NCBI RefSeq assembly: GCF_002150765.1
Contig: NZ_MUYM01000012.1
Span: forward strand, 37,094-101,093
Length of the DNA: 64,000 nt
Direction of reading: 5' to 3'
From: Lentzea kentuckyensis
GTDB taxonomy: Bacteria; Actinomycetota; Actinomycetes; Mycobacteriales; Pseudonocardiaceae
Positions 1 to 64,000 of the stretch are shown here, in pieces. Position 1 is the first letter of the stretch, and each line of letters begins with the position of its first letter. The position numbers and the translations under genes are program-made. The notes below the pieces were generated by a model. That model did no database searches. It worked only from the letters and a program-made list of their open reading frames with translations, and was not told the DNA's origin.

Positions 1-719
1 AACCCGTCCGCGCCTGCCCGGTAGAAACGGGGACCGAACGACACCCGTGCCACCCCCAGCGAGTTCAGCGCCTCCAGGTCCAGCGCGTCGTTGGTGTTCC
101 CGTTGACCGGTCCCGGCACCTCGGCGACCAGCCGGGCGAGGCCGGCGCTGGTCGATCCGCCGATCGGGTAGACGCAGTCGGCGCCCGCGGCCCGGTACAG
201 CCGGCCGCGCCGGATCGCCTCGTCCAGCCGGTCCTGCTCGGGAATCCCGCCGGACGGCAGGAACACGTCGATCCTCGCGTTGATGACGATCGGGACCCCG
301 GCTTCGTCGGCGGCGGCCCGCACCCCGGCGAGCCGGTCCGCCTGCGCGGCCGCGTCCACGAGGCCGCCCTCCCGGTGGTCGGTGTCCTCCAGGTTGCAGC
401 CGGACGCGCCGGCGTCGAGCAGGGCCGCCACGAGTTCGTCCGGTGCCAGGCCGTAGCCCGCCTCCGCGTCCACGGTGACCGGAACCGGCACGGCACCGGC
501 GATCCGCGCGACTGCCGCGAACATCTCCCGCCACGGCGCGTTCTCGCCGTCACGGTGGCCGAGCGACTCCGCGATGGCCGCACTCGACGTCGCCACCACC
601 GGAAACCCTTTCTCCGCAACGAGTTCCGCGCTGGGCTCGTCCCACGCGTTCGGCAGCACGAGCATCTTTCCGTGGTGGAGTTCACGCAGCAGGTCCGCGT
701 GCGCCTTCAGGTCGGACAT
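1..719 (-). CDS. Isocitrate lyase/PEP mutase family protein (C-terminus cut by window edge)
   Basis: The reading frame begins at ATG (complement of 717-719) and runs off the left edge, so about 239 residues are visible and the C-terminus is missing. The protein starts MSDLKAHADLLRELHHGK, then shows LPNAWDEPSA, VATSSAAIAESLGH, VTVDAEAGYG, NLEDTDH and VINARIDVFL. This order is typical of the isocitrate lyase/phosphoenolpyruvate mutase superfamily. The family has a TIM-barrel fold that uses Mg2+ to make or break C-C or C-P bonds beside a carboxylate. The form with DAEAGYG and NLEDTDH is the broad group near 2-methylisocitrate lyase and oxaloacetate decarboxylase; the exact substrate is not readable. 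It ends a minus-strand run, 112 bp downstream of the PP2C phosphatase gene. Confidence 0.85.
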   Translation of the reverse strand, partial: MSDLKAHADLLRELHHGKMLVLPNAWDEPSAELVAEKGFPVVATSSAAIAESLGHRDGENAPWREMFAAVARIAGAVPVPVTVDAEAGYGLAPDELVAALLDAGASGCNLEDTDHREGGLVDAAAQADRLAGVRAAADEAGVPIVINARIDVFLPSGGIPEQDRLDEAIRRGRLYRAAGADCVYPIGGSTSAGLARLVAEVPGPVNGNTNDALDLEALNSLGVARVSFGPRFYRAGADG

Positions 720-831
720 GAACTACTTCTCCTCCGGCTCCGACCGGCCACAGCCGGCCTTTCGGCAGTCTTCGGAGAGTTGGACTCGAAACGACGGCCA
801 GAGGAATCGCCGCCGAGATCACCGCACGGCG

Positions 832-2097
832 TCAGCCGCTGTGCCGGATCGCCACCAACGCGATGTCGTCGTTCGCCGGCTGGTCGCCGACCATCGTGGC
901 CATGACCCGGACGCACGCCGCCTCCGGCCCCATCGGGCTGACCACCTGCCGCAACCGCTCCAGGCCGACGTCGAGATCCTGTTCGCGGCGTTCCACCAGA
1001 CCGTCGGTGTACAGCACGATCAGGGTGCCCGGCGGCACGTCCAGGCCGACGCTGCGACGCCCGTCGGTACCGAGGTCGAACCCGATGGGCGGGTCGACGT
1101 GCACGGACGCGAACCTGGCCTCCTCGCCCGGCACGGCGACCACCGGGGGCAGGTGCCCGGCCACGGCGAGCGTCATCCGGTGCGTCGCCGCGTCGATGAT
1201 CGCGTACGCGACGGTGGCCATGGTGTTGTGCTCGAAGTAGCTGGCTTTCCGGTCGAGTTTGCCCAGCACCTGCGCGGGATCGAGGTACTCCAGCGCGTAG
1301 GCGCGCAGGGCGCTGCGGAGCCGTCCCATCACGACGGCGGCCCGCAGGCCGTTGCCGACGACGTCCCCGATCACCACGCCGATCCGGTCGCCGGGCAGCT
1401 CGAACACGTCGTACCAGTCGCCGCCGACGCCGCTCTCGGCGCCGGGCACGTAGCGGGCCGCGAGTTCCCAGCCCTCGGGGCTCGGCAGCCGGGACGGCAG
1501 CAGGCTTTCCTGCAGCATCGTGGCGGCGGCGCGCTCGGACCGCGTCCGGTCCACGTAGACGGCCACGGCGAGGCGGTCGGCGACGAGTTGCAGCGCGTCG
1601 ATCTCCTCGTCGGTGAACCGGCGTGGCGTGGCGCTGCCGACGTGCAAGACGCCGGTCAGCTCGCCCTCGGCGATCATCGGCACGCCGAGCAGCACCCGCA
1701 GGCCGTGCTTCCAGAGCAGCGGGTTGACCACTGTGGACGCATCGACGTGTTCGAGCTGCACCGGTTCCCGGAGCTGCGCCACGCGGCCCGCGAAGCCCTT
1801 GCCGACCGGCACGCGCACGCCCTGGAAGACCTCCTCCTCGAATCCGGAGGTCGCTTTCGCCACGAGCTGTGTGCCGCTGCGATCCACCAGCAGGACGGTG
1901 ACGGTGTCGACCGCGAGGAGTTCGCGGGAGCGTTCCAGCAGCATCTCGAGCAGTTTGTCGAGGTCCAGCTGCTTGAGCGTCCCGTCCGTGACGGCGTCGA
2001 GGACGCGCAGCCGGATCGACGAGCCCATCGGTCCAGCCATGCCACCTCCACCCACGCCGACAGTGTCGCCGACACTACTGCGTGTGGGCACGAACAT
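832..2097 (-). CDS. GAF-PP2C (SpoIIE-type) serine phosphatase
   Basis: A 421-residue protein with a GAF sensor domain (about residues 45-190) followed by a PP2C/SpoIIE phosphatase domain (about 205-420). Metal-site motifs are visible: GVGGDWYDVFELPGDRIGVVIGDVVGNG, TLIVLYTDGLVERR and NDDIALVAIRHSG. Proteins of this type dephosphorylate STAS anti-anti-sigma factors and so release sigma-B-like factors. The start is uncertain. ATG at 2095-2097 overlaps the upstream gene's TGA by one base, suggesting coupling. A second ATG at 2038-2040 has a GGAGGT just upstream and would remove a Gly-rich 19-residue leader; either could be used. The signal sensed by the GAF domain is unknown. Confidence 0.9.
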   Translation of the reverse strand: MFVPTRSSVGDTVGVGGGGMAGPMGSSIRLRVLDAVTDGTLKQLDLDKLLEMLLERSRELLAVDTVTVLLVDRSGTQLVAKATSGFEEEVFQGVRVPVGKGFAGRVAQLREPVQLEHVDASTVVNPLLWKHGLRVLLGVPMIAEGELTGVLHVGSATPRRFTDEEIDALQLVADRLAVAVYVDRTRSERAAATMLQESLLPSRLPSPEGWELAARYVPGAESGVGGDWYDVFELPGDRIGVVIGDVVGNGLRAAVVMGRLRSALRAYALEYLDPAQVLGKLDRKASYFEHNTMATVAYAIIDAATHRMTLAVAGHLPPVVAVPGEEARFASVHVDPPIGFDLGTDGRRSVGLDVPPGTLIVLYTDGLVERREQDLDVGLERLRQVVSPMGPEAACVRVMATMVGDQPANDDIALVAIRHSG

Positions 2098-3239
2098 CAG
2101 GACGCGGAAACCCTCCGCGGTTCGGCGCGGTCCGCGCGGTCGACGTCGAGCAGGCCCAGCAGCGCCTCCACCCGGCCTCCCCGGAACACCCGCCGCTGCC
2201 GCTCGGCGCCACCGCCTTCGCGGTCCAGGAGTCGCAGACCTCGTTGCACCGCAGGCAGATCACCGTTGAGCGCGAACACCGGGGTCAGTCGGCGCACCAG
2301 GTCGTCGAGCTGCCGCCGCACCGGCCGCGGTTCGCCGGAGAGCACGTCCAGGGTGGTGCCGGGCAGGCCGGCGTTCGCCGCGCCCCAGCAAGCCTGGCGC
2401 AGGGTGTCCTGAGGAATCTGCTCCGCCCGCACGCCGCGTCCGACGTCGACGACGGCCTGGGCGACCAGTGCCCGGACGAGCGCCGCCAGCAGCACCGCGT
2501 CGTCCACGCTCGCCGCGACGTCCGAGATCCGCACCTCCACGGTCGGCAGCTCGGTGGCGGGCCGGACGTCCCAGTAGACCATCGCCCGGTCCAGCGCGGT
2601 GCCCGCGACGATCATGGTGTCGCAGGCCTGTTCGTAGTGCTGCCAGGAGGTGAAGAACGGCGGCGGCCCGGACACCGGCCAGCGCGACCACACCGTCGAA
2701 CGCCAGCTGGCGAACCCGGTGTCCTGCCCGTCGGAGAAGGGCGAGTTCGCGGTGACGGCGGCCAGCACGGGCAACCACAGCCGCACGTGGTTGCACACCT
2801 GCACGGCGGTCTCCCGGTCGGGCACCGCGACGTGGACGTGGCAGCCGCAGATCAGCTGTTGCTCGGCCAGCGCACCGAACTCGCGAGCGATCCGCCGGTA
2901 CCGCAGACTGTCCGTGATCTCGCCGGTCGCGTGGCCCAGCGGAGGCGCCCCGACCGCGATCGCCCGGCACCCCGCCGTTCGCGCGGCCCGCGCTACCAGC
3001 CGGCGTGTCCCCAGCAACTCAGTACGGGCCTGCGCCACGTCGCGGCACACCGAAGTGTTGATCTCCACCTGCGCCCCGGTCAGCTCGTGCTGGAGGTCGA
3101 GACCCAACCGCTCACGCGCGATGGTGACGACGTCGTCCGCCCGGTTGACCGGAACTCCGGTCTTCGGGTCCACGAGGAGGAACTCCTCCTCCACACCGAC
3201 CGTCGGACACCACGCGTCCTTCGATGGCGCCTTCTTCAC
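2097..3239 (-). CDS. Carboxylate-amine ligase, GCS2/YbdK family (glutamate-cysteine ligase-like)
   Basis: The 380-residue protein has hallmarks of the glutamate-cysteine ligase type 2 (YbdK) family: GVEEEFLLVDP near the N-terminus (acidic metal/ATP-binding residues), GAQVEINTSVCRD, CGCHVHVAVPD and PTVEVRISDVAASVDDAVLLAALVRALV. Members ligate glutamate (or another carboxylate) to an amine using ATP. In actinomycetes they range from EgtA-like enzymes to orphan ligases, so gamma-glutamylcysteine synthesis is possible but unproven. The length is normal for the family. It heads a minus-strand pair with the PP2C gene, whose possible ATG overlaps this TGA. The gene is divergent from the catalase gene, with about 160 bp between them. 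Confidence 0.88.
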   Translation of the reverse strand: MKKAPSKDAWCPTVGVEEEFLLVDPKTGVPVNRADDVVTIARERLGLDLQHELTGAQVEINTSVCRDVAQARTELLGTRRLVARAARTAGCRAIAVGAPPLGHATGEITDSLRYRRIAREFGALAEQQLICGCHVHVAVPDRETAVQVCNHVRLWLPVLAAVTANSPFSDGQDTGFASWRSTVWSRWPVSGPPPFFTSWQHYEQACDTMIVAGTALDRAMVYWDVRPATELPTVEVRISDVAASVDDAVLLAALVRALVAQAVVDVGRGVRAEQIPQDTLRQACWGAANAGLPGTTLDVLSGEPRPVRRQLDDLVRRLTPVFALNGDLPAVQRGLRLLDREGGGAERQRRVFRGGRVEALLGLLDVDRADRAEPRRVSAS

Positions 3240-3403
3240 GTCTCACCATCCCGCTCAGGACCGGCAGGCGCCGATACCGCCGAATACCCACTTCACCACC
3301 CCATCCAATCCAGGCGGCCGATCGCGGCGGCCGATCACGGCGCGCATATCCGGCCGGAGCGCGGGTACTGCCTCTACGACGTTCCCGCCCCGAGGAGGAT
3401 GCA

Positions 3404-5662
3404 GTGGCGACCCAGAAGCCGGGCAAGCTCGTGAAGGCAGCACTCGAGAAGGCGGTCGACAAGGTCACCGAACTGGTGAACCCGCCGATCCCCGGCGCGC
3501 CGAACAGCGAGCCGCCGTCACTCGAGGAGCCGACCGAGCCGCGCGGACCGTTGCCGCCCAAGCAGGACCAGACCGGGCCGGAGACGGTGTCGCCGACGGG
3601 CGCGCCGACGGGAGCCCCGAAGCTGTCCCAGGGACAACAAGGTGACTTCCTCACGACCTCCGTCGGTGCACGGCTGTACGACACCGACCACTCGTTGAAG
3701 GCCGGCGAGCGCGGACCGACGTTGCTCCAGGACCACCACCTTCGCGAGAAGGTCATGCACTTTGACCACGAACGCATTCCGGAGCGGGTCGTGCACGCAC
3801 GCGGGTACGGCGCACACGGCGTGTTCGTGGGCTACGGCACGGCCGCGAGCGTCTGCAAGGCCGGCTTTCTGGACGACGGCGTCGAAACGCCGGTGTTCGT
3901 GCGGTTCTCGACGGTGCTGGGCTCGCGTGGATCGGCTGACACGGTCCGCGACACCCGCGGGTTCGCGACGAAGTTCTACACCCAGGAGGGCAACTTCGAC
4001 CTGGTGGGCAACAACATTCCGGTCTTCTTCATCCAGGACGGGATCAAGTTCCCGGACGTCATCCACGCGGGCAAGCCCCACCCGGACCGCGAGATCCCGC
4101 AGGCGCAGAGCGCGCACGACACGTTCTGGGACTTCGTGTCCACCCACACCGAGGCCACCCACCACGTCCTGTGGAACATGTCCGACCGCGGGATCCCCCG
4201 CTCCTACCGCACGATGGAGGGGTTCGGCGTCCACACGTTCCGCCTCGTCAACGCCGAGGGCGGCACCGCGCTCGCGAAGTTCCACTGGAAGCCGAAGCTG
4301 GGCGTGCACTCCCTGGTGTGGGAGGAGGCCCAGATGATCAACGGCATCGACCCCGACTTCCACCGCCGCGACCTCGCCGACGCCATCGAGTCCGGCGCGT
4401 TCCCGCAGTGGGAGCTCGGTCTGCAGATCTTCCCGGACACGCCGCGGCAGACGTTCGAGGGCATCGACCTGCTCGACCCGACGAAGATCGTGCCGGAGGA
4501 GCTCGCGCCAGTGCAGCCGGTCGGGATGCTGACGCTCAACCGCAACCCGATGAACTACTTCGCGGAGACCGAGCAGGTCGCGTTCCACCTCGGCAACCTG
4601 GTGCCGGGCATCGACGTCACCGACGACCCGCTGTTGCAGGCACGGTTGTTCTCCTACCTGGACACCCAGCTGACCAGGCTCGCCGGGCCGAACTTCAACC
4701 AGATCCCGATCAACCGCCCGCACACGCCGGTGAACGACATGTTCCGCGACGGGTTCCACCAGCACGCGGTGCACGCCGGTGTCGCGCCGTACCGGCCCAA
4801 CACCCTCGACGGCGGCAACCCGTTCGAGGCGACGGCAGAGGACCGGCCGCTGGTCGAGGTGGCGCAGCCGTTGCCGAAGGCGGTGAAGGTCCGGGAGGCG
4901 CCCGCGTCGTTCGCCGACCACTACACCCAGCCGAGGCTGTTCTGGCTGAGCCTCTCGCCGGTGGAGAAGGAGCACGTCGTGCGCGCGTTCACCTTCGAGC
5001 TCGGCAAGTGCTACGAGCAGGCCGTCAAGGAACGTCAGCTGCGCGTGCTGGCCAACGTCGACCCGACGCTGTGCGCACAGGTGGCCGAGGGGCTCGGACT
5101 TCCGGCGCCGAGCGCCACCGTCCGGCCGAAGAAGGTCGTGCCGAGCCCGGCCCTCTCGCAGATCGGGCAGACGTGGCCCACCGACGGCAGGCTGATCGGC
5201 ATCGTGGTCGACCCGGCCGATCTCGACGGCGTGCGCGCGGTCCGCGAGACGATCCTGGCGGGCGGCATGGTGCCGCTGCTGATCGCCCCGACCGGTGGCC
5301 CGATCGGCGACAGCGGCCTGGTCGCCCAGCGCACGTTCCTCACCGCGCGCTCGGTCGAGTTCGACGCCCTGTTGCTCGCCGGCGGCCCACCTCCCGGTGC
5401 GGACGCCGTGCCGGCCAGGGACGCGAAGGCCGGCGCGCCCGGTGACGTCGTCGACCCGCGCGTGCTCCTGATGATCCAGGAGTGCTTCCGCCACGCCAAG
5501 GCCATCGGCGCCTGGGGCACCGGACGTGCCGCCGTCGAGGCCGCCGGATGCGCCGGGCCGGGGGTCGTGGTCGACGACGATGCCTCGCAGGTGCTGAAGA
5601 CGGTGACCTCGTCGCTGGGAGCCCACCGCGTGTGGGAACGCTTCCCCGCGACCATCTCCTGA
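3404..5662 (+). CDS. katE: Large-subunit catalase with C-terminal DJ-1/GATase-like domain (HPII/KatE type)
   Basis: A 752-residue monofunctional haem catalase that converts hydrogen peroxide to water and oxygen. The GTG start at 3404 has GAGGAGG five bases upstream; the frame stays open further upstream but lacks a better start. After a Pro-rich N-terminal extension (about 1-80), the catalase core contains the distal His131 in RVVHARGYGAHGVF, the Asn motif LVGNNIPVFF, and the haem-ligand Tyr motif ARLFSYLDTQ. Residues about 600-752 form the flavodoxin/class I GATase-like domain (RLIGIVVDPADLDGV, DALLLAGG, IGAWGTG) that marks the large HPII class. The length matches E. coli KatE (753). It is followed after 10 bp by an ankyrin-repeat gene. 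Confidence 0.96.
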   Translation: MATQKPGKLVKAALEKAVDKVTELVNPPIPGAPNSEPPSLEEPTEPRGPLPPKQDQTGPETVSPTGAPTGAPKLSQGQQGDFLTTSVGARLYDTDHSLKAGERGPTLLQDHHLREKVMHFDHERIPERVVHARGYGAHGVFVGYGTAASVCKAGFLDDGVETPVFVRFSTVLGSRGSADTVRDTRGFATKFYTQEGNFDLVGNNIPVFFIQDGIKFPDVIHAGKPHPDREIPQAQSAHDTFWDFVSTHTEATHHVLWNMSDRGIPRSYRTMEGFGVHTFRLVNAEGGTALAKFHWKPKLGVHSLVWEEAQMINGIDPDFHRRDLADAIESGAFPQWELGLQIFPDTPRQTFEGIDLLDPTKIVPEELAPVQPVGMLTLNRNPMNYFAETEQVAFHLGNLVPGIDVTDDPLLQARLFSYLDTQLTRLAGPNFNQIPINRPHTPVNDMFRDGFHQHAVHAGVAPYRPNTLDGGNPFEATAEDRPLVEVAQPLPKAVKVREAPASFADHYTQPRLFWLSLSPVEKEHVVRAFTFELGKCYEQAVKERQLRVLANVDPTLCAQVAEGLGLPAPSATVRPKKVVPSPALSQIGQTWPTDGRLIGIVVDPADLDGVRAVRETILAGGMVPLLIAPTGGPIGDSGLVAQRTFLTARSVEFDALLLAGGPPPGADAVPARDAKAGAPGDVVDPRVLLMIQECFRHAKAIGAWGTGRAAVEAAGCAGPGVVVDDDASQVLKTVTSSLGAHRVWERFPATIS

Positions 5663-5672
5663 GGAGCCCGGC

Positions 5673-6086
5673 GTGTCGCTCACCGAGGAGGAACTCACCT
5701 TCCTGCGCTCGATGTTCGACCTGGCCCGTGCCGGTGACACGGGCCGGTTGACCGACGCGATCGACGCGGGGATACCGGTGAACCTCACCAACGGGTCCGG
5801 CGACTCCCTGCTGATCCTCGCCGCGTACCACGACCACCCGGACACCGTGCGGGCGTTGCTGGAGCGCGGCGCCGACACCGGGCGGGTCGACGACCGGGGT
5901 CAGACGGCGCTCGGGGCGGCGGTCTTCCGCCGCTCCGAGCGTTCCGTCGGCCTGCTGCTGGACGCGGGTGCGGACCCCGCCCTCGGGCCGCGGTCCGCGC
6001 TCGACATCGCTCGGTACTTCGACCTGCCGGACATGCTCGCGCTGCTGACCGCACGTTCCACAAAGGACCGCCTCCGCCGACGGTGA
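5673..6086 (+). CDS. Ankyrin-repeat protein paired with catalase
   Basis: A 137-residue protein built mainly of three to four ankyrin repeats; SLLILAAYHDHPDTVRALLERGADT, TALGAAVFRRSERSVGLLLDAGADP and ALDIARYFDLPDMLALL can be recognised. Ankyrin repeats mediate protein-protein contact. The start is GTG at 5673. Its ribosome-binding site (GAGGAG) overlaps the catalase stop codon, so the two genes are co-transcribed and probably coupled. Catalase-ankyrin pairs are known in Pseudomonas (KatB-AnkB), where the periplasmic ankyrin protein supports catalase activity. No signal peptide is visible here, so a cytoplasmic helper role is more likely. That role is inferred from context. Confidence 0.9.
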   Translation: MSLTEEELTFLRSMFDLARAGDTGRLTDAIDAGIPVNLTNGSGDSLLILAAYHDHPDTVRALLERGADTGRVDDRGQTALGAAVFRRSERSVGLLLDAGADPALGPRSALDIARYFDLPDMLALLTARSTKDRLRRR

Positions 6087-6131
6087 CCTCTGCGCATCCG
6101 GATGATGTCGTACACGCCACGCGCAGCGCAC

Positions 6132-6158
6132 GTTTCGTGCGGCATTCTGTTGGGGTAG
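6132..6158 (+). promoter_or_regulatory. Possible sigma-B-like promoter before the GAF-ANTAR gene
   Basis: GTTT at 6132-6135 and GGGTAG at 6153-6158 are separated by 17 bases. The actinomycete sigma-B/sigma-F consensus is GNNT-N14-16-GGGTA(C/T), so the boxes fit but the spacer is one base long. The ATG lies 38 bases beyond the -10 box. Confidence 0.4.
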
Positions 6159-6196
6159 AAGTGTCACGTGCGTCGGAACTTGATGGTGGAGGCATC

Positions 6197-6892
6197 ATGC
6201 GTGCGACTGACGGCATCACCTACCACGGGCTCGCCGAGACACTCAGTCACATCGCCAGGACCCTGCAGGCGGAACCGGACGTCGACACGACGCTGCGGGC
6301 GATCGTCAAGGCCGCCGTCGACTACGTGACGGGTGCGGAACACGCCGGGATCTCGCTGGGCGAACAGCGCAGGATCCACACCGTCGCGCCGACCAGCGCC
6401 ATCGTCGAGACCATCGACCAGCTGCAGTACGACCTCCGCGAAGGCCCGTGCGTGGACGCGATCACCGAGCACCGGACCTACCGCGTCGGTGACGCCGCCA
6501 AGGAGAGACGCTGGCCGGCGTTCGGTCCCGCCGCAGCCGAACACGGCATTCACTCGTTGCTGTCCTACCGGTTGTTCGTGACAGACCGGACCATCGGCGC
6601 GCTCAACCTCTACTCCAGTCGTGTCGACGCCTTCGACCAACGCACCGAAGAAGAGGGTCAGCTGTTCGCCACGCACGCCGCGATCGCGTTGATCGGCGCT
6701 CAACGCGAGGCACAACTGGGCGTGGCCATCGAGAGCCGCGACATCATCTCCACGGCCAAGGGCATGCTCATGGAACGGCACGACATCGGCGCCGCACGTG
6801 CCTTCCGGATGCTGGTCGAGGCCTCCCAGGCGGCCAACATCAAGCTGCACGAGGTCGCGAGCTGCCTCGTGGAGAGGCGCGGCGGGCTGTAG
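6197..6892 (+). CDS. GAF and ANTAR domain protein (putative RNA-binding antiterminator)
   Basis: A 231-residue protein with an N-terminal GAF domain (about 15-165) and a C-terminal ANTAR domain (about 170-225). The ANTAR part reads DIISTAKGMLMERHDIGAARAFRMLVEAS, with the Lys-Gly-Met-Leu-Met core typical of the three-helix RNA-binding module. ANTAR proteins bind paired RNA hairpins and prevent transcription termination when activated, here perhaps through a ligand or redox signal at the GAF domain. ATG at 6197 is chosen because GGTGGAGGC lies just upstream and earlier codons do not belong to the fold. This two-domain form is common in actinomycetes. Confidence 0.9.
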   Translation: MRATDGITYHGLAETLSHIARTLQAEPDVDTTLRAIVKAAVDYVTGAEHAGISLGEQRRIHTVAPTSAIVETIDQLQYDLREGPCVDAITEHRTYRVGDAAKERRWPAFGPAAAEHGIHSLLSYRLFVTDRTIGALNLYSSRVDAFDQRTEEEGQLFATHAAIALIGAQREAQLGVAIESRDIISTAKGMLMERHDIGAARAFRMLVEASQAANIKLHEVASCLVERRGGL

Positions 6893-7056
6893 CCGCCTCC
6901 GAAACCTGTCACTTCACCGTTTGTGGCCAACGACTTTCGGCAATACGGTCGGGTACTTACCGGAAACAGTCCGTCGGGTTGAGTGACCAGCTCGGTGTAC
7001 ACGACGCTGGCGGTCGCGGTTCTCACTGTCCGTCCGTCAGCCGAGGAGCTGAGCGG

Positions 7057-8202
7057 ATGAAGATCGCAATGGTGTCCGAGCAGGCGAGTCCACTCGCCCG
7101 GGACCTGGGCCAAAGCGCGCACGTCGGCGGGCTCGCGGCGGCGATGACCGCCCTGGGCCACGAGGTCACCGTCTACACCCGGCGCGACGAGCCGAAGTCG
7201 CCCGAGCGGGTGCGTACCGGCGACGGGTACGAGGTGGTGCGGGTGTGCGCGGGCCCCGCCGCCGAACTGACCGACGACGAGGTGGTGGCGCACCTCGGTG
7301 ACTTCGCCGGGTTCCTCGCCGCGCGGTGGCGGCTGCGGGCGCCGGACGTCGTGCACGCACACCACTGGACGTCCGGGCTGGCGGCGGTGCTCGGCGCACA
7401 TCGCCTCCAGGTGCCGGTAGTGCAGTCGTACCACGGGCTTGCGGCGCACGACGCACCACAACGTTCCGACGCCGAAGCCCTCGTCGCGCGCAAAGCCGCG
7501 TGGACGGTGGCGACCAGTTGCGCCGAGGCCGTACGGCTGCAGACCCTCGGAGTGCGCCGCACGCGAATCTCGACGGTGCCCTGCGGCGTGGACCTGGAGT
7601 TGTTCCACCCGGATGGTCCCGCCACCGCGCGCGGGAGGTTCAAGCGTGTCGTCACCGCGGCCGACCCGAGGTCCCGCAACGGTTTTGACGAGCTCATCAC
7701 CACTTTGCCCGTGACCGACGACGTCGAACTCGTGGTCATCGGCGAGGACGCTCGCACCCGGTGGCAGGGACGTGCGCGCGAGCTGGGCGTGGCGGATCGG
7801 GTCGTGTTCGCGGGCGCGGTACCTCGCACCGGGCGGCCGGCCCTGCTGCGGTCGGCGGACGCCGTGGTGTGCACACCGCCCGCCGAACCGTTCGGGATCC
7901 TGGCGCTCGAGGCGATGGCGTGCGGTGTCCCCGTCGTGGCGACCGCGGTGGGAGCGCTGGCCGACGTCGTGGTGCCCGACGTGACCGGTCTTCTCGTTGC
8001 GCCGCATGACCTCCGAGCACTGATCCGGGCGTTGCGGAGGTCGCTCGGCGACGAGACGCTGCGTCAGGAGTTCGGCTCGGCCGCGCGGGACCGGATGGCG
8101 GCCCGCTACCCCACCGCCCGCCTGGCAGCGGAGATGGTGACGGTGTACGAGCAGGCGAATCCGGTCGCGGTGAACCGAGGCGCCTGTGTCAGAACGGCCT
8201 GA
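7057..8202 (+). CDS. Glycosyltransferase family 4 (GT-B fold)
   Basis: A 381-residue GT4-type retaining glycosyltransferase. The N-terminal Rossmann half starts MKIAMVSEQASPL, with a Gly-rich acceptor loop (QSAHVGGLAAAMTALGHEVTVYTRR) and HAHHWTSGLAAVLGAH. The C-terminal sugar-nucleotide half has STVPCGVDLELFHP, VVFAGAVPRTGRPALLRSADAVVCTPPAEPFGILALEAMACGVPVVATAVGALADVV, which contains the conserved E-x7-E catalytic/donor motif (EPFGILALE). GAGGAG at 7043-7048 supports ATG 7057. The acceptor cannot be inferred. The 164-bp gap upstream holds a GGGTAC box at 6951-6956 but no matching -35 at the right distance. Confidence 0.92.
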   Translation: MKIAMVSEQASPLARDLGQSAHVGGLAAAMTALGHEVTVYTRRDEPKSPERVRTGDGYEVVRVCAGPAAELTDDEVVAHLGDFAGFLAARWRLRAPDVVHAHHWTSGLAAVLGAHRLQVPVVQSYHGLAAHDAPQRSDAEALVARKAAWTVATSCAEAVRLQTLGVRRTRISTVPCGVDLELFHPDGPATARGRFKRVVTAADPRSRNGFDELITTLPVTDDVELVVIGEDARTRWQGRARELGVADRVVFAGAVPRTGRPALLRSADAVVCTPPAEPFGILALEAMACGVPVVATAVGALADVVVPDVTGLLVAPHDLRALIRALRRSLGDETLRQEFGSAARDRMAARYPTARLAAEMVTVYEQANPVAVNRGACVRTA

Positions 8203-8242
8203 CCGCGCATGATCCGGGCCGTTCTGGGTACGTTGACCAGGT

Positions 8243-10219
8243 ATGAAGCCGAACGCGCGGCCAGGCGGCGACGAACGTCTGCGCCACACCGGCGACCCTG
8301 AGGTCGTCCGTGATCGTTTCGACGGATTGTCGGTCGTGCTGGTCGTCTGCGAAGGCCCGGAACAACGGCTGGTGGCGGCGAACGAGTCGTTCCGGCGGTG
8401 CGCGGGAGTTCCCGAGCCCGTCGGAATGACCTCGCGCGAGATCCTTCCGGAGTTCGAGTCCCAGCGGATCCAGGCGGCGATCGACCGGGTCTACCTGACC
8501 GGGGAGGCGCAGACCGCGAGCGAGTGGCGGATGCACCTCGATCGCCGCGGCGACGGCGACGTGCTGGAGTTGTACGTCGACTTCGTGATGGAGCCCTACT
8601 TTCACGCTGACGGAACGGTGCGGGGCGTCGCGATGTACGGCCTCGACGTCACCGACCGGGTCCGGCGCCGCCAGGCCGAGGCGGCCAGAGCCGCGCACGC
8701 GCGGTCCCGGTACGAGCGGCCGCGCGACGTCGTCGTGGACCTGCAGGCGGCGATCCTGCCGACGTCGCTGCCGGTGCTGCCGCAGGCGAGGATCGCCGCG
8801 CGCTACCTCGTCGCCGCCGAGGACCAGGCCGCGGGAGGTGACTGGTTCGACGCGGTCACCCGGCCCGACGGCAACGTCGTGCTGATCGTGGGTGACGTCG
8901 TCGGGCACGGTGTCGCGGCGTCCGCGGCCATGGGTCAGCTCCGGGCCGTGCTGAAGCATCTCCTGTGCACCAACGCGGATCTGACGGCGGTGCTGAGTCA
9001 GGTGAACACCTTCGCGACCCGCGAACGCGTCCTGCGCGCGGCCACCCTCGCGTTGGTCCTCCTCGATCCGCGTACGGGCGAGTTCTCCTACAGCCGTTGC
9101 GGCCACCCGGCGCCGTTGGTCGTCCGCGCGAACGGCACGGCCGTGTACCTGGACGGTGCCGTGAGCGGACCGCTCGGCGTGGGCCGCACCCCGGTCGTCG
9201 AAACGGGCCGGCTCGGCCACGACGACCTCGTCCTGCTCTACTCCGACGGTTTGGTCGAACGGCCGAACCGCTCGCTCTCCGAAGGGACGGCCGAGCTGGC
9301 CGCGGTGGCGTCCGACGCGGCGATGAACCGCGTGCTCCCCAAAGGAGCCGCGAGCTCGCCCGCCGAACGGGTCTGCCAGCTCACCGTGGAACTGCTGACC
9401 CGCACGGGATACCACGACGACGTCACCGCGCTCGCCGCGCAGCGCCTCGCGACCCCCGTGCCACCGCTGTCGGTGCGCCTGCGGGCGGCGCTCGGCGACC
9501 TGCCCGCCGCCCGCCACGCCGTCCGCGGCTGGCTGACCGAGCTCGACGTCGGCCACCAGGACCAGGAGGTGCTGGAACTCGCCGTCGGCGAGGCCGTCAC
9601 GAACGTCGTCGAACACGCCTACCCCGACGGGTCCGGCATCGTGCACATCAGCGCCGAACTGCACCCGGACGGCATCTGCGAACTGCGGATCACCGACGAA
9701 GGCCGTTGGCGCACACCGGACGTCGCCCCCTCCGAGCGAGGGCACGGCCTCATGCTGTGCGAACAGCTCGTCGACGAGCTCACCATCACCCACCCGCCAC
9801 GCCAGGTCGGCGAACCGGTCGGCGCCCGCGGCACCACCGTGACCGTGCGCCACTACCTCAACCAGCCCGCGATGGTCGCCTCCGGCAGCACCGGCTCCAC
9901 GACCAGCAGTGTGTTCTCGCCCTACCGCGCCGAAACGGTCGTTCGTGACGACATCCGGCTGGTGCGGATCTCCGGGCCGATCGACGCTATGACCGCGGCC
10001 GTGTTCGAACGGGACCTGCTCAGGGCTTCCCGCGGCGGCGTCGCGCCGATGACCGTGGATCTCTCCGGCGTCACCCACCTCGCCAGCTCGGGCGTGCGCA
10101 TCCTGTACGAGGTCACCGATCAGCTCTCCGCCCACCAGCAGCGGCCGACGCTGATCGCTCCGGACGACAGCCCGGCGGCGCTCGTGCTCGACCTCGTGGA
10201 CCTTCGCCGCACGCCGTGA
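8243..10219 (+). CDS. PAS-PP2C-HATPase-STAS four-domain partner-switching protein
   Basis: This 658-residue protein joins the parts of a partner-switching module on one chain. A PAS domain (about 25-140) is followed by a PP2C/SpoIIE phosphatase (about 165-395; AAGGDWFDAV, VIVGDVVGHG, LYSDGLVER, YHDDVTAL). Next is an RsbW/SpoIIAB-like GHKL kinase domain (about 410-535; LAVGEAVTNVVEHAYPDG, ITDEGRW, GHGLMLCEQLVDEL). A C-terminal STAS domain (about 555-655) carries SGVTHLASSGVRIL, whose Ser-Ser-Gly fits the phosphorylated serine of RsbV-type antagonists. These roles normally lie in separate proteins controlling sigma-B. A GCAT-N15-GGGTAC signal at 8207-8231 is a possible sigma-B-like promoter that would give an almost leaderless mRNA. 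Confidence 0.93.
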   Translation: MKPNARPGGDERLRHTGDPEVVRDRFDGLSVVLVVCEGPEQRLVAANESFRRCAGVPEPVGMTSREILPEFESQRIQAAIDRVYLTGEAQTASEWRMHLDRRGDGDVLELYVDFVMEPYFHADGTVRGVAMYGLDVTDRVRRRQAEAARAAHARSRYERPRDVVVDLQAAILPTSLPVLPQARIAARYLVAAEDQAAGGDWFDAVTRPDGNVVLIVGDVVGHGVAASAAMGQLRAVLKHLLCTNADLTAVLSQVNTFATRERVLRAATLALVLLDPRTGEFSYSRCGHPAPLVVRANGTAVYLDGAVSGPLGVGRTPVVETGRLGHDDLVLLYSDGLVERPNRSLSEGTAELAAVASDAAMNRVLPKGAASSPAERVCQLTVELLTRTGYHDDVTALAAQRLATPVPPLSVRLRAALGDLPAARHAVRGWLTELDVGHQDQEVLELAVGEAVTNVVEHAYPDGSGIVHISAELHPDGICELRITDEGRWRTPDVAPSERGHGLMLCEQLVDELTITHPPRQVGEPVGARGTTVTVRHYLNQPAMVASGSTGSTTSSVFSPYRAETVVRDDIRLVRISGPIDAMTAAVFERDLLRASRGGVAPMTVDLSGVTHLASSGVRILYEVTDQLSAHQQRPTLIAPDDSPAALVLDLVDLRRTP

Positions 10220-10278
10220 ACCAAAAACCCCGCGACGTCGAGAGGCGTACCCGGCGGCGAACCGGATACCCCTGGGTC

Positions 10279-10590
10279 ATGAACACCGACGAACTCCGGC
10301 GGTTCGTCCTCGACCGGCTCGACGAGGACGAAGAACGCCTCGCGGACGACAAGCTGCCGCTGCTCGACGAGGCGGAGGGCGACGGCAGGCTGCGCGTCGT
10401 GCGCTCGGACGACGGCCAGGGCCTGCTCCTGCTGCCCGGACCGGTGCAGGCGGCCGGGGAGCGGGTGCCGTTCCTGGAGAAGGCCGCCGCGCTGCGGTCC
10501 GAGGTCGAGCAGACCGGCGACGAGTCGATGCTGCGCTTGCTGGCCGCCGCCTACGACACGCACCACGCCTGGCAGAAGGAGTGGCGATGA
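10279..10590 (+). CDS. Small DUF6221-like protein
   Basis: A 103-residue acidic soluble protein starting MNTDELRRFVLDRLDEDEERLADD and ending ESMLRLLAAAYDTHHAWQKEWR. The N-terminal 'FVLDRLDEDE' and the C-terminal Leu-Ala-x-x-Tyr-x-x-His ... Trp pattern resemble DUF6221 proteins, common in actinomycetes and of unknown function. That assignment comes from recall only. ATG 10279 is used; an earlier start would add a basic, family-unlike tail. It lies 59 bp after the four-domain phosphatase and overlaps the next small gene by four bases, suggesting one transcript. Confidence 0.7.
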   Translation: MNTDELRRFVLDRLDEDEERLADDKLPLLDEAEGDGRLRVVRSDDGQGLLLLPGPVQAAGERVPFLEKAAALRSEVEQTGDESMLRLLAAAYDTHHAWQKEWR

Positions 10591-10766
10591 CCAGCCGCGC
10601 TCCCCAACCCGATCGGGTGACCGCCGAGAGCGAACTGGAGGACGCCGACATCGGCGCCGAGCACACGCGCCCCACCGTCGCCGACGAGAACCCCGGCGGG
10701 CCGCACCGAGGTCACGACGAGTCCGAACCCGAGGGCGCGGGCGGTGACGGCGGTATGGACCCGTGA
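10587..10766 (+). CDS. Small acidic hydrophilic protein of unknown function
   Basis: A 59-residue, Glu/Asp/Pro/Gly-rich polypeptide with no hydrophobic core, so probably disordered. Its ATG (10587) overlaps the TGA of the preceding gene in an ATGA junction, the main reason to accept it as a gene. I recognise no family. Similar short acidic tails and stress-associated peptides are common in actinomycetes. It ends one base before the stop of the convergent gene. Confidence 0.5.
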   Translation: MTSRAPQPDRVTAESELEDADIGAEHTRPTVADENPGGPHRGHDESEPEGAGGDGGMDP

Positions 10767-10767
10767 G

Positions 10768-11064
10768 TCACGCGCGTGCGGCGACCGCGGCCCGCCGGCC
10801 GGGCAGGAAGCCGCGCGCCGCGCTCAGCAGCGTGCGCGCCTCCATCAACTCGCCGTACTCGAGGTGATCGTCGGCGGCCGCGATGTGCGCCAACGCCTGC
10901 TGCGGTGCGTCCGGCGACTCCATGACCGCCTTCGCCAGGCACTTGCGCGCCTGCTCTGCCCGCACCGCGAGGTCCGCTCCGGCGGTGACGCGGAGCAGGA
11001 CGAGCGCTTCGCAGATCGCCTGGTCGAGTGAGTTGTGCTGCACGGTGATCGCCGCCTTGGGCAC
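10768..11064 (-). CDS. 98-residue helical protein under a sigma-B-like promoter
   Basis: The GTG at 11064 begins MPKAAITVQHNSLDQAICEALVLLRVTAGADLAVRAEQ. The protein is predominantly helical, with alternating Ala/Leu, and no membrane segment or known motif was recognised. A short N-terminal strand followed by helices could form a helical bundle. A well-formed GTTT-N15-GGGTAG promoter lies 43-67 bp upstream of its start, so it is likely a general-stress gene. Its function is unknown. Confidence 0.65.
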   Translation of the reverse strand: MPKAAITVQHNSLDQAICEALVLLRVTAGADLAVRAEQARKCLAKAVMESPDAPQQALAHIAAADDHLEYGELMEARTLLSAARGFLPGRRAAVAARA

Positions 11065-11106
11065 AGTCGGGACACGACGCGCCGACTGCTTGACGCAGGT
11101 TCCGGC

Positions 11107-11131
11107 TACCCGTTCCCCGCCAGGCCAAACA
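11107..11131 (-). promoter_or_regulatory. Sigma-B-like promoter, GTTT-N15-GGGTAG
   Basis: Read on the minus strand, GTTT (complement of 11128-11131) is followed after exactly 15 bases by GGGTAG (complement of 11107-11112). This fits the actinomycete sigma-B consensus. It would drive the 98-residue protein gene beginning at 11064. It is the same arrangement as the promoter at 12884-12908. Confidence 0.65.
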
Positions 11132-11140
11132 CAACGAGGA

Positions 11141-11168
11141 GCGCCGTGGTGTCGCCACCACGGCGCTC
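11141..11168 (-). terminator. Intrinsic terminator of the envelope-stress operon
   Basis: A perfect 12-bp stem (AGCGCCGTGGTG paired with CACCACGGCGCT) has the four-base loop TCGC. On the minus strand it lies 13 bases after the TGA at 11182 and is followed by T-rich sequence (CCTCGTTGTGTTT). It would end transcription of the three-gene operon 12843-11182. The next promoter, for the 98-residue gene, partly overlaps that T-rich tail. Confidence 0.75.
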
Positions 11169-11181
11169 TGGTTCGTTCAGC

Positions 11182-11802
11182 TCACTGACCCGACACCCGC
11201 TGGCCCGATTCGCGGGCGTGTCCGCCGACGTCCTGCGCCGCGTCCTTCGCCTGCTCGGCCGTGGTCTGCGCGGCGTCAGAGGCGACCTGCCGCACCTCCC
11301 CCGCGGCGTCGCTCACCGAGGACTTCACGTCCTCCTTGAGGTGCTGCGCCGACTCGGCCATGGCGTCCCTGGCCGGTTCGACCACGTCGCCGAAGGTGTC
11401 CGAAAGCTGTTGCACCGCTTGCTGTTCGGCGTCGGTGCGGGGCAGCACCGCGGCGAGCAGCAGGCCGCTGCCGAACGCGATCAGACCGGCCGCGAGCGGA
11501 CTGCCCTGCGTCTGCCGGGCGACCCGGCGCGGCGCGTCCTGCACCACCTGCACGGCCTGTTCGGCTCGTTCGGCGACGGCGGTCCCGGTGTCGTGTCCCT
11601 GTTCCCGCACGGTCGACGCGGCCTGCGTGGCGGTGCCCATCACTCGCTCCCTCATCGAAACCAGTCCCTGCCGCACACCGCGGACGCGGCGCCGGGCGAT
11701 GCCGCGCGGGCTGGCGTGGTCGACGAGACGGTTGGCGTCCGCGCGCAGTTCCGCGCGGGTGACCTCGATGTCACGCCTTATTTGGTCGGGTGTTTCGCCC
11801 AT
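11182..11802 (-). CDS. DUF3618-type membrane-anchored helical protein
   Basis: A 206-residue protein. The N-terminus MGETPDQIRRDIEVTRAELRADANRLVDHASP matches the DUF3618 pattern (IR.DIE.TR.EL...VDAL). After it come one membrane segment (SPLAAGLIAFGSGLLLAAVLP, about 100-120) and a long Ala/Gln/Glu amphipathic helix reminiscent of apolipoprotein-like or LEA-like proteins. Such proteins are usually found with phage-holin-like and CsbD-like stress proteins. ATG 11802 has GGAGG upstream. Its first 25 bases overlap the end of the preceding gene. Confidence 0.85.
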   Translation of the reverse strand: MGETPDQIRRDIEVTRAELRADANRLVDHASPRGIARRRVRGVRQGLVSMRERVMGTATQAASTVREQGHDTGTAVAERAEQAVQVVQDAPRRVARQTQGSPLAAGLIAFGSGLLLAAVLPRTDAEQQAVQQLSDTFGDVVEPARDAMAESAQHLKEDVKSSVSDAAGEVRQVASDAAQTTAEQAKDAAQDVGGHARESGQRVSGQ

Positions 11803-12197
11803 TCCGCGTCCTCCTTCAGCGTTTCGACGGTGCGTTCGGGTTTCGGGTTGACGGTGCGCATCCGGGCGCGGCCGGTCGTGTAGAGGACCAGTCCGACGAC
11901 GCCCCACAACGCGGCGACGATCAGCGCGGCCCAGCCGAGCGGCATCACCGCGCCGAGCGCGAACACCAGCGCGAGGCTGAGCAGCACGGTCGTCAGGTAG
12001 CCGGCGAACCCGGCCGCCGCGAGCATTCCGGTCGCCTTGCCCGCCTTGACGGCCTCCTGCCGGAACTCGGCCTTGGCGAGCTCCAGTTCCTGCCGCATCA
12101 GCTTGGACAGGTCCCCGCTGAGCTCACCGAGCAGATCGCCCAGCGACTCGCCGCCGGTCGAGTCCACCCGTGCGCCTGGCGCCTCAGGGCTCGACAT
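11778..12197 (-). CDS. Phage-holin superfamily III-like (DUF1469) membrane protein
   Basis: A 139-residue protein. A soluble helical N-terminus (ESLGDLLGELSGDLSKLMRQELELAKAEFRQEAVKAGKATG) precedes two membrane helices (AAAGFAGYLTTVLLSLALVFAL and GWAALIVAALWGVVGLVLY). This is the architecture of the actinobacterial holin-like DUF1469 family. Despite the name, no phage genes are nearby and the context is a stress operon. It overlaps the upstream gene by 14 bp and the downstream gene by 25 bp, so the three are co-translated. Confidence 0.88.
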   Translation of the reverse strand: MSSPEAPGARVDSTGGESLGDLLGELSGDLSKLMRQELELAKAEFRQEAVKAGKATGMLAAAGFAGYLTTVLLSLALVFALGAVMPLGWAALIVAALWGVVGLVLYTTGRARMRTVNPKPERTVETLKEDAEWAKHPTK

Positions 12198-12843
12198 GCG
12201 GCACCCCCGCCGGGGGAACGACGGGCGCGGCGCCCGTCGGCAGCGGCGCGCCGTAATCCGGTGTCACGTCAGGACGTTCGGCCGCCACCGGCACGTATCC
12301 ACCCTGCTGCGGCTGGTTCTGCTGGGGCTGGCCCTGCTGTGGTTGGCTCTGCTGGGACCGGCTCTGCTCGCCACCGGTCGCGCTCTTCGCGACGCGTCCG
12401 ACCAGGAACCCGGCCACGGCGGCACCCAGCAGGAACGTGCCTGGCTTGCGGCGGGCGTAGTCCCGCGCCGAGTCGAGCAGCCCCTGCGCACCTCGTTCGT
12501 CGAGGAACCGCGCGGCCTGCCTGCTCGTGTCGGCGGCGCTGCGGATCGCCCCGGCCGACATCGAGCCGGACGGCGCGCTGCCGGCCATGTCGCTCAGCTC
12601 GTCGGCGATGCGGCCGAGCTGCTTCGACACCCGCGTGGCCTGATCTTCCGCTTCCGCCACAACACGTTCCCGCGCATCCCGGACGACTTGGCGGGCCTGT
12701 GCGGCGGTCTCGCGCGTCACGTGCGCGGCCTCGTCCCGGACAGTGCTTCCCACCTGCCCGGCCGCGTCCTTGGCGTGCTGGGCGACCTCGAAACCCTCGT
12801 CCCGGGCCGCCGTGCGCACTCCACCCATCTGGTTCTCGGTCAC
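12184..12843 (-). CDS. Helical stress protein with one membrane segment and a Gln/Pro-rich tail
   Basis: The 219-residue protein starts at GTG 12843, preceded by GAGGAG. The N-terminal 100 residues are a charged amphipathic helix (AKDAAGQVGSTVRDEAAHVTRETAAQARQVV) like LEA or apolipoprotein repeats. A membrane segment follows near 139-151 (FLLGAAVAGFLVG). The C-terminus contains QQ-P repeats (SQPQQGQPQQNQPQQGG) and a Pro-rich end. It is first in the operon, directly behind the sigma-B-like promoter. A role in envelope protection under osmotic or desiccation stress is inferred only from composition and context. Confidence 0.85.
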   Translation of the reverse strand: MTENQMGGVRTAARDEGFEVAQHAKDAAGQVGSTVRDEAAHVTRETAAQARQVVRDARERVVAEAEDQATRVSKQLGRIADELSDMAGSAPSGSMSAGAIRSAADTSRQAARFLDERGAQGLLDSARDYARRKPGTFLLGAAVAGFLVGRVAKSATGGEQSRSQQSQPQQGQPQQNQPQQGGYVPVAAERPDVTPDYGAPLPTGAAPVVPPAGVPHVEP

Positions 12844-12883
12844 GGCTGACTCCTCAGCTCATCGGCGTGTCCTGGCTCAGGAG

Positions 12884-12908
12884 CTACCCCGGCAATCTCC
12901 CCGCAAAC
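12884..12908 (-). promoter_or_regulatory. Sigma-B-like promoter of the envelope-stress operon
   Basis: On the minus strand GTTT (complement of 12905-12908) is separated by 15 bases from GGGTAG (complement of 12884-12889), with the GTG start 40 bases further on. It has the same boxes and spacing as the promoter at 11107-11131. Confidence 0.65.
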
Positions 12909-13016
12909 GGGCCGATTCGCCGCAACAGCACCAATTCCGCCGAACCTGACGGAGAAACCGCGACGGCCGGCGATGGCACGGCTTTCGCCACACCACCGCC
13001 GGCCGCGGTTACGTGA

Positions 13017-14039
13017 TCAGCGCCAGCCGAGGGCCGGCGCCACGTGCAGGAGAATGTTCTCGACGACGTGCGCGCTGTAGTCGGCACCGAGCTGGTTGGG
13101 CACGGTCAGCAACAGCGTGTCGGCCTCGGCGATCGCCTCGTCCTCGGCCAGCTGCTCGATCAGCACCTCGGGCTCGGCGGCGTACGACCGGCCGAAGATC
13201 GCCCTGTTCGGCCCGTCGATGAACCCGACCTGGTCGGTGCTCTCGCCGTCACCGCCGAAGTAGGCGTGGTCGAGGTCGGTGGTGAGCGCGAAGATGCTGC
13301 GCGACACCGAGACCCGCGGCTCCCGCTGCCACCCGGCCTCCGTCCAGGCCTTGCGGAACGCCCGGATCTGGTCGGCCTGCTGGACGTGGAACGGCGCCCC
13401 GCCCTCGTCGAACTTCAGCGTCGAGCTCATCAGGTTCATGCCCTGCTCGGCCGCCCACACCGCGGTGCCGTTGGACCCGGCGCCCCACCAGATGCGGTCC
13501 CGCAGCCCCGGCGAGTGCGGCTCCAGCCGCAGCAACCCCGGCGGGTTCGGGAACATCGGCCGCGGGTTGGGCCGCGCGAACCCCTCACCGTCCAGCACCT
13601 TGAGGAACACCTCGGCGTGCCGGCGGGCCATGTCGGCCTCGGTCTCACCCTCGGCGGGCTCGTAGCCGAAGTACCGCCACCCGTCGACGACCTGCTCGGG
13701 CGATCCCCGGGAGATGCCGAGCTGCAACCTGCCGCCGGCGATGAGGTCCGCCGCCCCGGCGTCCTCGACCATGTACATCGGGTTCTCGTACCGCATGTCG
13801 ATCACACCGGTACCGATCTCGATGCGCTCGGTCTTCGCGCCGATCGCCGCCAGCAGCGGGAAGGGCGACCCGAGCTGCCGGGCGAAGTGGTGCACCCGGA
13901 AGTAGGCGCCGTCGGCACCCAGCTCCTCCGCGGCCACGGCCAGGTCGATCGACTGCAGCAGCGTGTCGGACGCGGACCTCGTCTGCGAGTGCGGGCTGTC
14001 CGACCAGTGCCCGAACGACAGAAACCCGATCTTCTTCAT
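13017..14039 (-). CDS. LLM class flavin-dependent oxidoreductase (luciferase-like)
   Basis: A 340-residue bacterial-luciferase-fold enzyme. It starts MKKIGFLSFGHWSDSP and shows ELGADGAYFRVHHFARQLGSPFPLLAAIGAKT, IEIGTGVIDMRYENPMYMVEDAGAADLIAGGRLQLGISRGSPEQVVDGWRYFG, typical of the FMN-using LLM subgroup. Substrates are usually aldehydes, long-chain compounds or xenobiotics; none is indicated here. ATG 14039 fits the family start, though the ribosome-binding site is weak. Upstream, 27 bp away, lies a short inverted repeat. The gene is downstream of, and on the same strand as, the SDR gene. Confidence 0.9.
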   Translation of the reverse strand: MKKIGFLSFGHWSDSPHSQTRSASDTLLQSIDLAVAAEELGADGAYFRVHHFARQLGSPFPLLAAIGAKTERIEIGTGVIDMRYENPMYMVEDAGAADLIAGGRLQLGISRGSPEQVVDGWRYFGYEPAEGETEADMARRHAEVFLKVLDGEGFARPNPRPMFPNPPGLLRLEPHSPGLRDRIWWGAGSNGTAVWAAEQGMNLMSSTLKFDEGGAPFHVQQADQIRAFRKAWTEAGWQREPRVSVSRSIFALTTDLDHAYFGGDGESTDQVGFIDGPNRAIFGRSYAAEPEVLIEQLAEDEAIAEADTLLLTVPNQLGADYSAHVVENILLHVAPALGWR

Positions 14040-14065
14040 ACCGAGCGGAACACTTCCATCCGTTA

Positions 14066-14079
14066 GTTGACGTCTCAAC
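14066..14079. promoter_or_regulatory. Short inverted repeat upstream of LLM oxidoreductase
   Basis: GTTGA-CGTC-TCAAC has perfect 5-bp arms around a four-base centre and sits 27-40 bp upstream of the LLM oxidoreductase start, between it and the SDR gene's stop. It is a candidate repressor site; no regulator is implied. Confidence 0.3.
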
Positions 14080-14121
14080 CTAGCGTAGACCAGGAACGCC
14101 GCGACGCCATCGGACATTCCT

Positions 14122-14865
14122 TCAGAACTGGTTCTCGCCGCCGTCGACGTGGAGGTTGGCCCCCACGATGAAGCTGCTCTGGTCCGACGCGAGGAAGGCG
14201 ACGGCCGCGGCGACCTCCTCCGACGTCCCCATCCGGCCGAGCGGCACCCTGGCCGCGAAGCCCTCCTTGAGCTCGCCGGCCTTCTCCTCGCCGACCATGC
14301 CCACGAGCGCGGGGGTGTCGATCGTGCCCGGCGAGATCGCGTTGACCCGGATTCCCCGGTCCTTCAGTTCGTTGGCCCAGGTCCGGGTGTAGGAGCGCAG
14401 GGCGGCCTTGGTCGCCGCGTACGTGCCGAACTCCGCGACGCCGTCGTCGGCCCGCACGGAGCAGTTCACGATCACCGCGGAACCATCGTTGAGCAGCGGC
14501 AACGCCTTCTGCACGGTGAACAGCGTGCCGCGCACGTTGACGTCGAAGATCTGGTCGAAGTGCTCCCGCGTGGTCTGCTCCAGGCTGGCGAACCCGGCAG
14601 CGGCCGCGTTGGCGAAGAGCGCGTCCACCCCCTTGCCCCTGGCGCGGACCGCGTCGTAGAGCCGGTCCAGGTCGCCGAGGTCCGCGATGTCACCCCGCAC
14701 CGCGGTGGCGTCGCCGATGCTCTCCACCGCCGCGTCCAGCTCGCCCTGGCGCCTACCTGTGATGAAGACGTGCGCACCCTCGGCCGCGAGCCGCCGGGCG
14801 GTGGCCAGGCCGATGCCGCTGCTCCCGCCGGTGACGACCGCCGTCTTGCCTTCGAACTGCCCCAT
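14122..14865 (-). CDS. SDR family NAD(P)-dependent oxidoreductase, TetR-controlled
   Basis: A 247-residue classical short-chain dehydrogenase. The cofactor motif is TGGSSGIG near residue 12; NCSV (Ser) and YAATKAAL (Tyr-x3-Lys) supply the catalytic residues; and the C-terminal NLHVDGGENQF is typical of classical SDRs. The Arg at TGRRQGELD after the second strand suggests NADPH. It is transcribed away from the TetR gene (start 14960) across two palindromes, so the TetR protein most likely represses it. The substrate is not predictable. Confidence 0.93.
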   Translation of the reverse strand: MGQFEGKTAVVTGGSSGIGLATARRLAAEGAHVFITGRRQGELDAAVESIGDATAVRGDIADLGDLDRLYDAVRARGKGVDALFANAAAAGFASLEQTTREHFDQIFDVNVRGTLFTVQKALPLLNDGSAVIVNCSVRADDGVAEFGTYAATKAALRSYTRTWANELKDRGIRVNAISPGTIDTPALVGMVGEEKAGELKEGFAARVPLGRMGTSEEVAAAVAFLASDQSSFIVGANLHVDGGENQF

Positions 14866-14889
14866 GCCCGTCTACCTCCACAAAGTTCG

Positions 14890-14937
14890 GTACCGATCGG
14901 TACTGAAATCGACCGTAGCACTTGTGAACCGATCGGT
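14890..14937. promoter_or_regulatory. Pair of TetR operators between divergent SDR and TetR genes
   Basis: GTACCGATCGGTAC (14890-14903) is a perfect 14-bp palindrome. A second copy of its core, ACCGATCGGT (14928-14937), lies 36 bp away centre to centre. Both sit in the 94-bp divergent intergenic region, so one regulator can act on both promoters. Confidence 0.75.
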
Positions 14938-14959
14938 ACCGAAGGGGTAGCCTGGGGTC

Positions 14960-15568
14960 GTGACAGGTCACGGGAACACCGTTGTCGGCCGGCCGAGGGG
15001 CTTCGACGCCGACGAGGCGCTGCAGCGGGCCATGCTGGTGTTCTGGAAACAGGGCTACGAGGGCGCCAGCCTCACCGACCTGACCAGTGCCATGGGCATC
15101 ACCAAGACCAGCATGTACGCGGCGTTCGGCAACAAGGAGCAGCTGTTCCGCAAGGCCCTGGAGCGCTACACCGACGGGCCCGGCGCATACGGGTTGCACG
15201 CGCTGGAAGAACCGACCGCGCGAGCCGTGGCGACGGCGTTCCTGAACGGCACGGTGCGCACCACGACACGCCCGGAGTGCCCGGCCGGGTGCCTGGGTGT
15301 CCAGGGCGCGCTGGCCGCCGGGGAGGCCGGTCTGCCCGCGCACGAGGCACTGGTGGAGTGGCGCAACGACGCCTGCCGCCGTCTCGAGGAACGCTTCCTG
15401 CGCGCCGTCGCGGACGGCGACCTGCCGGAGGGCACCAGCGCGCGGCGGCTCGCCCTCTACGTCATGACCGTGGCGTTCGGCCTCGCGGTGCAGGCCGCCG
15501 GCGGCGTCGGCCGCGCGGACCTCCAGGAGATCGCCGACGCCGCGCTGGCCCACTGGCCGCCGGCCTGA
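14960..15568 (+). CDS. TetR/AcrR family transcriptional regulator
   Basis: A 202-residue TetR protein with an N-terminal helix-turn-helix: FDADEALQRAMLVFWKQGYEGASLTDLTSAMGITKTSMYAAFGNKEQLFRKAL. This sequence style (AMGITKTSMYAAFGNKE) is that of the subgroup often controlling an adjacent SDR or oxidoreductase. The ligand domain contains the PAGCLGVQGALA loop with a cysteine, seen in this subgroup. The GTG start at 14960 lies 22 bp after the second operator, so autorepression is likely. Its target is probably the divergent SDR. Confidence 0.93.
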   Translation: MTGHGNTVVGRPRGFDADEALQRAMLVFWKQGYEGASLTDLTSAMGITKTSMYAAFGNKEQLFRKALERYTDGPGAYGLHALEEPTARAVATAFLNGTVRTTTRPECPAGCLGVQGALAAGEAGLPAHEALVEWRNDACRRLEERFLRAVADGDLPEGTSARRLALYVMTVAFGLAVQAAGGVGRADLQEIADAALAHWPPA

Positions 15569-15633
15569 CCACCGGGCCGTGGCGGCGGCCACTGCGCGGA
15601 CACCCGCCGCGACCGGTGAACTACGTTGGTGTC

Positions 15634-16125
15634 ATGGAGATCTACGACATCCCGGTCGCCACCCTCGCCGGCGAGCCCGGTGACCTGAGCGCGTTGCGGG
15701 GCAAGGTGTCCCTCGTCGTCAACGTCGCTTCGCGCTGCGGCCTCACCCCGCAGTACGCCGGCCTGGAGCGGCTGCAGGAGAAGTACGGCGCGGACGGCTT
15801 CTCCGTGGTCGGCTTCCCCTGCAACCAGTTCGCCGGGCAGGAACCGGGCACCTCCGAGGAGATCGCCACGTTCTGCTCGACGACCTACGGGGTGTCGTTC
15901 CCCCTGTACGAGAAGGTGGAGGTCAACGGTCCCGGGCAGCACGCCGTCTACCAGGAGCTGACGCGGCACCCCGACGCGGACGGAGCCGCGGGCGACGTGC
16001 AGTGGAACTTCGAGAAGTTCCTGGTGTCGCGCGACGGACAGGTGATCGGCCGGTTCCGGCCGCGCGTCGAGCCCGAGGACGCCACGATCACCGAGGCGAT
16101 CGAGGCCGCCCTGCGTCAGGGGTAG
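15634..16125 (+). CDS. Glutathione peroxidase family thiol peroxidase (Cys type)
   Basis: The 163-residue protein carries the GPx tetrad: Cys35 in NVASRCGLTPQYAGLE, Gln in FPCNQFAGQEP, and Trp-Asn in VQWNFEKFLV. The second Cys in GFPCNQF suggests a thioredoxin-dependent cycle, as in most bacterial GPx enzymes; actinomycetes lack glutathione, so mycothiol or thioredoxin is the likely reductant. It reduces hydrogen peroxide or lipid hydroperoxides. It ends in a 10-bp overlap with the convergent deaminase gene. Confidence 0.95.
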   Translation: MEIYDIPVATLAGEPGDLSALRGKVSLVVNVASRCGLTPQYAGLERLQEKYGADGFSVVGFPCNQFAGQEPGTSEEIATFCSTTYGVSFPLYEKVEVNGPGQHAVYQELTRHPDADGAAGDVQWNFEKFLVSRDGQVIGRFRPRVEPEDATITEAIEAALRQG

Positions 16126-16532
16126 TAGCCCTCGACCGGCACCTTCGCCTCGTCGTACAGGTGCGGTCCGTCGGTCGGCACGACGGGGAATCCGCCGATC
16201 GTCCTCAGCCCGCCGAGCTGATCGCCCGACAGCGCGAACACCACCTGTCCGATACCCGACCGCGCCAACGCCCCCGAGCACATCCCGCAGGGTTCGCAGC
16301 TCGTGTACATGGTGGTCCCGGCCGCCGTCGCGGCGTCGAGCGACCGCGCCGCCCACCTCGCCAGCTTCAGCTCGGGGTGGGCGGTGATGTCGTCATCGGT
16401 GAGGGACGAGTTGCGTTCCTCCGCGAGCACCGCACCGTCCGGCCCGACCAGCAGCGATCCGAACGGCGGGTTGCCGCCCGCCCGCGCCTCGGCGGCCAGT
16501 GCGATCGCGCGACGCAGATGCTCTTCGTTCAC
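16116..16532 (-). CDS. Nucleoside/guanine deaminase, CDA/tRNA-adenosine-deaminase fold
   Basis: A 138-residue zinc deaminase. The metal ligands are visible as TAHPELKLARWA (His, with the catalytic Glu) and CEPCGMCSGAL (two Cys), in the order of the cytidine/deoxycytidylate deaminase superfamily. The form resembles the guanine deaminase/TadA-like nucleoside deaminases. The start is GTG 16532, with AAAGGAA seven bases upstream, and it overlaps the TGA of the upstream LLM gene (GTGA), so the two are translationally coupled. The stop region overlaps the convergent peroxidase. Confidence 0.9.
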   Translation of the reverse strand: MNEEHLRRAIALAAEARAGGNPPFGSLLVGPDGAVLAEERNSSLTDDDITAHPELKLARWAARSLDAATAAGTTMYTSCEPCGMCSGALARSGIGQVVFALSGDQLGGLRTIGGFPVVPTDGPHLYDEAKVPVEGYYP

Positions 16533-17380
16533 CTGAATTCCTTTCGTACCGCGGCCAATGCGTTCCACAGGACTTCCGGGTGCCGCGTCTCCTCCGGATC
16601 ATCGACGTACGGGTCGAGCACCACGGCGTGCGCCCCGTCCGCGCGCAGCCGGGCCAGGTCCGCCGCGACCTGCTCGACCGTGCCCTCGCCCAGCCTGCGG
16701 TCCGCGACGGGCTCGTCGGTCAGCCTCAGCAGGATGCGCGGCGCGAGCGCGGGTCGTGGGCGTTCCTCCGCGGCGGCGATCTCTTCCAGTCGTGCCAAGG
16801 ATTCCCGCCACCCGTCGGGCGTCTGCCGCAACGGATGCCAGGCGTCGCCCAGCCGGACGGTGCGCCGCAGGGCGCCGTCGCTCTGCCCGCCCACCCAGAT
16901 CGGGATGTGCCCCGCGCGGTAGCCCTCGTCGCGCCACGCCTCGCGCACCGTCGTGATCAGCTCGTCGGTCAGCTTCCCGCGACGCTCGAACGGCACCCCG
17001 AGCGCCTCGAACTCCTGGCGCGCCCAGCCGATCCCGACCCCGAGCACCAGCCGGTCGCCGCTCAGCTCTGCGAGGTTGGCCGCCATCCTGGCGACCAGCA
17101 GCGGGTGCCGGTACGGCGCGATCAGCACGGTCGTGCCGAGGGTGATCCGCTCGGTGACGCCGGCCAGCCAGGACAGCGTGGTGAACGGATCGTAGAACGG
17201 TGCCGGATACTGCTGGGCCACGTCGGGCGTCACCACCACGTGGTCGGACATCATGAGCAGGTCGAAGCCCAGGCTCTCCACCGTCCGCGCCCACTCGCGC
17301 AGCACGGCGGGGCTGGTACCGGGCCCGAAGTTGGGGACGTTCACGCCGATCAACACGTGATCAAGACTATGACCCCGCAC
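16529..17380 (-). CDS. LLM class F420-dependent oxidoreductase
   Basis: The 283-residue protein begins with a short tail and then VLIGVNVPNFGPGTSP. It contains LGTTVLIAPYRHPLLVARMAANLAELSGDRLVLGVGIGWARQEFEALGVPFERRG, the signature of the F420-dependent luciferase-like family. GTG 17380 gives 283 residues; GTG 17356 would give a more family-like start at VLIGVNV. Neither has a strong ribosome-binding site. It is translationally coupled to the downstream deaminase by a 4-bp overlap. Deazaflavin F420 use is inferred from family. Confidence 0.88.
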   Translation of the reverse strand: MRGHSLDHVLIGVNVPNFGPGTSPAVLREWARTVESLGFDLLMMSDHVVVTPDVAQQYPAPFYDPFTTLSWLAGVTERITLGTTVLIAPYRHPLLVARMAANLAELSGDRLVLGVGIGWARQEFEALGVPFERRGKLTDELITTVREAWRDEGYRAGHIPIWVGGQSDGALRRTVRLGDAWHPLRQTPDGWRESLARLEEIAAAEERPRPALAPRILLRLTDEPVADRRLGEGTVEQVAADLARLRADGAHAVVLDPYVDDPEETRHPEVLWNALAAVRKEFR

Positions 17381-17450
17381 TCGGTTCGCAGAAGGGATTG
17401 TTCACGGCATCCAGCCGCCTACACCGTGGATTTCCCGGTAGCTTGGCGGA

Positions 17451-17915
17451 ATGACCGAGACTCTCGACGCGACCGACTGGGCGATCCTCGCCGAGCTGCA
17501 ACAGGACGGCCGGGTCCCGCTCACCGAACTCGGCCGTCGGGTGAACCTCAGCGCCTCGGCCACCACCGAACGCGTCAAGCGCATGGAGACCGCCGGCGTC
17601 ATCACCGGCTACCGCGCCACCGTCGACCTCGGCAAGGCGGGCTACCAGGTCCTCGCCGTGGTGCGCCTCAAGTACCCCGGCAACCAGCACCAGCCCCTGC
17701 ACCGGCTGCTCGCCGAACGCACCGAGATCCTGGAGTGCCTGCGCACCACCGGCGAGGACTGCTACACCCTCAAGATCGCCGCGACCTCGATGCCACACCT
17801 GGAGAAGGTGGTCGACGAGCTGATGGCGTTCGGCAGCACGACGACCAACATCGTCTACAGCGAGAGCATGGCCCACCGAGGTGTGAGCGCGCCGCCGCCG
17901 GAGACCACTTCCTGA
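17451..17915 (+). CDS. Lrp/AsnC family transcriptional regulator
   Basis: A 154-residue feast/famine regulator. The N-terminal winged helix reads LDATDWAILAELQQDGRVPLTELGRRVNLSASATTERVKRMETAGVITGYRATVD. The C-terminal RAM ligand domain carries GEDCYTLKIAATSMPHLEKVVDELMAFGSTTTNIV. It probably senses an amino acid. The convergent LysE-type exporter, overlapping by 61 bp at the 3' ends, is a natural partner, as Lrp-family proteins (LysG/BrnR-like) often pair with amino-acid exporters. The convergent rather than divergent layout makes direct control less certain. Confidence 0.93.
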   Translation: MTETLDATDWAILAELQQDGRVPLTELGRRVNLSASATTERVKRMETAGVITGYRATVDLGKAGYQVLAVVRLKYPGNQHQPLHRLLAERTEILECLRTTGEDCYTLKIAATSMPHLEKVVDELMAFGSTTTNIVYSESMAHRGVSAPPPETTS

Positions 17916-18508
17916 TCCCACAAGGACTTCAGCCCCAACGCGATCAGCACCACGCCGCCGGTGCCGCTGATCGCGCGCCACGGGACGCGCCGGAAGCGAC
18001 GGCTCAACGACCTCAGTGCGACGGCTCCGGCCGCGAGCCACGTCGCGGTCAGGACGACGTGCACGCCCGCCAGGACGAGCAGGTTCGCCGGGGTGAACGT
18101 GCCGCTGTCCAGGAACTGCGGCGCCACCGTGAGGTAGACGGCGGCCGCCTTGGGGTTCAAGACGTTCGCCACGAACGCCGTGCGGGTGCGCAGCGTTCGT
18201 CCAGGCTCCCCGGGCGGGTCGGGCGGGCGAGCGCGCAGTGACGCGACACCGAGCGCGACGAGATAGAGGGCACCGACCAGTTGTACCGCCCGGTACAGCT
18301 CGGCCGACCGCATGACGAGCATCGACAGGCCGAGGCCCGCCAGCGTCGCATGGCTGACGATGCCGAGCGCTGTACCACCGGCCACCCGGCGCACGACGCC
18401 CCGCTGAGACGTCAGCACGTGCGTTGCCATCAACGTGAAGCTCGCGCCTGGCGTGACGACGATCGGCACCATCGCGAGCGCGAAACCCGCGACCGCCTCC
18501 GGCCGCAC
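17855..18508 (-). CDS. LysE/RhtB family amino-acid exporter
   Basis: A 217-residue membrane protein with about six hydrophobic segments. FALAMVPIVVTPGASFTLMATHVLTSQRGVVRRVAGGTALGI is the family signature: a Pro-Gly-x-S/N loop, then a Gly-rich turn. LNPKAAAVYLTVAPQFLD in the middle is the second LysE hallmark. The family exports basic or neutral amino acids such as Lys, Thr or homoserine. The GTG start lies five bases after the phosphodiesterase stop, so the pair is probably co-transcribed. The 3' end overlaps the Lrp gene by 61 bp. Confidence 0.93.
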   Translation of the reverse strand: MRPEAVAGFALAMVPIVVTPGASFTLMATHVLTSQRGVVRRVAGGTALGIVSHATLAGLGLSMLVMRSAELYRAVQLVGALYLVALGVASLRARPPDPPGEPGRTLRTRTAFVANVLNPKAAAVYLTVAPQFLDSGTFTPANLLVLAGVHVVLTATWLAAGAVALRSLSRRFRRVPWRAISGTGGVVLIALGLKSLWDQEVVSGGGALTPRWAMLSL

Positions 18509-18513
18509 GGCCC

Positions 18514-19203
18514 TCAGCCCGCGTAGTGGAACGTCGTCGTGACGACGCCGTTCTCGAAGCTGTGCAACGCCATGCCGGGCGGCTGCGACCGATCGGCCAA
18601 GGGCTGCCGCTCCGGGTCAGTACCCAGCGCGGACACGATGCCGGGCGCGATCAGCAGGGGCACCCCGGCGAACGACGTCGCGGCCGCCGTGTGCACGTGT
18701 CCACAAAGGATCGCCGTGACGTTCCCGATCCGCTCGACCAGCCGGGCCAGCGGCTCGGCGTCGAGAAGGCGCATCGGGTCCACATAGGAGTGACCGATCC
18801 GCACCGGTGGTTGATGGAACGCGAGCACGATCCGACCGGCGTCCGCGGCCAGCGACACGGCCTGCTCCGCCACCTCGTCGCGCAGCTCGCCGTGGTTCTC
18901 CCCCGCGACCGTCACGTCGAGGCCCAGGATCCGCAGGTCGCCGGCGTCGAGGAACGGCAACCCCGCCAGCAGGGCCGGGGTGTCGTGGTTGCCCGGTGCG
19001 GCGAGCCAGGGTTCGCGGGCCTCCATCACGGCACGGAACTGCGCGTACTCGTGGGCCGCCCCGTTGTCGGCGATGTCGCCGGTGACCACGATCGCGTCCG
19101 GTCGGCGGGAAGCCGGGAGGAGGTCCAGCACCGCGCGCAGCCGGTCCGCCCGCTCGTCCGAGCCGTCCAGATGGGGGTCACTCACGTGCAGCAAGGTCGT
19201 CAT
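18514..19203 (-). CDS. Metallophosphoesterase (CpdA/calcineurin-like)
   Basis: A 229-residue calcineurin-type phosphodiesterase with all five metal motifs in order: LLHVSDPHLDGSDERADRL, VVTGDIADNGA, APGNHDTP, VLAFHQPPV and LCGHVHTA. This group (CpdA/GpdQ-like) hydrolyses cyclic nucleotides or glycerophosphodiesters with two metal ions; cAMP is plausible but unproven. The ATG at 19203 is nine bases from the CGNR palindrome, so this gene may be under the same regulator. It sits just ahead of the LysE gene. Confidence 0.92.
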   Translation of the reverse strand: MTTLLHVSDPHLDGSDERADRLRAVLDLLPASRRPDAIVVTGDIADNGAAHEYAQFRAVMEAREPWLAAPGNHDTPALLAGLPFLDAGDLRILGLDVTVAGENHGELRDEVAEQAVSLAADAGRIVLAFHQPPVRIGHSYVDPMRLLDAEPLARLVERIGNVTAILCGHVHTAAATSFAGVPLLIAPGIVSALGTDPERQPLADRSQPPGMALHSFENGVVTTTFHYAG

Positions 19204-19212
19204 GAGGGCTAG

Positions 19213-19242
19213 ACTAACGGTAAATTTCGATTAACCGTTAGT
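19213..19242. promoter_or_regulatory. 30-bp inverted repeat between phosphodiesterase and CGNR genes
   Basis: Perfect 9-bp arms, ACTAACGGT (19213-19221) and ACCGTTAGT (19234-19242), flank a 12-base AT-rich centre. It fills the gap between divergent genes and touches the CGNR ribosome-binding site, so binding there could block both. Confidence 0.65.
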
Positions 19243-19252
19243 GGAGGACACC

Positions 19253-19828
19253 GTGATCGTGCTGCCGGACGGTTCCGACGGCCAGACGGCGCTCGCGTTG
19301 GTGAGCACGATCGCTCACGACGGACAGGGCGGCGTCGCGGACCTCTTCGCCGACGACGCGGGCGTGAACACCTGGGTCGCGGCACGGTTTCCCGAGTTCG
19401 CGCCGCGCTCCCCCGATCAGGCGGACCGGCTGCGGACCCTGCGGTTCGCCGCACGGTCGGCGTTCGCGGCCTCGGTCTCACCGCACCCGCCGAGCCGCGT
19501 GGAACGCGGCCGGCGGATGAGCGACGACGACGCGGCAACCGTGCTCCAGTCGGCGATCAACGCGCTGGAACCCCGCGCGGTCGTGACGATCACCGGCAGC
19601 GGTGTGCGGCACGCACGAAGCACCACCGCGCAGGACCAGACGCTGATCGAGGGCTCGCTGGCGATGGCCGTCGTCGAGTTCCTCACCGGCCCGCTCGCGC
19701 CGCGGCTGCGTTCCTGCCAGGCACCCCGATGCGTGCGGTACTTCGTTCAGCAGCACGGCCGCCAGCAGTGGTGCAAGGCCTCGTGCGGCAACCGGGCCCG
19801 CGTCGCGCGGTTCGCCGAGCGTCACTGA
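19253..19828 (+). CDS. CGNR zinc-finger (ABATE domain) transcriptional regulator
   Basis: A 191-residue protein with an N-terminal ABATE-type stress domain and a C-terminal CGNR zinc ribbon, LRSCQAPRCVRYFVQQHGRQQWCKASCGNRARVARF. The spacing C-x4-C ... C-x3-C and the CGNR motif are clear. GTG 19253 is chosen because GGAGG at 19243-19247 lies five bases before it; a GTG at 19241 has no such site. The 30-bp palindrome immediately upstream makes it a likely autoregulated repressor, possibly also controlling the phosphodiesterase/LysE pair. Confidence 0.9.
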   Translation: MIVLPDGSDGQTALALVSTIAHDGQGGVADLFADDAGVNTWVAARFPEFAPRSPDQADRLRTLRFAARSAFAASVSPHPPSRVERGRRMSDDDAATVLQSAINALEPRAVVTITGSGVRHARSTTAQDQTLIEGSLAMAVVEFLTGPLAPRLRSCQAPRCVRYFVQQHGRQQWCKASCGNRARVARFAERH

Positions 19829-20355
19829 CGGCGCAGGCGCAGCGCCGAGACCAGGAAGAAGATCCCGCCGATCGTGGCGTACCCGGCGAGGCTCGCGAGC
19901 GTCGGATCCGCCCCGGACGCCATCACGATGAACGAAGACCCGGCCAGCACGGAGATGCCGCCGCTGAGGATCATCGGCCACTGCCCGCCCATCGCGCGCC
20001 GGCTCGCGCCCACGAACAGCTGCACCAGCCCGGCCACGATCGCCCAGGCACCCCACACCGTCAGCACCGCCGGCAGGCCCGGAGCGACGGCCAGCCCGAC
20101 GGCGGCGAGCAGGCTGATCGCGATGTTCACGTACAGCCCGCGCACCGGTCCGGCGGCGCGGGACGAGCGGGCGTCCACCACCGCCGCGGCCACGTCGAAC
20201 AGCGGGTACAGGACCAGCAGGGCGGTGGTCACCGGCCCGAGGTTCTTGCTCATCACGAACAGCAGCACCGCCCACACGACGGCGAACCCGAACCGCACGA
20301 GGTAGAGGCGGCGCAGCGCCGACGCGTTTTCGGTGGACGAAGCAACGGCAGTCAC
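19822..20355 (-). CDS. HdeD/DUF308-like integral membrane protein
   Basis: A 177-residue protein with five to six membrane segments, including FAVVWAVLLFVMSK, LYPLFDVAAAVVDAR, GLYVNIAISLLAAVGLAVAPG, VLTVWGAWAIVAGLVQLFVGASRR and ATIGGIFFLVSALRLRR. WGAWAIVAGLVQL...R resembles the repeated half of HdeD/DUF308 proteins, linked to acid or envelope stress, though function is unproven. GTG start at 20355. It is divergent from a TetR gene across two operators and probably repressed by it. The 3' end overlaps the CGNR gene by 7 bp. Confidence 0.85.
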   Translation of the reverse strand: MTAVASSTENASALRRLYLVRFGFAVVWAVLLFVMSKNLGPVTTALLVLYPLFDVAAAVVDARSSRAAGPVRGLYVNIAISLLAAVGLAVAPGLPAVLTVWGAWAIVAGLVQLFVGASRRAMGGQWPMILSGGISVLAGSSFIVMASGADPTLASLAGYATIGGIFFLVSALRLRRQ

Positions 20356-20388
20356 GGGAGGTCCCTCTCATCAGGCGTCCGGTCAATG

Positions 20389-20455
20389 AGACCGAACGTT
20401 CTACCTCTTCCCAGCCTGACGACCTCGCGCCGGTTCGTCAAGACCGAACGTTCTA
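20389..20455. promoter_or_regulatory. Two direct copies of a TetR operator
   Basis: AGACCGAACGTTCTA occurs identically at 20389-20403 and 20441-20455, each centred on the palindrome GAACGTTC and 52 bp apart. They lie between the divergent DUF308-like and TetR genes. Two identical 15-mers this close are very unlikely by chance. Confidence 0.8.
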
Positions 20456-20473
20456 TCCGCTAAAGTGGGCGGC

Positions 20474-21067
20474 ATGGCGCGCACCGACTCGACCCGGCCC
20501 TCCGAAGCGCGGTCCCGGCTGCTCAACACCGCCCTCCGGGTCTTCTACGCCGAGGGCATCCACTCCGTCGGAATCGACCGCATCGTCGAGGAAGCGCAGG
20601 TCACGCGGGCCACGCTGTACCGCCACTTCCTCGGCAAGGAGGAGCTCGTCGTCGCCTACCTGACCGAGGTCGACGGCGCCATGCGCGCCCAGGCGGCCGC
20701 GGCCCGCAGCGACTCCCCCGCCGACACCCTGCGCGCCCTCGGCCAGGCCATCGCCGGCGGGATCCGCTCACCCGAGTTCCGGGGCTGCGCCTTCCTCAAC
20801 GCCGCCGCCGAGTACCCGGACCCCGATCATCCGGTGCACCGGGCCGTACTGGCCCACCGCCGGTGGTTCGAGGCCACCGTCACGGATCTGTTCGCGCTGA
20901 TCCGGGCAGACGAGGCCGCGCCGGCCGCCCGGCACTTCGTGATGCTGCGCGACGGCGCCATGGCGGCGGGGTGCCTGTCCGACGCGGAGGCCGTCTGCGA
21001 GACGTTTCTCCGTGGTGTCGAAGGACTTCTGCGGGCGTTCAGCGCAGAGGCGGAAGCGTCCGGTTGA
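20474..21067 (+). CDS. TetR/AcrR family transcriptional regulator
   Basis: The 197-residue protein has the TetR helix-turn-helix SRLLNTALRVFYAEGIHSVGIDRIVEEAQVTRATLYRHFLGKEELVVAYLTEVD. The C-terminal part includes the Phe-Arg-Gly-Cys-Ala-Phe-Leu-Asn-Ala motif typical of this subgroup. ATG 20474 is used; a GTG nine bases earlier is possible. No ribosome-binding site is seen, so the mRNA may be nearly leaderless. The second operator ends 18 bp before the start, giving likely autorepression plus control of the divergent membrane protein. Confidence 0.93.
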   Translation: MARTDSTRPSEARSRLLNTALRVFYAEGIHSVGIDRIVEEAQVTRATLYRHFLGKEELVVAYLTEVDGAMRAQAAAARSDSPADTLRALGQAIAGGIRSPEFRGCAFLNAAAEYPDPDHPVHRAVLAHRRWFEATVTDLFALIRADEAAPAARHFVMLRDGAMAAGCLSDAEAVCETFLRGVEGLLRAFSAEAEASG

Positions 21068-21908
21068 TCACGGGCAGCACGAGCGATCTCGGTGGTTGCC
21101 AGACGTCCCGGTCCTCGAACCGCCACGCGTAGGTCAACGCGCCGTCGCGGATGCAGTCGAGCAGGCCGGGCTCCTCGAGTTCGCGTGCCGACCACTCGTA
21201 GAGCTGCCGCAGCCTCGGCATGATCATGCCGAAGTCGACGAGGCGCCCGAACCCGTGTTCCTGGCCGAGGTAGTACCGCGCGCTGCCGTTCAGCGGGTAC
21301 CGGTCCGGAAGCACGCGGGACAGCTGCAGGAAGATCCCCGTCATGCCGAGCCTGGGGTCGCCGAGCAACGGCGCGAGCGCGCGCAGCCGGCTCAGCGACA
21401 TCCGGGGTGCGGCGACCAGGGCGTGCGTGTAGAGCACCCGGCACAGGATGACGTTCATGAAGAACCGTTCGGGCTCGTTCTCCGCCTCCGCGAGGTCGCG
21501 GTGCTCCAGGTACGCGGCGACCACGCTGCCGTTGTGCGCGCGGTACCAGGCTTTCGCGGTAGGGCGGCGCGCGAACGACAGCCAGTGCGCGGCGGTGCGC
21601 GAGGAGACCGGGCCACCCAGTCCGCCGCTCAGACCCACCGCCTCGCAGCCGTCGCGGAGGATGCGCTCGTTCACCGCCCGCCACCACGGACTGCCGGGCC
21701 GGGCACTGGACCTCGGCCGCAGCACACCCCTGCGCAGCTGCCAGCGCAGGAACGACATCGCCGCCCGGCGGAACGGCAGGTGACGCGGCGCTGTGCCGAA
21801 CGGGCCGTGGTAGCAGCGTTCCATCAACGCCAGCCGGCCGGCGGGGTCGTCGCGGACCCGCGCGACCTGCTGCTCGGCCCAGGTCGCGGCCGTGACGTCC
21901 GGCATCAC
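21039..21908 (-). CDS. Conserved-looking hypothetical protein in the ABC/two-component operon
   Basis: The 289-residue protein (288 if the second codon, ATG, is used) is soluble, Arg-rich and rich in aromatic residues; no family was recognised. Segments that could define it are WWRAVNERILRDGCEAVG, FFMNVILCRVLYTHALVAAPRMS and the terminal DVWQPPRSLVLPVINRTLPPLR. The pattern suggests an all-helical enzyme or binding protein. GTGA overlaps the response-regulator stop, so it is the last gene of the operon 25183-21039. Its 3' end overlaps the TetR gene by 29 bp. A role linked to the transporter or to its substrate is inferred from position only. Confidence 0.7.
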   Translation of the reverse strand: MMPDVTAATWAEQQVARVRDDPAGRLALMERCYHGPFGTAPRHLPFRRAAMSFLRWQLRRGVLRPRSSARPGSPWWRAVNERILRDGCEAVGLSGGLGGPVSSRTAAHWLSFARRPTAKAWYRAHNGSVVAAYLEHRDLAEAENEPERFFMNVILCRVLYTHALVAAPRMSLSRLRALAPLLGDPRLGMTGIFLQLSRVLPDRYPLNGSARYYLGQEHGFGRLVDFGMIMPRLRQLYEWSARELEEPGLLDCIRDGALTYAWRFEDRDVWQPPRSLVLPVINRTLPPLR

Positions 21909-22503
21909 AGCCAGCCGCGTTCCCTGGCGATGTTCGCCGCGTCCGACCGGTTGCGGGCACCCAGCTTGGCCATCGCCGTCGACAGGTAGTTGCGGACCGT
22001 CCCCTCCGCGAGGTTGAGCCGGGCCGCGATGTCGGCGTTGCTCGCACCGGTCGTGACCTCGTGCAGCAACTCGCGTTCGCGCGGCGTGAGCGGGTCGGCG
22101 CTGTCCCAGGCGGCCATCGCCAGCTCCGGCGCCACCACGCGTTCGCCTGCGTGCACCCGGCGCAGGGCGGACACCAGGTCCGCGATCGGCGCGTCCTTGA
22201 GCACGTACCCCGCCACGCCCGCGTCCATCGCGCGACGCAGGTAACCGCTGCGGGCGAACGTCGTGACGATCAGGACTCGGGTGGTGTCACCGGACCGGCT
22301 CAGCTCCTGGGCGACGTCGAGGCCGGAGCGGCCGGGCATCTCGATGTCGGCCAGCAGCACGTCCGGGCGGTGTTCGGCCACGACCGCGAGGGCCTCGTCG
22401 CCGTTGCCGGCGGTGGCGACGACCGTGACGTCCGGTTGCAGGTCCAGCAGCTGGGCGAACGCGCCGCGCACCATCGCCTGGTCCTCGGCCAGGACGACCC
22501 TGA

Positions 22504-22507
<4 letters not shown>
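21905..22507 (-). CDS. NarL/FixJ-type response regulator
   Basis: A 200-residue response regulator. The receiver domain (about 1-120) has the acidic pair in VVLAEDQAM, the phospho-acceptor Asp in DVLLADIEMPG, Thr in LIVTTFARSGYL and Lys in GYVLKDAP. The LuxR-type helix-turn-helix (about 135-200) reads LTPRERELLHEVTTGASNADIAARLNLAEGTVRNYLSTAMAKLGARNRSDAANIA. GTG 22507 overlaps the kinase TGA by four bases. It forms a DesR/LiaR-like system with the adjacent kinase and probably controls the ABC exporter in the same operon. Confidence 0.95.
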
Positions 22508-23564
<1,057 letters not shown>

Positions 23565-23568
<4 letters not shown>

Positions 23569-24296
23569 GACCGGGCATGACGATACGACACCGCGGCCAG
23601 CCCCGCGGCCACGACCGCGAACCCGAGCAGCACGAGCGCATGTGCCAGCACCGGTCCCCCGGTCAGCTGGGCGCGCGCCAGCTCCGCCAGGTGGTAGGTC
23701 GGGAGGAACCGGGCGATCTCGGCGAAGAACGCGGGCATGATCGACAGCGGCATCCACAGCCCGGACACGACGGCGGACGGGATCAGCACCGCGTTCAGCA
23801 CGGCGGCCGCGGCACCCGCCCCGACCTGGAAGCCGATCGCCAGGCTCAGCAACGCGAACGGCAACGCGCCCACCAGCAGCACCAGCAGCATCCGCAGCAG
23901 CGCCGGCACCGGCGCGTCCAACGACCTGGTGATCGCCGCGGTCGCCATCATCGCGAGCAGCACCCCGGCCGCGTAAGGCAGTGCCGCCACCACTTTCGCC
24001 GCGAGCGTCACGCCGATCGGCACCGCGGACACCCGTTTCGCCCGCAGCCACCCGCGTTCCCGGTCCGCCGCGACGCCGATACCGGGGTTCATCAACACCA
24101 CCGAGATCACGCCGAACGCGCCGAACGTCGCGACCATCGTGGTGCCCGCCGACACCCCTCCGCTGCTGAACTTCCCGAACAGCGACACGAAGAGCGCGAA
24201 GAACGCCACCGGCATCAGGATCGAGAAGAACAGCGCGACCGGCTCGCGGACGATGCCTCTCAGCTCGTCCGTGAGCTCCACTGCGAACACCTTCAC
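23565..24296 (-). CDS. ABC-2 type exporter permease
   Basis: A 243-residue membrane protein with six predicted helices in the ABC-2 arrangement. The N-terminus KVFAVELTDELRGIVREPVALFFSILMPVAFFALFVSLFGKF is a typical ABC-2 start, with a first helix after a short cytoplasmic segment. Later segments include VVSGLWMPLSIMPAFFAEIARFLPTYHLAELARA, the family's conserved C-terminal region. The GTG start overlaps the ATPase TGA by four bases. It works with the adjacent ATPase to export a drug, lipid or peptide; the substrate is unknown. Confidence 0.92.
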
Positions 24297-25183
24297 GCCG
24301 CACCCCTCTCGATCAGACCCGCCACTGCCTCTTCCAGTCCGGCGCCCTCGACCCGCAGATCGGTGAGGCCGGGATCTTCCGCGAGCAACACCCGCAGCAA
24401 CGCTTCCGGCGTGCGAGTGCCCAGGTGCACGTGCGCGCCGTCGTCGCGCACCGACACCACACCGGGGATGGCTTCGAGCCGCGTGCGCACCAACGACGTC
24501 CGCGCGATCACCGTGCGATCGGGCAGCCGCGCCACCAGTTCGTCCGGCGTCCCCTCCGCGAGCACGCGACCGCGGTCGAGCACCACCACGCGGTCGGCGA
24601 CAGCCGACGACTCCTCGATCAGGTGCGTGGTCAGCAGCACGCCGGTGCCGCGCTCACGCCGTTCCGCGAGGATCTGCCAGAACCTCCTGCGAGCGGGCAC
24701 GTCCAGGCCCGCGGTCGGTTCGTCCAGCACCAGCAGCCGGGGTTCGGCGACCAGTGCCATGGCGAGCTGCAACCGTTGTTTCTGGCCACCGGACAACTTC
24801 GCGGCCCGCCGACCCGCCAGGTCCGTCAGGTCGAGCTCGGCCATGACCGGCCCGGCGGCCGAGCGCGGCACCCCCGCCCGCACCGCGGCACCGGCGACCA
24901 GTTCGGCCACCTTCAGCGTGTTCGGGAAGCCGAGCGACTGCTGCACCACACCGAGGTTCCGCCGGGTCGACGCGATCCGCGGATCACCGCCACAAACCCG
25001 GACCCGGCCCTCCTTCGCGGCGAGCAGGCCGATCACCAGGTTGACCAACGTCGTCTTGCCGGCGCCGTTCGGCCCGAGCAACGCCACGCACTCCCCCGCG
25101 CCGACGTCGAGATCGACGCCGGCCAATGCCTGCGTGGCCCCGTAGTCGAAGCGCGCCCCACGTGTTTCGAGCACCGTTTCCAT
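24293..25183 (-). CDS. ABC-2 type exporter ATP-binding protein
   Basis: A 296-residue ATPase with Walker A GPNGAGKTTL, a Q-loop (VVQQSLGFPNTL), the signature LSGGQKQRLQLAMAL, Walker B LLVLDEPTAGLD and the switch His in LLTTHLIEE. The C-terminal extension (about 215-296) is the DrrA/CcmA-type regulatory tail. ATG 25183 fits the usual METVLETRG start; an upstream ATG would add 17 poorly conserved residues. It is the first gene of a five-gene operon (ATPase, permease, kinase, regulator, hypothetical) whose members all overlap by about four bases. Confidence 0.94.
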   Translation of the reverse strand: METVLETRGARFDYGATQALAGVDLDVGAGECVALLGPNGAGKTTLVNLVIGLLAAKEGRVRVCGGDPRIASTRRNLGVVQQSLGFPNTLKVAELVAGAAVRAGVPRSAAGPVMAELDLTDLAGRRAAKLSGGQKQRLQLAMALVAEPRLLVLDEPTAGLDVPARRRFWQILAERRERGTGVLLTTHLIEESSAVADRVVVLDRGRVLAEGTPDELVARLPDRTVIARTSLVRTRLEAIPGVVSVRDDGAHVHLGTRTPEALLRVLLAEDPGLTDLRVEGAGLEEAVAGLIERGAA

Positions 25184-25283
25184 GGTGCTCAGCGTGCTCG
25201 GCGAGAGCCTGGGCCAGTAGTGAGGTGGCGTCACCTCGTCGAGATGACAAATGTCAACCGTGGTCCCGCACTGGGGCGGTTGC

Positions 25284-26036
25284 TCAGCGCGACCCTCTGA
25301 CGGCCCACGCCCTGGCGGTCAGCTCGATCGGGCCGCCGGTGTCCAGCCGGGACGCCAGCAGGTCGCGGATCGCGGTCCGCTGGTCCGCTGGCAGCGTGGC
25401 CAGGTAGGCGGGTGCCGGACCGGCCCCGGCCAGGAAGGGTTCCCAGAAGTCGGCGAAGTCGCGGAACACCGTGGGCACGACCATGCCGGTCACCTCGACG
25501 TCGCGGAGTCCGGCGCCGGTCCACAGGTCGCGCAACGGGTCCTGCCCGCTCACCCCGGCGAAGCGCACACCTTCGTCCTGCTCGGCCGCGGCGGGGTCGA
25601 CGTCCCGGGCGGCGTCCCAGAAGTGCCGCATCATCCGCATGCCGGCCGCGTAGTCCCACACGTACGACCCGACGAACGAACCGACGCGCGCGAACTCGGA
25701 GACGGCGCGGCGCACGTCGGGCACGAAGGTGAGCACGAGCCCGCTCACCACGACGTCGGCTTCGAGCTCGCCCAGTTCGTCCGCGCTGCCGACGTCGAAG
25801 GTGGCGCCGTGCACGCGTTGCCTGGCCAGTTCGAGGAAGGCCGGCGACGGATCGATGCCGGTGATCGCGGCCGGCCGCGCGTGGGTCAGCACGGTCTCCG
25901 TCAGCGCGCCGGTGCCACAGCCCACGTCGAGCCACGTCCGGCCCGGTGGCACGTCCAGCCACCGCAGGAACTCCACCGCGACCGGCCTGCTCCACCGGCC
26001 CACGTACCGCTCGTACGCGTCACCGAGATTCCACAT
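25284..26036 (-). CDS. Class I SAM-dependent methyltransferase
   Basis: A 250-residue Rossmann methyltransferase. Motif I is WLDVGCGTGALTETVL; an acidic residue binds the ribose in ITGIDPSP; and motif IV is DVVVSGLVLTFVPDVRRAV. The start MWNLGDAYERYVGRWSRPVAVEFLRWL is typical of a family of small-molecule methyltransferases that includes many annotated only as methyltransferase type 11. It stands alone, 100 bp from the ABC operon and 41 bp from the lipoprotein gene. No substrate can be assigned. Confidence 0.92.
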   Translation of the reverse strand: MWNLGDAYERYVGRWSRPVAVEFLRWLDVPPGRTWLDVGCGTGALTETVLTHARPAAITGIDPSPAFLELARQRVHGATFDVGSADELGELEADVVVSGLVLTFVPDVRRAVSEFARVGSFVGSYVWDYAAGMRMMRHFWDAARDVDPAAAEQDEGVRFAGVSGQDPLRDLWTGAGLRDVEVTGMVVPTVFRDFADFWEPFLAGAGPAPAYLATLPADQRTAIRDLLASRLDTGGPIELTARAWAVRGSR

Positions 26037-26076
26037 GCCCGAGACGCTAACGCAGCGGCCGGGAGCTCGCCCGGAA

Positions 26077-26619
26077 CTACTTCTTGGAGGCCGCGATCTC
26101 GCACTCCTTGGCGTGCTCCAGGCCGAGCGTGATCGACGCCGCGTCGTTGTTGGGGCCGCCGAGCGCGAAGGAGACGGCCTCGGCGCCGGGCTCGTTGGAC
26201 ACCTCGACGTAGCGGACGCCCTTGTCCCGCAGGCACTGCACGACGCGGGTGGCGAAGTCGAGCGCCTCCGGGTTGTTGACGTCCTTCTCCCACGGGGGAA
26301 GCGGGTCCTTCGACTCGCACGCCTTCAGCGCCTTGTCGACCTCTTCCTTGACGGGTTGCACGCCGGCCTGGCCGCTGGCCACCTGGCCTTTCTTGTCCAG
26401 GCCGAACTGCCCCATGCACCGGTCGTACGCGGCGTACAGGGCGTCGAAGTCCTCCGGCGTCATGTCGAGGCGTTCGCGGGGGCGTTGTTCCTGCGCGGCC
26501 GACGTCGGAGCGGCGCTGCTCGGCGTCGTGATCGACGCGACCTGCGGTGGTGCTTCGGTTTTGGAGCAGGCGGCCAGCAACAGAACGAGTGCGAGAGCCG
26601 CCTTCTTCAGGTGAGCCAT
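26077..26619 (-). CDS. Lipoprotein of the MacB-like efflux operon
   Basis: The ATG 26619 product has a classic lipoprotein signal, KKAALALVLLLAACSK, with the lipobox LAAC at about residues 15-18. A Pro/Ser/Thr-rich linker is followed by a soluble domain of about 140 residues with four cysteines (CMGQFG, KACESK, VVQCLRDKG, AKECEIA), perhaps forming disulfides. A GTG 12 bases upstream is an alternative start, closer to an AAAGGA box. I recognise no family. It follows the permease by 22 bp and is probably the outer-leaflet or cell-wall component of that efflux system. Confidence 0.82.
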   Translation of the reverse strand: MAHLKKAALALVLLLAACSKTEAPPQVASITTPSSAAPTSAAQEQRPRERLDMTPEDFDALYAAYDRCMGQFGLDKKGQVASGQAGVQPVKEEVDKALKACESKDPLPPWEKDVNNPEALDFATRVVQCLRDKGVRYVEVSNEPGAEAVSFALGGPNNDAASITLGLEHAKECEIAASKK

Positions 26620-26641
26620 GGGAGTGAACACTGTCCTTTCG

Positions 26642-27811
26642 TCACGCGGAGAGCGCCTGCGTCGGGGTGAGCCGGGCGGCGCGGATGGAGGGGTAGAGGC
26701 CGGCGGCGGCGCCCACGACGAACGCGGCCAGCACTCCGGAAGCCAGGACGGGCAGGGGGATCACGAGCGGCCAGGCGTGCAGGGTGGCGTACCCGGCGAC
26801 GCCGATGGCGCCCATGGCGGTGCCGGCCAGACCTCCCAGGCCGGACAGCAGGACGGCCTCGGTGAGGAACTGGGCGCGGATGTGGCCGCGGGTGGCGCCG
26901 AGCGCGCGCCGCAGGCCGATCTCGCTGCGGCGTTCCAGCACCGAGATCACCATCGTGTTCGCCACGCCGACGCCGCCGACCAGCAACGCGACCCCGGCGA
27001 GGCCCAGGAACAGCGCGCTGTAGGAGTTCTGGGTGGCGCGCTTGGCGGCCAGCGCGTCGGACGGCCGGCTCACCTGCACCAGCCCGGGAACCTCGCCGTG
27101 CAGCGTGGCCGGCAGCACCGCGCGAACGTCCTCAATGGACTCCTCGCGGGCCTTGACGTACACGACCGTCGGGTGGCCGTCGAAGCCGAGGTCGGCGCGC
27201 GCGGACTCCCAGCCGACGAGCACCGAGCGTTCGATGTCGGGGGCGAGGGGCATCGGGCCGAGCACACCGGTCACGGTGAACCACCGCTCCCCCACGAACA
27301 CGGCGGGCTGGTCCTGGGCGTTCGCGATGCCGAGCCGTTGCGCGGCCACGTTGCCCAGCACCACGGCCGGGAAGTCGGGGCGGGACAGGAACTCACCGCT
27401 CCGCACGTATCCGTTGACGACTTCCAGCAGTCCCGGTGTCGCGGCCAGGACGGTGATGTCGGAGCTGTGGCCTGGGTCCAGCAGGTCGTTGCGGCGGACG
27501 CGGGCGTGGGTGTTGGCCACGGCCGCGGCGGCGGTCACCGGGCCGATGCGCTGGACCATCGCCACCGACGACTCGGGCAGCAGTACCGGGTTCTCCTGGC
27601 GCTGGGCGGGCTGGGCGCGCAGGAGGTTGGTGCCCAGCGCGGTCAGTTCGTCGAGCAGGGCCTGCTGGCTGGAGGCGGGGATGCCGGTGACCACGACGAC
27701 GGTGGCGATGCCGAGCGCGATGCCCAGTGCCGAGAGGGCGGCGCGGAGCCTGCGGGTGCGGATGCCGAGCGAGCCCAGGGCGAGCAGGTCGACGACGGAG
27801 AGCCGGGTCAT
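26642..27811 (-). CDS. MacB/FtsX-type ABC transporter permease
   Basis: A 389-residue permease with one N-terminal helix ([25 protein letters not shown]), a large extracellular MacB periplasmic core domain (about 60-240), and three C-terminal helices (FtsX domain). The signature [59 protein letters not shown] is clear. MacB-type systems act as mechanotransmission pumps that export antibiotics or peptides. ATG 27811 overlaps the ATPase TGA. The operon order is adaptor, ATPase, permease, lipoprotein. Confidence 0.95.
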
Positions 27812-28488
27812 CGCTCGCCCCCGCTGTCCGCGACGATCCGCCCGTCCCGCAGCTCCACCCGGCGCGGCAGCGATGCGGCGATGTCCCGGTCGTGGGTGAT
27901 CAGCGCGATGGTGGTGCCTTCCTCGTTCAGCTCCCGCAGCAACTCCAGCACAGCACGCCCGTTCGCCGTGTCGAGCGCCCCGGTCGGTTCGTCGGCGAGC
28001 ACCAACGCCGGGTTGTTCACCACGGCCCGTGCGATCGCGACGCGTTGTTTCTCCCCTCCCGACAGCTCCTGCGGCCGATGCGAGATCCGATGCCCGAGCC
28101 CCACCCGGTGCAGCGCCTCCACGGCCAGCGCCTGCCGGTCCTTGCGCCCCACCCCGGCATACAGCAGCCCGGTGGCCACGTTCTCCACCGCGCTCAGCGC
28201 GTCGGACAGGTGGAACTGCTGGAAAACGAACCCCAGCCGGCTGCCGCGCAACGCCGACAACCGCCGGTCCGACAGGGACGACACGTCCCGGCCGTCGATC
28301 TCGACCGTGCCCGACGACGGCAGGTCCAGCGTGCCGATCAGGTGCAGCAACGTGGACTTGCCGGAACCGGACGGCCCGACGATCGCGACCAGTTCGCCGG
28401 CGGTGATCCGCAGCGAGACGTCGGACAACGCCGTGACGCCGCCGGGATAGTGCTTGCTCACCGAGCGCAGCGCGAGCACCGGGGTCAC
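27808..28488 (-). CDS. MacB/LolD-type ABC transporter ATP-binding protein
   Basis: A 226-residue ATPase with Walker [12 protein letters not shown], a Q-loop ([19 protein letters not shown]), the signature [16 protein letters not shown], Walker [14 protein letters not shown] and the switch ITHDRDIAA. The [10 protein letters not shown] form is typical of the LolD/MacB/FtsE group that pairs with FtsX-type permeases. The GTG start at 28488 overlaps the TGA of the adaptor gene by four bases, so all operon members are translationally coupled. Confidence 0.95.
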
Positions 28489-29534
28489 TGGGCCGTCACC
28501 ACTTCGAGGCCGTCGGTGATGCCGTCGCCGGAGATCTCGACCTTGTCCTGCGAGTACAGGCCGGTCTGCACGGCCTTCAGCCCACCGCCGGGCAACTGCA
28601 CGGCGTAGCCGCCCTCCTTCAACGCGATCAGTGCCGCCAGCGGCACGGTCAGCACGCCGGTGCGGCTCTCCGTGGTGATCTTCAACCGGACCGGCGCGGT
28701 GTCCAGGTCGCCCACGTCGGGCGGGTTGTCGGGGGTGACCACGACGTCGATCTTCTGGCCACCGCCGTTCTCCGGCGGAGCGGAGTTGGTGACCGCGGTG
28801 ACCTTGCCGGGCACCTCGCGGTTGTCCGGCCGCACGATCGTCACCGGCAGGCCGGCCTTCAGCGCGCCGGCCTCCGCCACCGGCACCTGGACGGTGACCA
28901 GGCGGGTGGTGGGCGTGAGCTCGAACAGTTCTTCCGAAGCGGGGGCGCCGAGCTGCGCCTTCACCGACCCCACGCGCATCGGGTGGTCCAGCACCAGCAC
29001 GCGGCCGGGAGCCAGGACACCGTTCTGCTCGACGCCGAGCGCCCGTTGCCACTTCTTCACCGCGTCGACCACGCGAGGGGTGAACTCGGCCTTGGCGGCG
29101 TCGCCGGGGCGGGTGCCCACCTGGTAGCCGAGCGCGGCGAGGTTGTCCATCACCACGGCGACGTCCGAGCCCTTGAGGCCCGGCGCGTCCAGGGCGCGGA
29201 ACAGCGGGGTCGCGCCGAAGAACACGACCACCGGCTTGTCGTCCACCCGGTACAGCTCCTTGCCCAGCTCGGTCGTCTGGCCGGCCGCGGGCAGCTTGGT
29301 GACGGTGCCGGTGCCTCCTTTGACCGGGCGGGCGGCGCCGAAGCCGAGGTTCGCCTGCAGCACGCGGGTGTTCGCGAGGTCTCCTTTGCGCACGGTCGTC
29401 GTCTTCGTCGCTGGTGGCGGCGCCGCGGCAGGCTCGTCCGGTCTGCCGCGCACCAGCAGCACGGCGGCGGTGACGACCACCACGAGCACGGTGGCCGCGA
29501 TGAGGGCGTTGCGCATGCCGTGGATCTTGATCAG
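28485..29534 (-). CDS. Membrane-anchored efflux adaptor with peptidoglycan-binding domain
   Basis: A protein of about 349 residues. An N-terminal anchor helix ([21 protein letters not shown]) is followed by an RND/MacA-like adaptor body with a lipoyl-like segment and, inserted in the middle, a PG-binding_1-like helix set ([32 protein letters not shown]). The C-terminal part has [20 protein letters not shown] and [21 protein letters not shown] 29534, with AGGA nine bases upstream, is preferred; ATG 29516 is also possible. It probably links the MacB-type pump to the cell wall. It is divergent from a two-component system 61 bp away. Confidence 0.85.
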
Positions 29535-29595
29535 CACTTGTGAGGATCCTGTGACGAACCGGTGATCGCCCCGAGGGCGTCCGTATCCTCTGCGC

Positions 29596-30300
29596 GTGAG
29601 CGCTCTCATCCTGGTCGCGGAGGACGACGAGAACCAGGCCGAGCTCGTCCGGCGCTACCTGGAACAGGACCACCACCGGGTGCTCGTCGTCCACGACGGA
29701 CGAGACGCGCTGGACGTCGTCCGCGCGCACCGGCCCGAACTAGTGGTGCTGGACCTCATGCTGCCAGGCCTGGGCGGGCTGGACGTCTGCCGTGCTTTGA
29801 GAGCGGGCAAGGACCAGCACGACGTTCTGGTGCTGATGCTCACGGCGAGGTCCACCGAGGACGACCTGCTGCACGGGCTCGGGATCGGCGCGGACGACTA
29901 CATGACCAAGCCGTTCAGCCCGCGCGAGCTGGTGGCGCGGGTGCGGACGTTGCTGCGACGACGTCCCGCCGCACGACCCGCGCCGTTGCTGAAGGTCGGG
30001 CCGATCGCGGTCGACCCGATGCGGCACGAGGTGACGGTGCGTGGCGAGCAGGTCGAGTGCACGCCGGGCGAGTTCGGGCTGCTGGAGGTGCTCGCGTCCG
30101 AAGTGGACCGGGTGTTCACCCGCGAGCAGTTGCTGGAGCGCATGCACGGCATCGACAGCTTCTTCACCACCCGCACGATCGACACGCACGTCAAGAACCT
30201 GCGCCGCAAGATCGAGACCAACGCCCGTTCACCCGAGCACCTGGTCACCGTGTACGGCATCGGGTACAAGCTCACCGCCGGACGCCGTGATGCGTCGTAG
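29596..30300 (+). CDS. OmpR/PhoB-type response regulator
   Basis: A 234-residue regulator with a receiver domain (AEDDENQ acidic pair, phospho-acceptor Asp in [36 protein letters not shown]) and a winged-helix effector (about 135-230; [50 protein letters not shown]). The start is GTG 29596. It overlaps the kinase gene by 11 bp. Being divergent from the MacB-like efflux operon, it most likely controls it, in the manner of antimicrobial-peptide-sensing systems. Confidence 0.95.
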
Positions 30301-31984
30301 CGTCTTCACCCGGCTGCTCGTGGTCGTGGTGCTGATCGCGGTCTGCTCGATCGCCGCGACCGCGTGGCTCGCCACCCAGCTGACGAAGGCGTCGATCGCC
30401 CGTGAACAGGGCCGGGAACTGGCCTCCGACAACAAGATCTACGCCACGCTGCTGTCCTACGCCACCAACCACCGCGACTGGTCCGAAGTGGACGGCTGGC
30501 TGGACTCGCTGACGAGCGAGCGCTCGCACCGCCGCATCGCGCTGATCACCAAGGACGGCAGGACGATCGTGGACAGGGGCGGCGACGGCGGCCAGCTGCC
30601 CGCGACGGCCGCCGCGGTGGTGGATCCGCTGGCGGTCGACCCGGTGCTGGTGCCGGACGCGCCCGCCGACCGGATCGACAAGCGGGTGCTCGGGCCGTTC
30701 CGCACGCCGATCGACTTCCGCGACCGCGAGGACCACACCGGAACGCTCATCTGCCTGCGGATGGTCAAGCGCAAGGAGGCGGACGTCGACTGCCGGGACT
30801 CGGAACTGCTGTTCGACACCGCCGCCGACTTCTACGCGCTGCTCGGCCTGGAGGACCTGGTCAACGCCTGCCTGGCGCGCAGGTCGCTGCCGCCGGTCGA
30901 GCTCGACACCGACTACACGCCCGCGGCGAAGCAGACCACGGGCCTGGCGATCCCGGACGAACCCGCCGTCGCCGGGTGCGTCGCGTCGTCGCGCAAGGAA
31001 CAGCTCACGCCGTACGTGGCGCCGCCGGTCCTGCTCTACCTGACCAACCCCACCGGCCCGCCGACTGCCGCGATCTCGTTGTCGGGCAACGGCTGGCGGG
31101 TCGTGGGCGCCGCGGCGGCGGTGCTGCTGGCCGCGGTCGGGGTGGCGGCGTTCGCGGGCGCCCGGATCACCCGGCCGTTGCGGGCGTTGACGGCCGCGGC
31201 GCAGCACCTGTCCGGCGGCAGCGACATCCCGCCGGTGCCGGTACGCGGCCAGGACGAGATCGCGGGCCTGACCAGGGCGTTCAACACGATGGCCGCGAAC
31301 AGGGCGCAGCTGGAGCAGGCGCGCAAGGCGATGGTCAGCGATGTAGCGCACGAGCTGCGCACGCCGTTGAGCAACATCCGGGGCTGGCTGGAGGCGGCCG
31401 AGGACGGGGTGAGCGACCTCGACCCGGCGCTGGTCTCGTTGCTGCTCAAGGAAGCGCTGGTGCTGCAGCACGTCGTCGACGACCTGCAGGACCTCGCCGT
31501 GGCCGACGCGGGCTCGTTGCGGCTGACCCGCGAACCGGTGCCGGTCCTGGCCGCGTTCGAGCAGGTCCGCGCGGCGCACGAGGCACGGGCGGCGCAGGCC
31601 GGGGTCACGCTGTCGGTGTCCGCCTCTCCTTCGCTCGTCGTGTACGCGGACGCGTTGCGGCTGCGGCAGATCCTCGACAACCTCGTCGCGAACGCCCTGC
31701 GGTACGTGCCTTCCGGCGGTTCGGTCGAGGTCAGCGCGGCTCAGGACGACGGCGTGGTGATCTCGGTGGCGGACACCGGTGCCGGCATCGCCGCGGAGGA
31801 TCTGCCGCACGTGTTCGACCGGTTCTGGCGCGCGGACAAGTCACGTGCGCGCAGCACGGGCGGCAGCGGGCTGGGCCTGGCGATCGTGCGCAAGCTCGTC
31901 GAGGCGCACGGCGGATCCGTCGGTGTGATCAGCACAACAGGCCGGGGGACCACGTTCACCCTCCGGTTGCCGGAACTCCCCTGA
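30290..31984 (+). CDS. Sensor histidine kinase with large extracellular domain (OmpR partner)
   Basis: A 564-residue kinase with two membrane helices (about 8-30 and about 265-285) enclosing an extracellular sensor of about 230 residues. That sensor holds several Cys (LICLRM, DVDCRDS, VNACLARR, AGCVASSRK), which suggest disulfides. A HAMP domain (RITRPLRALTAAAQHLSGGSDIPPVPVRG) follows, then HisKA with VSDVAHELRTPLSNIRGWLEAAEDG and the ATPase domain NLVANALRYVPSGG, VADTGAGI, GGSGLGLAIVRKLVEAHGG. ATG 30290 lies inside the regulator's 3' end. Antimicrobial or envelope stress is a reasonable guess for the signal. Confidence 0.94.
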   Translation: MRRSVFTRLLVVVVLIAVCSIAATAWLATQLTKASIAREQGRELASDNKIYATLLSYATNHRDWSEVDGWLDSLTSERSHRRIALITKDGRTIVDRGGDGGQLPATAAAVVDPLAVDPVLVPDAPADRIDKRVLGPFRTPIDFRDREDHTGTLICLRMVKRKEADVDCRDSELLFDTAADFYALLGLEDLVNACLARRSLPPVELDTDYTPAAKQTTGLAIPDEPAVAGCVASSRKEQLTPYVAPPVLLYLTNPTGPPTAAISLSGNGWRVVGAAAAVLLAAVGVAAFAGARITRPLRALTAAAQHLSGGSDIPPVPVRGQDEIAGLTRAFNTMAANRAQLEQARKAMVSDVAHELRTPLSNIRGWLEAAEDGVSDLDPALVSLLLKEALVLQHVVDDLQDLAVADAGSLRLTREPVPVLAAFEQVRAAHEARAAQAGVTLSVSASPSLVVYADALRLRQILDNLVANALRYVPSGGSVEVSAAQDDGVVISVADTGAGIAAEDLPHVFDRFWRADKSRARSTGGSGLGLAIVRKLVEAHGGSVGVISTTGRGTTFTLRLPELP

Positions 31985-32018
31985 TACTGCCAGCGTTAGT
32001 CCGCTGGAGAGGAAACCG

Positions 32019-32807
32019 GTGATTGTTCCCATGCCCACGAGCGCGCCCCGTCGCACGGGCTCGTTCGTACTGACCGAGGACGTCGCCGTCCGGGTGACCG
32101 GACAGGCCCGTACCGCGGCCGCTCTGCTGCGCGAGCACATCTTCGCGCAGACCGGCTACCTGCTCGCGGAGTCGCCCGACGGCATGCTGATGGTGTCGCA
32201 CGACCCGGCCATGCGCGGCCTCGGCCCCGAGGGTTACGCCTTGCTGGTCAGCAACGACGCGGTGATGCTGCGCGCGGGCACCCAGGCGGGGCTGCGGCAC
32301 GGCGTGCAGTCGTTCCGCCAGCTGATGACCCGTGACGCCACGGTGCGCGCGGCCGACGTGCGGGACTCCCCCGCGTTCGCCTGGCGCGGGGTGTCGAGCG
32401 CCCTGCTGCCGCCGGCCGAGATGCGCAGGGCCATCGACCAGATGGCCGCCTACAAGCTCAACGTGCTGCACGTGTTCCCCGACGGCGACCCCGACGCGCT
32501 GCGCGACCTGGTCGAGTACGGCCGCGATCACGGGATCACCGTCGTGCCCGAGCTCAGCCCGGCGACGATCGAACTGCTGGACCTGTTCCCGAGCCGGTGG
32601 GTGCACATCGGCAGCGCGAAGCTCACCACGAAGTTCGGCGACCTGCTGCAGCGCCACGGCCGGCTGCCGGTGCGCTGGCACGACGGGAGCAAGGACGCCC
32701 TGGGGCCCCACGGCCGGCTCACCGAGGGCGACGACGGCCTGCGCGCCATCGCGACCGCGGGCTGGGTCGGCGGTATCGGCACCACTTCGGCCGTGGCGCC
32801 GGCCTAG
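32019..32807 (+). CDS. Degenerate, shortened GH20-like (hexosaminidase-fold) protein lacking catalytic Asp-Glu
   Basis: A 262-residue protein from GTG 32019 (GAGAGGA upstream). The N-terminus resembles the GH20b domain preceding beta-N-acetylhexosaminidases (GPEGYALLVSNDAVMLRAGTQAGLRHGVQSFRQLM). Next comes FAWRGVSSALLPPAEMRRAIDQMAAYKLNVLHVFPDGD and HGITVVPELS, matching the first strands of the GH20 barrel. The catalytic motif His-Ile-Gly-Gly-Asp-Glu appears as HIGSAK at residues 196-201, and the DDQGWR region is missing. The enzyme is therefore almost certainly not a hydrolase; it may be a binding or regulatory relic. No secretion signal is visible. Its stop TAG lies within the left arm of the inverted-repeat element. 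Confidence 0.75.
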   Translation: MIVPMPTSAPRRTGSFVLTEDVAVRVTGQARTAAALLREHIFAQTGYLLAESPDGMLMVSHDPAMRGLGPEGYALLVSNDAVMLRAGTQAGLRHGVQSFRQLMTRDATVRAADVRDSPAFAWRGVSSALLPPAEMRRAIDQMAAYKLNVLHVFPDGDPDALRDLVEYGRDHGITVVPELSPATIELLDLFPSRWVHIGSAKLTTKFGDLLQRHGRLPVRWHDGSKDALGPHGRLTEGDDGLRAIATAGWVGGIGTTSAVAPA

Positions 32808-32972
32808 TGCCGTAACCGGCAGCCTTTGCCCCGTATTTCGGTGTCCAGACGGGTGGATCGCGGTGCCGGCCCCGCGTCCTCATCCTGGTTGGCTGCGGGT
32901 GCGGGGCCGGTGCCGCGAGGCGCCCTGCTGGGCGCCGGAAGACGCGGCGAAGGTTGCCGGTTACGGCACTAG
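32804..32972. repeat. 169-bp MITE-like inverted-repeat element
   Basis: CTAGTGCCGTAACCGGCA at 32804-32821 is perfectly inverted at 32955-32972, and similarity extends to about 30 bp with three mismatches. The inside holds further nested pairs: GCGGTGCCGGCCCCGC against its near-complement, and GGCGCCC-TGCT-GGGCGCC. It has no ORF. The ends read CTAG, a possible 4-bp target duplication. The remaining intergenic DNA to 33230 (258 bp) is comparatively AT-rich and shows no gene. It probably carries the promoter of the downstream two-component system. Confidence 0.7.
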
Positions 32973-33230
32973 TTCTTCACACTCAACGATTTTTCGCAGG
33001 TCACGGCGGGCCCGGCGTTCACATGTTTACCGTGGAATTCCCGGTCCGTTTCGGCCACTGCGGTCGACCGGCTTGTCAGGGTATCCGCCGAATGCCGCAA
33101 TTGACCACGGAAATCGCACCACTCACGGCCTTTTGATCACATTTGTGAACCCTCCGCCGCCTGTCCATTACCTGTTGCACCACCTCGGTGACCTGGCCCG
33201 ACTCCCTGGAACCGTGCGATTCTTCACGCT

Positions 33231-33884
33231 GTGCGCCTGCTGCTCGTGGAGGACGACAGGGAGCTGGTGGAGTTGCTCTCCGCCGTGTTCCGCGGTGACG
33301 GACATGCCGTCGACACAGCATTCGACGGGCAACGCGGGCTGCATCTCGCGCTGACCAGACCTTATGACGTGGTCGTGATCGATCGCGGATTGCCCGTCAT
33401 CGACGGCCTGGACCTCCTTTCCCGGTTGCGTTCCCGGTCCGTGTGGACGCAGGCGTTGGTGCTGACGGCGATGGGCACCGTCCACGATCGGATCGACGGC
33501 CTCGACGCCGGCGCGGACGACTACCTGACGAAACCGTTCGACCTGGGCGAGCTGCGCGCCCGGCTGCGGGCGCTGTACCGGCGGGCCGCGGAACTGGCCG
33601 CCGTGCTGCGGATCGGCGCCGGCCGGCTGGAGCTGGAACAGCACCAGGTGGTGCTGCCCGACGGCGAACGGGTGCAGCTGACCGCCAGGGAGTTCGCCCT
33701 GCTGCGCGTGCTCGCCACCCACCCCGACATGGTGCACACGCGGGCCTCGCTGCGGCGAACGGTGTTCCAGGACGCACCCTCACCGTCCATTGTGGACACC
33801 TACGTGCACTACCTGCGGTCGAAGGTGGGACGTTCGGTGGTGCGGACGGTCCAGGGGGTCGGTTACCGGTTGGGGGCCCTGTGA
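33231..33884 (+). CDS. OmpR/PhoB-type response regulator next to the biosynthetic cluster
   Basis: A 217-residue regulator. The receiver has LLVEDDREL, the phospho-acceptor Asp in VVVIDRGLPV, VLTAMGTVHDRIDG and YLTKPFDLGELRARL. The winged helix includes LTAREFALLRVLATHPDMVHTRASL, IVDTYVHYLRSKVG and VRTVQGVGYRLG. The start at GTG 33231 has no clear ribosome-binding site, so a leaderless transcript is possible. It is coupled to its kinase by a GTGA overlap. No link to the neighbouring cluster is proven. Confidence 0.93.
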   Translation: MRLLLVEDDRELVELLSAVFRGDGHAVDTAFDGQRGLHLALTRPYDVVVIDRGLPVIDGLDLLSRLRSRSVWTQALVLTAMGTVHDRIDGLDAGADDYLTKPFDLGELRARLRALYRRAAELAAVLRIGAGRLELEQHQVVLPDGERVQLTAREFALLRVLATHPDMVHTRASLRRTVFQDAPSPSIVDTYVHYLRSKVGRSVVRTVQGVGYRLGAL

Positions 33885-35113
33885 GTTCATGGGCGGAGGC
33901 CGAGCGCGCGGAGGTCCGGCGGGCGCGGTTGCGGATCAGTGTGCTGGTGGGCCTGGCGATCACCGTGATGATCGCCTTCGTCGGCGCGATCGCGTACGTG
34001 GTCATGGTGCAGGCGCAGGAAACCCAGGTGGCGCGCGAACTCCGGTACAACGCCCGGTTCGGCGTGCCGGACGTCGCGCCGCGCTGCGCGTGGGTGTTCG
34101 TGCTGAAGAACGGCGTGCTCGACGAGGGCGTGCTGGCCGTCCCCGGCGGGTTCCCGTTGCGCGGTGACCTCGACGCGGTCCAGTCGTCGGGTGTGGCGGT
34201 ATCGCGCACCGTATCCGCCAACGGCACGCAGTACATGGTGCTCACGACCACGGCCGGGAACTCGACGGCGCAGGCCGTGTTCGACCTGCGGTACCTGCTC
34301 GCCGACCGCCACCACCTGCTGCTGGCACTGGGGATCGCCCAGGCCGCCGGTCTGCTGGTGGCGGCGTTGATCGGCCTGGGCGTGAGCCGCCGGACGGTCG
34401 GCCCACTGGCGGAGGCACTGGCCAGGCAACGGCGGTTCGTCACGGACGCGAGCCACGAGCTGCGCACTCCCCTCGCGCGGGCGTACCTGCGGGCCCAGCT
34501 GCTGTCCGAGGACCTGCCAGAGGACCAGCGGGACGGCCTGGACGCGTTGGCCCGCTCGATCCGCGGCCTGTCGGACGTGGTGGACGACCTGCTGCTGTCG
34601 GCCCAGCTGAACCGGGACTCCGCGGCCAGTCCGGTCGACCTCGCCGAGGTGGCGTCGTCGGCGGTGACCGGGGAGACCGAACGGGCGGCCGAACGCCGGA
34701 TCGCACTCTCCGTCTCCTCGACCGGACCGGTGGTGGTGCGCGGGGTGGAGACCGCGCTGCGGCGGGCGGTGGGCGAGCTGCTGGCCAACGCGGTCCGCCA
34801 CACGCCGGAGGGCGGGCGGATCTCGGTGCGGGTCGAGTCGCGGGGCGGGTTCGCGGAGCTGGAGGTGGCGGACACCGGCGAAGGATTCGAGCCGGTGGAG
34901 GCCCCGCGGTTGTTCGACCGGTTCCACCACGGGCCGGGGGCGGGGCGCTTCGGGCTCGGCCTGGCGTTGGTGCGGGAGATCGTGGCTGGGCACGGGGGCG
35001 AGGTGGAGGCGGTCGGGCATCCGGGGCGAGGGGCGCGGTTCACGTTGAGGCTGCCGGTGGCGGAGCGGGGTTCGGGGCCGCTGCGCGAGAGGATCACGTC
35101 CGGCTGCCCGTGA
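33881..35113 (+). CDS. Sensor histidine kinase (OmpR partner)
   Basis: A 410-residue kinase with two membrane helices (about 20-42 and about 145-170) around a short extracellular domain of about 100 residues. Then come a short linker in place of a full HAMP, the HisKA motif RRFVTDASHELRTPLARAYLRAQLLSEDL, and the ATPase motifs LLANAVRHTPEGG, VADTGEGFEP, GRFGLGLALVREIVAGHGG. GTG 33881 overlaps the regulator's TGA. Between its stop and the lyase gene (convergent) lie 79 bp with no gene. Confidence 0.93.
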   Translation: MSSWAEAERAEVRRARLRISVLVGLAITVMIAFVGAIAYVVMVQAQETQVARELRYNARFGVPDVAPRCAWVFVLKNGVLDEGVLAVPGGFPLRGDLDAVQSSGVAVSRTVSANGTQYMVLTTTAGNSTAQAVFDLRYLLADRHHLLLALGIAQAAGLLVAALIGLGVSRRTVGPLAEALARQRRFVTDASHELRTPLARAYLRAQLLSEDLPEDQRDGLDALARSIRGLSDVVDDLLLSAQLNRDSAASPVDLAEVASSAVTGETERAAERRIALSVSSTGPVVVRGVETALRRAVGELLANAVRHTPEGGRISVRVESRGGFAELEVADTGEGFEPVEAPRLFDRFHHGPGAGRFGLGLALVREIVAGHGGEVEAVGHPGRGARFTLRLPVAERGSGPLRERITSGCP

Positions 35114-35192
35114 CCACGTCGGCCGAGGTGCCGAGACCTCCGCGCTGCCGGACACGGATCACCAACCCGCGGCCCGCTGACGCCCCACCAGA

Positions 35193-36689
35193 TCACCACC
35201 GCCTGCCCATGACCACGTCGGCCGCCACCCGCACGTCCACGTCCAGCGGCCGATCCGGATCCACCGGCTCGATGGCGTCGGCGAGTGCGTCCAGCAGCTC
35301 CGCACAGCGCGGCGCGGTCGGCCTCCTCCCACCCACGTGCACGGCCTGCCGCAGCCCCAACGCGAGCGACCCGCACAACAGCCGCAACAGCTCGGCCAGG
35401 TCGTAGGCGCGCAAGGCGGCCTGGGTCCCGAACGGCACGACGTCCTGGTTGTGCAGGTTCGTCGGCAGGCTCTGGGTGCTGGCGGGCAACACGTTCCGCC
35501 GGATCTCGGCGACGAACGCCGTCGTGGCCAGCTGCACGCCCTGCAACCCGTGCTGCTGACCGGGTCCGGCGGCGAGCATCGGTGGCAGGCCGGTGTTGCG
35601 GGCCGGGTCCACCAGCAGGTCCAGCTGGCGTTCGGCCAGGTTGCCCAGCGACGCCGTCACCATCGCCAGGACGTCGGCGGCGAACGCGGCGGGCTGGCCG
35701 AAGAAGTTGCCGCCGTGTGCCACCAGGTCGTCGCCGGGGAAGAACAACGGGTTGTCGCTCACCCCGCCGAGGTCGGCGAGCACCACACCGTCCACGTAGC
35801 GCAGCGCGTCCTCGGCCGCGCCGAGCAGTTGTGGCGAGCAGCGGATGCTGTAGGGCTCCTGCAACGGCCGCGATCCGCTCGGCCGCGTGCCTTCGAGCAG
35901 CTCGCGCATGTCCGCGGCGACCGCGAAAGCACCGGTGTGACCGAACGCGGAGATCAAAAGCGGATCCAGGAAGCCGGGATCGGCGCCGAGCACGTCCACC
36001 AGCAGACACGTCAGATCGGCAACGGCGCGATGCGACGCACGGATCGACGACAGCGCAAGGGCCGTGGCGGCAGAAGTCAGAGAGGTGCCGTTGACCAACG
36101 CCAGGGCGTCACGGCCGTCGAGCTCCAACTGCGAAAGTCCCGCAGACGCCAAGGCCTCCGAAGCGGGCATTCGGACGCCGTCGAGGTAAGCATGCCCACG
36201 GCCGCGCAAGGCCTGCGCCGCATAGGCGAGCGGGATCAGGTCACCGCTGGCGCCCACCGAGCCGTAGCGCGGAATCGCCGGCACGAAGGTGGTGGCGAAC
36301 ATCGCGGCGAGGCCGTCCACGACGTGCGCGGACACGCCGGACAAACCCTGGGCCAGCGACCAGGTGCGAACCAGCAGCGCGGCGCGGGCGATGTCCAGCG
36401 GGAGGTCGGGGCCCTGGCCGGCGCCCAGGTGTGCCAGCGTGTTGTCGCACTGGTCGGCTTCGGTGGCACGGCCCGCGTAGCCGACCAACGCGCCGAAGCC
36501 GGTCTTGGCGCCGTACACCGGACGTTCGTCGTCGGCGAGCACGGCGCGTAGGTACGCACGGCCCCGTGCGACGCGATCGGACACCTCGGCTCCCACCACC
36601 ACGTCCAGCGGTGCGGAAGCACGCAGCAGATGCGCGACGGAGAGCGGTGAACCCAGGTCCACGGACGTGGCTGAAGCGGTCGTGGTCAC
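35193..36689 (-). CDS. MIO-dependent aromatic amino acid ammonia-lyase (HAL/TAL family, Sam8-like)
   Basis: A 498-residue member of the histidine/tyrosine/phenylalanine ammonia-lyase family. Ala147-Ser148-Gly149 in YGSVGASGDLIPL form the MIO electrophile. The catalytic loop Tyr59 lies in PVYGAKTGFG, and SRPLQEPYSIRCSPQ and LPTNLHNQDVVP bind the substrate. The selectivity pair is His87-Leu88 (TLAHLGAGQG), as in tyrosine ammonia-lyases and close to Sam8 of Saccharothrix; histidine lyases have Ser-His. Tyrosine to p-coumarate is therefore favoured over histidine to urocanate. A 2,3-aminomutase reaction cannot be excluded. GTG 36689; divergent from the rest of the cluster. Confidence 0.88.
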   Translation of the reverse strand: MTTTASATSVDLGSPLSVAHLLRASAPLDVVVGAEVSDRVARGRAYLRAVLADDERPVYGAKTGFGALVGYAGRATEADQCDNTLAHLGAGQGPDLPLDIARAALLVRTWSLAQGLSGVSAHVVDGLAAMFATTFVPAIPRYGSVGASGDLIPLAYAAQALRGRGHAYLDGVRMPASEALASAGLSQLELDGRDALALVNGTSLTSAATALALSSIRASHRAVADLTCLLVDVLGADPGFLDPLLISAFGHTGAFAVAADMRELLEGTRPSGSRPLQEPYSIRCSPQLLGAAEDALRYVDGVVLADLGGVSDNPLFFPGDDLVAHGGNFFGQPAAFAADVLAMVTASLGNLAERQLDLLVDPARNTGLPPMLAAGPGQQHGLQGVQLATTAFVAEIRRNVLPASTQSLPTNLHNQDVVPFGTQAALRAYDLAELLRLLCGSLALGLRQAVHVGGRRPTAPRCAELLDALADAIEPVDPDRPLDVDVRVAADVVMGRRW

Positions 36690-36709
36690 CGCACGGACGG
36701 TAGGCAGCC

Positions 36710-36731
36710 GATCTCAGAAAGTTCTGAGATC
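36710..36731. promoter_or_regulatory. Perfect 22-bp palindromic operator of the biosynthetic cluster
   Basis: Two perfect 10-bp arms, GATCTCAGAA (36710-36719) and TTCTGAGATC (36722-36731), surround a two-base centre in the 62-bp gap between the divergent lyase and flavoprotein genes. A single bound dimer could switch both. No regulator gene lies within the cluster. Confidence 0.75.
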
Positions 36732-36751
36732 GCGTCGGTAGCTTCCCGAGC

Positions 36752-38296
36752 ATGGCGTACGACTACCTGATCATCGGCGCGGGACCGGCCGGTTTGCAGC
36801 TCGCCGCACTGCTGGAGCGGGACGGTCGCGACTACGCCGTCCTCGAGCGCGGCAGCGGGGCCGGCACGTTCTTCACCCGCTACCCGCGGCACCGCAAGCT
36901 CATCTCCATCAACAAGGTCCACACCGGGTCCACGGATCCGGAACGGCGCATGCGGATGGACTGGAACTCGCTGCTGCTCGACGACCCCGAGCTGCTGTTC
37001 ACCCGCTACAGCCCCAAGTACTTCCCGGACGCCGACGACATCGTCCGGTACTTCCGGGACTGCGCGAACGGCCTCAACGTCCAGTACGACATCGATGTCA
37101 CCACCATCGACCGCGACGACAGCGGGTTCGTCCTAACCGACCACAACGGACAGACGTGGCAGGCGAAGAACCTCATCATGGCCACCGGCGTCTCGCAGCT
37201 CCACGTACCGGAGATCCCCGGCATCGAGCACGTCGAACGCTACGACACCTTCGACACCGACCCGGCGGGGTTCACCGACCAGCGGGTGCTCGTGATCGGC
37301 AAGGGCAACTCGGGTTTCGAAACCGCCGACGCTCTCGTCGAGCACGCGGCGGTGATCCACGTGGCCGGGCCGCACTCGGTGAAGCTGGCCTGGCAGACCC
37401 ACTACGTCGGGCATCTCCGCGCGGTCAACAACAACTTCCTCGACACCTACCAGCTCAAGTCCGAGAACGCGGTCATCGACGGCACGATCGAACGCATCGA
37501 GCAACGGCCAGAGGGCGGGTTCCGCATCCAGTTCCGGTACGCGCGCACGGTCGAGAAGCTGCGTGAACTGGACTACGACCGAATCATCGCATGCACCGGG
37601 TTCCGGTTCGACGCCTCGGTCTTCGCGGAGAACTGCCGCCCGGACCTCGTCATCAAGGACCGGTTCCCACAGCTCACCCCGGCGTTCGAGTCGACGAACA
37701 TCCCCGGCCTGTACTTCGCGGGCACCATCACGCAGTCCCGTGACTTCAAGAAGTCCACCAGCGGGTTCATCCACGGCTTCCGCTACGGCGCCCGCGCACT
37801 GCACCGCGTCCTGAGCGCCCGCAACCACGACACCCCGTGGCCGGGCACGGAGCTGGAGCTGTCCCCGGAGGCGATCAGCGACGCGCTGATCGCCAGGCTC
37901 AACACGTCCTCGGCGCTGTGGCAGCAGTTCGCGGTCATGGGTGACGTGGTGACGGTCGACGCGGACACGGCGCGGTACGAGGAAGAAGTGCCGGTGGCGT
38001 ACGTGGCCGACGGCGGCCTCGGGCCGGCCGAGCACCGGTTCGTGGCGACGCTGGAGTACGGGCCGGACCACGACACCGTAGACCCGTTCGACATCACCAT
38101 CCCGCGCGTCGCCGAGAACGACGTGGTGAACGCGGCCGACGCCAGCTACCTGCACCCGGTCATCCGCTACCACCGCAACGGCGTGCTCGCCGCGACCCAC
38201 CACCTCGCGGAGAACCTCGAGAACCAGTGGGACTTCCCGGAGGTGCACCAGCAGCCGCTGGTCGTGTTCGTGAAGGAATGCCTTGCCGGCGCGTGA
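36752..38296 (+). CDS. FOXRED-like FAD/NAD(P)-binding oxidoreductase 1
   Basis: A 514-residue flavoprotein. The FAD-binding motif GAGPAG is at residues 9-14 (LIIGAGPAGLQLAALLERDGRDYAVLERGSGAGTFF). A second dinucleotide motif, VIGKGNSGFE (about 182-190), binds NAD(P)H. RYPRHRKLISINKVHTG and RMDWNSLLLDDPELLF match the eukaryotic FOXRED2/ERFAD type and its bacterial relatives rather than classical FMO, which lack these. STSGFIHGFRYGARALHR is near the C-terminus. The reaction (oxygenation or oxidation) is unknown. It is about 60% like the second copy by eye, with the same length. It begins 20 bp after the palindrome. Confidence 0.88.
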   Translation: MAYDYLIIGAGPAGLQLAALLERDGRDYAVLERGSGAGTFFTRYPRHRKLISINKVHTGSTDPERRMRMDWNSLLLDDPELLFTRYSPKYFPDADDIVRYFRDCANGLNVQYDIDVTTIDRDDSGFVLTDHNGQTWQAKNLIMATGVSQLHVPEIPGIEHVERYDTFDTDPAGFTDQRVLVIGKGNSGFETADALVEHAAVIHVAGPHSVKLAWQTHYVGHLRAVNNNFLDTYQLKSENAVIDGTIERIEQRPEGGFRIQFRYARTVEKLRELDYDRIIACTGFRFDASVFAENCRPDLVIKDRFPQLTPAFESTNIPGLYFAGTITQSRDFKKSTSGFIHGFRYGARALHRVLSARNHDTPWPGTELELSPEAISDALIARLNTSSALWQQFAVMGDVVTVDADTARYEEEVPVAYVADGGLGPAEHRFVATLEYGPDHDTVDPFDITIPRVAENDVVNAADASYLHPVIRYHRNGVLAATHHLAENLENQWDFPEVHQQPLVVFVKECLAGA

Positions 38297-39650
38297 CGCC
38301 GAGCCGTTCCCGCGCGCGGTGCTCGACGTGCTCGGCGCCGCCGCGGACCGGCCGGTGTTCGAGCACGGCACCCGCGTGGTGACCGGGTCCGAGCTGCTCG
38401 ACCTGATCGCCCGGATCGCGAACGGCTTGCGCGGCAACGGTCTCGGCCCCGGTGACGGGGTCGCGTTGCTCCAGGGCGTCACTCCGGAGGCGTTCGCCAC
38501 GATCCTGGCGGCGCACGTCGTGGGCGCACGGGTGGTGGGCGTGCGGCCGGGGCTGACCGCGGCCCAGGTCGAGCACCTGCTCGGCCTCGACATCAAACTC
38601 GTCGTCCGCGAAGTCGACGACCTCGTCAAGGCTGCCCCCGAACCGTTGTACTGCACCGGAAATCCCGATGACGTCGCCCGGCTCATCCACACCAGCGGCA
38701 GCACGGGCGCGCCCAAGGCGTGCGCGCAGACCTACGCCTCGATGACCAACGCGTGGACGGCCCGTCCCAGCGCGTGGCCGCCGGCGATCCGGGAGCTGGC
38801 CACCCGCCTCGACCGGTACCTGGTGTTCGGATCGCTGTCGAGCCAGGTGATGTTCGAGTACGCGATCCTGACGCTGACCGCCGGCGGCACGATCGTCGTC
38901 GCCGACGACCCCGCCGACGCGATCACCCGGTACCAAGCCACCGCGCGCGTGATCACCGTGCCCGGCCTGGCGAAACTCGTTGCCGGCGAACGCCACTCCC
39001 CCGCCGACCTGTCGTCGTTGCGGGCGCTGCTGGTCTCGGGCTCGCCGCTGTCCACCGAACGCCACCGGGAAGCCCTCGAAGTGCTGGGACCGGTGCTGTT
39101 CCACGGTTACGGCCAGACCGAGACCGGGATGATCTCGATGGCCACACCGTCCGACCCGCCAGGCACGGTCGGAAAGCCGCCGGTGGATGTGGAAATCCGC
39201 GACGGCGAGCTGTTCGTCCGCACCCCTGGCCAGGCCGACAAGTACTGGGCGAACCCGGAGGAGTCGGCCGAGGTGTTCGTGGACGGCTGGATCCGCACCC
39301 GCGACCTCGGCCACTTCGACGCCGACGGCTTCCTGCACCTGACCGGACGCGCCAGGGACGTCGTGATCGTCAACGCGAACCTGCACTACCTCGGCCCGAT
39401 CGAGCACCTCATCGCCGAGCATCCGGACGTCGCCGAGGCCTACGCGGTCGCCGCGCCGGACAACGACACCGGCGAGGCCGTGCACGCGTTCGTCGTGCCC
39501 AAAGGGGATCGCGTGCCCGAGCTCGCCGAGCTCCGGAAACTGGTGACCGAACGGCTGGGCGCGGCCTGCGCTCCCGTCCGCCTCACCGCGATCTCCGAAC
39601 CTCCCGTCGCACCCAGCGGCAAACCCGACAAGCGTCAGCTACTCGCGTGA
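38283..39650 (+). CDS. AMP-dependent acyl/aryl-CoA ligase (ANL superfamily)
   Basis: A 455-residue adenylating enzyme. The P-loop is ARLIHTSGSTGAPKACAQTY, then FHGYGQTETGMISMA (A5 motif), GWIRTRDLGHFDADGFLHLTGRARDVVIVNANLHYLGPIEH (A8/hinge) and PSGKPDKRQLL with the C-terminal catalytic Lys (A10). The enzyme activates a carboxylate with ATP, most likely forming a CoA thioester. It is a bit shorter than the usual 500-550 residues, mainly at the N-terminus. TTG 38283 is used, preceded by AAGGAA, and overlaps the flavoprotein by 14 bp. A coumarate-type or related aromatic acid is a plausible substrate if the lyase feeds it. Confidence 0.88.
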   Translation: MPARDAEPFPRAVLDVLGAAADRPVFEHGTRVVTGSELLDLIARIANGLRGNGLGPGDGVALLQGVTPEAFATILAAHVVGARVVGVRPGLTAAQVEHLLGLDIKLVVREVDDLVKAAPEPLYCTGNPDDVARLIHTSGSTGAPKACAQTYASMTNAWTARPSAWPPAIRELATRLDRYLVFGSLSSQVMFEYAILTLTAGGTIVVADDPADAITRYQATARVITVPGLAKLVAGERHSPADLSSLRALLVSGSPLSTERHREALEVLGPVLFHGYGQTETGMISMATPSDPPGTVGKPPVDVEIRDGELFVRTPGQADKYWANPEESAEVFVDGWIRTRDLGHFDADGFLHLTGRARDVVIVNANLHYLGPIEHLIAEHPDVAEAYAVAAPDNDTGEAVHAFVVPKGDRVPELAELRKLVTERLGAACAPVRLTAISEPPVAPSGKPDKRQLLA

Positions 39651-39661
39651 AGGAGAACGTC

Positions 39662-41206
39662 GTGTCCAGCGAGGTTTCGACCGAGTGTCTCGTGATCGGC
39701 GCCGGTCCGGCGGGGCTGCAGGCGTCCTACCTGCTCAAGCAGGACGGCCGGGACCACCTGGTGCTGGAGGCGGGACCGGCGGCGGGCACGTTCTTCACCC
39801 GCTTCCCCCGGCACCGTCAGCTGATCTCCATCAACAAGATCTACACCGGCTGGGACGATCCGGAGCTGAACCTGCGCGTCGACTGGAACTCGTTGCTGTC
39901 GGACGATCCCGAGCTGCTGTTCACCGGCTACACGCCGCGCTACTTCCCGCAGGCCCACGACATGGTCCGCTACCTCGGCGACTTCGCCGTCAAGAACGAC
40001 CTCCCGATCCGCTACGACACCAGGGTCGTGTCGGTCAGCAGGCCGGACGACTTCGTGGTGCGCGACCAGCACGGCGTCACCTACCGGGCGAAGCGGATCA
40101 TCGTGGCGACCGGCGTCTCGAAGCCGTACGTGCCGGAGATCCCAGGTGCCGAGCACGCCGAGCTGTACTACGACGTCTCGGTGGACCCGGCGGAGTTCAC
40201 CAACAAGAAGGTGCTGATCGTCGGGCGCGGCAACTCGGCGTTCGAGACCGCCGACGCTCTCGTCGAAACGGCGTCGGTCATCCACCTCGCCGGACCCGGT
40301 TCGTTGAAACTGGCGTGGCAGACGCACTTCGTCGGCCACCTGCGGGCGGTGAACAACAACTTCCTCGACACCTACCAGCTCAAGTCGCAGAACGCGCTGC
40401 TGGACGGGCACATCGCGGGCATCCGCCGCGACGGCGACGGCTACCTGGTCGAGGTCAGCTTCCAGCGGGTCGACGAGGTGATCAAGGAGATCCGGTACGA
40501 CCGGGTGATCCTCGCGACCGGGTTCCGGTTCGACGCCTCGATCTTCGCGCCGGAGTGCCGGCCACAGCTCACGATCAACTCGCGGTTCCCCGACCAGACC
40601 GCGGCGTGGGAGTCGGTGAACGTGCCGGACCTGTTCTTCGCGGGCACGATCACACAGGCGCGGGACTTCAAGAAGTCGACCAGCGGGTTCATCCACGGCT
40701 TCCGCTACGGTGTCCGCGCGCTGCACCGGATCGCGGAACAGCGGTACCACGGCGTGGACTGGCCGAGCCGTCAGGTGGCCGCCGGCGACATCACCGAGGC
40801 GATCATCGAGCGGGTCAACCGGACTTCCGCGCTGTGGCAGCTGTTCGCGTTCATGGCGGACGCGGTGCTGGTCGGGCCCGACGGCGCGGTGCGGTACGTC
40901 GAGGAGGTGCCGGTCGCGCACCTGCACGAAGCCGTGGCACGGGGCGACTTCGGGGACGTCGAGACGTACCTGGCGGTGACGCTGGAGTACGGCGCGGACC
41001 ACGACAAGGTCAACCCGTTCGACATCACCGCGGGCCGCAACTCGCAGCAGGACACCAGCGGGCTCGACGGCCGCTACCTGCACCCGGTGGTCCGGCGGTT
41101 CCGCGCCGGTGAGCTGGTCGACGAGCACCACCTCACCGAGAACCTCGAGAACGAGTGGGACAGCGAGAAGGTGCACAAAGCACCGCTCAGGGCGTACCTC
41201 CGGTGA
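39662..41206 (+). CDS. FOXRED-like FAD/NAD(P)-binding oxidoreductase 2
   Basis: A 514-residue paralogue of the enzyme at 36752, the same length and about equally arranged. It has GAGPAGLQASYLLKQDGRDHLVLEAG (FAD), RFPRHRQLISINKIYTG, RVDWNSLLSDDPELLF, VGRGNSAFETADALVETASVIHLAGPG (NAD(P)) and KSTSGFIHGFRYGVRALHRIAEQRYHG. GTG 39662 has AGGAG six bases upstream, directly after the ligase stop. Tandem retention of two copies on either side of the ligase suggests sequential steps or a heteromer; neither is shown. Confidence 0.9.
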   Translation: MSSEVSTECLVIGAGPAGLQASYLLKQDGRDHLVLEAGPAAGTFFTRFPRHRQLISINKIYTGWDDPELNLRVDWNSLLSDDPELLFTGYTPRYFPQAHDMVRYLGDFAVKNDLPIRYDTRVVSVSRPDDFVVRDQHGVTYRAKRIIVATGVSKPYVPEIPGAEHAELYYDVSVDPAEFTNKKVLIVGRGNSAFETADALVETASVIHLAGPGSLKLAWQTHFVGHLRAVNNNFLDTYQLKSQNALLDGHIAGIRRDGDGYLVEVSFQRVDEVIKEIRYDRVILATGFRFDASIFAPECRPQLTINSRFPDQTAAWESVNVPDLFFAGTITQARDFKKSTSGFIHGFRYGVRALHRIAEQRYHGVDWPSRQVAAGDITEAIIERVNRTSALWQLFAFMADAVLVGPDGAVRYVEEVPVAHLHEAVARGDFGDVETYLAVTLEYGADHDKVNPFDITAGRNSQQDTSGLDGRYLHPVVRRFRAGELVDEHHLTENLENEWDSEKVHKAPLRAYLR

Positions 41207-42198
41207 ATCCCGTGCTCGCGGAACTCCACGACAAGGCACGTGCGGTGCTCGACCCCGTCCACTACGACTTCTTCGCGGGCGGGGCCGGGGACGAGGTCGT
41301 CCTCGCGGAGAACGAGGCCGCGTTCCGGCGCCTGGCCCTGCTGCCGAGGGTGTTGCGGGGCAACGCGACCAGCGACGACTTCCCCGTGCTGATCTCGCCG
41401 ACCGCGTTCCACAAGCTCGCTCACCCCGACGGTGAGCTGGCGACCGCGCGGGCGGCCGGCGGGACGATCCTGGTGTCCAGCATGGCCTCGACCGTGCCGA
41501 TCGCCGACGTCGTCGCGGCCGCGACCGGGCCGGTGTGGTTCCAGCTCTATCTCCAACCGGATCCTGAGGTCACGGAAGCCTTGGTGCGCCGGGCGGAACG
41601 AGCCGGCTGCGCCGCGTTGGTGGTGACCGTCGACTCGCCGGTGTTCGGCAGGCACCGCAGGGACATCGCGCACGGTTTCCACGACCTGCCCGCTGGTCTG
41701 GCTGCGGAGAACATGCGCGACCTGGCCGGCGTCACCGGTCTGCGGAAGATCGAGATGGCGGCCTTCTCCTGGGAGGACGTCGACCGGTTGCGCGGATCGA
41801 CGTCGCTTCCGGTGTGGGTGAAGGGAGTGCTGCACCCGGACGACGCCGTGCTGGCGGCCGGGCACGGGGTGGCGGGGATCTTCGTGTCCAACCACGGCGG
41901 CCGTCAGCTCGATCTCGTACCGGCGGCGCTGGACGCGTTGCCCGCGGTGGTCCACGCCGTGGGCGGGCGGATACCGGTCGTGCTCGACGGCGGTGTCCGA
42001 AGTGGAGGCGACATCGCGTTGGCACTCGCGCTGGGCGCTGACGCGGTGGGCCTCGGCAGGCCGGTGCTGTGGGGGCTCGCGGCGGACGGCGAGGCAGGGG
42101 TGCGCCGGGTGCTCGACGTGCTGCGCGACGAGTTCCAGCACGTCCTCGCGCTGTGCGGCGGGGAGCTCAGCCGGGACATGGTCGTGGTCCGGTGCTGA
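41203..42198 (+). CDS. FMN-dependent alpha-hydroxyacid oxidase (Hmo/lactate oxidase-like)
   Basis: A 331-residue TIM-barrel flavoenzyme. LISPTAFHKLAHPDGELATARAAGGTILVSSMAST binds FMN. WFQLYLQPDPEVTEALVRRAERAGC, VWVKGVLHPDDA, FVSNHGGRQLD with the catalytic His, and PVVLDGGVRSGGDIALALALGADAVGLGRP complete the family pattern. The closest type is 4-hydroxymandelate oxidase/glycolate oxidase, oxidising 2-hydroxy acids to 2-keto acids with hydrogen peroxide as by-product. In this cluster it could oxidise a side-chain hydroxyl made by another enzyme. GTG 41203 overlaps the upstream TGA by four bases. Confidence 0.92.
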   Translation: MNPVLAELHDKARAVLDPVHYDFFAGGAGDEVVLAENEAAFRRLALLPRVLRGNATSDDFPVLISPTAFHKLAHPDGELATARAAGGTILVSSMASTVPIADVVAAATGPVWFQLYLQPDPEVTEALVRRAERAGCAALVVTVDSPVFGRHRRDIAHGFHDLPAGLAAENMRDLAGVTGLRKIEMAAFSWEDVDRLRGSTSLPVWVKGVLHPDDAVLAAGHGVAGIFVSNHGGRQLDLVPAALDALPAVVHAVGGRIPVVLDGGVRSGGDIALALALGADAVGLGRPVLWGLAADGEAGVRRVLDVLRDEFQHVLALCGGELSRDMVVVRC

Positions 42199-43484
42199 GC
42201 TGGTTGCCCGCACGGGTGGTCGCGTTGCGCGCCAAGGTGTTCGAGAAGGTCAACGGGGACAACGCCATCACGTTCCCGAACGCCCAGGTCGGCCCGGACC
42301 GCTTCCAGGAGCTCTACAGCCATCCCGCCGCGAACGGCCGCAGCAGGGGCGCGGGGCTGTCGGACCTGTTCTGGTACTGGCTCTCCCCCGGCCCCGAGGT
42401 GCACCAGGAGCATCTGGAGGCCGGGCCGCGCTACGACGACGTGGCCCGCGCGACCCGTACGTTCCTCGCGGGATCAGCGGAGTCCCTGTCCGCCTTGGCC
42501 GGGGACTGCACCACGCGCGTGCTCGACGAGGTGCTGACCGGCCGGGTCACCCACGTCCGGTTGCGCGACCTGATGATGCCGATCTGGGCCGAGTACTTCT
42601 ACGAGCTGGTGTTCGGCGAACCGTGCCCGCGCGCGGCCCGCGACCTGATCGTCGGGCACGCCACCGACGTCGTGAACTCGTTGAAGTGCACCGGTTTGCG
42701 CCATCCGGCCCGGCGAGCCCGCCTCACGCGTTACCTCGAACAACGGCTCGCGGACGTCCGGCACCCGTTGCCCGAGACGTTGTCGAGGACCGCGCAGGTG
42801 CACTACCTGCAGGGCACCTACTTCAACACCGCCGTCGTGCAGATGTCCGAGGCGATGGCGCACCTGCTGCTCGCGTTGGCTCAGCATCCCGAGGTGGCGG
42901 CCCGAGTCGGGGACGACGACAGGTACTTCGCCCACGTGCTCGACGAGACCTTCCGCCTCTACCCGTTGTTCGGCATCGCGCACCGCATCACCACCGCGGA
43001 CATCTCGCTCGACGAGCACACGACGTTCCCGGCGGGTTCGGTGCTGTGCTTCAACTATCCCGCCTACCACGCGACCGGGTACGCGAACCCGCACGAGTTC
43101 GCCCCGGACCGCTGGGACCGGACAGCGGCACGCGACGAGCACCACATCCCGTTCGGCATCGCCGCCAACCGCCCCTGCCCGGCGTGGCGGCTCTCCCCCA
43201 TCGCGATGCGCGCGGCCACCAGGGTGGTGCTGCGCCGCGTCACGTTGCATTCGTCGGTCACGCACACCCGATCGTTGCCGAGCCGCGGCCCGTGCCTGCT
43301 CGTGCGACACGGCCGGGTGCCGAGCCTGACCCCGATGCGCGCGCGGGACCGCTGGGAGGACGTCTGGCGCAGCGTCGTCCAGCTCGTCCTCGGCACCGCG
43401 ATGGTGCTGCACGCCCGCCGGCTTCGGTTGGCTGGCCGCTACTTCGACACGCACGACCCGCAGGGTTGCCCGGTCCGTCACTGA
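42192..43484 (+). CDS. Cytochrome P450 with non-canonical I-helix
   Basis: A 430-residue P450. ExxR is present as DETFRLYPL, and the haem-thiolate Cys is in HIPFGIAANRPCPAWRLSPIAM (FGxxxxRxC). Aligned to LAQHPE, the I-helix reads GTYFNTAVVQMSEAMAHLLLALAQHPE, so the usual acid-alcohol pair (AGxET/D-T) is replaced by Val-Gln. The lack of this pair is known in P450s with unusual proton delivery or coupling chemistry. The N-terminus is short, with no membrane anchor. GTG 42192 overlaps the preceding gene by seven bases. Sequence alone does not give the reaction. Confidence 0.92.
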   Translation: MLSWLPARVVALRAKVFEKVNGDNAITFPNAQVGPDRFQELYSHPAANGRSRGAGLSDLFWYWLSPGPEVHQEHLEAGPRYDDVARATRTFLAGSAESLSALAGDCTTRVLDEVLTGRVTHVRLRDLMMPIWAEYFYELVFGEPCPRAARDLIVGHATDVVNSLKCTGLRHPARRARLTRYLEQRLADVRHPLPETLSRTAQVHYLQGTYFNTAVVQMSEAMAHLLLALAQHPEVAARVGDDDRYFAHVLDETFRLYPLFGIAHRITTADISLDEHTTFPAGSVLCFNYPAYHATGYANPHEFAPDRWDRTAARDEHHIPFGIAANRPCPAWRLSPIAMRAATRVVLRRVTLHSSVTHTRSLPSRGPCLLVRHGRVPSLTPMRARDRWEDVWRSVVQLVLGTAMVLHARRLRLAGRYFDTHDPQGCPVRH

Positions 43485-43499
43485 CCCCAGGAGATCCCC

Positions 43500-44774
43500 G
43501 TGAACCAGATCCACTTCGCGTTGCAGGTCTTCGCCGCACTCGCGGTCGTGCTCGTCGCGACCACGGTCTGCGGGCGCCTCGCCATGCTGGTCAGGCAGCC
43601 CAGGGTGGTCGGCGAGATGGTCGCCGGTGTCCTGCTGGGCCCGGCCCTGCTCGGCGCGGTGGCGCCCGGTGTGCAGGCCCAGCTCTTCCCCGCCGACGTC
43701 AAGAGCACCCTCTACGTGCTGAGCACCATCGGGTTGACGTTCTACATGTTCCTCGTCGGGTCCTCTTTGGACCACAAGCTGACCACGGGAGCCAACGCCC
43801 GCAAGGCAGGTGTGCTCGCCGTGTCCGGCATCGTGCCCACGTTCCTGCTCGGCGCGGGCACGGCGGTGATCTTCTTCGACACACTCAGCCCGGCGGGGTC
43901 GAGCCTGTGGGTGTTCATGCTGTTCGTCGGCGGCGCCCTGTCGATCACCGCGTTCCCGATGCTCGCGCGGATCCTGCAGGAGCGCGGCATCGCGAACACC
44001 CCGATCGGTGGTCTCACCCTGGTCGCCGCGGCCATCGACGACGCGGTGGCGTGGGCGTTCCTGGCCCTGATCATCGCCGTCGGTACCTCGGGCAACGCTG
44101 GTGGCGCGCTGCGCACGATCATCGGAGCGACGATCTTCGCGGTGCTGATGCTCACGCTCGGCCGCAAGTGGCTCGGCAAGCTCGGTGAGCGCGCCGAACG
44201 CGACGGCAAGCTCAGCCGCGACATGATGGCGATCATCCTGCTCGTCGTGCTGGTGGCCGGCTGGTTCACCGACTTCATCGGCGTGTTCTCGGTGTTCGGC
44301 GGCTTCATCACCGGCCTCGCGATGCCCAAGTCGCCGGTCGTGCGGCACGAGCTCGAAACCAAGCTCACCGACCTCAACTCGATCCTGCTGCTGCCGGTGT
44401 TCTTCGCGTTCAGCGGCCTGAACACGCAGGTGTCCGGGTTCGGCGCGGGCGGCAGGCTCTGGTTCCCGCTCGCCGTGATCATGCTGGCGGCGTTCGCCGG
44501 CAAGTACCTCGGCTGCGGCCTGGTGGTCCGCGCCCAGGGCTACTCCTGGCGCTACGCCTCCGCGGTCGGCGGCCTGATGAACGCGCGCGGCCTGATGATC
44601 CTGATCTTCATCAACATCGGCCTCGCCTACGAAATGGTGACACCGGAGATGTTCGCGATCCTCGTCCTGGTCGCGATCGTCACCACCGCCGCGGCCATGC
44701 CGATCTACCGCGCGTCCCTGCCCGACCACCTGGAGGCCCAGGCGGACGTCAGGACCCCCGCACCAGCGCGGTGA
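43500..44774 (+). CDS. CPA2-type cation:proton antiporter
   Basis: A 424-residue membrane protein with about 12-13 helices (FALQVFAALAVVLVATTVCG, RQPRVVGEMVAGVLLGPALLGAV, STIGLTFYMFLVGSS, and so on). VGEMVAGVLLGP and LVAAAIDDAVAWAFLALIIAV carry the conserved acidic pair of the CPA2/KefB group. Antiporters of this type recur in actinomycete antibiotic clusters, where they may export the product or balance ions. GTG 43500 has CAGGAGA upstream and follows the P450 by 15 bp. It couples to the 63-residue ORF by GTGA. Confidence 0.92.
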   Translation: MNQIHFALQVFAALAVVLVATTVCGRLAMLVRQPRVVGEMVAGVLLGPALLGAVAPGVQAQLFPADVKSTLYVLSTIGLTFYMFLVGSSLDHKLTTGANARKAGVLAVSGIVPTFLLGAGTAVIFFDTLSPAGSSLWVFMLFVGGALSITAFPMLARILQERGIANTPIGGLTLVAAAIDDAVAWAFLALIIAVGTSGNAGGALRTIIGATIFAVLMLTLGRKWLGKLGERAERDGKLSRDMMAIILLVVLVAGWFTDFIGVFSVFGGFITGLAMPKSPVVRHELETKLTDLNSILLLPVFFAFSGLNTQVSGFGAGGRLWFPLAVIMLAAFAGKYLGCGLVVRAQGYSWRYASAVGGLMNARGLMILIFINIGLAYEMVTPEMFAILVLVAIVTTAAAMPIYRASLPDHLEAQADVRTPAPAR

Positions 44775-44962
44775 GCCGCACGTTCCAGCGCCTTCCCCGC
44801 CACAACGATGCCGCCATCCTCGCGGGCGGCGGCTACGTCCGGATCTTCGACGGCTGGCGGCCACCACCGTCGACGGCCCCCACTCCGCTGCTGCGGGCGG
44901 GCCCCACCCGCGAGATGCTCGCCAGGGACCCGGACCGCGCCTGGCTGGATAGGCTCGGCTGA
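44771..44962 (+). CDS. Tiny 63-residue protein of unknown function, coupled on both sides
   Basis: The product starts MSRTFQRLPRHNDAAILAGG and contains GGGYVRIFDGWRPPP, APTPLLRAGPTREML and DRAWLDRLG. GTG 44771 overlaps the antiporter TGA by four bases. Its own TGA shares one base with the ATG of the PaaK-like gene. Such tight two-sided coupling argues that it is translated. No family, lipobox or membrane segment was seen. Basic N-terminal and acidic C-terminal ends give a two-faced peptide. A small accessory or even precursor peptide is possible; no processing enzymes for a RiPP are present. Confidence 0.55.
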   Translation: MSRTFQRLPRHNDAAILAGGGYVRIFDGWRPPPSTAPTPLLRAGPTREMLARDPDRAWLDRLG

Positions 44963-46398
44963 TGGACACCAGCCGGCAGACCCGTGTGCGCGAGGCGTTC
45001 GACGACTTCTTCGCGCCGTCCGAGCCGAAGTCCGGCAGCTGGGTGCTCGACCTGTTCCGGCACACGGCACAGACCGTGCCCGCGTACCGGAAGCTGTTGC
45101 GCGAGAACGACATCGACCCGGCCACGATCGTGACGTTCGACGACTTCCAGCGGCTGCCGCTGCTCGACAAGCCGAGCTACCACGAGCGGTATCCGTTGCC
45201 GGAGCTGTGCCGTGACGGCACGCTGACCAGCTGCGACATGATCGCGGTGTCGTCCGGGTCGAGCGGGCGGCCGACGATCTGGCCGCGCGGCCTCGAAGAC
45301 GAGCTGCACGTGGCGCGGCGGTTCGAGCAGGTGCTGGTGGACGGCTTCCACGCGGACGAGCGCAGGACGCTGGCCGTGGTGTGCTTTCCGCTCGGCACGT
45401 GGGTCGGCGGGTTGTTCACGCAGGCGTGCACCAGGCATCTCGCGGCCAAGGGTTGCCCGATCACGGTCGTGGCGCCGGGCAACAACAAGGCGGAGATCCT
45501 GCGCGTGCTGCCCGAACTGGCGTCGCACTTCGACCAGGTCGTGCTGCTCGGCTATCCGCCGTTCGTCAAGGACGTCATCGACACGCCTGGCGTCGACTGG
45601 CCCGCGTACCGCATCAAACTGGTGCTGGCCGGTGAGGTGTTCAGCGAGCAGTGGCGTGATCTGGTGTCGCAACGGGCCGGGGTCGCCGATCCCATCACCG
45701 ACATCGCTTCCCTCTACGGCACCGCGGATTCCGGGGTGCTGGGCAACGAGACCGCGCTGTCGGTGAGCATTCGCCGGTTCTTCGCGATCCGGCCCGATCT
45801 GGCGCGGGAGGTGTTCGGCGACGCACGGCTGCCGACGCTGGTGCAGTACGACCCGGCGAGCCGGTTCTTCGAGGTGCACGACGGCACGCTGGTGTTCACC
45901 GCGGACGGCGGAATTCCATTGATCCGTTATCGAATCGCCGACGAGGGCGGGATTCTCGGCTACGACGAACTTCTGGCGTTCTGCGCGGAACACGGCTTCA
46001 CGCCACCGCCCGGACCGGAGCTGCCGTTCGTCTTCCTCTTCGGACGGTCGCTGTTCACCGTGTCGTTCTTCGGCGCGAACGTCTATCCGGAGAACGTCAC
46101 CGTCGGCCTGGAACAGCCGGGCGTCAGCGACACCGTGACCGGCAAGTTCGTGATCGAGTCTGTCGAGGACGCCGACCGGGACCGCACGCTGCGGATCACC
46201 GTCGAGACCGCACCCGGCCGGACCGCGGACGCGCCGCGGATCGCGCGGGAGATCAGGGATCAACTGCTGCGGCTCAACAGCGAGTTCGCCCACTACGTGC
46301 CGGCGGAACGGCAGCTGCCCGAGGTCGTGCTGCGACCCCAGGGCGATCCGGAGTACTTCCCGATCGGCGTGAAACACAGGTACACACGACGGTCGTGA
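44962..46398 (+). CDS. Phenylacetate-CoA ligase (PaaK)-like adenylate-forming enzyme
   Basis: A 478-residue ANL-superfamily enzyme of the PaaK/CapK branch. FRHTAQTVPAYRKLLRENDID and FQRLPLLDKPSYHERYP are the PaaK-type N-terminus; IAVSSGSSGRPTIWPRG is the P-loop; ASLYGTADSGVLGNETALSV is the A5 region; and IPLIRYRIADEGGIL and PVGVKHR-like FPIGVKHRYTRRS form the C-terminus. It activates a carboxylate, most likely aromatic or arylacetic. As in many biosynthetic PaaK-like enzymes it might form an amide or load a partner instead of CoA. It is the last gene of the cluster; 94 bp follow before the inhibitor genes. Confidence 0.88.
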   Translation: MDTSRQTRVREAFDDFFAPSEPKSGSWVLDLFRHTAQTVPAYRKLLRENDIDPATIVTFDDFQRLPLLDKPSYHERYPLPELCRDGTLTSCDMIAVSSGSSGRPTIWPRGLEDELHVARRFEQVLVDGFHADERRTLAVVCFPLGTWVGGLFTQACTRHLAAKGCPITVVAPGNNKAEILRVLPELASHFDQVVLLGYPPFVKDVIDTPGVDWPAYRIKLVLAGEVFSEQWRDLVSQRAGVADPITDIASLYGTADSGVLGNETALSVSIRRFFAIRPDLAREVFGDARLPTLVQYDPASRFFEVHDGTLVFTADGGIPLIRYRIADEGGILGYDELLAFCAEHGFTPPPGPELPFVFLFGRSLFTVSFFGANVYPENVTVGLEQPGVSDTVTGKFVIESVEDADRDRTLRITVETAPGRTADAPRIAREIRDQLLRLNSEFAHYVPAERQLPEVVLRPQGDPEYFPIGVKHRYTRRS

Positions 46399-46451
46399 AA
46401 TGAGCTTTTGCACCACAGAGCAATAGCTTTTGTGGACGTCCTCCTTCTGCC

Positions 46452-46470
46452 TAAGGTGAGCCCGGCTTAA
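46452..46470. promoter_or_regulatory. Weak IdeR/DmdR-like iron-box match
   Basis: The 19 bases TAAGGTGAGCCCGGCTTAA, read on the minus strand, match 14 of 19 positions of the IdeR/DmdR consensus TTAGGTTAGGCTCACCTAA. It lies 23 bp before the TTG of the first inhibitor gene. Confidence 0.25.
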
Positions 46471-46492
46471 TTCATGGGAGAGGGAGGAATCC

Positions 46493-46954
46493 TTGAGTTT
46501 CGTTCGGCGTATTTTCCTGGCATTGGTTCCCGCCGCGTTGCTCATCGTCGCCGGAATCATGGCTCCGAGCGCACAGGCGGAGGCTCCGGCCGTGCAGGCC
46601 GCGGCCGTGGGCGCGGCCTTCGACGCTCAGACGGGGCAGGCGCTCGCCCAGTGGGAGTGCAGCATCGGCCACGTCTGCTTCTGGAACGACTTCCAGGGCA
46701 AGGGCAAGCGCTGCATGTGGGAGAACCAGGACGACGACTGGAACAGCGCCCCCGTGGTGTGCTCGTGGGCTTCGAGCAACGAGGTCAAGTCCGTCTACAA
46801 CCGGGGTACATCCTCGCAGTTCAAGGGCGTCGTCTTCTACCGCAACACCGGTTTCCACGACCGGATCGGTTGCACCAAACAGGGTCAGAAGGGTGACCTG
46901 ACCGGCACCTACAAGGTGAAGTCGCACCAGTGGACGACGGGCCGCTGCGGCTGA
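46493..46954 (+). CDS. Secreted I36-type (SMPI-like) peptidase inhibitor 1
   Basis: A 153-residue protein with a signal peptide (MSFVRRIFLALVPAALLIVAGIMAPSAQA, cleaved after AQA). The mature part has a beta/gamma-crystallin-like fold signature, WECSIGHVCFWNDFQGKGKRCMW, and SVYNRGTSSQFKGVVFYRNTGFHDRIGCTKQGQKGDL, the pattern of peptidase inhibitor family I36 (Streptomyces metalloprotease inhibitor). The target protease is unknown. TTG 46493 is the start, with GGGAGGAAT five bases upstream. A twin gene follows, and each has its own terminator. Confidence 0.9.
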   Translation: MSFVRRIFLALVPAALLIVAGIMAPSAQAEAPAVQAAAVGAAFDAQTGQALAQWECSIGHVCFWNDFQGKGKRCMWENQDDDWNSAPVVCSWASSNEVKSVYNRGTSSQFKGVVFYRNTGFHDRIGCTKQGQKGDLTGTYKVKSHQWTTGRCG

Positions 46955-46971
46955 TCCCGCGGCAACTGCGG

Positions 46972-47010
46972 AACCGGGCGTGCGGCAACTGACCGCACGC
47001 CCGGTTTTCC
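46972..47010 (+). terminator. Terminator between the two inhibitor genes
   Basis: A perfect 14-bp stem, AACCGGGCGTGCGG (46972-46985) paired with CCGCACGCCCGGTT (46993-47006), has a seven-base loop and is followed by TTCCTTTTC. It lies 17 bp after the first inhibitor's stop. Confidence 0.85.
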
Positions 47011-47036
47011 TTTTCGAACGAGCGAGGAGGAAATCC

Positions 47037-47507
47037 TTGACTTTTGTTCGGCGAATTTCTCCGACGTTGACGTCGCTCGCGCTGCTCGGGCTCGTCGGGG
47101 TTGCGGCCCCGAGCGCGCAGGCACAGGGGCAACAGGGGCAGCAGGCACAGGGGCAGGCCGCCGTCGGTGCCGCGTACGACACCGAGACCGGCCAGGCGCT
47201 CGCCGCCTGGGACTGCAACACCGGCAACGTCTGCTTCTGGAGCGGTTTCGGCGGCACCGGCGGGCGCTGCACGTGGGACGTGGCCGACGCCGACTGGGCG
47301 TCCGGCGCCATCAAGTGCTCGCCGGCGACAGCCAAGGAGGTCAGGTCCCTCTACAACCGCGGCACCGCCTCGCCCAGGGGCGTCGTCTTCTACCGCGACA
47401 CCGGGTTCAACGACCGGATCGGTTGCGCCGAACAAGAGCGGAAGGTCGACCTGCCCGGCACCCACCAGGTGCGCTCGCACCAGTGGACCAGCGGCCCCTG
47501 CGGTTGA
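47037..47507 (+). CDS. Secreted I36-type (SMPI-like) peptidase inhibitor 2
   Basis: A 156-residue tandem paralogue of the preceding inhibitor. The signal peptide is FVRRISPTLTSLALLGLVGVAAPSAQA, then a Gln/Gly-rich linker (QGQQGQQAQGQ) absent from its twin. The fold motif is WDCNTGNVCFWSGFGGTGGRCTW, with VRSLYNRGTASPRGVVFYRDTGFNDRIGCAEQERKVDLPGT. TTG 47037 is the start; the leader GAGGAGGAAATCCTTGA closely resembles that of the twin, so the duplication included the translation signal. Confidence 0.9.
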   Translation: MTFVRRISPTLTSLALLGLVGVAAPSAQAQGQQGQQAQGQAAVGAAYDTETGQALAAWDCNTGNVCFWSGFGGTGGRCTWDVADADWASGAIKCSPATAKEVRSLYNRGTASPRGVVFYRDTGFNDRIGCAEQERKVDLPGTHQVRSHQWTSGPCG

Positions 47508-47522
47508 TCGGCCAGTAATGCG

Positions 47523-47560
47523 AAACCGGACGTGCGGCAATTGGCGGCACGCCCGGTTTT
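47523..47560 (+). terminator. Terminator after inhibitor 2
   Basis: A 13-bp stem with one mismatch, AAACCGGACGTGC (47523-47535) and GCACGCCCGGTTT (47548-47560), ends in TTTT. It resembles the terminator of the first inhibitor and probably came with the duplication. Confidence 0.75.
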
Positions 47561-47631
47561 CGTTGCGGAATTCGGCGGAGTGACACGCCGGGTAACGTGT
47601 TCCACGGTGACCTGGGCCTGGGGAGGTTGCT

Positions 47632-48609
47632 GTGTTGCGCATCCATTTTTCCACTGGTGATCTGGAGCGTACGCAGATAGCAGAAAGGGTCGATCCGCTC
47701 TGGGAGATGGTGTTCAGCCGGAACCGGCTGACCGAAAGCGACAGCGGGATGCTGTTGCAACCGTGGCTGCACGACATCCGGCGCAACGGCAACGTGCAGG
47801 TGATCCGTTCCGGCGTGCGGCTGTTGTCCGTGCTCGCGCCGTTGGGTCCGTACTTTCCGGACTTCCTCACACCGCCGGAGGGTGCGGACGGTCTACCGGC
47901 CGCTCTCGCCGCGATCCGGTCGACACCGCGCGCCCGGCTGCGGGACGAGTTCCAGTTGCTCGCCGACGTCACCCCGACTCCCACGTGGACACGTCCGCTG
48001 GCGGAGGGGTGCGACGGCGCGCTGGCCGAGCTCACCGAGGCGCTCAAGCGGTATCACGGCGCGGTGATCGAGCCGTACCGCGACCTGATCGACGAGGCGG
48101 TCGCGACGGACCGGTTGAATCGGGCGGCGTCGGGGACAGAAGGACTGCTGCGGGGCATGTGGCCGTTGATGAACTGGCGGCCGCCCGTTCTGGAGGTTCA
48201 GTACGCCTACGACCGGGACCTGTACCTGAACGGGCGCGGGTTGCGGCTGGTGCCGTCGTACTTCTGCCGGCGAACACCCGTCGCGCTCGCTGATCCGGGG
48301 CTGCCGCCGACCGTCGTCTATCCGGTGCACCACGACTGGACCTGGCAGCGGCAGCTCGCAAGTGGACGGCGCGAGCTCGGAGCACTCGCGGCGCTGCTGG
48401 GGAACACCCGGTCCGCGGTGCTGGCCGCGGTCGGTGCCGGCGCCACGACCACCGAGCTGGCGGAACGGCTGGGCGCCTCGGCGTCCGCGGTCAGCCGGCA
48501 CACGACCGTGCTGAGGGAGGCAGGGCTGCTGACGACGGAGAGACAGGGGATTTCGGTGCTGCACCAACGAACGCTGCTCGGATCAGCTTTGCTGGGCAGC
48601 AACAACTGA
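47632..48609 (+). CDS. ArsR-like winged-helix regulator with long N-terminal domain
   Basis: A 325-residue protein. The N-terminal 240 residues (HFSTGDLERTQIAERVDPLWEMVFSRNRL ...) resemble the actinobacterial DUF5937-like domain that precedes an HTH. The C-terminal 70 residues hold a winged helix, AVLAAVGAGATTTELAERLGASASAVSRHTTVLREAGLLTTERQGISVLHQRT. It is most like ArsR-type regulators fused to a large ligand domain, without visible metal Cys residues. It is transcribed away from nothing obvious, so its target is unclear. Its 3' end overlaps lnt by 27 bp. Confidence 0.88.
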   Translation: MLRIHFSTGDLERTQIAERVDPLWEMVFSRNRLTESDSGMLLQPWLHDIRRNGNVQVIRSGVRLLSVLAPLGPYFPDFLTPPEGADGLPAALAAIRSTPRARLRDEFQLLADVTPTPTWTRPLAEGCDGALAELTEALKRYHGAVIEPYRDLIDEAVATDRLNRAASGTEGLLRGMWPLMNWRPPVLEVQYAYDRDLYLNGRGLRLVPSYFCRRTPVALADPGLPPTVVYPVHHDWTWQRQLASGRRELGALAALLGNTRSAVLAAVGAGATTTELAERLGASASAVSRHTTVLREAGLLTTERQGISVLHQRTLLGSALLGSNN

Positions 48610-50067
48610 GGCACGGCGGCGCATCCACAGCCCGGCCAGGCACGCGGCGAAAGCCGCTCCCGTGAGCAGGACGTGGATCGCGCCGCCGAACCTCGTCGCG
48701 AACGTCAGGTCCGTCCGCAGCGGCACGGAGTCCACCAGCAGGTCGTCGGTGAACATCCCGGTCGATCGCACCACGCTGCCGTCCGGGCGGACCACCGCGC
48801 TCACGCCGCTGATCGCCGCGACCACGACCGCACGGCCGTGTTCGATGGCGCGCAGGCGGGCCATCCCGAGCTGTTGGTAGGTCATCTCGCCACGGCCGTA
48901 CCAGGCGTTGTTGGTCGGCACGACGAGCACTTGTGCACCCAGCGCCGTGCTCTCACGCAGGACGTAGTCGTACGCGACCTCATAACAAATGCCGAGACCC
49001 ACGCGTGTGCCCGCGATGTTCAGCACGCCGGGTTCGGTGCCGGCGTCGAGATCGGGCTGGTCGGCGAACGGCGTCACGAGCCGGGCCAGCGGGCGCAGCG
49101 GGATGTGCTCGGCGAACGGCACGAGCTCCTGCTTCGCGTACGACTCCCCCGCGCCGCGTCCGGGTTCCCAGGCGATGACCGAGTTCTGGCCGTTGCGCAG
49201 CGCGCTGACCAGCACAGGCACGCCGAGGTCGTCGACGGCGCGGTCGAGCACCGGGTCGCGGTCGCCGGTCCTGGTCGCGCTCTCCGGCCACACCACGAGG
49301 TCCGGCTTCGGGATCGACCCGCCCTGCACCAGCTTCGTCAGTTCCTCGGTCTTGCGCAGGTGGTTGGCGCGCAACGTCTTGGACTCGGTCAACAGGCCGA
49401 GGCCGATGTCCGGCGCGTTGCCCTGCACGACCGCCACGGTCCGTGTGCCGTTCTGCGCGTCAACGGCGACAAGCGGGCCAACGGCGAGAGCGGCGGCGAA
49501 CGGCACCAGTGCCCAGCCTCGACGCCACTCGCGCACGCGGGGCAGCCACGCCGCGAGTCCGAACCCGGTCACCACCACCGCGAACGTCACGAGCGGTGCG
49601 CCGCCGATCACCGCGAGGTGCGCGAACGGGCCGTCGACCTGACCGAACGCCACACGGCCCCACGGGAAGCCGTTGAACGGGATCAGCCCGCGCGCGGTCT
49701 CCTGCAACACGAACAGCAACGCCGCCCACACCGGCGGTACCGGCAGCCGCGAGACCAACGGGAAGAGCGCGCACACCCCGCAGATGAACAGCGCCATCAA
49801 CGCCGAGAGCACGAGCCACGGCGCGGGACCGAACTCGTTGCCCAGGAAGTGCTGGATCCACCACAGGTGCGGCAGGAAGAACGCGAGCCCGAACACGAAC
49901 CCGAGGCCGGCCGAGCGACGCGCGCCCGCGCCGTTCAGCGTCAGCCACAGCACGACGAACGCGGGCACCGCGAGCCACCAGAACGTGCGCGGCGGGAAGC
50001 TCAGGGCGAGCGCGGCGCCGGCCAGCGCGGCCGCGCCGTAGCGGGCGAGATCAGTTCTGGACGGCAA
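48583..50067 (-). CDS. lnt: Apolipoprotein N-acyltransferase
   Basis: A 494-residue enzyme with six to seven N-terminal membrane helices, then a nitrilase-like domain (about 210-460). The catalytic triad is Glu in LVVWPESATR, Lys in ESYAKQELVPFAEHIPLRP and Cys in GLGICYEVAYDYV. It adds a third acyl chain to the N-terminal Cys of lipoproteins at the outer face of the membrane. In mycobacteria the enzyme is fused or linked to Ppm synthase; here it overlaps mptB, which also uses polyprenol-phosphate-mannose. TTG 50067 is inferred; no better start exists that avoids a longer overlap. Confidence 0.9.
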   Translation of the reverse strand: MPSRTDLARYGAAALAGAALALSFPPRTFWWLAVPAFVVLWLTLNGAGARRSAGLGFVFGLAFFLPHLWWIQHFLGNEFGPAPWLVLSALMALFICGVCALFPLVSRLPVPPVWAALLFVLQETARGLIPFNGFPWGRVAFGQVDGPFAHLAVIGGAPLVTFAVVVTGFGLAAWLPRVREWRRGWALVPFAAALAVGPLVAVDAQNGTRTVAVVQGNAPDIGLGLLTESKTLRANHLRKTEELTKLVQGGSIPKPDLVVWPESATRTGDRDPVLDRAVDDLGVPVLVSALRNGQNSVIAWEPGRGAGESYAKQELVPFAEHIPLRPLARLVTPFADQPDLDAGTEPGVLNIAGTRVGLGICYEVAYDYVLRESTALGAQVLVVPTNNAWYGRGEMTYQQLGMARLRAIEHGRAVVVAAISGVSAVVRPDGSVVRSTGMFTDDLLVDSVPLRTDLTFATRFGGAIHVLLTGAAFAACLAGLWMRRRASVVAAQQS

Positions 50068-51499
50068 CGGGCACCCGGCGCAGGACGAAGTACGCGCAAC
50101 CCACCAGGGCGACCCCGAGTGCGTAGGCGAGGACGAGCTCGGTCACGCGACCGGCGAAGTTGCCCGCGAGCGGCGGCACCAGCAGGGCGAACACCCCGGT
50201 CAGAACGGCGACCCCGGTCCGCCACCTCCCCGCCGGCAGGCAGGCGGCCAGCGGCAGCACCGCCCACAGCAGGTACCACGGCTGGATCACCGGCCCCAGC
50301 ACCACGATCAGGCTCATCATCATTCCCAGCGCAGTCACCTCGGAGATCCCGCCGCGCAGGTGGAGGTTCAACACCACCACGATGCCGCACAGGATCAGCA
50401 CGAGCCCCGCGATCCGTGCCGAGGAAATCATCGCCTGCCCGGTTTCCTGGCCGAACACCGCACCCGCCAGAAAGCCCGGCCAGTTGGTCGGCGCCATCCA
50501 GCTGTTGACCTTCGAGGGCGTCCCCAACGCCTGTACCCAGCCGAAACCGGCCCCGCCGGCCAGTGAAGTCACGACCGACACCCCGACCGCGGTCGCCACC
50601 ATGGCGAGGCCCGCGGCCGCGAACCGGACCAGGCCTCCGCCCAGCCGCCTGGCCAGCGCGGTGCCCACCACCGCGAGCGCCACCAGCGCGGGCAGCTTCA
50701 CCTGCGCACCAAGGCCGATGAGCACGACACCGGCCGTGAACTGCCACCACCTGAGGTCGTCGAGTGAGTGCAACGCCACGACGGTGCCAGACAGCATGAG
50801 GCCGAGCATCAGTGCGTCGTTGTGGACACCGCCGATGAGATGCCACAGGACCAACGGGTTCAGCACGCCCAGCCACAACGCCGCGCGCTCGGACGTGCCC
50901 GTCCGCTGCGCGAGCCTGGGCACCGCCCACACCACCAGCAGCAGCCCCACCACCGCGACCAGCCGGTACAGCACGATGCCCGCCACCGGGTTCCCGCCGG
51001 TGACCTCGCTGATCGCCCGTTCGACGGTGCTGAACAGCGGTCCGTACGGCGACGGCGTCTCCCTCCAGTAGACGCCGACCCGCGCCACCGCCTCCGCGCT
51101 CGCGCCGACGGCCGGGCTCACGACGTTCGGGTCGAGCCCGCGTGCCGCCACCTCGCCCTGGGCCAGGTAGCTGAAGACGTCCATGCTGAACAACGGCGGC
51201 GCGAGGACCAACGGCCCGCACCACAACGCCAGCGTGCGCCGCAACCAGGACGCGTCCGGCCTGGCCCGGCCGAGCATCGCCCAGGCCAGCACGACCAGCC
51301 CGGCGCCCGCGATGGCGGCTCCCAGCGCGACCGGCACCGCACTCGTGGCCCACGCTCCCGCCGTGAGGAGCACCGCGCCACCGAAACCCGTCCAACGCAG
51401 GACATCAGGGGTTCCGGTGGTGACGGGCGCGGACGTGCGTTGAAGAACGGTCGACGGCATCTGCACGGGTGAGACAGTGCTTTCCGGACGGATCGTCAC
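50051..51499 (-). CDS. mptB: Polyprenol-phosphate-mannose-dependent alpha-1,6-mannosyltransferase (MptB type)
   Basis: A 482-residue GT-C membrane glycosyltransferase with about 12 helices. The first extracellular loop carries the acidic catalytic region (FSMDVFSYLAQGEVAARGLDPNVVSP), and WRETPSPYGPLFSTVERAIS follows, both characteristic of MptA/MptB and related AG-type mannosyltransferases. LNPLVLWHLIGGVHNDALMLGLML and VQALGTPSKVNSWMAPTNW add further support. It would extend the mannan core of lipomannan or a related lipoglycan using polyprenol-phosphate-mannose. The overlap with lnt suggests joint handling of cell-surface lipids. Confidence 0.92.
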   Translation of the reverse strand: MTIRPESTVSPVQMPSTVLQRTSAPVTTGTPDVLRWTGFGGAVLLTAGAWATSAVPVALGAAIAGAGLVVLAWAMLGRARPDASWLRRTLALWCGPLVLAPPLFSMDVFSYLAQGEVAARGLDPNVVSPAVGASAEAVARVGVYWRETPSPYGPLFSTVERAISEVTGGNPVAGIVLYRLVAVVGLLLVVWAVPRLAQRTGTSERAALWLGVLNPLVLWHLIGGVHNDALMLGLMLSGTVVALHSLDDLRWWQFTAGVVLIGLGAQVKLPALVALAVVGTALARRLGGGLVRFAAAGLAMVATAVGVSVVTSLAGGAGFGWVQALGTPSKVNSWMAPTNWPGFLAGAVFGQETGQAMISSARIAGLVLILCGIVVVLNLHLRGGISEVTALGMMMSLIVVLGPVIQPWYLLWAVLPLAACLPAGRWRTGVAVLTGVFALLVPPLAGNFAGRVTELVLAYALGVALVGCAYFVLRRVPVAVQN

Positions 51500-51563
51500 G
51501 CGTCCGACTGCGGTCGCGTCCGTGCGTACGACCAGAGGATGATCTTTTCCATACCTGAGTCGG

Positions 51564-53171
51564 TCAACGCCCGGCGAAGTCGTGCGTCATCCACACGGTT
51601 CCCTTGGCGTCGCGGATCACCACGATGCCGATGCGGGTCGAGGAGTCGCTGAGGATGTTCCTGCGGTGACCGTCGTTCGGCGGCTTCTCGTCGATCATGC
51701 CCTGGGTCAGGCCGAGCGCCATCTTGGAGATCGCCTCGACGGTGTCCTTCACCGGACCGCCCATGCCGACGTTCTCCGCGACCGAGCTCCACTTCACGCC
51801 CGCCGCCGTGCTGCGCTCACCGAGACCGCTCTCGCCGGGACACTGGTGCGACAACCCACAGCCGTTGCTCATCATCGCCTTGGTGTGCCGTTCGGCCGCC
51901 ACGACCAACGCCGGGTCCACGGTCAGCGGCGGCAGACCCGACTTGGCCCTGGTCTCGTTGATCAGCGCGAGGACGCGCTCCTCCGGTGTGGCGACACGAA
52001 CCGGTTCGGGCGTCTGAGTGGTGGTGGTCGTGGTCGTCGTAGTGGTTGTGGTGGTCGTGGACGATGGCGTGCTTGAGGCGGTCTCCGTGACCGACGACGA
52101 CGTGGTGATCGCTGCCGTGGTGTTGTTGGGAATCGCCACAGCGGCGGGCGGGTCGGACGGGAAGAGCACCATCGTTCCGGCCACGCCGACGAGCGCGGCC
52201 ACCGCCACCGCGCCCGCCACCGCGAGAACGGGCTTGCCGGTCAGCCCGGTGACCTTGCCGATCAGGCCGGCGGGCTCGGCCGCGTGGGAGCCTCTGGCCG
52301 CGGCCTCACCGAGGTGGTAGGCGTGCGCGACCTGTTCCAGCGCGGGGTCGCTGAGGTTCTCGAGCAGTTGCGGCAGGTAGCTCGCCGGCACCGTGAGCAG
52401 CGTGGCGCCGGTCAGGATCCGTTCGACCGGCATCGCGTCGTCGATTCCGCGGCCGCATCGCCCGCACTCGTCGACATGACGCAGGAGCCGCTTGCGCCAC
52501 AACGGGTTCGGCTCGCCGTTCCAGCCCTGTGCGGCCTGGGCCAGCCCCGCGCAGCGCGGTTCGGCCGACAGCGCGCGGACCAGGTGCCGGACCGTCTCCA
52601 GGCGGCCCTTCAACCTGCTCACCCGCACGGTGACCGCGTGGGCGTTGAGGTCGAGCGCGTCGGTCACCTCGGCGCGGGTGAGCTGTCCGACGCGTTCCAG
52701 CGTCCACAACGCCAGCAGCTCGCGGTCGGCCGGGTCGAGCCAGCGCGCCGCCTCGTCGACCTCACGCCGCTGCTGAGCCATGTGCAGGCGCGATAACGCG
52801 ACCTCGACGAACTCGGCGTCCGGGTCGGCCCGGTCGTACTCCTCCAACGGCGCGGGCGCGGCGTCACGGCGGCGGTAGTGCTCGCGGACCTGGTTGATCG
52901 TCACGGCGACCAGCCACGACCGGAACCGCTCGGGCTCGCGCAGCGCGTCGATGCCGCGGATCACGCGGAACATCGTCTCCTGCACCACGTCGTCGACGTC
53001 GGCATCGGCGTTCAGCGCCCGACCGGCGACGTTGTAGACCAGAGGCAGGCTGGCGGTGACGACGGCGTCGAGCGCCTCACGATCACCGGCCCGCGCGGCC
53101 TGCACCTGCTCCGCGTCCACCTGCCCCAGCCACTCCCGACCCGTCACTTCCGCACCCTTCGCCGACGACAT
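51564..53171 (-). CDS. Membrane-tethered ECF sigma factor fused to extracellular CAP domain
   Basis: One 535-residue chain combines four parts. Residues about 15-200 are an ECF sigma factor: region 2 (DADVDDVVQETMFRVIRGIDALREPERFRSWLVAVTINQVREHYRRR) and region 4 (ELLALWTLERVGQLTRAEVTDALDLNAHAVTVRVSRLKGRL). A zinc-finger-like motif follows at H232-x3-C236-x2-C239. One membrane helix lies at about 315-336, then a Thr-rich linker with 14 consecutive Thr (372-385). Residues about 394-535 form a CAP/SCP domain (AAERHTKAMM, SVAENVGMGG, NDGHRRNIL) expected outside the cell. The start is ATG 53171. The sigma part is likely held at the membrane until freed, as in ECF groups with fused regulatory extensions. 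Confidence 0.93.
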   Translation of the reverse strand: MSSAKGAEVTGREWLGQVDAEQVQAARAGDREALDAVVTASLPLVYNVAGRALNADADVDDVVQETMFRVIRGIDALREPERFRSWLVAVTINQVREHYRRRDAAPAPLEEYDRADPDAEFVEVALSRLHMAQQRREVDEAARWLDPADRELLALWTLERVGQLTRAEVTDALDLNAHAVTVRVSRLKGRLETVRHLVRALSAEPRCAGLAQAAQGWNGEPNPLWRKRLLRHVDECGRCGRGIDDAMPVERILTGATLLTVPASYLPQLLENLSDPALEQVAHAYHLGEAAARGSHAAEPAGLIGKVTGLTGKPVLAVAGAVAVAALVGVAGTMVLFPSDPPAAVAIPNNTTAAITTSSSVTETASSTPSSTTTTTTTTTTTTTTQTPEPVRVATPEERVLALINETRAKSGLPPLTVDPALVVAAERHTKAMMSNGCGLSHQCPGESGLGERSTAAGVKWSSVAENVGMGGPVKDTVEAISKMALGLTQGMIDEKPPNDGHRRNILSDSSTRIGIVVIRDAKGTVWMTHDFAGR

Positions 53172-53239
53172 CCGTACGTCATGGGAGACCGGGCAGTCTC
53201 ACCTCAGGTCACAGAAACCGGGCGAATTGGTGACCCAGG

Positions 53240-54007
53240 TCACACCGAGACCACTGCCACGCCGGTGCGGCCTCCATCGACGTCGAGCACGGTGCCGTGC
53301 ACGAACGCGGACTCGTCCGAGGCCAGGTAGACGGCCGCGGCGGCGATCGCGTCGGGATGCCCGGACCGTCCGGCGGGGGTGCCGTGCATCATCACCTCGC
53401 CGGGGTGGTCGGTCGTGGTGTCCCAGTCCGGCGAGACGACGACACCGGGCGAGATGGCGTTGACCCGGACACCCTGTGGCCCGAACTCCGCCGCCCACGC
53501 GCGCGTGAGCGTCTCCATCGCGCCCTTGGTGGAGCTGTACAGCGAACTGCTCGCAACGCCGAGCCGGGCGATCCACGAGCCGAGGTTGATGATCACCCCG
53601 CCGGCCTCGATCATCCCGGGGACGAGGGCCTGCGTCAGGAAGAACGGCGCCTTCACGTTGACGCCGTAGACGCGGTCGAAGGTCTCCTCGTCGGTCGTCG
53701 GGGTGGTCGACGGCGGGTAGATGCCGGCGTTGTTGACGAGGACGTCGACTCGGCCTCCGAGGATCTCGGTGGCGGCCGAGGCGAGCGCGCGGCTGGCGGC
53801 GGCGGTGCCGTCGAGGTCGGCGCGGACGAAGTCGGCCCGTCCGCCCCTGTCGCGAATGTGCTCGACCACGGCCGCTCCCCTGGCGTCGTCCCGCCCGGAG
53901 ACGACGACGTGCGCGCCCTCCGCGGCGAGGGCGACCGCGATCGAACGGCCGATGTTGCTGGTGGAACCGGTGACGAGGGCCGTTTTGGCCTGCAGACGAT
54001 GTGCCAT
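53240..54007 (-). CDS. SDR family NAD(P)-dependent oxidoreductase
   Basis: A 255-residue classical short-chain dehydrogenase: VTGSTSNIGRSIAVALAAEG (cofactor), NNAGIYPPSTTPTTDEETFD, the catalytic Ser in INLGSWIARLGVASSSLYSSTKGAMETL with Tyr-x3-Lys, and VLDVDGGRTGVAVVSV at the end. The Asp/Arg pattern SGRDDARGA suggests NADP(H). ATG 54007 follows FEGMAHRL and has only GAGGGC in front. It lies 46 bp downstream of the TetR gene on the same strand, behind a TetR-type operator at 54033-54048, so it is probably under that regulator. Confidence 0.93.
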   Translation of the reverse strand: MAHRLQAKTALVTGSTSNIGRSIAVALAAEGAHVVVSGRDDARGAAVVEHIRDRGGRADFVRADLDGTAAASRALASAATEILGGRVDVLVNNAGIYPPSTTPTTDEETFDRVYGVNVKAPFFLTQALVPGMIEAGGVIINLGSWIARLGVASSSLYSSTKGAMETLTRAWAAEFGPQGVRVNAISPGVVVSPDWDTTTDHPGEVMMHGTPAGRSGHPDAIAAAAVYLASDESAFVHGTVLDVDGGRTGVAVVSV

Positions 54008-54032
54008 GCCCTCGAAGTTAGGCACCAAATTT

Positions 54033-54048
54033 TGGACCAGCAAGTCCA
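54033..54048. promoter_or_regulatory. TetR-type operator copy 1, before SDR
   Basis: TGGACC-AGCA-AGTCCA is an inverted repeat with one mismatch. It is the same pattern as the site at 54655-54670 on the other side of the TetR gene. Confidence 0.6.
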
Positions 54049-54053
54049 GACCT

Positions 54054-54635
54054 TCAGCCCTTGAGGTAGTCGATGAGCGTGTCCAGCGCCGCCTCCAGGT
54101 GCGCGACGTCGCCGGTCGACCGGAGCACCTGGACGCCGCCCTGGATGCCCGCGATGAACGCGGCCGCGACCCGGTCGGCGTCGACGCTCGCGCGCACCAG
54201 CCCCGCGTCCTGCATCTCGGCGATGCCTTCCCGCACGTCGAACTGCCACCGGTCGAGCAGGGTGGTGACCACCTCGTTCGCTCCCGGCGTACCGCCGACC
54301 TGGCTCATCAGGGCGGCCAGCGGGCAGTTGCGGCCCTGCGTGCGGTAGCGGGCGACCACCGCGTCCCGCCACCGGTCCCAGGCCGCCCACGACGTCAGCG
54401 CGCCGAGGTGCGGTTGCTGGTCGTCGAGCACGCGGCCCGCCTCGTAGCGCGCGACGGCGAGGAAGAGCTCCTCCTTGCCGTCCGGGAAGTAGTGGAAGAT
54501 CTGGCCCTTGCTGGTGCCGGTGATCGCGCGGATGTCGTCCAGCGTCACGCCCGCCGGGTCGTCGCTGCGCAGATACGCCGCGGCACCCTCGATGATGCGC
54601 TGCCTGGTCGCGCGTCCCTTCGCCGTGATCGCCAT
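54054..54635 (-). CDS. TetR/AcrR family transcriptional regulator
   Basis: A 193-residue regulator. The HTH domain is GRATRQRIIEGAAAYLRSDDPAGVTLDDIRAITGTSKGQIFHYFPDGKEELFLAVARYEAGRVL. The ligand domain has CPLAALMSQVGGTPGANEVVTTLLDRWQ, typical of the subgroup that controls SDR or oxidoreductase genes. It is flanked on both sides by matching TGGAC(C)-N4-(G)GTCCA palindromes, so it probably represses itself, the SDR downstream and the divergent esterase/GNAT pair. Confidence 0.94.
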   Translation of the reverse strand: MAITAKGRATRQRIIEGAAAYLRSDDPAGVTLDDIRAITGTSKGQIFHYFPDGKEELFLAVARYEAGRVLDDQQPHLGALTSWAAWDRWRDAVVARYRTQGRNCPLAALMSQVGGTPGANEVVTTLLDRWQFDVREGIAEMQDAGLVRASVDADRVAAAFIAGIQGGVQVLRSTGDVAHLEAALDTLIDYLKG

Positions 54636-54654
54636 GGCTCGATTTTAGGGTTTC

Positions 54655-54670
54655 TGGACCGGCTGGTCCA
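54655..54670. promoter_or_regulatory. TetR-type operator copy 2, between TetR and esterase genes
   Basis: TGGACC-GGCT-GGTCCA has perfect 6-bp arms and lies in the 53-bp gap between the divergent TetR and esterase starts. Confidence 0.7.
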
Positions 54671-54688
54671 CCATGGTTGACTGGCCCC

Positions 54689-55711
54689 ATGCTTCCTTGG
54701 GAGGGCCCACTGGCCGGCCGGCTCGACCGGCACACCGTCGTTTCCGACCTGCTGCGCGGCAACCCGCTCGGCGATCCGCACGAGCGCCCGTTGTGGGTGT
54801 ACGTGCCGCCGGGCTACGACTCCGGTACCGAGCGATATCCGGCGGTCTACGTCATCCAGGGCTACACCGGGCACGTGTCCATGTGGGCCAACCGGATGCC
54901 GTTCCGCCGGCCGTTCGTCGAGACGGCCGACGCGGTGTTCGCCGACGGCGCGCCGGGCTGCGTCGTGGTGTTCGTCGACGCGTGGACGTCGTACGGCGGT
55001 TCGCAGTTCGTGGACTCGCCCGGCACCGGCCGCTATCACTCGTACCTGTGCGACGAGATCGTGCCGTGGGTGGACGAGCACTACCGGACGATCCCGGACC
55101 GCGAGTCGCGGGCCATCGCGGGCAAGTCGTCGGGCGGGTTCGGGGCGATGATCACGCCGATGCTGCGTCCGGACCTGTTCGGCGCACTGGCCACGCACGC
55201 GGGCGACTCGCTCTACGAGCTCTGCTACCTCGCGGACTTCGGCAAGGCGGTGCGGGGTTTACGCGGGCACGACCACGACATCCAGAAGTGGTGGGCGGAC
55301 TTCCAGAGCCGGCCGTCGTTCACCAAGCCGGAGGACGTGGTGCTGCTCGGCACCTTGGGTGTCGCGGCGTGCTTCTCGGCGGCCGGGGACGGTACTCCCG
55401 AGCTGCCGTTCGACCCGGTGACCGCGGTGGTGCGACCGGAGGTGTGGCAGCGCTGGCTCGACTGGGACCCGGTGCGGATGGTGCCCGTCCACGCCGAGGC
55501 GGTCCGGTCGCTGCGGGCGGTGTGGATCGACGCCGGGCGCAGCGACGAGTACTACCTGGACCTGGGTGCCGAAGCGTTCCGCGCCCAGCTGGCCGAAGCC
55601 GGGTTACCGGACGAGCGCGTGCACTTCGAGCTCTTCGACGCGGGCCACGGCGGCATCGACTACCGCTATCCGCTCTCCCTGGCCTGGCTCGCGGATAAGC
55701 TCGCCCGATGA
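54689..55711 (+). CDS. Alpha/beta-hydrolase esterase (D family-like)
   Basis: A 340-residue hydrolase. VYVPPGYDSGTERYPAVYVIQGYTGH, FVDAWTSYGGSQFVDSPGTGRYHSYLCDEIVPWVDEHYRTIPDRESRAIAGKSSGGFGAM and FDAGHGGIDYRY carry the catalytic Ser in GKSSGG and a C-terminal His. This matches the esterase D/S-formylglutathione hydrolase and Fes-type alpha/beta-hydrolase group. The role may be hydrolysis of an ester of a small molecule or siderophore; the substrate is unknown. ATG 54689 is preferred over a TTG 12 bases earlier. The first gene of a pair with the GNAT gene, it is probably controlled by the TetR protein. Confidence 0.9.
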   Translation: MLPWEGPLAGRLDRHTVVSDLLRGNPLGDPHERPLWVYVPPGYDSGTERYPAVYVIQGYTGHVSMWANRMPFRRPFVETADAVFADGAPGCVVVFVDAWTSYGGSQFVDSPGTGRYHSYLCDEIVPWVDEHYRTIPDRESRAIAGKSSGGFGAMITPMLRPDLFGALATHAGDSLYELCYLADFGKAVRGLRGHDHDIQKWWADFQSRPSFTKPEDVVLLGTLGVAACFSAAGDGTPELPFDPVTAVVRPEVWQRWLDWDPVRMVPVHAEAVRSLRAVWIDAGRSDEYYLDLGAEAFRAQLAEAGLPDERVHFELFDAGHGGIDYRYPLSLAWLADKLAR

Positions 55712-56184
55712 TCGAGACCGTCACGCTGCGGCCCGTGGAAGAGGCCGACTTCGACATCCTCTTCGAGTTCATGCGCGACCCGGAGTCGGTGCGGATGGCC
55801 GCGTTCACGGCGGAGGACCCGGACGACCGCGAGGCGTTCGACGCGCACCTGCGCAGGAACCTGGCCCGCCCGGACACCACCAATCGCGTGATCGTCGGCG
55901 ACGGGCGGGTGGTCGGCAGCATCGCCAGCTTCGTGATCGAGGGCGACACCGAGATCACGTACTGGATCGACCGCGCGGTGTGGGGTCAGGGTGTCGCGGG
56001 CCGGGCGGTGGCGCTGTTGCTGGAACTCGTGCCCACTCGGCCGTTGCACGCCCGCGCCGCTTCCGACAACACGGGCTCGCTGACAGTGCTGACCAAGGCC
56101 GGCTTCGAGATCGTCGGCACCGACGTCGGCTACGCGTCAGCGCGGAAAGCGGAGATCGAGGAGACGATCCTGGTCCTCAACTGA
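55708..56184 (+). CDS. GNAT family N-acetyltransferase (RimJ/RimL-like)
   Basis: A 158-residue acetyltransferase. It begins IETVTLRPVEEADFDILFEFMRDPESVRMAAF, has ITYWIDRAVWGQGVAGRAVALLLELV with the acetyl-CoA-binding Gly-rich turn (Gln-Gly-Val-Ala-Gly), and ends ARAASDNTGSLTVLTKAGFEIVGTDVGYA. This is typical of the RimJ/RimL-like group that acetylates N-termini or small amines. ATG overlaps the esterase TGA (ATGA), so they are coupled. The 3' end overlaps the convergent XRE gene by 8 bp. Confidence 0.93.
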   Translation: MIETVTLRPVEEADFDILFEFMRDPESVRMAAFTAEDPDDREAFDAHLRRNLARPDTTNRVIVGDGRVVGSIASFVIEGDTEITYWIDRAVWGQGVAGRAVALLLELVPTRPLHARAASDNTGSLTVLTKAGFEIVGTDVGYASARKAEIEETILVLN

Positions 56185-57016
56185 CGAACTTCTCCGTCCC
56201 CAGCACGCCGAGCAGCTGGATCTTGTCGAACGCCTCCGTGCGCGGCGGCGCGGTGAGCACCAGCAGCATCTGCGACTGGTCCTCGGTGAACAACGCCTGG
56301 CAGTCCACCTCGATCTCGCCGAGCTGCGGGTGCACCAGCACCTTGTGGTCCTCGAACCGCTTCGCGACCTCGTGCCGCTCCCACAGCTCCGCGAACTCGG
56401 CGCTTTCCTTGCACAGCACGCGAACGAGCTCACCAGCGCGTGACTTCGGGCCCATCGCGGCGTAGGCGGCGCGCAGGTTCGCCACCTGCGCGCGGCCCTG
56501 CCGGTCGCGGTCGTGCTCGGGGTAGATCAGCCGCTCGTCCGGGTTGGTGAACCAGCGGTAGATCCCGCTGCGGGCGAGGCCGGTGAAGTGCGAGCTGTCG
56601 CCGTAGAGGGCCTCGGCGAACCTGTTCTGCAGCAACACCTCGCCGAGGTTGGAGAGGATCAGCGCGGGCGTGTCGTCGAGCCGGTCCAGCACCCGTTGCA
56701 ACGCGGGCGCCACGTGCGTGCCACCGACGTGGTGCGCCGGGGCGTTGCGCCCGGCGACGCGGAACAGGTAGTCGCGTTCGCTGTCGCTGAGCCGCAACGC
56801 ACGGGCCAGCGAGGCCAGCATCTGCTCGCTCGGCTGCGGACCCCGCCGCTGCTCCAGCCGCGTGTAGTAGTCGGTGGACATCGCCGCCAGCGACGCGACC
56901 TCCTCCCGCCGCAACCCCGGTGCCCGCCTGCGCGCACCGGCCGGCAGCCCGACGTCCTCCGGCCGCAACGCCTCCCGGCGGCGACGCAGGAAGGCAGCGA
57001 GTTCCACACGATCCAT
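56177..57016 (-). CDS. XRE/MmyB-type transcriptional regulator
   Basis: A 279-residue protein. The N-terminal Cro/C1-type HTH reads ELAAFLRRRREALRPEDVGLPAGARRRAPGLRREEVASLAAMSTDYYTRLEQRRGPQPSEQMLASLARAL. The C-terminal MmyB-like ligand domain (RNAPAHHVGGTHVAPALQRVLDRLDDTPALILSNLGEVLLQNRFAEALYGD ...) is of the kind seen in this actinomycete family, usually divergent from an SDR gene. Here it is divergent from the SDR at 57116 across 99 bp and probably controls it. Confidence 0.93.
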   Translation of the reverse strand: MDRVELAAFLRRRREALRPEDVGLPAGARRRAPGLRREEVASLAAMSTDYYTRLEQRRGPQPSEQMLASLARALRLSDSERDYLFRVAGRNAPAHHVGGTHVAPALQRVLDRLDDTPALILSNLGEVLLQNRFAEALYGDSSHFTGLARSGIYRWFTNPDERLIYPEHDRDRQGRAQVANLRAAYAAMGPKSRAGELVRVLCKESAEFAELWERHEVAKRFEDHKVLVHPQLGEIEVDCQALFTEDQSQMLLVLTAPPRTEAFDKIQLLGVLGTEKFVS

Positions 57017-57115
57017 GAAGCCAGTATGGAGGTGATTCGAACGCGAACCAGGGATCGCCGATCCCCCGACAACGGATCTCTGCCGCGAGGTCCGCCGCTG
57101 CCAGAAGCTCGGTGC

Positions 57116-57877
57116 ATGGACATCACCGGAAACACCGTCTTCATCCCCGGCGCCACCAGCGGCATCGGCCTGGCGCTCGCCCTCGCCCTGCGCGAGCGCG
57201 GCAACACCGTGATCGTCGGCGGCCGGCGCACCGAACTGCTCGACAGGATCGCCGCCGAGCACCCCGGCGTCGAGACCGTCCGCATCGACACGACCGACGC
57301 CGACAGCGTCCAGGCCGCGGCCAAGGACGTCATCTCCCGCTTCCCAGCGTTGAACGTGCTGATCACCATGGCGGGCGTCATGCGGGTGGAGGACTGGCAC
57401 AGCCCGGCGTTCCTCGAGTCGGCGGAGAGCATCATCACGACCAACGTCCTGGGCCCGATCCGCCTGATCGCGGCGTTCGTCGAGCACTTCCAGTCCCGCC
57501 CGGAGGCCACGATCATGACCGTCTCCTCGGGTCTCGCCTTCGCGCCGTTGAAGGTGACGCCGAGCTACAACGCCTCCAAGGCCGCGATCCACATGCTCAG
57601 CGAGACGCTGCGCCTGCAACTGGCCGACACGTCCGTGCGCGTCGTCGAGCTCGAACCGCCGTCGGTGCAGACCGACCTCCTGCCCGGCCAGGCCGACAAC
57701 GAGCACGCCATGCCGCTCGACGAGTACGTCGCCGAGGTCATGAACATCGTCGAGACCCAGCCCGACGTGCGGGAGATCCAGGTCGAGCGGGTGAAGTTCC
57801 TGCGCTACGGCGAGGCCCGCGGTGACTACGACCAGGTCGTCGCGGCGATCAACGACACCGACCCGCACGGCAAGTGA
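57116..57877 (+). CDS. SDR family oxidoreductase (DltE-like)
   Basis: A 253-residue short-chain dehydrogenase: GNTVFIPGATSGIGLALALALRERGNTVIVGGRR (cofactor; Arg suggests NADP), LITMAGVM in place of NNAG, MTVSSGLAFAPLKVTPSYNASKAAIHML (Ser; Tyr-x3-Lys) and VELEPPSVQTDLLPGQADNEHAMPLDEYVAEVM. This is the DltE-like or extended classical type that usually lies divergent from an XRE/MmyB regulator, as here. Its substrate is unknown. Confidence 0.92.
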   Translation: MDITGNTVFIPGATSGIGLALALALRERGNTVIVGGRRTELLDRIAAEHPGVETVRIDTTDADSVQAAAKDVISRFPALNVLITMAGVMRVEDWHSPAFLESAESIITTNVLGPIRLIAAFVEHFQSRPEATIMTVSSGLAFAPLKVTPSYNASKAAIHMLSETLRLQLADTSVRVVELEPPSVQTDLLPGQADNEHAMPLDEYVAEVMNIVETQPDVREIQVERVKFLRYGEARGDYDQVVAAINDTDPHGK

Positions 57878-57913
57878 AATCCGAGGTGTGAGGACGTGAC
57901 AGCGGCGGGTACC

Positions 57914-57940
57914 TGTTCCCCAGCTTTCGGGGAAGGAACA
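57914..57940 (+). promoter_or_regulatory. Small hairpin that can hide the ribosome-binding site of the membrane protein gene
   Basis: TTCCCC (57916-57921) pairs with GGGGAA (57929-57934) across a seven-base loop. The right arm leads straight into GGAAGGAA, the likely ribosome-binding site of ATG 57943. The fold could lower translation until melted. A GGGTAC box lies just upstream at 57907-57912, without a good -35 partner. Confidence 0.35.
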
Positions 57941-57942
57941 CC

Positions 57943-58326
57943 ATGCCGCGCCGTCTCGTCGTCCTGCCGCTCGCCCTGCTCGCCACCGCGGCCGGGCTCG
58001 ACCTGCTGCACCTGCTCACCGGCAACGCCCTGATCGCCGCCGCCGCGTGGCACCTGATCGCCGCGGGCCTGCTGCTGGGCATCGCGGTGGCGGCCACCGA
58101 CTGGCTCGACCGGATCTTCGCCGAGCCGGCCGCGCGCTCACCCGGACGCGATCTCGGGATCGCCCTGGTGCTGGTGCTGTTCGGGGTCAGCTGGGCGTTG
58201 CGGCTGGGGCAGACGAACTGGGAACCGACCTGGACGGCGGTGCTCGCCGGGTGGGCCGGCCTGGCGGGCCTGCTCGCGACCTCGCTCACCGCGCGCCGCT
58301 CTCCCGGCAGGGCCTCGGTAGCGTGA
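57943..58326 (+). CDS. Small four-helix membrane protein
   Basis: A 127-residue integral membrane protein with about four helices: VVLPLALLATAAGLDLLHLLTG, ALIAAAAWHLIAAGLLLGIAVAATDWLDR, DLGIALVLVLFGVSWALRLG and WTAVLAGWAGLAGLLATSL. The layout (His-containing helices, DW at the second-helix end) resembles the DUF2231 family of possible haem- or redox-linked membrane proteins, by weak similarity only. It follows the SDR by 65 bp and precedes the isomerase gene. Confidence 0.75.
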   Translation: MPRRLVVLPLALLATAAGLDLLHLLTGNALIAAAAWHLIAAGLLLGIAVAATDWLDRIFAEPAARSPGRDLGIALVLVLFGVSWALRLGQTNWEPTWTAVLAGWAGLAGLLATSLTARRSPGRASVA

Positions 58327-58330
58327 GCTC

Positions 58331-58687
58331 ATGCCACAGATCACCGTCGAGTACTCCGCCGAAGTGAGCGAGGCGTTCGACCGCCGCGCCTTCGCCCTCG
58401 CCCTGCACCAGACCCTGTCCCCGCTGGTCAGCTCGGACGTCGCCGCGTTCAAGACGCGGACGCGGCAGATCGAGGAGAGCGTGATCGGCGACGGCTCGCC
58501 GGCGGCGATGATCCACATCCGGATCGGGCTGCTGTCGGGGCGGCCGGTCGAGCTCAAGCAGGAGGTCGGCCGGGTGAGCATCGGGCTCGCGCGGGAACAC
58601 CTCAAGCCGGTCGAGGGGCTGACGGTCCAGGTGACGCTCGAGGTGTACGACCTGGATCGCGACCAGTACCAGAAAGTCGTGGTCTGA
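58331..58687 (+). CDS. 5-carboxymethyl-2-hydroxymuconate isomerase-like protein
   Basis: A 118-residue protein beginning MPQITVEYSAEVSEAFDRRAF. Removal of Met leaves an N-terminal proline, the catalytic base of the 4-oxalocrotonate tautomerase superfamily. The length and IRIGLLSGRPVELKQEVGRVSIGLAREHLKPVEGLTVQVTLEVYDLDR match CHMI (HpcD-type) trimeric isomerases of homoprotocatechuate degradation. No other genes of that pathway are nearby, so it may act on another enol or keto acid. The start at ATG 58331 lies four bases after the previous stop. Confidence 0.85.
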   Translation: MPQITVEYSAEVSEAFDRRAFALALHQTLSPLVSSDVAAFKTRTRQIEESVIGDGSPAAMIHIRIGLLSGRPVELKQEVGRVSIGLAREHLKPVEGLTVQVTLEVYDLDRDQYQKVVV

Positions 58688-58764
58688 ACGGAACAAAGCT
58701 CGTCACGGACGAGTTCGCCGCGTTGAGTGGAAGTAGCAGAACCACTTCGCGGAGGAGCTCACCG

Positions 58765-60027
58765 ATGAGGACTCTGGTAACCGGCGGCACCGTGATCAGC
58801 ATGGACGCCGCGGTCGGCGATCTCGCCCGCGGCGACGTGCTGATCACCGACGGGGTGATCACGGAGGTCGCCGAGCGGATCGACGCGCCGGACGCCGAGG
58901 TGATCGACGCGGCCGGCCGGGTCGTCCTGCCCGGTTTCGTCGACACCCATCGGCACACCTGGCAGACCGCGATGCGCGGCGTCGGCGCGGACTGGACGTT
59001 CCCCGAGTACATGGCGGCCATGCACGGCGAGATCAGGCCGCACTACCGTCCCGAGGACGTTTATCTCGGCAACCTGCTCGGGCGGCTGGAGGCGTTGCAC
59101 TCCGGCATCACGACGGTGCTCGACTGGTTCCACTGCGCCGACAGCCCTGGGCACGCCGACGCCGCCATCGCCGGCCTGAAAGACGCACCCGGCCGATCGA
59201 TCTTCTGTTACGCGGCCGGATTCATGGTCACCGACGGCTCGGTCGAGAACGAGATCCGGCGGGTCCGCGACGAACTCTCCTCCGACGGCCTGGTCACCAT
59301 GGCGTTCGGGCTGCGCGGACACCAGATGACCACAATGGACACTTGTGTGGCCGACCTCAAGCTGGCGGACGAGCTCGGGCTGCGCTCCAGCGTGCACTTC
59401 GTGTCCGACGGGACGAGCCGGCCGGTCGCCGAGATGCACGCCGCGGGTCTGCTGCGGGACACCCTGACTGTCGTGCACGCCAACGGGATCAGCGACGACG
59501 AGCTGCGGATGCTCGCCGACGCCGGAGCCTCGGTGTCGGTCAGCCCGGACGTCGAGCTGAAGATGGGCTTCGGCTGGCCGATGACCGGCCGGATGCTGGC
59601 CGCGGGCCTGCGTCCGACGTTCTCGATCGACGACTGCCCATCGGCCGGCGGCGACATGTTCGCGACCATGCGGACCGCGTTCGTCGTGCAGCGCGGGCTC
59701 GACGGTGGCCTGAACTCCCGCGACCTTCTGGAGTTCGCCACCATCGACGGCGCGAAAGCGTGCGGTCTCAACGCGGGCAGCCTCGCGCCGGGCAAGGTCG
59801 CGGACATCGTCCTGCTGCGCAAGGACGATCCGAGCGTGTTCCCGTTCAACAACCCTGCCGGCACGATCGTGGCCGCCGGGCATCCTGGCCTGGTCGACAC
59901 CGTGCTCGTCGGTGGTCGCGTGGTCAAGCGCGACGGCGCGCTGGTGGGCGTGGACCTGCCCGCCCTGCAGGCCCGGCTGCTGGAGTCACGGGACCGGATC
60001 GCGGCCGGCGCGGGCATCACCGTCTGA
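58765..60027 (+). CDS. Amidohydrolase, 8-oxoguanine/S-adenosylhomocysteine deaminase-like
   Basis: A 420-residue metal-dependent deaminase. Its metal site is GFVDTHRHTWQTAMRG; then LGNLLGRLEALHSGITTVLDW, HFVSDG, VHANGISDDELRMLADAGASVSVSP and FSIDDCPSAGGDMFATMRTA carry the remaining metal and catalytic residues (His, and the Asp pair). The N- and C-terminal beta segments of the composite domain are intact (LVTGGTVISMDAAVGDLARGDVLITDGVI, VVKRDGALVG). This is the group that includes 8-oxoguanine and SAH deaminases, and atrazine-type hydrolases. ATG 58765 has GGAGGAG upstream. Confidence 0.9.
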   Translation: MRTLVTGGTVISMDAAVGDLARGDVLITDGVITEVAERIDAPDAEVIDAAGRVVLPGFVDTHRHTWQTAMRGVGADWTFPEYMAAMHGEIRPHYRPEDVYLGNLLGRLEALHSGITTVLDWFHCADSPGHADAAIAGLKDAPGRSIFCYAAGFMVTDGSVENEIRRVRDELSSDGLVTMAFGLRGHQMTTMDTCVADLKLADELGLRSSVHFVSDGTSRPVAEMHAAGLLRDTLTVVHANGISDDELRMLADAGASVSVSPDVELKMGFGWPMTGRMLAAGLRPTFSIDDCPSAGGDMFATMRTAFVVQRGLDGGLNSRDLLEFATIDGAKACGLNAGSLAPGKVADIVLLRKDDPSVFPFNNPAGTIVAAGHPGLVDTVLVGGRVVKRDGALVGVDLPALQARLLESRDRIAAGAGITV

Positions 60028-60063
60028 TCCCGCGAGACCGATCGCCCATCGTTCCTCCCGTCA

Positions 60064-60322
60064 TGCCCCCTGGGCGGCGATGGCCGTTCCTGCTCAAGGA
60101 AACCCAGCCGAGCCTGCGCGAGCTCACGCCCCGGGAGCTCGAGATCCTCCGGCTGGTGGCCACCGGCAGGTCCAACGCCGAGATCGCCACCGCGCTGACG
60201 ATCAGCGAGGCCACGATGAAGACCCACGTCAACCGCACCACGACCAAGCTCGCGCTCACCAGCAGGCGGTCACGATCGCCTATGAGTCCGGTCCAGTCAC
60301 ACCGTCGAAGCTGAGCAGGTAG
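60064..60322 (+). pseudogene. Decayed LuxR-type response-regulator remnant (HTH only, frameshifted)
   Basis: ELTPRELEILRLVATGRSNAEIATALTISEATMKTHVNRTTTKLALTS is a clear LuxR/NarL DNA-binding domain, but no receiver domain precedes it. After LALTS, near 60263, about seven bases appear deleted, so the family end QAVTIAYESGPVTPSKLSR continues in the next forward frame to TAG at 60320-60322. In the first frame translation instead runs into RRSRSPMSPVQSHRRS. The N-terminus is missing as well. This is a relic, not a working gene. Confidence 0.75.
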
Positions 60323-60331
60323 CTTGCCCGC

Positions 60332-60874
60332 GTGGAAATCACTGACGACCGCGCCTTCCCCGCCGCGCTGGCCGCGCTCAGCGGCATCGACTTTCCCTGG
60401 GACTACGACGAGAAGACCGAGGAGCCGGCGCCGACCAACATCGACTACGAGCCCTACGACGAGTTCGACTCCGCCGAGGACACGACCGACTGGATCCGGT
60501 CCTGGACCGGCAACAAGGAGCTCGACGGCGCCGAGTTCCGGGTGTTCGGGCAGGACGGCACCGGCGGGCTGGCCGCGTTGTGGCTGGTGCGGCCGGGACC
60601 GCTGACCGCGCAGCCGGTGGCGTTCTTCGGTTCCGAGGGCGAGGTCGGCGTCGTCGCGTCGAGCCTCGGGGAGTTCCTGTGGCTGCTGGCCGGCGGGGTC
60701 GGGCCGCAGGAGGCCGTCGAGTTCGGGGCGGACAGCGGAGTCGCGCACGAGGAGCTGCGGGCCGTCGCTTCGAAGTACTCGGGGATCGAGCCGCGCACGC
60801 CGGCCGACGTGCTGGGGGCGGCGCGGGCGGAGTTCCCGGACTTCGCCGAGACCGTTCAGTCCTGGTGCCGTTGA
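60332..60874 (+). CDS. SMI1/KNR4 (SUKH)-like protein
   Basis: A 180-residue acidic soluble protein beginning MEITDDRAFPAALAALSGIDFPWDYDEK. The segment LAALWLVRPGPLTAQPVAFFGSEGEVGVVASSLGEFLWLLAGGVGPQEAV resembles the SUKH (SMI1/KNR4) fold seen in immunity and chaperone-like proteins, by feel of the Phe-x-Gly-x-Glu-Gly-x2-Gly and Phe-Leu-x-Leu pattern. No toxin gene is adjacent, so an immunity role is unsupported. GTG 60332 has no strong ribosome-binding site. Confidence 0.7.
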   Translation: MEITDDRAFPAALAALSGIDFPWDYDEKTEEPAPTNIDYEPYDEFDSAEDTTDWIRSWTGNKELDGAEFRVFGQDGTGGLAALWLVRPGPLTAQPVAFFGSEGEVGVVASSLGEFLWLLAGGVGPQEAVEFGADSGVAHEELRAVASKYSGIEPRTPADVLGAARAEFPDFAETVQSWCR

Positions 60875-60881
60875 CGCCTGT

Positions 60882-60913
60882 CCGGCGAACCGGTCCGCGT
60901 TCCGGTTCGCCGG
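60882..60913 (+). terminator. Strong hairpin after the SUKH-like gene
   Basis: A perfect 12-bp stem, CCGGCGAACCGG and CCGGTTCGCCGG, has an eight-base loop and lies eight bases after the stop of the preceding gene. It has no U-tract, so it would be a Rho-assisted or GC-only terminator. Its right arm abuts the DasR-like site. Confidence 0.5.
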
Positions 60914-60925
60914 TGGTCTATACCA
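60914..60925. promoter_or_regulatory. DasR-like (dre) site upstream of GH3 gene
   Basis: TGGTCTATACCA differs from the DasR core TGGTCTAGACCA in one base; the wider GTGGT/ACCAC arms also agree. It lies 83-94 bp before the GH3 start and could repress it when N-acetylglucosamine-derived signals are low. Confidence 0.45.
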
Positions 60926-61007
60926 CTTTGGAGGTGCCGTCTACGCTGGAATGAACCTGTTGTGCCGCAAGGCAAACAGGACCTCGTCCTCCGGAGGCCT
61001 GCCCCTC

Positions 61008-63230
61008 ATGAGAAAGCTGCTGGCGGCCGCACTTCTGCTCAGTGCCGCCGTCGTCCCCACCGGTTCCGCCGCCGCGGCCGACCCGATCTACCGGGACCCG
61101 ACGCAACCGATACCCACCCGCGTCGCGGACCTGCTCGGCCGGATGTCGCTCGACGACAAGGTCGGGCAGATGACGCAGGCCGAGCGCACCGCGGTGAGCA
61201 ACGCCGACCTGACCAACTTCCGGATCGGCTCGCTGCTGTCCGGCGGCGGTTCCGCGCCGTCGCCCAACAACGCCACGTCGTGGGCGAACATGTACGACAA
61301 CTTCCAGCAGGCGGCACTGGTCACGCCGCTGGGCATTCCCATGATCTACGGCGTGGATGCCGTGCACGGGCACAACAACGTCGTCGGCGCCACGATCTTC
61401 CCGCACAACATCGGCCTCGGCGCCACCCGTGACCCGGCGCTGGTGCAACGGATCGGCCGCGCCACCGCGGAGGAGGTGTCGGGCACCGGCATCGACTGGG
61501 ACTTCGCGCCGTGCCTGTGCGTCGCGCGCAACGATCGTTGGGGCCGCACCTACGAATCGTTCGGTGAGACGCCGGAGAACGCTACGTCGATGACGACGCT
61601 GATCACCGGCCTGCAGGGCACTCGCCTGTCCGACGCGGGCTCGGTGCTCGCGACCGCCAAGCACTACATCGGCGACGGCGGCACGACCGACGGCGACGAC
61701 CAGGGCAACACCCAACTCACCGAAGCCGAACTGCGGTCCATCCACCTGCCCCCGTTCCGCGAGGCGGTCGCGCGCGGCGTCGGCTCGGTGATGATCAGCT
61801 ACAGCAGCTGGAACGGCACCAAACTGCACGGCCACAAGTACCTGATCACCGACGTGCTGAAGAACGAGCTGGGCTTCGGCGGCCTGGTCGTGTCGGACTG
61901 GAACGCCATCGACCAGATCGACGGCCAACCGGGCTTCACCGCTGCCGAGGTGCGCGCGTCCGTCAACGCCGGCCTGGACATGATCATGGTGCCGACCGAG
62001 TGGCGCTCGTTCATCACGCTGCTCAAGGCCGAGGTGCAGGCGGGCCGGGTGCCGATGTCACGCATCGACGACGCCAACCGCCGCATCCTGACCAAGAAGT
62101 TCGAGCTGGGCCTGTTCGAGAAGCCGCTGACCGACCGCTCCTACACGCCTTCGGTCGGCAACGCCGCGCACCGCGCGGTCGCGCGTGAGGCCGTGCGCAA
62201 GTCGCAGGTGCTGCTGAAGAACCAGAACGGCGTGCTGCCGTTGCCGAAGACCTCCTCGAAGCTCTTCGTGGCGGGCAAGAGCGCGGACAACATCGGCTAC
62301 CAGAGCGGCGGCTGGACCATCTCCTGGCAGGGCGGCAGCGGACCGGTGACGCCGGGAACCACGGTGCTGCAAGGCATCCGCTCGGCCGTGTCGTCCTCGA
62401 CCACCGTCACCTACCACCGCAACGGCACGGGCATCGACGGCACCTACCAGGCCGCGGTCGCCGTGATCGGCGAAACCCCGTACGCCGAGGGCAACGGCGA
62501 CAAACCCGGCGGCATGGGTCTGGACGCCGAGGACCTCGCGACCCTGAACACGTTGCGCGCGTCCGGCGTCCCGGTCGTGGTGGTGCTCGTGTCCGGACGA
62601 CCACTGGACATCGCCGCCCAGCTCCCGGGCTGGCACGCTCTGGTGGCGGCCTGGCTGCCGGGCACCGAGGGCAACGGCGTCGCGGACGTCCTGTTCGGCG
62701 ACTACAAACCGACAGGCACGCTGCCGTTCACGTGGATGCAGAGCGCCTCGCAGCAGCCGATCAACGTCGGTGACGGCAAAGCACCGCTGTTCGCCTACGG
62801 CACCGGCTTGCAGTTCCCCGCCACCCAGAACGCCTACGCGCTGATCGGCGCCTCCTACTACGACGAACAACGCGGCACACAGGTCGAGCGGTGCACGGAC
62901 TCGGGTTGCGGCCAGAACGTCGGCTACCTGACGCCCGGCGACTACGTGGCCTACGCGGACGTCGACTTCGGCGCCACGCCACCGACCTCGGTGACCACGC
63001 GGCTGGCGTCCGGGTCGACCGCGGGTGGGACGTTGCAGTACCGGCTGGACAGCCCGACCGGTCCCCTTGTCGCGACGGTGTCCGCGGCGAGCACCGGCGG
63101 ATGGCAGACGTGGACGAGTCGTACTGCGGCGGCGTCGGGCGCGACCGGCGTGCACCGGCTGTGCCTCGTGGCGACCGGGGGCACGGGCGGTGACCTGGCG
63201 AACGTGAACTGGTTCCAGTTCGGTCGCTAG
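61008..63230 (+). CDS. Secreted GH3 beta-glucosidase/exo-beta-glucanase with C-terminal CBM6-like domain
   Basis: A 740-residue secreted enzyme. The signal peptide is RKLLAAALLLSAAVVPTGSAAAADP (cleavage near AAA-DP). The GH3 N-terminal barrel includes LDDKVGQMTQAER, PMIYGVDAVHGHNNVVGATIFPHNIGLGATRDP, AKHYIGDGG and the nucleophile Asp297 in GGLVVSDWNAI. A GH3 C domain follows (LFVAGKSADNIGYQSGGWTISWQG; GRPLDIA). Residues about 605-740 form a CBM6-like beta-sandwich (YYDEQRGTQVERC ... GDLANVNWFQFGR). The KHYIGDGGT form is that of beta-glucosidase/exo-1,3-1,4-glucanase rather than NagZ. It is in a convergent CTAG overlap with the next gene. Confidence 0.94.
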   Translation: MRKLLAAALLLSAAVVPTGSAAAADPIYRDPTQPIPTRVADLLGRMSLDDKVGQMTQAERTAVSNADLTNFRIGSLLSGGGSAPSPNNATSWANMYDNFQQAALVTPLGIPMIYGVDAVHGHNNVVGATIFPHNIGLGATRDPALVQRIGRATAEEVSGTGIDWDFAPCLCVARNDRWGRTYESFGETPENATSMTTLITGLQGTRLSDAGSVLATAKHYIGDGGTTDGDDQGNTQLTEAELRSIHLPPFREAVARGVGSVMISYSSWNGTKLHGHKYLITDVLKNELGFGGLVVSDWNAIDQIDGQPGFTAAEVRASVNAGLDMIMVPTEWRSFITLLKAEVQAGRVPMSRIDDANRRILTKKFELGLFEKPLTDRSYTPSVGNAAHRAVAREAVRKSQVLLKNQNGVLPLPKTSSKLFVAGKSADNIGYQSGGWTISWQGGSGPVTPGTTVLQGIRSAVSSSTTVTYHRNGTGIDGTYQAAVAVIGETPYAEGNGDKPGGMGLDAEDLATLNTLRASGVPVVVVLVSGRPLDIAAQLPGWHALVAAWLPGTEGNGVADVLFGDYKPTGTLPFTWMQSASQQPINVGDGKAPLFAYGTGLQFPATQNAYALIGASYYDEQRGTQVERCTDSGCGQNVGYLTPGDYVAYADVDFGATPPTSVTTRLASGSTAGGTLQYRLDSPTGPLVATVSAASTGGWQTWTSRTAAASGATGVHRLCLVATGGTGGDLANVNWFQFGR

Positions 63231-64000
63231 CCGATCACTCGCTCGGAGAACTCCCACAGCGCTTCGGCGGCTTCCTCGGTCACCACCGGATGCAGCTTCT
63301 CCGCTCTGGGCACCGCGCCGCGACCTGGTCCGATCAGGGTCGCGGGCGGTGCCTCTTTCGCCGTCGCCGCGTACAGGATCGGCCGGGCGCCCTCCTCGGC
63401 CGAGCGGCCGAGGATCCGGCTCATGGCCGTGCCGACGACCGCCTGGAGGCGCGAACTGTTCTTGGCCTGCATGGAAGTTCTGGCCATGCCGGGGTGGGCC
63501 AGGTAGCTGCCGACGTGCTGGGCGCGGCGATGCAGTTCCAGTCCGAAAAGGACATTGGCCAACTTCGAGTCGGCATACGCGCGGGTGTGCGAGTAACGCT
63601 TCCTGGTGACGCCGAACTGGCCGTACTTGTACATGTACGACGAGACGGTCACCACCCGGTCCAGCTTTGGGAGCAGCAGTCGGGTGAGCGCGAAGTGGCC
63701 GAGGTGGTTGGTGGCGAAGTGGCTTTCGTGGCCTTGCGGGCTGAGGACGTGTGGTTGTCCGGCAATGCCCGCGTTGTTGACCAGGAGGTCGACCTCGTCC
63801 ATTCCGGCGGCGAACCTGCGCACCGAGTCGAGGTCCATCAGGTCGAGTTGGCGCACCTCGGCGGGAAAGTCGACGTTCACCTTCGCCGGGTTGCGGACGG
63901 CCATGATCACCTGGGCGCCGAGTTCGGCCAGTCCGGCGGCTACGACCAGGCCCAGGCCGCTGCCGGCGCCGGTCACGATGGCGGTGCGGCCGGTCTGATC
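63227..64000 (-). CDS. SDR family oxidoreductase (start beyond window edge)
   Basis: About 257 residues are visible; the N-terminus is cut at the window end. The first visible segment, DQTGRTAIVTGAGSGLGLVVAAGLAELGAQVIMAVRNPAKVNVD, is the cofactor site. NNAGIAGQPHVLSPQGHESHFATNHLGHFALTRLLLPKLDRVVTVSSYMYKYG and YADSKLANVLFGLELHRR provide the Asn/Ser/Tyr-x3-Lys residues. The NHLGHFALT and YADSKLANVLF pattern is that of the light-dependent-protochlorophyllide-reductase/retinol-dehydrogenase-like SDR group. Convergent with GH3, with four bases shared at the stop codons. Confidence 0.9.
   Translation of the reverse strand, partial: DQTGRTAIVTGAGSGLGLVVAAGLAELGAQVIMAVRNPAKVNVDFPAEVRQLDLMDLDSVRRFAAGMDEVDLLVNNAGIAGQPHVLSPQGHESHFATNHLGHFALTRLLLPKLDRVVTVSSYMYKYGQFGVTRKRYSHTRAYADSKLANVLFGLELHRRAQHVGSYLAHPGMARTSMQAKNSSRLQAVVGTAMSRILGRSAEEGARPILYAATAKEAPPATLIGPGRGAVPRAEKLHPVVTEEAAEALWEFSERVIG

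Follow-up and report, generated by a model that had tools for sequence, protein, structure and literature searches.

A single gene joins sigma, membrane, and CAP domains

The window, by which we mean the whole 64,000-nucleotide (nt) stretch of the Lentzea kentuckyensis genome that was analyzed (contig NZ_MUYM01000012.1, positions 37,094 to 101,093), carries on its reverse strand one uninterrupted open reading frame (ORF), 51564-53171, that begins as an ECF sigma factor and ends as a CAP/SCP domain. The gene, its parts, the predicted control elements, and the two genes that follow it are listed here; residue numbers of domains refer to the 535-amino-acid (aa) ORF.

51564..53147, (-), sigma-CAP fusion gene in its probable true frame, GTG start, 527 aa
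52863..53060, (-), sigma region 2, ORF residues 38-103, from a Pfam match and the fold
52596..52754, (-), sigma region 4, about residues 140-192, from an NCBIfam match and the fold
52455..52553, (-), zinc-binding anti-sigma-like motif, Cys207, His232, Cys236, and Cys239, from the alignment
52164..52220, (-), predicted membrane helix, residues 318-336, from hydropathy
51984..52151, (-), Thr-rich, presumably extracellular stalk, residues 341-396, from composition
51567..51983, (-), CAP/SCP ectodomain, residues 397-535, from a Pfam match and the predicted fold
53184..53213, (-), predicted own promoter, TGTGACC-N16-GGTCTCC, from aligned upstream regions
53229..53244, (-), CRP/GlxR-like palindrome, TGTGACCTGGGTCACC, upstream of the predicted promoter
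50051..51499, (-), MptB, polyprenol-phosphomannose-dependent alpha-1,6-mannosyltransferase, a conserved neighbor in Lentzea
48583..50067, (-), Lnt, apolipoprotein N-acyltransferase, a conserved neighbor in Lentzea

Translation from the ATG at 53171 gives 535 aa. When the upstream regions of Lentzea orthologues were aligned, the GTG at 53147 was present in 19 of 19, these rows having been picked by the peptide V-T-G/V-R-E-W that this GTG begins (loci L093 and L031 gave no row), and the ATG at 53171 was found in the window sequence alone. Translation of the fusion therefore probably starts at GTG 53147, which would leave the first 8 residues of the ORF untranslated.

The joining of the two halves is not an accident of this assembly. 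A frameshift, or the chance joining of two genes, was ruled out because the reading frame runs through the entire fusion in 22 of the 24 Lentzea genomes in a survey of 40 related genomes and because both halves are under purifying selection; the other two Lentzea genomes (G003 and G011) have a paralogue only. In four Lentzea pairs the ratio dN/dS was 0.10 to 0.17 for the sigma half and 0.07 to 0.29 for the CAP half, and two more distant relatives, L098 and L097, also gave values indicating purifying selection (sigma, 0.19 and 0.33; CAP, 0.37 and 0.32, respectively). The fastest-evolving part of the chain lies around the membrane helix (0.21 to 0.68 in the four pairs), and the Thr stalk gave 0.11 to 0.24. 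Among the matches listed, the closest named relative of the fusion was that of Lentzea alba, with 92% identity.

Domains and predicted structure

An earlier note on this DNA, made from its letters and ORFs, had described a single chain with sigma regions 2 and 4, an anti-sigma-type His-x3-Cys-x2-Cys motif, one membrane helix, a poly-Thr linker, and a CAP/SCP domain. Each of these parts was recovered by independent means. Pfam Sigma70_r2 matched residues 38-103 with 57.3 bits (cutoff, 24), and the NCBIfam sigma70-ECF model TIGR02937 spanned residues 32-192 with 72.2 bits (cutoff, 42.9). The Pfam models of region 4 gave no match to the window protein at an E value of 1, so the region 4 assignment relies on the NCBIfam match and the fold. 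Modeled sigma region 2 resembled the structures of ECF sigma factors, with best Z scores of about 13 to 14.

Behind region 4, a Cys-x24-His-x3-Cys-x2-Cys module (Cys207, His232, Cys236, and Cys239) was invariant in 81 of 81 aligned members of the family described below. We take an upstream Cys or His followed by H-x3-C-x2-C to be the zinc-binding anti-sigma (ZAS) motif. The Pfam zf-HC2 model (PF13490) matched none of the 81 members at an E value of 0.001; in one member, L122, it reached 13.3 bits, below its cutoff of 22.2. A profile of the zinc segment, searched against PDB sequences, returned nothing significant, its best match (E value, 0.85) being 3hug, which we take to be the anti-sigma factor RslA. 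The segment did align with that of ECF52-like proteins (hhalign probability, 75.7), and the spacing of its Cys-His-Cys-Cys residues is nearly the same as in the ECF52 zinc segment. A basic stretch, WRKRxxRH, was also invariant among the aligned members.

Hydropathy predicted a single membrane segment, at residues 318-336. The stalk that follows contains 23 Thr and 8 Ser in 58 residues, and the CAP model (PF00188) matched residues 401-527 with 53.4 bits (cutoff, 21.1). Among 56 aligned CAP-bearing proteins, His429 was kept in 55, His442 in 54, Glu466 in 56, and His502 in 54; we take these residues to be the CAP signature His/Glu cluster and to have its role. The alignment of CAP-bearers covered 55 of 66 CAP-bearing loci, and two other alignments covered 67 of 80 and 45 of 80 loci. 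An AlphaFold model of the 527-residue form had a mean pLDDT of 78.3 and a pTM of 0.38. Its sigma-zinc and CAP parts were confident, and the stretch between them was low, with pLDDT below 50 over residues 266-360. The modeled CAP part superimposed on 4ifa with a Z score of 19.1 and a root mean square deviation of 1.7 over 123 residues. The cytosolic half modeled alone had a pTM of 0.54, and the packing of the sigma and zinc parts is not fixed by the model.

Distribution and phylogeny of the family

The earlier note had proposed a survey of actinomycetes for the same fusion, and in such a survey the fusion proved not to be confined to a single genome. We scanned the GTDB species genomes (84,980) with two sigma region 2 peptides as seeds. 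At least 531 of the 593 listed stretches encode a relative; the best 80 were kept, a set biased toward CAP because the query itself bears CAP. Among the 81 proteins (the best 80 plus the window protein), Sigma70_r2 was found in 81, CAP in 67, and a PF11790 hydrolase domain in 6. The CAP-bearers came from Lentzea, Amycolatopsis, Kutzneria, Streptomyces, Streptacidiphilus, Actinospica, Yinghuangia, Kitasatospora, and other genera. Three CAP ends were close to the Pfam cutoff of 21.1 bits: those of L122 and L140 fell under it (19.9 and 17.2 bits), and that of L058 was just over it (21.4 bits).

The ectodomain varies. Fifteen Lentzea paralogues have an ectodomain other than CAP; PF11790 was found in 14 of these, and the remaining one, L070, had no ectodomain that was recognized. 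An AbfB ectodomain occurs in a genome of the same order (L077). Of 60 genomes drawn evenly from the class, nine had a match at an E value of 1e-15, including the fusion's own genome, besides which only G128 had a match covering nearly the whole query. In one genome each of 38 other genera of the family, the CAP end had no match at an E value of 1e-15 and the zinc-membrane part had three matches. The fusion is thus spread over several actinobacterial families, but its distribution is patchy.

Several individual loci deserve mention. L070 (G013:C244) is a Lentzea paralogue that keeps the sigma-zinc half and has no ectodomain recognized by Pfam. Three additional sigma-CAP paralogues, including a tandem pair, occur in one Lentzea genome (G016:C1; L057 and L058); the CAP end of L058 is degraded. 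In G035, two CAP proteins without a sigma half (L059 and L060) are 54% and 52% identical to the window ectodomain. L098, from a record named Nocardia sp. NRRL S-836, is a Lentzea-like fusion with 67% identity.

A tree of 90 rows was built from the sigma-zinc part after 16 near-duplicate or shortened rows of the 80 were omitted. A split supported at 100/99 separated its 74 rows with CAP, hydrolase, AbfB, or undefined ectodomains from plain ECF factors and from the ECF52-like proteins that bear NPCBM; it is to be read with caution because of the long branches near it. Ectodomains were labeled on the tree by our own CAP profile or by a short motif. The ten rows labeled hydrolase, of which nine are verified since L070 lacks PF11790, formed one group (88/67) nested among the CAP rows. 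The CAP label required 5 changes on the tree versus 28.0 with shuffled labels. From this pattern, and with the same caution over long branches, the hydrolase seems to have replaced an older CAP ectodomain. The genome of the window also encodes L016 (C112:132849-133940), a membrane-anchored sigma factor that has a zf-HC2 domain and a tail that is long and Pro-rich; it grouped with the ECF52-like proteins.

A promoter-like motif upstream of the fusion genes

The motif TGTGAC-N17-GGTCTC was common to the 19 aligned upstream regions of Lentzea orthologues, and its exact form precedes the fusion in all 22 Lentzea genomes that have the fusion. In the genome of the window, the strict motif occurred only at the gene's own site. 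A looser pattern, TGTKAY-N16-18-NTCTCC, preceded all 12 close Lentzea orthologues and 49 of 68 other members, which are related sequences and not independent events; the mean for sequences shuffled by a first-order Markov model was 0.025 of 68. The matching members divided into 39 of the 54 with CAP and 10 of the 14 without a recognized CAP, and 19 of the 68 lacked the motif. The looser pattern was drawn after 30 of the 68 regions had been viewed (24 of these match); among the 38 regions unseen at that point, 25 match. Included in the 68 are four divergent Lentzea-group copies (L098, L100, L102, and L127), three of which match, and without them the count is 46 of 64. In control stretches taken downstream, 3 of 67 matched (L107, L108, and L145); these three are read below as target promoters, and the control is not independent.

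Because the motif follows the sigma family across orders regardless of the ectodomain, autoregulation is its best explanation. Farther upstream, each of the 19 aligned Lentzea regions contained the core GTGAC-N5-TCAC of the palindrome at 53229-53244. This palindrome is CRP-like and suggests added control by a cAMP-type regulator.

The motif before genes for exported proteins

In 10 genomes, the exact form TGTTATC-N14-16-GTCTCC gave nine sites, and the reversed pattern, used as a control, gave one. Fusion genes of the family follow five of the nine. Three others precede genes whose products are exported: a membrane-anchored CAP protein, an alginate-lyase-like protein, and a secreted repeat protein that matched PATR only weakly. 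The last has no convincing gene behind it. Across 80 loci, the looser motif gave eight sites away from the fusion's own upstream region, of which five were read as targets and three (L107:2537, L120, and L138) were not. These three and the site at L245 were set aside because no convincing target gene follows them.

At the exported-protein genes (L243, L145, L240, L116, L148, and L108), the motif lies 33 to 51 nt before the start. In Streptomyces griseocarneus, a stand-alone membrane-anchored CAP protein (L243:518-1462, reverse strand) is encoded behind the fusion-gene motif. In L145, the motif precedes a gene beside the fusion for an alginate-lyase-like protein with an AbfB domain; this protein is 56% identical over 409 residues to a homologue that lies elsewhere in another genus (L240, in S. 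bicolor). The strongest single indication of a real regulon comes from these lyase homologues, whose genes are preceded by the motif at unlinked positions in two genera. In two Yinghuangia species (L116 and L148), the motif precedes a gene for a thioredoxin-like lipoprotein. It also precedes a gene for a papain-like protease in L108 and lies 127 nt before the start of such a gene in L107. We looked for it before the protease genes of L109, L111, and L112 and did not find it, which leaves two closely related Streptomyces as the basis of the protease link.

Within Lentzea, TGTGAC-N16-18-GGTCTC occurred at 62 sites in 24 genomes, of which 22 were the fusion's own. With the reversed pattern as control there were 45 sites, more than the remaining 40, and no wider regulon is visible in Lentzea. 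In the window's own genome there were three further one-mismatch sites versus two for the control. The genes behind Lentzea sites L168 to L196, judged by length and GC-codon bias, include no consistent target, and some of these sites are repeats within coding sequence. One site, L181, precedes another sigma-like gene.

Gene neighborhood

The nearest genes are those for MptB and Lnt on one side and for an SDR and a TetR protein on the other. None of them looks like an anti-sigma factor, in agreement with the earlier note. In 13 of 16 Lentzea regions, the fusion is followed by mptB and lnt in the same orientation; these are the 13 close orthologues and not the three divergent ones, and the SDR gene on the opposite side is kept in 7 of the 13. 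Among the 80 loci, which overlap in species with the 16-region set, mptB and lnt adjoin the fusion in 12 of 12 close Lentzea orthologues and in 0 of 68 others. Outside Lentzea, no common neighborhood was shared by more than five loci (L113 was omitted, its own gene being uncalled).

By gene order, mptB and lnt may be coexpressed with the fusion in Lentzea; mptB has its own conserved leader, of about 65 bases in the window. A mannosyl-phosphate synthase and Lnt are encoded in one operon in mycobacteria and putatively in corynebacteria (PMC3460810). A link of the fusion to envelope mannolipid and lipoprotein processing through MptB and Lnt is suggestive only, and O-mannosylation of the Thr stalk via MptB is speculation. 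A search by term of the glycoproteome paper PMC6593405 returned neither SCO4117, discussed below, nor "CAP domain."

Two small secreted-type proteins are encoded nearby on the forward strand (46493-46954 and 46980-47507). The second matches peptidase inhibitor family I36, and the first resembles the second.

Overall, the earlier note was right about the architecture, the zinc motif, the helix, and the likeness to ECF groups taken up below, but it did not mention the MptB-Lnt neighborhood, the probable start at GTG, or the promoter-like motif.

Relation to known ECF sigma factors

The literature on ECF sigma factors is cited here from extracts. In groups ECF48, ECF52, and ECF53, zinc and membrane parts are fused behind the sigma domain, and these proteins are expected to be activated by proteolysis (PMC8999054); some ECF52 and ECF53 proteins have predicted hydrolase and carbohydrate-binding domains (PMC10766802). 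The ECF52 protein SCO4117 of Streptomyces coelicolor likewise has a sigma domain, zinc segment, helix, low-complexity stalk, and ectodomain in one chain; its cleavage has been proposed, and a truncated form was reported to be autoregulated (PMC5826349). In contrast to the Lentzea fusion, its ectodomain is a carbohydrate-binding NPCBM domain (smart00776) instead of CAP, its zinc finger belongs to pfam13490, a model without a match in the Lentzea fusion, and its reported motif is CSGYN-17-SRHA (PMC5826349), whereas that of the fusion family is TGTKAY-N16-18-NTCTCC. Membership in ECF52 was ruled out, since CAP replaces NPCBM and the sigma-zinc part falls outside the eight NPCBM-bearing proteins on the tree (100/99, with long branches). 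These eight ECF52-like rows were found through the NPCBM domain, following the description of SCO4117, which is not itself among the rows.

ECF53 is a closer fit. Proteins of this group are actinobacterial and have a zinc and membrane part fused C-terminally (PMC8999054, PMC10766802). The fusion has the features given in the ECF53 description, namely, a fused zinc segment, one or two membrane helices, and an actinobacterial host. Hydrolase domains are reported in some ECF52 and ECF53 proteins, and PF11790 is the second most common recognized ectodomain of the fusion clade. The clade fits ECF53 best, and identity with ECF53, compared by description only, is likely; the comparison with C-terminally fused groups of the ECF53 type drawn in the earlier note holds. 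In extracts of the same descriptions, a CAP ectodomain is not mentioned for ECF53 (PMC8999054, PMC10766802).

In IutY (ECF243) of Pseudomonas putida, a sigma factor is also fused to a membrane-bound anti-sigma region, and the activating cleavage has been characterized experimentally (PMC8999054). IutY differs in serving iron-siderophore surface signaling, and neither a CAP domain nor a zinc module is described for it in those extracts (PMC8999054). The CAP end, for its part, shares with the CAP/SCP superfamily (4ifa, Pry1, and GAPR-1) both the fold (Z scores, 12.9 to 19.1) and the signature His/Glu residues, but here it forms the outer end of a transcription factor. Our literature search, which covered reviews of ECF factors, found no CAP sensor on an ECF sigma factor, though one may already be noted in the papers that classify the ECF groups. 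As far as we have searched, the fusion is a C-terminally fused ECF factor of the known ECF52/ECF53-like sort in which the CAP ectodomain is the new element.

A proposed mechanism

With a probability of roughly 60%, we favor the reading that the fusion is a one-component, membrane-tethered ECF sigma factor that inhibits itself, amplifies its own expression, and is released by proteolysis upon a signal at its ectodomain. The cytosolic zinc segment behind region 4 would act as a built-in anti-sigma domain, and the single helix would anchor the chain, with the Thr-rich stalk holding the CAP domain outside. There, CAP would sense the state or a component of the cell envelope or the surroundings. 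A signal would lead to cutting of the chain near the membrane, and the freed cytosolic part would allow the sigma half to bind RNA polymerase. It would then read TGTGAC-N17-GGTCTC promoters, its own first, creating positive feedback, and in relatives it would also drive genes for exported proteins. That release is needed for sigma activity, as the earlier note had held, is reasonable by analogy with related systems; the same note's suggestion of a sterol or lipid as the CAP ligand is unsupported.

Two other accounts of the same protein are each improbable, though worth weighing. CAP might be the effector, with the sigma half reporting its loss or shedding and switching on its own gene to replenish the surface protein. 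Such an arrangement would suit the facts that the sole strongly conserved motif site is the fusion gene's own, that the CAP signature residues are kept, and that S. griseocarneus has a separate anchored CAP protein with the same motif. Yet self-replacement seems too narrow a description of the output, given apparent targets such as a protease, a thioredoxin-like lipoprotein, and lyase-like proteins, and the CAP ends of some members (L122, L140, and L058) are divergent. We give an equally small chance to activation by a conformational change that the membrane helix transmits, the sigma factor remaining tethered and uncut. The extended ECF factors ECF41 and ECF238 are described, in extracts, as working by conformational change (PMC8999054). 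IutY, however, the one membrane-anchored case shown experimentally in that review, is cut (PMC8999054), and the stretch between the zinc and CAP parts, being long, of low confidence, and the fastest evolving, suits a tether better than a signal-transmitting rod.

It is quite unlikely that the zinc-like segment is not inhibitory but contacts RNA polymerase or DNA, with activity set by transcription only, for example, through the CRP-like box: the invariance of WRKRxxRH and the conserved palindrome in Lentzea agree with this, but the Cys-His-Cys-Cys residues are spaced nearly as in the ECF52 zinc segment, and purely transcriptional control would leave a membrane anchor without an obvious purpose.

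Returning to the self-inhibited, proteolytically released factor, we tentatively suggest, as a possibility rather less probable than the mechanism itself, that it represents a widespread actinobacterial class of one-component sigma factors. A conserved sigma-zinc-membrane chassis would carry exchangeable ectodomains (CAP, glycosyl hydrolase, or AbfB) such as are found in exported proteins. Besides activating its own gene, it would control a small set of exported proteins, which can have related domains. To our knowledge, little is understood of what CAP domains do in bacteria. If this class exists as proposed, CAP would be a bacterial signaling domain, tied here to a transcriptional output that could be read by a reporter. 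The shared promoter-like motif would make both the regulon and the ligand directly testable in nonpathogenic Streptomyces or Lentzea, and the approach would be transferable to the hydrolase-bearing sisters.
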